5,267 nt of DNA from a bacterium (lineage in GTDB: Bacteria > Krumholzibacteriota > Krumholzibacteria > LZORAL124-64-63): positions 1 to 5,267 of the forward strand of contig QNDV01000212.1 in the NCBI GenBank assembly GCA_003646045.1, read 5' to 3'. This document shows positions 1 to 5,267 of the stretch, piece after piece. The stretch's first letter is position 1. Every line of letters begins with the position of its first letter. The notes beneath the pieces were generated by a model. The model did not search any database. It saw only the letters and a program-made list of their open reading frames with translations, and was not told where the DNA came from. The translations under genes and the position numbers were made by a program.

Positions 1-497
1 ATGACCAGGGCGTCGGCGAAGTGGCTGTTGGTGATCCACATCTTGGTGCCGTTGAGGACCCAGTGGTCGCCGTCCTTTACCGCGGTGGTGCGGGTGCCAC
101 CGGCGTCGCTGCCGGCTTCGGCCTCGGTCAGGCCGAAACTGAGCAGGGACTTTCCGGCCGCGGCGGGGGGCAGGAACCTCTTCTTCTGTTCCTCGGTGCC
201 CAAGGCGGCGATGGGCCACAAACCCAGACTGTTGTGGGCGGCGACGGTCAGACCGTGGCTGCCGCAGACGCGGGAAATCTCCTCCACCACCAGCGTGTAA
301 CTGGTGGTGTCGGCACCCACACCGCCGTAGGCCTCGGGACAGGCCAGGCCCAGAAAACCCAGTTCGCCCATCTCCTTCACGGTGGCCTCGGGGAAAACGG
401 CCGTCCGGTCGATCTCCGCCGCAATGGGGGCCAGCCTGGTGCGGGCGAAATCGCGGGCCATCTGGCGGATCATCTTGTGGTTTTCGTTCAACTGCAT
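1..497 (-). CDS. Acyl-CoA dehydrogenase, N-terminal part (runs off the window edge)
   Basis: This is an FAD-dependent acyl-CoA dehydrogenase, which oxidises an acyl-CoA thioester to the 2,3-enoyl-CoA in fatty-acid or branched-chain amino-acid breakdown and passes electrons to electron-transfer flavoprotein in the cytoplasm. Only the first 165 residues are present; family members are usually about 380 long, so the middle beta domain, the C-terminal helical domain and the catalytic glutamate lie outside. Residues 1-115 form the helical N-terminal domain (MQLNENHKMIRQMARDFA, then GFLGLACPEAYGGVG at 47-61). Residues 122-134 (GLTEAEAGSDAGG) fit the first family signature, which binds FAD and substrate, and WVLNGTKMWITNS at 146-158 is the usual following strand. 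The ATG at 497 is preceded by GGAG at 506-503, five bases away, and the protein begins where the family normally begins. Substrate chain length cannot be told from this part. Confidence 0.97.
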   Translation of the reverse strand, partial: MQLNENHKMIRQMARDFARTRLAPIAAEIDRTAVFPEATVKEMGELGFLGLACPEAYGGVGADTTSYTLVVEEISRVCGSHGLTVAAHNSLGLWPIAALGTEEQKKRFLPPAAAGKSLLSFGLTEAEAGSDAGGTRTTAVKDGDHWVLNGTKMWITNSHFADALV

Positions 498-596
498 GGT
501 GTCTCCAGGCCAGGGTTGGCGCGGTCGGACCGGTTTTGGCGCAGCAGGACAGGCGCCTGCGCGGGTGCCATTGTGAGCCGATAAGTCGGGTCTCGG

Positions 597-624
597 ACTG
601 TAGCGCATCCGTTGGGGAAATCAA
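597..624 (-). promoter_or_regulatory. Possible sigma70-type promoter for the acyl-CoA dehydrogenase gene
   Basis: On the minus strand TTGATT (624-619) and TACAGT (602-597) are separated by 16 nt, each matching four of six consensus positions. Transcription would begin near 590 and leave a leader of about 90 nt before the ATG at 497. The surrounding 498-784 gap has lower GC content than the genes here and no convincing coding sequence. I saw no clear FadR- or PsrA-like operator. This is a by-eye match only and the lineage's promoter consensus is unknown. Confidence 0.35.
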
Positions 625-721
625 AGTAGATTCGGGCGGGAAACACAAGGCGGGTGTGAAGATACAGGACCTTGACGCACCGGCTTGGTGCACGGCCCAC
701 TGTACCGGCGAAAGCCGCCAC

Positions 722-759
722 GGCGCGGGGCACGGGCCTCCCTGCCCGCCCCCCGCGCC
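722..759 (-). other. GC-rich hairpin just downstream of the lamin-tail gene, possible terminator without U-tract
   Basis: GGCGCGGGG at 722-730 pairs perfectly with CCCCGCGCC at 751-759. Inside, after a 2x2 internal loop, CGGGC (733-737) pairs with GCCCG (744-748) around a six-base loop. The structure begins 25 nt after the stop codon of the lamin-tail gene, where a terminator would be expected. No run of T follows it on the minus strand, so it is not a standard intrinsic terminator. It could be a transcript-end stabiliser or a Rho-assisted stop. A small CGGC-GAAA-GCCG hairpin (706-717) lies next to it. Confidence 0.4.
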
Positions 760-784
760 CCGGCCGCGGTGCCGTCGCGACCGG

Positions 785-1441
785 TCAGCGGTATAAGACC
801 TTCACGGCCGAGAAGCTGACCTCGGCGTCAGCCACCTCGCCGTTGCACAGATTGATATCCCCGGGCGTCGGCGGACAGCCTGTGGAGCCGGGCTCCAGGC
901 TCCCGCTGTAGGGATTCAGTCCGTCGTAGAGTACCCACCCGCCCTGGTTGGTATCCCAACCACTGGAGCGATCGTCATCCGCGGTGTGGGAAAGATAAGT
1001 CACCGTGTCCACCGCCTCGGTGGCCAGGGGATCGCTGCCCGCCACCGTACGCAGCAGCACTACCGTGTCGCCGCCATTGTTCAGGCTCAGGGCACTGCCC
1101 GACAACCCCGTGGCGTCCTGCCATGCTTCGGCGTCGCTGCCGAAGAACACCGCGGTGGCTCCGGGGACCAGCAGGCCATCCAGTTGCATGCGTGGTGCGG
1201 CGGCGGCGTCATCCTTGAGCCAGTATTCGGCCAGATCCACCGCCGCGGAGCCCTGGTTGAGCACCTCGACCCATTCGTCGGACCGGGTATCCACGGTACC
1301 ATCGCCGTCCCAATCCCGGGCCGGGTCGGCCAGGATCTCGTTGATTACCACCTGGGCAGCCGCCGGTCGGGTTGCGGCCGGACAGGACAGCAGACCGACT
1401 GCGAGAACCAGAACGGTCCCCGACATGAGAATTCGTTTCAT
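785..1441 (-). CDS. Exported lamin-tail-domain (LTD) protein
   Basis: The product is a 218-residue secreted protein of unknown function carrying one lamin tail domain, an immunoglobulin-like beta fold common in bacterial surface and extracellular proteins. Residues 1-29 look like a signal peptide: MKR, a hydrophobic core VLVLAVGLL, then PAAA before QVV, suggesting signal peptidase I cleavage after Ala29. LLSC at 17-20 is a weaker lipobox alternative. The LTD spans about 31-150: VVINEILADP at the start, DEWVEVLNQGSAAVDL (55-70), LVPGATAVFFG (91-101) and the hallmark LSLNNGGDTVVLL (118-130). DWDGDGTVD at 43-51 resembles a calcium-binding EF-hand-like or dockerin-like loop. The tail has two cysteines (189 and 199), which could form a disulfide, and ends in AVKVLYR. 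The ATG at 1441 was chosen because AAGG sits five to six bases upstream and the signal peptide starts there. A longer frame reaching 1612 would begin inside a terminator and is rejected. Confidence 0.9.
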   Translation of the reverse strand: MKRILMSGTVLVLAVGLLSCPAATRPAAAQVVINEILADPARDWDGDGTVDTRSDEWVEVLNQGSAAVDLAEYWLKDDAAAAPRMQLDGLLVPGATAVFFGSDAEAWQDATGLSGSALSLNNGGDTVVLLRTVAGSDPLATEAVDTVTYLSHTADDDRSSGWDTNQGGWVLYDGLNPYSGSLEPGSTGCPPTPGDINLCNGEVADAEVSFSAVKVLYR

Positions 1442-1512
1442 GATGACCTTCAAACCGGGAGGTGGACTGTGGAGGGTTTGCGGTGCCCCCGATTGCCAGA
1501 ACCGTGCCGCCG

Positions 1513-1552
1513 GGTCCGACGGCGCAGATACTCCCGCGCACCGCATCGGACC
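1513..1552 (-). repeat. Inverted repeat in the leader of the lamin-tail gene
   Basis: GGTCCGA at 1513-1519 is the perfect inverted complement of TCGGACC at 1546-1552. Between them, CGGCGC at 1520-1525 can continue pairing with interrupted complementary triplets on the other side, giving a stem of up to 13 pairs with two 2-nt bulges and a ten-base loop. It lies 72-111 nt upstream of the lamin-tail ATG and after the preceding terminator, so it is in the promoter or 5' leader. I could not find a convincing -35/-10 pair in 1442-1580. It may be an operator or a leader structure, or simply chance in GC-rich DNA. Confidence 0.4.
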
Positions 1553-1579
1553 GCAGCTACGTCGCACGCCGCTGTCTCG

Positions 1580-1620
1580 AAAGTAAAACCGGGCAACGCC
1601 GGATGACGGCATTGCCCGGT
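1580..1620 (-). terminator. Rho-independent terminator after the aminopeptidase gene
   Basis: On the minus strand ACCGGGCAATGCC (1620-1608) pairs over 13 positions with GGCGTTGCCCGGT (1600-1588) around a seven-base loop, followed directly by TTTTACTTTC. One position is a U-G wobble in the minus-strand RNA but an A-C mismatch in the plus-strand RNA, and the T-run is only on this side, so the element works for minus-strand transcription. It would end the kinase, regulator and aminopeptidase transcript. It starts 93 nt after the first stop of the aminopeptidase frame but only 21 nt after the second, which supports the second stop as the ancestral gene end. Confidence 0.92.
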
Positions 1621-1641
1621 CAGAACACGCTGCGGTGTGGT

Positions 1642-1716
1642 CTATCCCGCCAGGATCCTCTCGATACCGCCGCGGGCGATGGGATGGTAACCCGCGGCAT
1701 GGGCCGCGAAGGTCTA
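1642..1716 (-). other. In-frame amber codon followed by the conserved aminopeptidase C-terminal tail
   Basis: The aminopeptidase frame hits TAG at 1716-1714. Continuing in the same frame gives 23 codons, TFAAHAAGYHPIARGG followed by IERILAG, then a second TAG at 1644-1642. This tail matches the usual end of the leukotriene-A4-hydrolase family. In human LTA4H, recalled from memory, RTYQEHKASMHPVT aligns with *TFAAHAAGYHPIA without gaps: T, Y/F, H, A, H, P and V/I agree, and the stop falls at an arginine. Homology beyond a stop codon is seen directly. Whether it reflects nonsense mutation, a base-calling error, readthrough or amber recoding is undecided. A single C-to-T change from CAG or an A-to-T change from AAG would explain it. 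The full product would be 589 residues. Confidence 0.8.
1669..1698 (-). other. GC-only hairpin 15 nt downstream of the in-frame amber codon
   Basis: GCCGCGGG and CCCGCGGC (1669-1676 and 1691-1698) form a perfect eight-pair, all G-C stem around a 14-base loop. In the minus-strand mRNA it starts 15 nt after the TAG at 1716-1714 and lies within the conserved C-terminal tail coding sequence. Structures placed just after a stop codon can favour readthrough, but Ala, Gly and Arg codons in GC-rich DNA also produce such stems by chance. The structure itself is clear and its role is speculative. Confidence 0.45.
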
Positions 1717-3411
1717 CGCCGCCAGGGCGCGGGTCTTTTCGCCGGCGTGCAGCGCCGTATAGAGGGGCTTGAGGTACTTCATGCGGCCCACCTCGGCCAC
1801 CATGGCCGCCGCCCGCTCAAAGGACGGTTCGTAGCCGCTGTTCACCGCGATCACCAGCCAGTTGCTGAGGATCTCGCTGTTGCCCTGGCCCGTGAGTTCG
1901 AAGTTCTTGTCCAGCCAGGCACAGTCCGCGTGGGAAAGTTCCTTGGGCAGGGCCTGCAGGAAGATCTGCCAGTCCTCGGGGGTCCAGGCCTTTGCTTCCT
2001 GGACGTCGGGACGCGTCCCGCTCTCCCAGCCCCGGGCCAGGCTCTCGAGTTTCTCCAGGCGCGCCGAGGCGAAGACCGGAGCATTATCCGGCAGGCCCAC
2101 GTCGTGTATCCAGCGCTTCGTATCGACCTGCGCCGCCACGCCGGGCAGTTCGGCCTCCAGGAACTCCTCGAACTGAGCCGTCGTAATTGACGTAAATCCA
2201 AAGTGTTTGATGTATTTCTTCACAAACGCATCAAACTTCTCGACCCCTACCGTCTGCTCCAGCAGGGACACCAGCAGGAAACCCTTCTCGTAGGGCACCA
2301 GGGAGTAGAACTCGTCCGGGTCCTTGCCCTTGCCGTCGGTCAACAGGCGCGTGAACGGCGAGTCCTCGCCGAAGTCCGCTATGGCCTCTGTCAAACCGTT
2401 GCGACCGATGGCCGCCGACAGGGACTTGGCCTCGGCCCCTTCGAGATTCTCCAGGATCCGCCGCTCCGCCCACACGGTGAAGCCCTCGTTGAGCCAGAAG
2501 TCGTCGATGGTGGCGTTGGTCACCAGGTTCCCTGTCCAGCTGTGGGCCAGCTCGTGGGCAAGCACATTCACCAGCGAGCGATCACCGGCCAGCAGGGTGG
2601 GCGTCAGGAAGGTCAAACGCGGATTCTCCATGCCGCCGTAGGGAAAACTGGGCGGCATCACCAGGAAATCGAATCGATCCCACAGGTAGGGACCGAAGAT
2701 ATCCTCGGCGGCCAACAGCATCTTGTCCACGTCGGCGAACTCCCAGGCCGACTTCTCCAGCATCTCCGGTTCGGTGTAGACGCGAGAGCGAGGGCCCAGA
2801 TCCTGCGAAACCAGGTTGCCCACGGCCAGGGCAAAGAGGTAGGGGGGAATGGACTGGGGCATGGAGAAGGCGAAGGTACGCGTCCCGGGATCAGCGCCCG
2901 GTCCGGCCTCTCCCGGCGCCGCCGCCATGACCACAGTCAGGGCCTCGGGCACCGTTATCCGCGCCTTGAAGGTGAAGCGGGCCAGGGGCGTGTCCTGGCA
3001 GGGTATCACGCTGCGGGCGTGAATGGCCTGGCACTGGCTGAACAGGTAGGGATGCTCGCCACCCGCAGTCATGGCCGGTTCGAGCCACTGCAGGGCGCTG
3101 GCCTCGGGACCGGTGGCGTAGTGCACCACGAAACTGTCGGTGTCCGCAGGCAGATCCAACCGCAGGCGCGAGCCCAGCACCGGGTCGAGATCACCCAGAT
3201 CCCAGGAAACGTCATTCCCGTCTGCGGTAACCCGCTCGATTTCCAGACCGCGGGAGTCAAGATCCAACGGACCGGTGGTGGGTGCATCCAACTCGAATTC
3301 GGCACGGCCCCGGATACGGGAAGTGTCAAAATCGACGGTCAGATCCAGATCCAGGGACCGTACGCGACCCTGGCTTAAATCGGCATGGGAATGGGGATCG
3401 GGACAACTCAC
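1714..3411 (-). CDS. M1 family metalloaminopeptidase, leukotriene-A4-hydrolase type (C-terminus cut by in-frame TAG)
   Basis: This zinc aminopeptidase should remove N-terminal residues from short peptides in the cytoplasm; no signal peptide is visible. Residues 1-200 are the N-terminal beta domain with SQCQAIHARSVIPCQDTP at 125-142. The catalytic domain carries PPSFPYGGMENP (253-264; substrate N-terminus binding), HELAH (286-290) with the third zinc ligand Glu309 after 18 residues, and YEKGF with proton donor Tyr374. The C-terminal helical domain contains GRMK (542-545), whose Arg543 and Lys545 match the carboxylate-binding Arg563 and Lys565 of human LTA4H. Asp366 and Tyr369 match human Asp375 and Tyr378. 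The GTG start at 3411 has a perfect GGAGG seven bases upstream, and the family fold begins soon after. The frame stops at 565 residues, but a further 23 family-like codons follow the TAG. The gene probably shares a transcript with the regulator upstream. Loss of the last helix may or may not abolish activity. Confidence 0.96.
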   Translation of the reverse strand: MSCPDPHSHADLSQGRVRSLDLDLTVDFDTSRIRGRAEFELDAPTTGPLDLDSRGLEIERVTADGNDVSWDLGDLDPVLGSRLRLDLPADTDSFVVHYATGPEASALQWLEPAMTAGGEHPYLFSQCQAIHARSVIPCQDTPLARFTFKARITVPEALTVVMAAAPGEAGPGADPGTRTFAFSMPQSIPPYLFALAVGNLVSQDLGPRSRVYTEPEMLEKSAWEFADVDKMLLAAEDIFGPYLWDRFDFLVMPPSFPYGGMENPRLTFLTPTLLAGDRSLVNVLAHELAHSWTGNLVTNATIDDFWLNEGFTVWAERRILENLEGAEAKSLSAAIGRNGLTEAIADFGEDSPFTRLLTDGKGKDPDEFYSLVPYEKGFLLVSLLEQTVGVEKFDAFVKKYIKHFGFTSITTAQFEEFLEAELPGVAAQVDTKRWIHDVGLPDNAPVFASARLEKLESLARGWESGTRPDVQEAKAWTPEDWQIFLQALPKELSHADCAWLDKNFELTGQGNSEILSNWLVIAVNSGYEPSFERAAAMVAEVGRMKYLKPLYTALHAGEKTRALAA

Positions 3412-3418
3412 TGGTGAA

Positions 3419-3423
3419 CCTCC
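3419..3423 (-). promoter_or_regulatory. Shine-Dalgarno site fixing the GTG start of the aminopeptidase
   Basis: GGAGG (3423-3419) sits seven bases before the GTG at 3411, ideal spacing, and decides this non-ATG start. The site overlaps a ten-base palindrome, TCCGGCCGGA (3421-3430). Confidence 0.85.
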
Positions 3424-3481
3424 GGCCGGATGGAACAGTGGCTACAACCACACCATGGTCGATGCAAGAAGGCGGTACCGC
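3421..3481. repeat. Three short palindromes in the gap between the regulator and aminopeptidase genes
   Basis: The 77-nt gap (3412-3488) holds TCCGGCCGGA (3421-3430), ACCATGGT (3452-3459) and GCGGTACCGC (3472-3481), each perfectly self-complementary and with different sequences. No terminator is present, and only a poor promoter candidate was found (TTGCAT, 17 nt, TAGCCA on the minus strand), so co-transcription with the upstream regulator is favoured. The palindromes could be operator half-sites, but their differing sequences argue against a single repressor. Confidence 0.3.
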
Positions 3482-3488
3482 AAGTACG

Positions 3489-5081
3489 TCATGCAGTGGC
3501 GACGCGGGTCGCCTGCGACTGGTCAGTGTCGGGGTGAAGCGCAACCACTTCCCGGAAGCGCTTCAGGTTGGCCAGGAAGAGATCAACCAGGCGCGGATCG
3601 AAATGCCGCCCCCGCCCGGCCCGCACCACCCCCACCACTTCGTCCAGGGGACAGGCCTTGCGGTAGACACGTGGACTGATCAGGGCGTCGAAGACATCGA
3701 CCAAGGCCGTGATCCGACCCAGCAAATGGATATTCTCGCCGGCCAAACGCCGGGGATACCCTGTCCCGTCCCACCGCTCATGGTGCTGCAGGGCGATGGT
3801 GGCGGCGGCCTGCATGATGCGCCTCCCGCTCTTGGCCAGGATGGCGTGGCCGATGGAGGTATGGCGCTGCATGATCCGGTATTCATCGTCCGTCAGGCGT
3901 CCGGGCTTGTTGAGAACCGCGTCGGGAATACCGACCTTGCCCACGTCGTGCATGGGTGCCGCCAGACGCAGTAAAGACACCTCGTCACGATCCAGTCCGG
4001 CCAGTTCCCCCAGCAGGCCGGCCATCTCCCCCACCCGCAACACGTGGTGGGCGGTCTCGCGGCTGCGGGTCTCCACCACTTCACTGAGAGTGTGGATCAT
4101 CTCCTTCTGGGACTCGATGATCTCCATTGACAGATGGGCGTTGCGATAGGCCATGTCCACGCCCGACATGTAGATGCGGATGAGGTCCTGCGGCAGGGGC
4201 CGGCGCTTGAGTCCGCTGCAGAGATGCAGCAGCATCTCTTCGCCCCCCTCGCCGCGGCAGCATCCGACCCAGCTGTTGTTGTAGAACAGGGAATGGGTGC
4301 GGACCATGGCTTCGCGAGCCATGCGCAGGGTCCGCTGCCCCACCGCCGCCGCGAGGGGCCCACCTTCCTGTCCCGCGAATTTGCCTCGCCCCGCCACTAC
4401 CGCGTAGTCACCGCCGTCGCGGCAGGCCACCAGGCCGGATATGGACGACGAGTCCGGCATCGCCAGATGCACCAGCGCATCCAGCACACCCGTGGCGAAA
4501 TCCTCACGGGACTGCCACCGAAAGAAGGCCCCCTGGGCCCGGATCACCCGTTGCAGGCCCTCGCGCCCCTGCTCCACGGCGCACAGATCACGCCAGGAGC
4601 GCAAGGCACTGGTCACGGAGGTACAAAGGCGGGCGGCGGTAAGCTCGGTCTTGCTGCGATAGTCGTTGATGTCGTACTGGGCCACCACCTCCTGTTCCGG
4701 CGCCTGACCCGGCTGTCCCGTGCGCAGGATGATCCTCACCTTGCGGTTGCCCTGTTCCTGCCGGATGTGCCGCACCAGCTGCAGACCCGCGTCTTCACGC
4801 TCCATGACCACGTCCAGCAGGATCACCGCGATATCGGGGTTGCGCCGCAATTCACGGCGGGCGGCCACACCGGAATAGGCGCTCACCAGTTCCACCGGCG
4901 CTCCCTCGAAGGTGAAATCGCGCAGAACGATGCGGGTGACCAGGTGCACATCCTCCTCGTCGTCCACGATGAGCAGTTTCCAGGGCTCACGGTGTTCATC
5001 CGCGGCAGGCGCCGGCACGCGTTCCCGGGCCAGGAGCAGTGGGTCACCTGGCAGGGGCTGGTGTTCGCGGGGCCTAATCAC
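3489..5081 (-). CDS. Response regulator with REC, DUF3369 and HD-GYP domains (predicted c-di-GMP phosphodiesterase)
   Basis: This two-component response regulator should hydrolyse cyclic-di-GMP when phosphorylated by its partner kinase, in the cytoplasm. After a 34-residue leader, the REC domain spans about 35-165: acidic pair Asp40/Asp41, phospho-acceptor Asp90 in VILLDVVME, Thr121 in LRTGQPGQAPE and Lys144 in YRSKTEL. Residues about 170-330 are the DUF3369 linker that typically joins such REC and HD-GYP domains. The HD-GYP domain (about 333-510) keeps AHHVLRV (344-350), HDVGKVGIP (378-386), the metal-binding His407 in QRHTSIGHAIL, HHERWDGTGYP (433-443) and DVFDAL (462-467), so catalysis looks intact. 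The GTG at 5081 is preferred because GAGG lies six bases upstream. A TTG two codons earlier (5087) would abut that site. The start overlaps the kinase stop by 8 nt. Residues 274-275 are an unusual Cys-Cys pair in DUF3369. The output of the pathway is unknown. Confidence 0.96.
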   Translation of the reverse strand: MIRPREHQPLPGDPLLLARERVPAPAADEHREPWKLLIVDDEEDVHLVTRIVLRDFTFEGAPVELVSAYSGVAARRELRRNPDIAVILLDVVMEREDAGLQLVRHIRQEQGNRKVRIILRTGQPGQAPEQEVVAQYDINDYRSKTELTAARLCTSVTSALRSWRDLCAVEQGREGLQRVIRAQGAFFRWQSREDFATGVLDALVHLAMPDSSSISGLVACRDGGDYAVVAGRGKFAGQEGGPLAAAVGQRTLRMAREAMVRTHSLFYNNSWVGCCRGEGGEEMLLHLCSGLKRRPLPQDLIRIYMSGVDMAYRNAHLSMEIIESQKEMIHTLSEVVETRSRETAHHVLRVGEMAGLLGELAGLDRDEVSLLRLAAPMHDVGKVGIPDAVLNKPGRLTDDEYRIMQRHTSIGHAILAKSGRRIMQAAATIALQHHERWDGTGYPRRLAGENIHLLGRITALVDVFDALISPRVYRKACPLDEVVGVVRAGRGRHFDPRLVDLFLANLKRFREVVALHPDTDQSQATRVATA

Positions 5082-5091
5082 GGGCAACCTC
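5074..5091 (-). promoter_or_regulatory. Overlapping stop/start (GTGATTAG) and ribosome binding site linking kinase and regulator
   Basis: The kinase ends in TAG at 5076-5074, while the regulator begins with GTG at 5081-5079, in a different frame. GAGG at 5091-5088 lies inside the kinase gene, six bases before the GTG. This arrangement suggests translational coupling, keeping kinase and regulator amounts matched. Confidence 0.8.
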
Positions 5092-5267
5092 GGCCTGGCT
5101 GGGGATCCGCATCTCCAGGGTCATGCCGTGACCTCGCCGGCTGCGGCACTCCAGGGTTCCGCCCAGTACCTGGGTCACGTTGGTGTAGACGATGTGCATC
5201 CCCAGCCCCATGCCCCCCCTGCCCCGACGGGTGGTGTAGAAAGGATCGTAGAGCCGGGCGACCTGCC
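5074..5267 (-). CDS. Sensor histidine kinase, C-terminal end (5' part outside the window)
   Basis: Only the last 63 residues are present. They form the end of a histidine kinase ATP-binding (HATPase) domain: YDPFYTT at 6-12 is the F-box, GGMGLGMHIVY at 17-27 is the G2 glycine-rich box closing over ATP, and GGTLECRSRRGHGMTLEMRIP at 35-55 is the typical final beta hairpin. The protein would autophosphorylate on a histidine (outside the window) and pass the phosphate to Asp90 of the overlapping downstream regulator, which makes it the likely cognate kinase. Its sensor domains, and so the signal and any membrane location, cannot be seen. It ends in TAG; reading past it gives only ten more codons before TGA. 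Confidence 0.94.
   Translation of the reverse strand, partial: QVARLYDPFYTTRRGRGGMGLGMHIVYTNVTQVLGGTLECRSRRGHGMTLEMRIPSQAEVARD

Follow-up and report, generated by a model that had tools for sequence, protein, structure and literature searches.

Among described M1 enzymes, a cold-active aminopeptidase (PDB 3cia) and human LTA4H were compared with a gene on the minus strand (3411 to 1642) of a 5,267-nt stretch of DNA, hereafter the window, in which an M1 LTA4H-like aminopeptidase reading frame is interrupted by an in-frame TAG. Alignments covered residues 4–587 of an intact copy of this gene product (described below) against 3cia and residues 14–579 against human LTA4H, with the same domain order in both cases. 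The human enzyme shared the zinc site, the GMEN and GRMK motifs and an HP turn in the tail, and its R563 and K565 aligned with R543 and K545 of the window protein, which are retained before the TAG; this pair has a role in binding the carboxylate of the substrate, as described in PMC3405069. Unlike these two enzymes, the window copy is interrupted by a stop codon 24 residues short of its end.

The interruption can also be compared with pyrrolysine-containing and other amber-recoded genes. The likeness is an in-frame UAG with homology continuing past it, whereas the relatives of the window's organism had no PylS over the cut-off, possessed RF1 and carried a sense codon at the site, and the gene encodes an aminopeptidase and not a methylamine methyltransferase.

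The original prediction placed an in-frame TAG inside an LTA4H-like gene, and translation located it at codon 566 (Table 1). Gene order along the minus strand was the end of a sensor-kinase-like gene (a label judged from its sequence), a response regulator, the M1 aminopeptidase, a lamin-tail protein and, last, the beginning of an acyl-CoA dehydrogenase gene. With the second TAG counted as the end of the aminopeptidase gene, the stops ending the four genes were TAG, TGA, TAG and TGA, in agreement with the earlier count of two TAG among four; upstream of the aminopeptidase gene, TAG closes the frame at 5074. The second TAG did lie shortly before a terminator-like hairpin, as predicted, which starts 20 nt past it and has 15 pairs and a T-rich tail; the terminator scan found 2 sites compared to a mean of 1.4 in shuffles, and the call rests on the 15-pair stem and its place. 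No tRNAs or Rfam families were found in the window. The HD domain of the response regulator carries an HD-GYP-like motif, and several of its relatives bear the source name RpfG-family c-di-GMP phosphodiesterase. Relatives of the lamin-tail protein (best 120 of 164) included several with Krumholzibacteria names and a few with names from other phyla, and this family may be common in the Krumholzibacteria group.

Table 1. Positions of features in the window, with the basis for each assignment.
Feature	Position	Strand	Basis or remark
Response regulator, DUF3369 and HD domain	3489–5087	-	Family search; directly upstream of the peptidase
M1 LTA4H-like aminopeptidase, first 565 codons, GTG start	1717–3411	-	Pfam PF17900, PF01433, PF09127; translation; human LTA4H alignment
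In-frame TAG, codon 566; absent from every relative examined	1714–1716	-	Translation; homologue and orthologue comparison
23 conserved C-terminal codons: most of the predicted penultimate helix, YHPIA turn, predicted last helix	1645–1713	-	Translation, homologues, Pfam, model
Second TAG, natural gene end in relatives	1642–1644	-	Translation; 16 close orthologues
Intrinsic-terminator-like hairpin after the second TAG	1587–1621	-	15-pair stem, T-rich tail, place
Small lamin-tail-domain protein	785–1453	-	Just downstream of the terminator-like hairpin

In the window protein, the M1_N, M1 catalytic and LTA4H C-terminal domains all exceeded their Pfam cut-offs. The GGMEN, HELAH-(18)-E and GRMK motifs are all located within the first 565 codons, before the TAG. 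Residues H286–H290 with E309 (the HEXXH-(18)-E pattern of the zinc site) and G259–N263 (GXMEN) were present in the translation and invariant in an alignment of 25 sequences. When scored with TIGR02411 (LTA4H equivalog, cut-off 761.7), the intact copy reached 562.1 bits and the 565 residues of the window 546.7 bits; under NCBI's rule, the intact protein therefore does not count as an LTA4H equivalog. The C-terminal helical domain is incomplete in the window copy and is complete only if the TAG is read through, as PF09127 was matched over profile positions 1–90 of 112 (67.9 bits) without the tail and over positions 1–112 of 112 (92.5 bits) with the tail and X at the stop.

The 23 codons after the TAG encode TFAAHAAGYHPIARGGIERILAG and are followed by the second TAG. 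Because G+C content is ~65%, an open stretch of this length is unremarkable, and it is homology that counts. The claim that these codons match the family C-terminus was borne out by the PF09127 match, which ran to the last profile position, and by the 85%-identical homologue P0003, to which 22 of 23 tail residues were identical compared to 479 of the first 565. Relative to the nearest copy, P0002, the tail was identical at 23 of 23 residues and showed no decay. In the best 120 of 7998 homologues, Y, H, I and A of the YHPIA segment were kept in 120/120 and P in 119/120. Codon changes relative to 15 relatives (the partial L016 was omitted) looked alike in the tail and the body by inspection. Judged by sequence comparison, the tail is genuine sequence of the family. 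All 16 close genome orthologues stop at or beside the place that matches the second TAG, eight of them with TAG, and hairpins of varying strength were found 3' of the stop in each (16/16, no shuffled control).

The protein database contained an intact, near-identical copy. P0002 (589 aa, encoded on a 3646-nt contig) differed from the X-marked read-through product at only two residues: residue 1, where the GTG start codon is written as Met, and residue 566, where P0002 carries Glu. P0002 is the representative of a 3-member cluster and the comparison was made on this representative. The window's own lamin-tail protein (P0242) sits on a contig of 5267 nt, the same length as the window; the window is thus probably a complete contig, and the 3646-nt contig of P0002 is another one. 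The response regulator likewise had a copy, P0122 (representative of a 6-member cluster, on which the comparison was made), encoded on a 3510-nt contig, by its length again a different one, and identical at 529 of 530 residues, with the start residue alone differing. Past the starts, 1117 residues were compared (588 in P0002 and 529 in P0122), and the single difference was a stop. The near identity of both proteins suggests that the same or a near-clonal organism was assembled elsewhere with a sense codon at the site. Searches of plasmids found no near match to the gene, searches of viral contigs found no related locus, and the 21-base context of the TAG site had no match in any of the 78 loci examined.

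Homologues had ordinary residues at position 566, and the tail of the 589-residue read-through product aligned with them. In the best 120 of 7998 homologues (P0002 included), this residue was E in 85, R in 12, K in 12, D in 5, Q in 3, A in 2 and G in 1, with the qualification that the query contained the tail and intact matches were therefore favoured. The site had been described as variable and polar or basic, with Arg in human LTA4H, and both descriptions agreed with the alignments. None of these 120 proteins had UAG at codon 566, nor did any of the 16 close genome orthologues, which were 69–79% identical and included 7 Krumholzibacteriia and 1 Gemmatimonadales; only P0002 and a few proteins (82–85%) were closer. 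Codon 566 was a sense codon in all 16 (11 GAG, 2 GAA, 2 Lys and 1 Ala), and the hint of recoding found no backing in this comparison. Of 54 loci in genome contigs, 53 had their first stop beyond the tail's HP motif, and the remaining locus (L044) had no stop up to the contig end. Among the matches listed for the class of G004 (80 genomes), internal stops were found in 0 of 33 orthologues of at least 55% identity spanning the site, including the 16 close ones; one further match (G054, 61% identity) ended at residue 429, short of the site.

Related genomes held several other, distant M1 homologues. In the search of the class, a distant M1 homologue (G024:C2:37130-38881, 44% identity) had one TAA within the match. 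In at least five relatives (G012:C1, G003:C145, G007:C145, G009:C32 and G001:C169), a second, distant M1 homologue (28–31% identity) was located ~1 to 5 kb away from the LTA4H-like gene, on the opposite strand.

The genetic code of the lineage was examined through the 16 related genomes. PylS, for which a search had been suggested, was not found over the cut-off of its C-terminal model (TIGR02367, 178 bits) in any of them, and 15 of the 16 gave only sub-threshold matches of 21 to 27 bits; in the controls, 13 of 14 genomes gave matches and 1 of 14 exceeded the cut-off. RF1 was over the cut-off in 15 of 16 genomes, and in the other (G006) it was present as two pieces on two contigs. The presence of RF1, together with the use of TAG to end this very gene in half of the relatives, makes amber look like a working stop in the group. 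From these related genomes we infer that UAG terminates translation normally in the window's organism. The available portion of PMC12360541 mentions both Krumholzibacteriota and pyrrolysine, the latter only in the title of a reference.

The predicted effect of losing the tail was modelled using AlphaFold2 with alignments of 25 sequences (the target and 24 or fewer of the best 120 homologues). The intact model had a penultimate helix at residues 561–574 and a last helix at 577–588. Within the penultimate helix, the TAG falls at the sixth residue, such that five residues are kept and the rest of 561–574 and the last helix are removed. The two models had a similar core, with a mean pLDDT of 86.9 when the tail was included and 87.1 when it was omitted. 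The clearest drop was next to the missing part, at residues 531–565, for which block means fell from 92, 87, 93 and 95 to 83, 75, 84 and 79, the last block of the shorter model being only 5 residues. Without the tail, pLDDT also shifted in a few blocks elsewhere, e.g., from 81 to 74 at residues 251–260 and from 47 to 69 at residues 271–280. The loss of model confidence over 531–565 hints at damage, which is distinct from a demonstration of misfolding.

Overall, the TAG is very probably a private one-base change (a nonsense allele of recent origin, or else an error in the consensus) in an ordinary M1 aminopeptidase gene and without recoding, because the intact copy has Glu, the relatives have a sense codon or an ordinary residue, and the code of the lineage appears normal. 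TAG is one base away from GAG, the codon used by most close relatives, at a position that is Glu in the nearest copy, and the host would be a Krumholzibacteriia-like bacterium with an ordinary LTA4H-like M1 gene. Of the four options originally put forward, nonsense mutation and sequencing error survived, and programmed readthrough and amber recoding were left unsupported. Readthrough of the UAG in the strain, whether programmed or driven by a suppressor, would yield a 589-residue enzyme and is in keeping with the conserved and undecayed tail and with the several residues tolerated at the site, but we regard it as very unlikely: a conserved device would be expected in relatives too, those examined had no stop at the site, near-identical P0002 has Glu, and an undecayed tail would be just as expected if the change were very recent or erroneous. 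It is likewise highly improbable that an amber suppressor tRNA, or readthrough of a single recent UAG, gives the full-length enzyme, and the near-clonal neighbour has Glu. Reassignment of amber in the lineage, or its reading as pyrrolysine, would account for a UAG within a conserved coding frame, yet the absence of PylS over the cut-off in the related genomes, their RF1, and the TAG that ends both the same gene in eight relatives and the frame at 5074 in the window make it extremely improbable. That every catalytic motif precedes the TAG is what a naturally shorter gene form, with a 565-residue enzyme under selection, would predict; we give this reading very little credence, however, as the tail is undecayed, YHPIA is kept in the best 120 of 7998 homologues, intact P0002 exists, and the loss would cut into one predicted helix and remove another.

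With regard to the two forms that a private one-base change could take, we give a consensus error on the short contig about an even chance and a recent nonsense allele a little under that. The shortness of the contig, and the fact that the single difference in 1117 residues is a stop, lean slightly towards error, for which oxidative G-to-T damage of the library is a candidate cause; a nonsense allele of recent origin accounts for the data almost equally well. Should the base be real, translation would end at the TAG, and the resulting protein of 565 residues would retain the zinc site and R543/K545 but is predicted to lack the last helix entirely and the penultimate one for the most part. Such a form would probably be a damaged enzyme.

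These results provide a clean example of how, on a short metagenome contig, a single private base can mimic stop-codon recoding. The tests that bear on apparent recoding are the search for a near-identical copy that is intact, comparison of the codon across relatives, and a check of the lineage for RF1 and PylS. Whether the base is an error or a young allele, the biology would be ordinary. Given the several other M1 homologues in related genomes, loss of the LTA4H-like gene might be tolerated.
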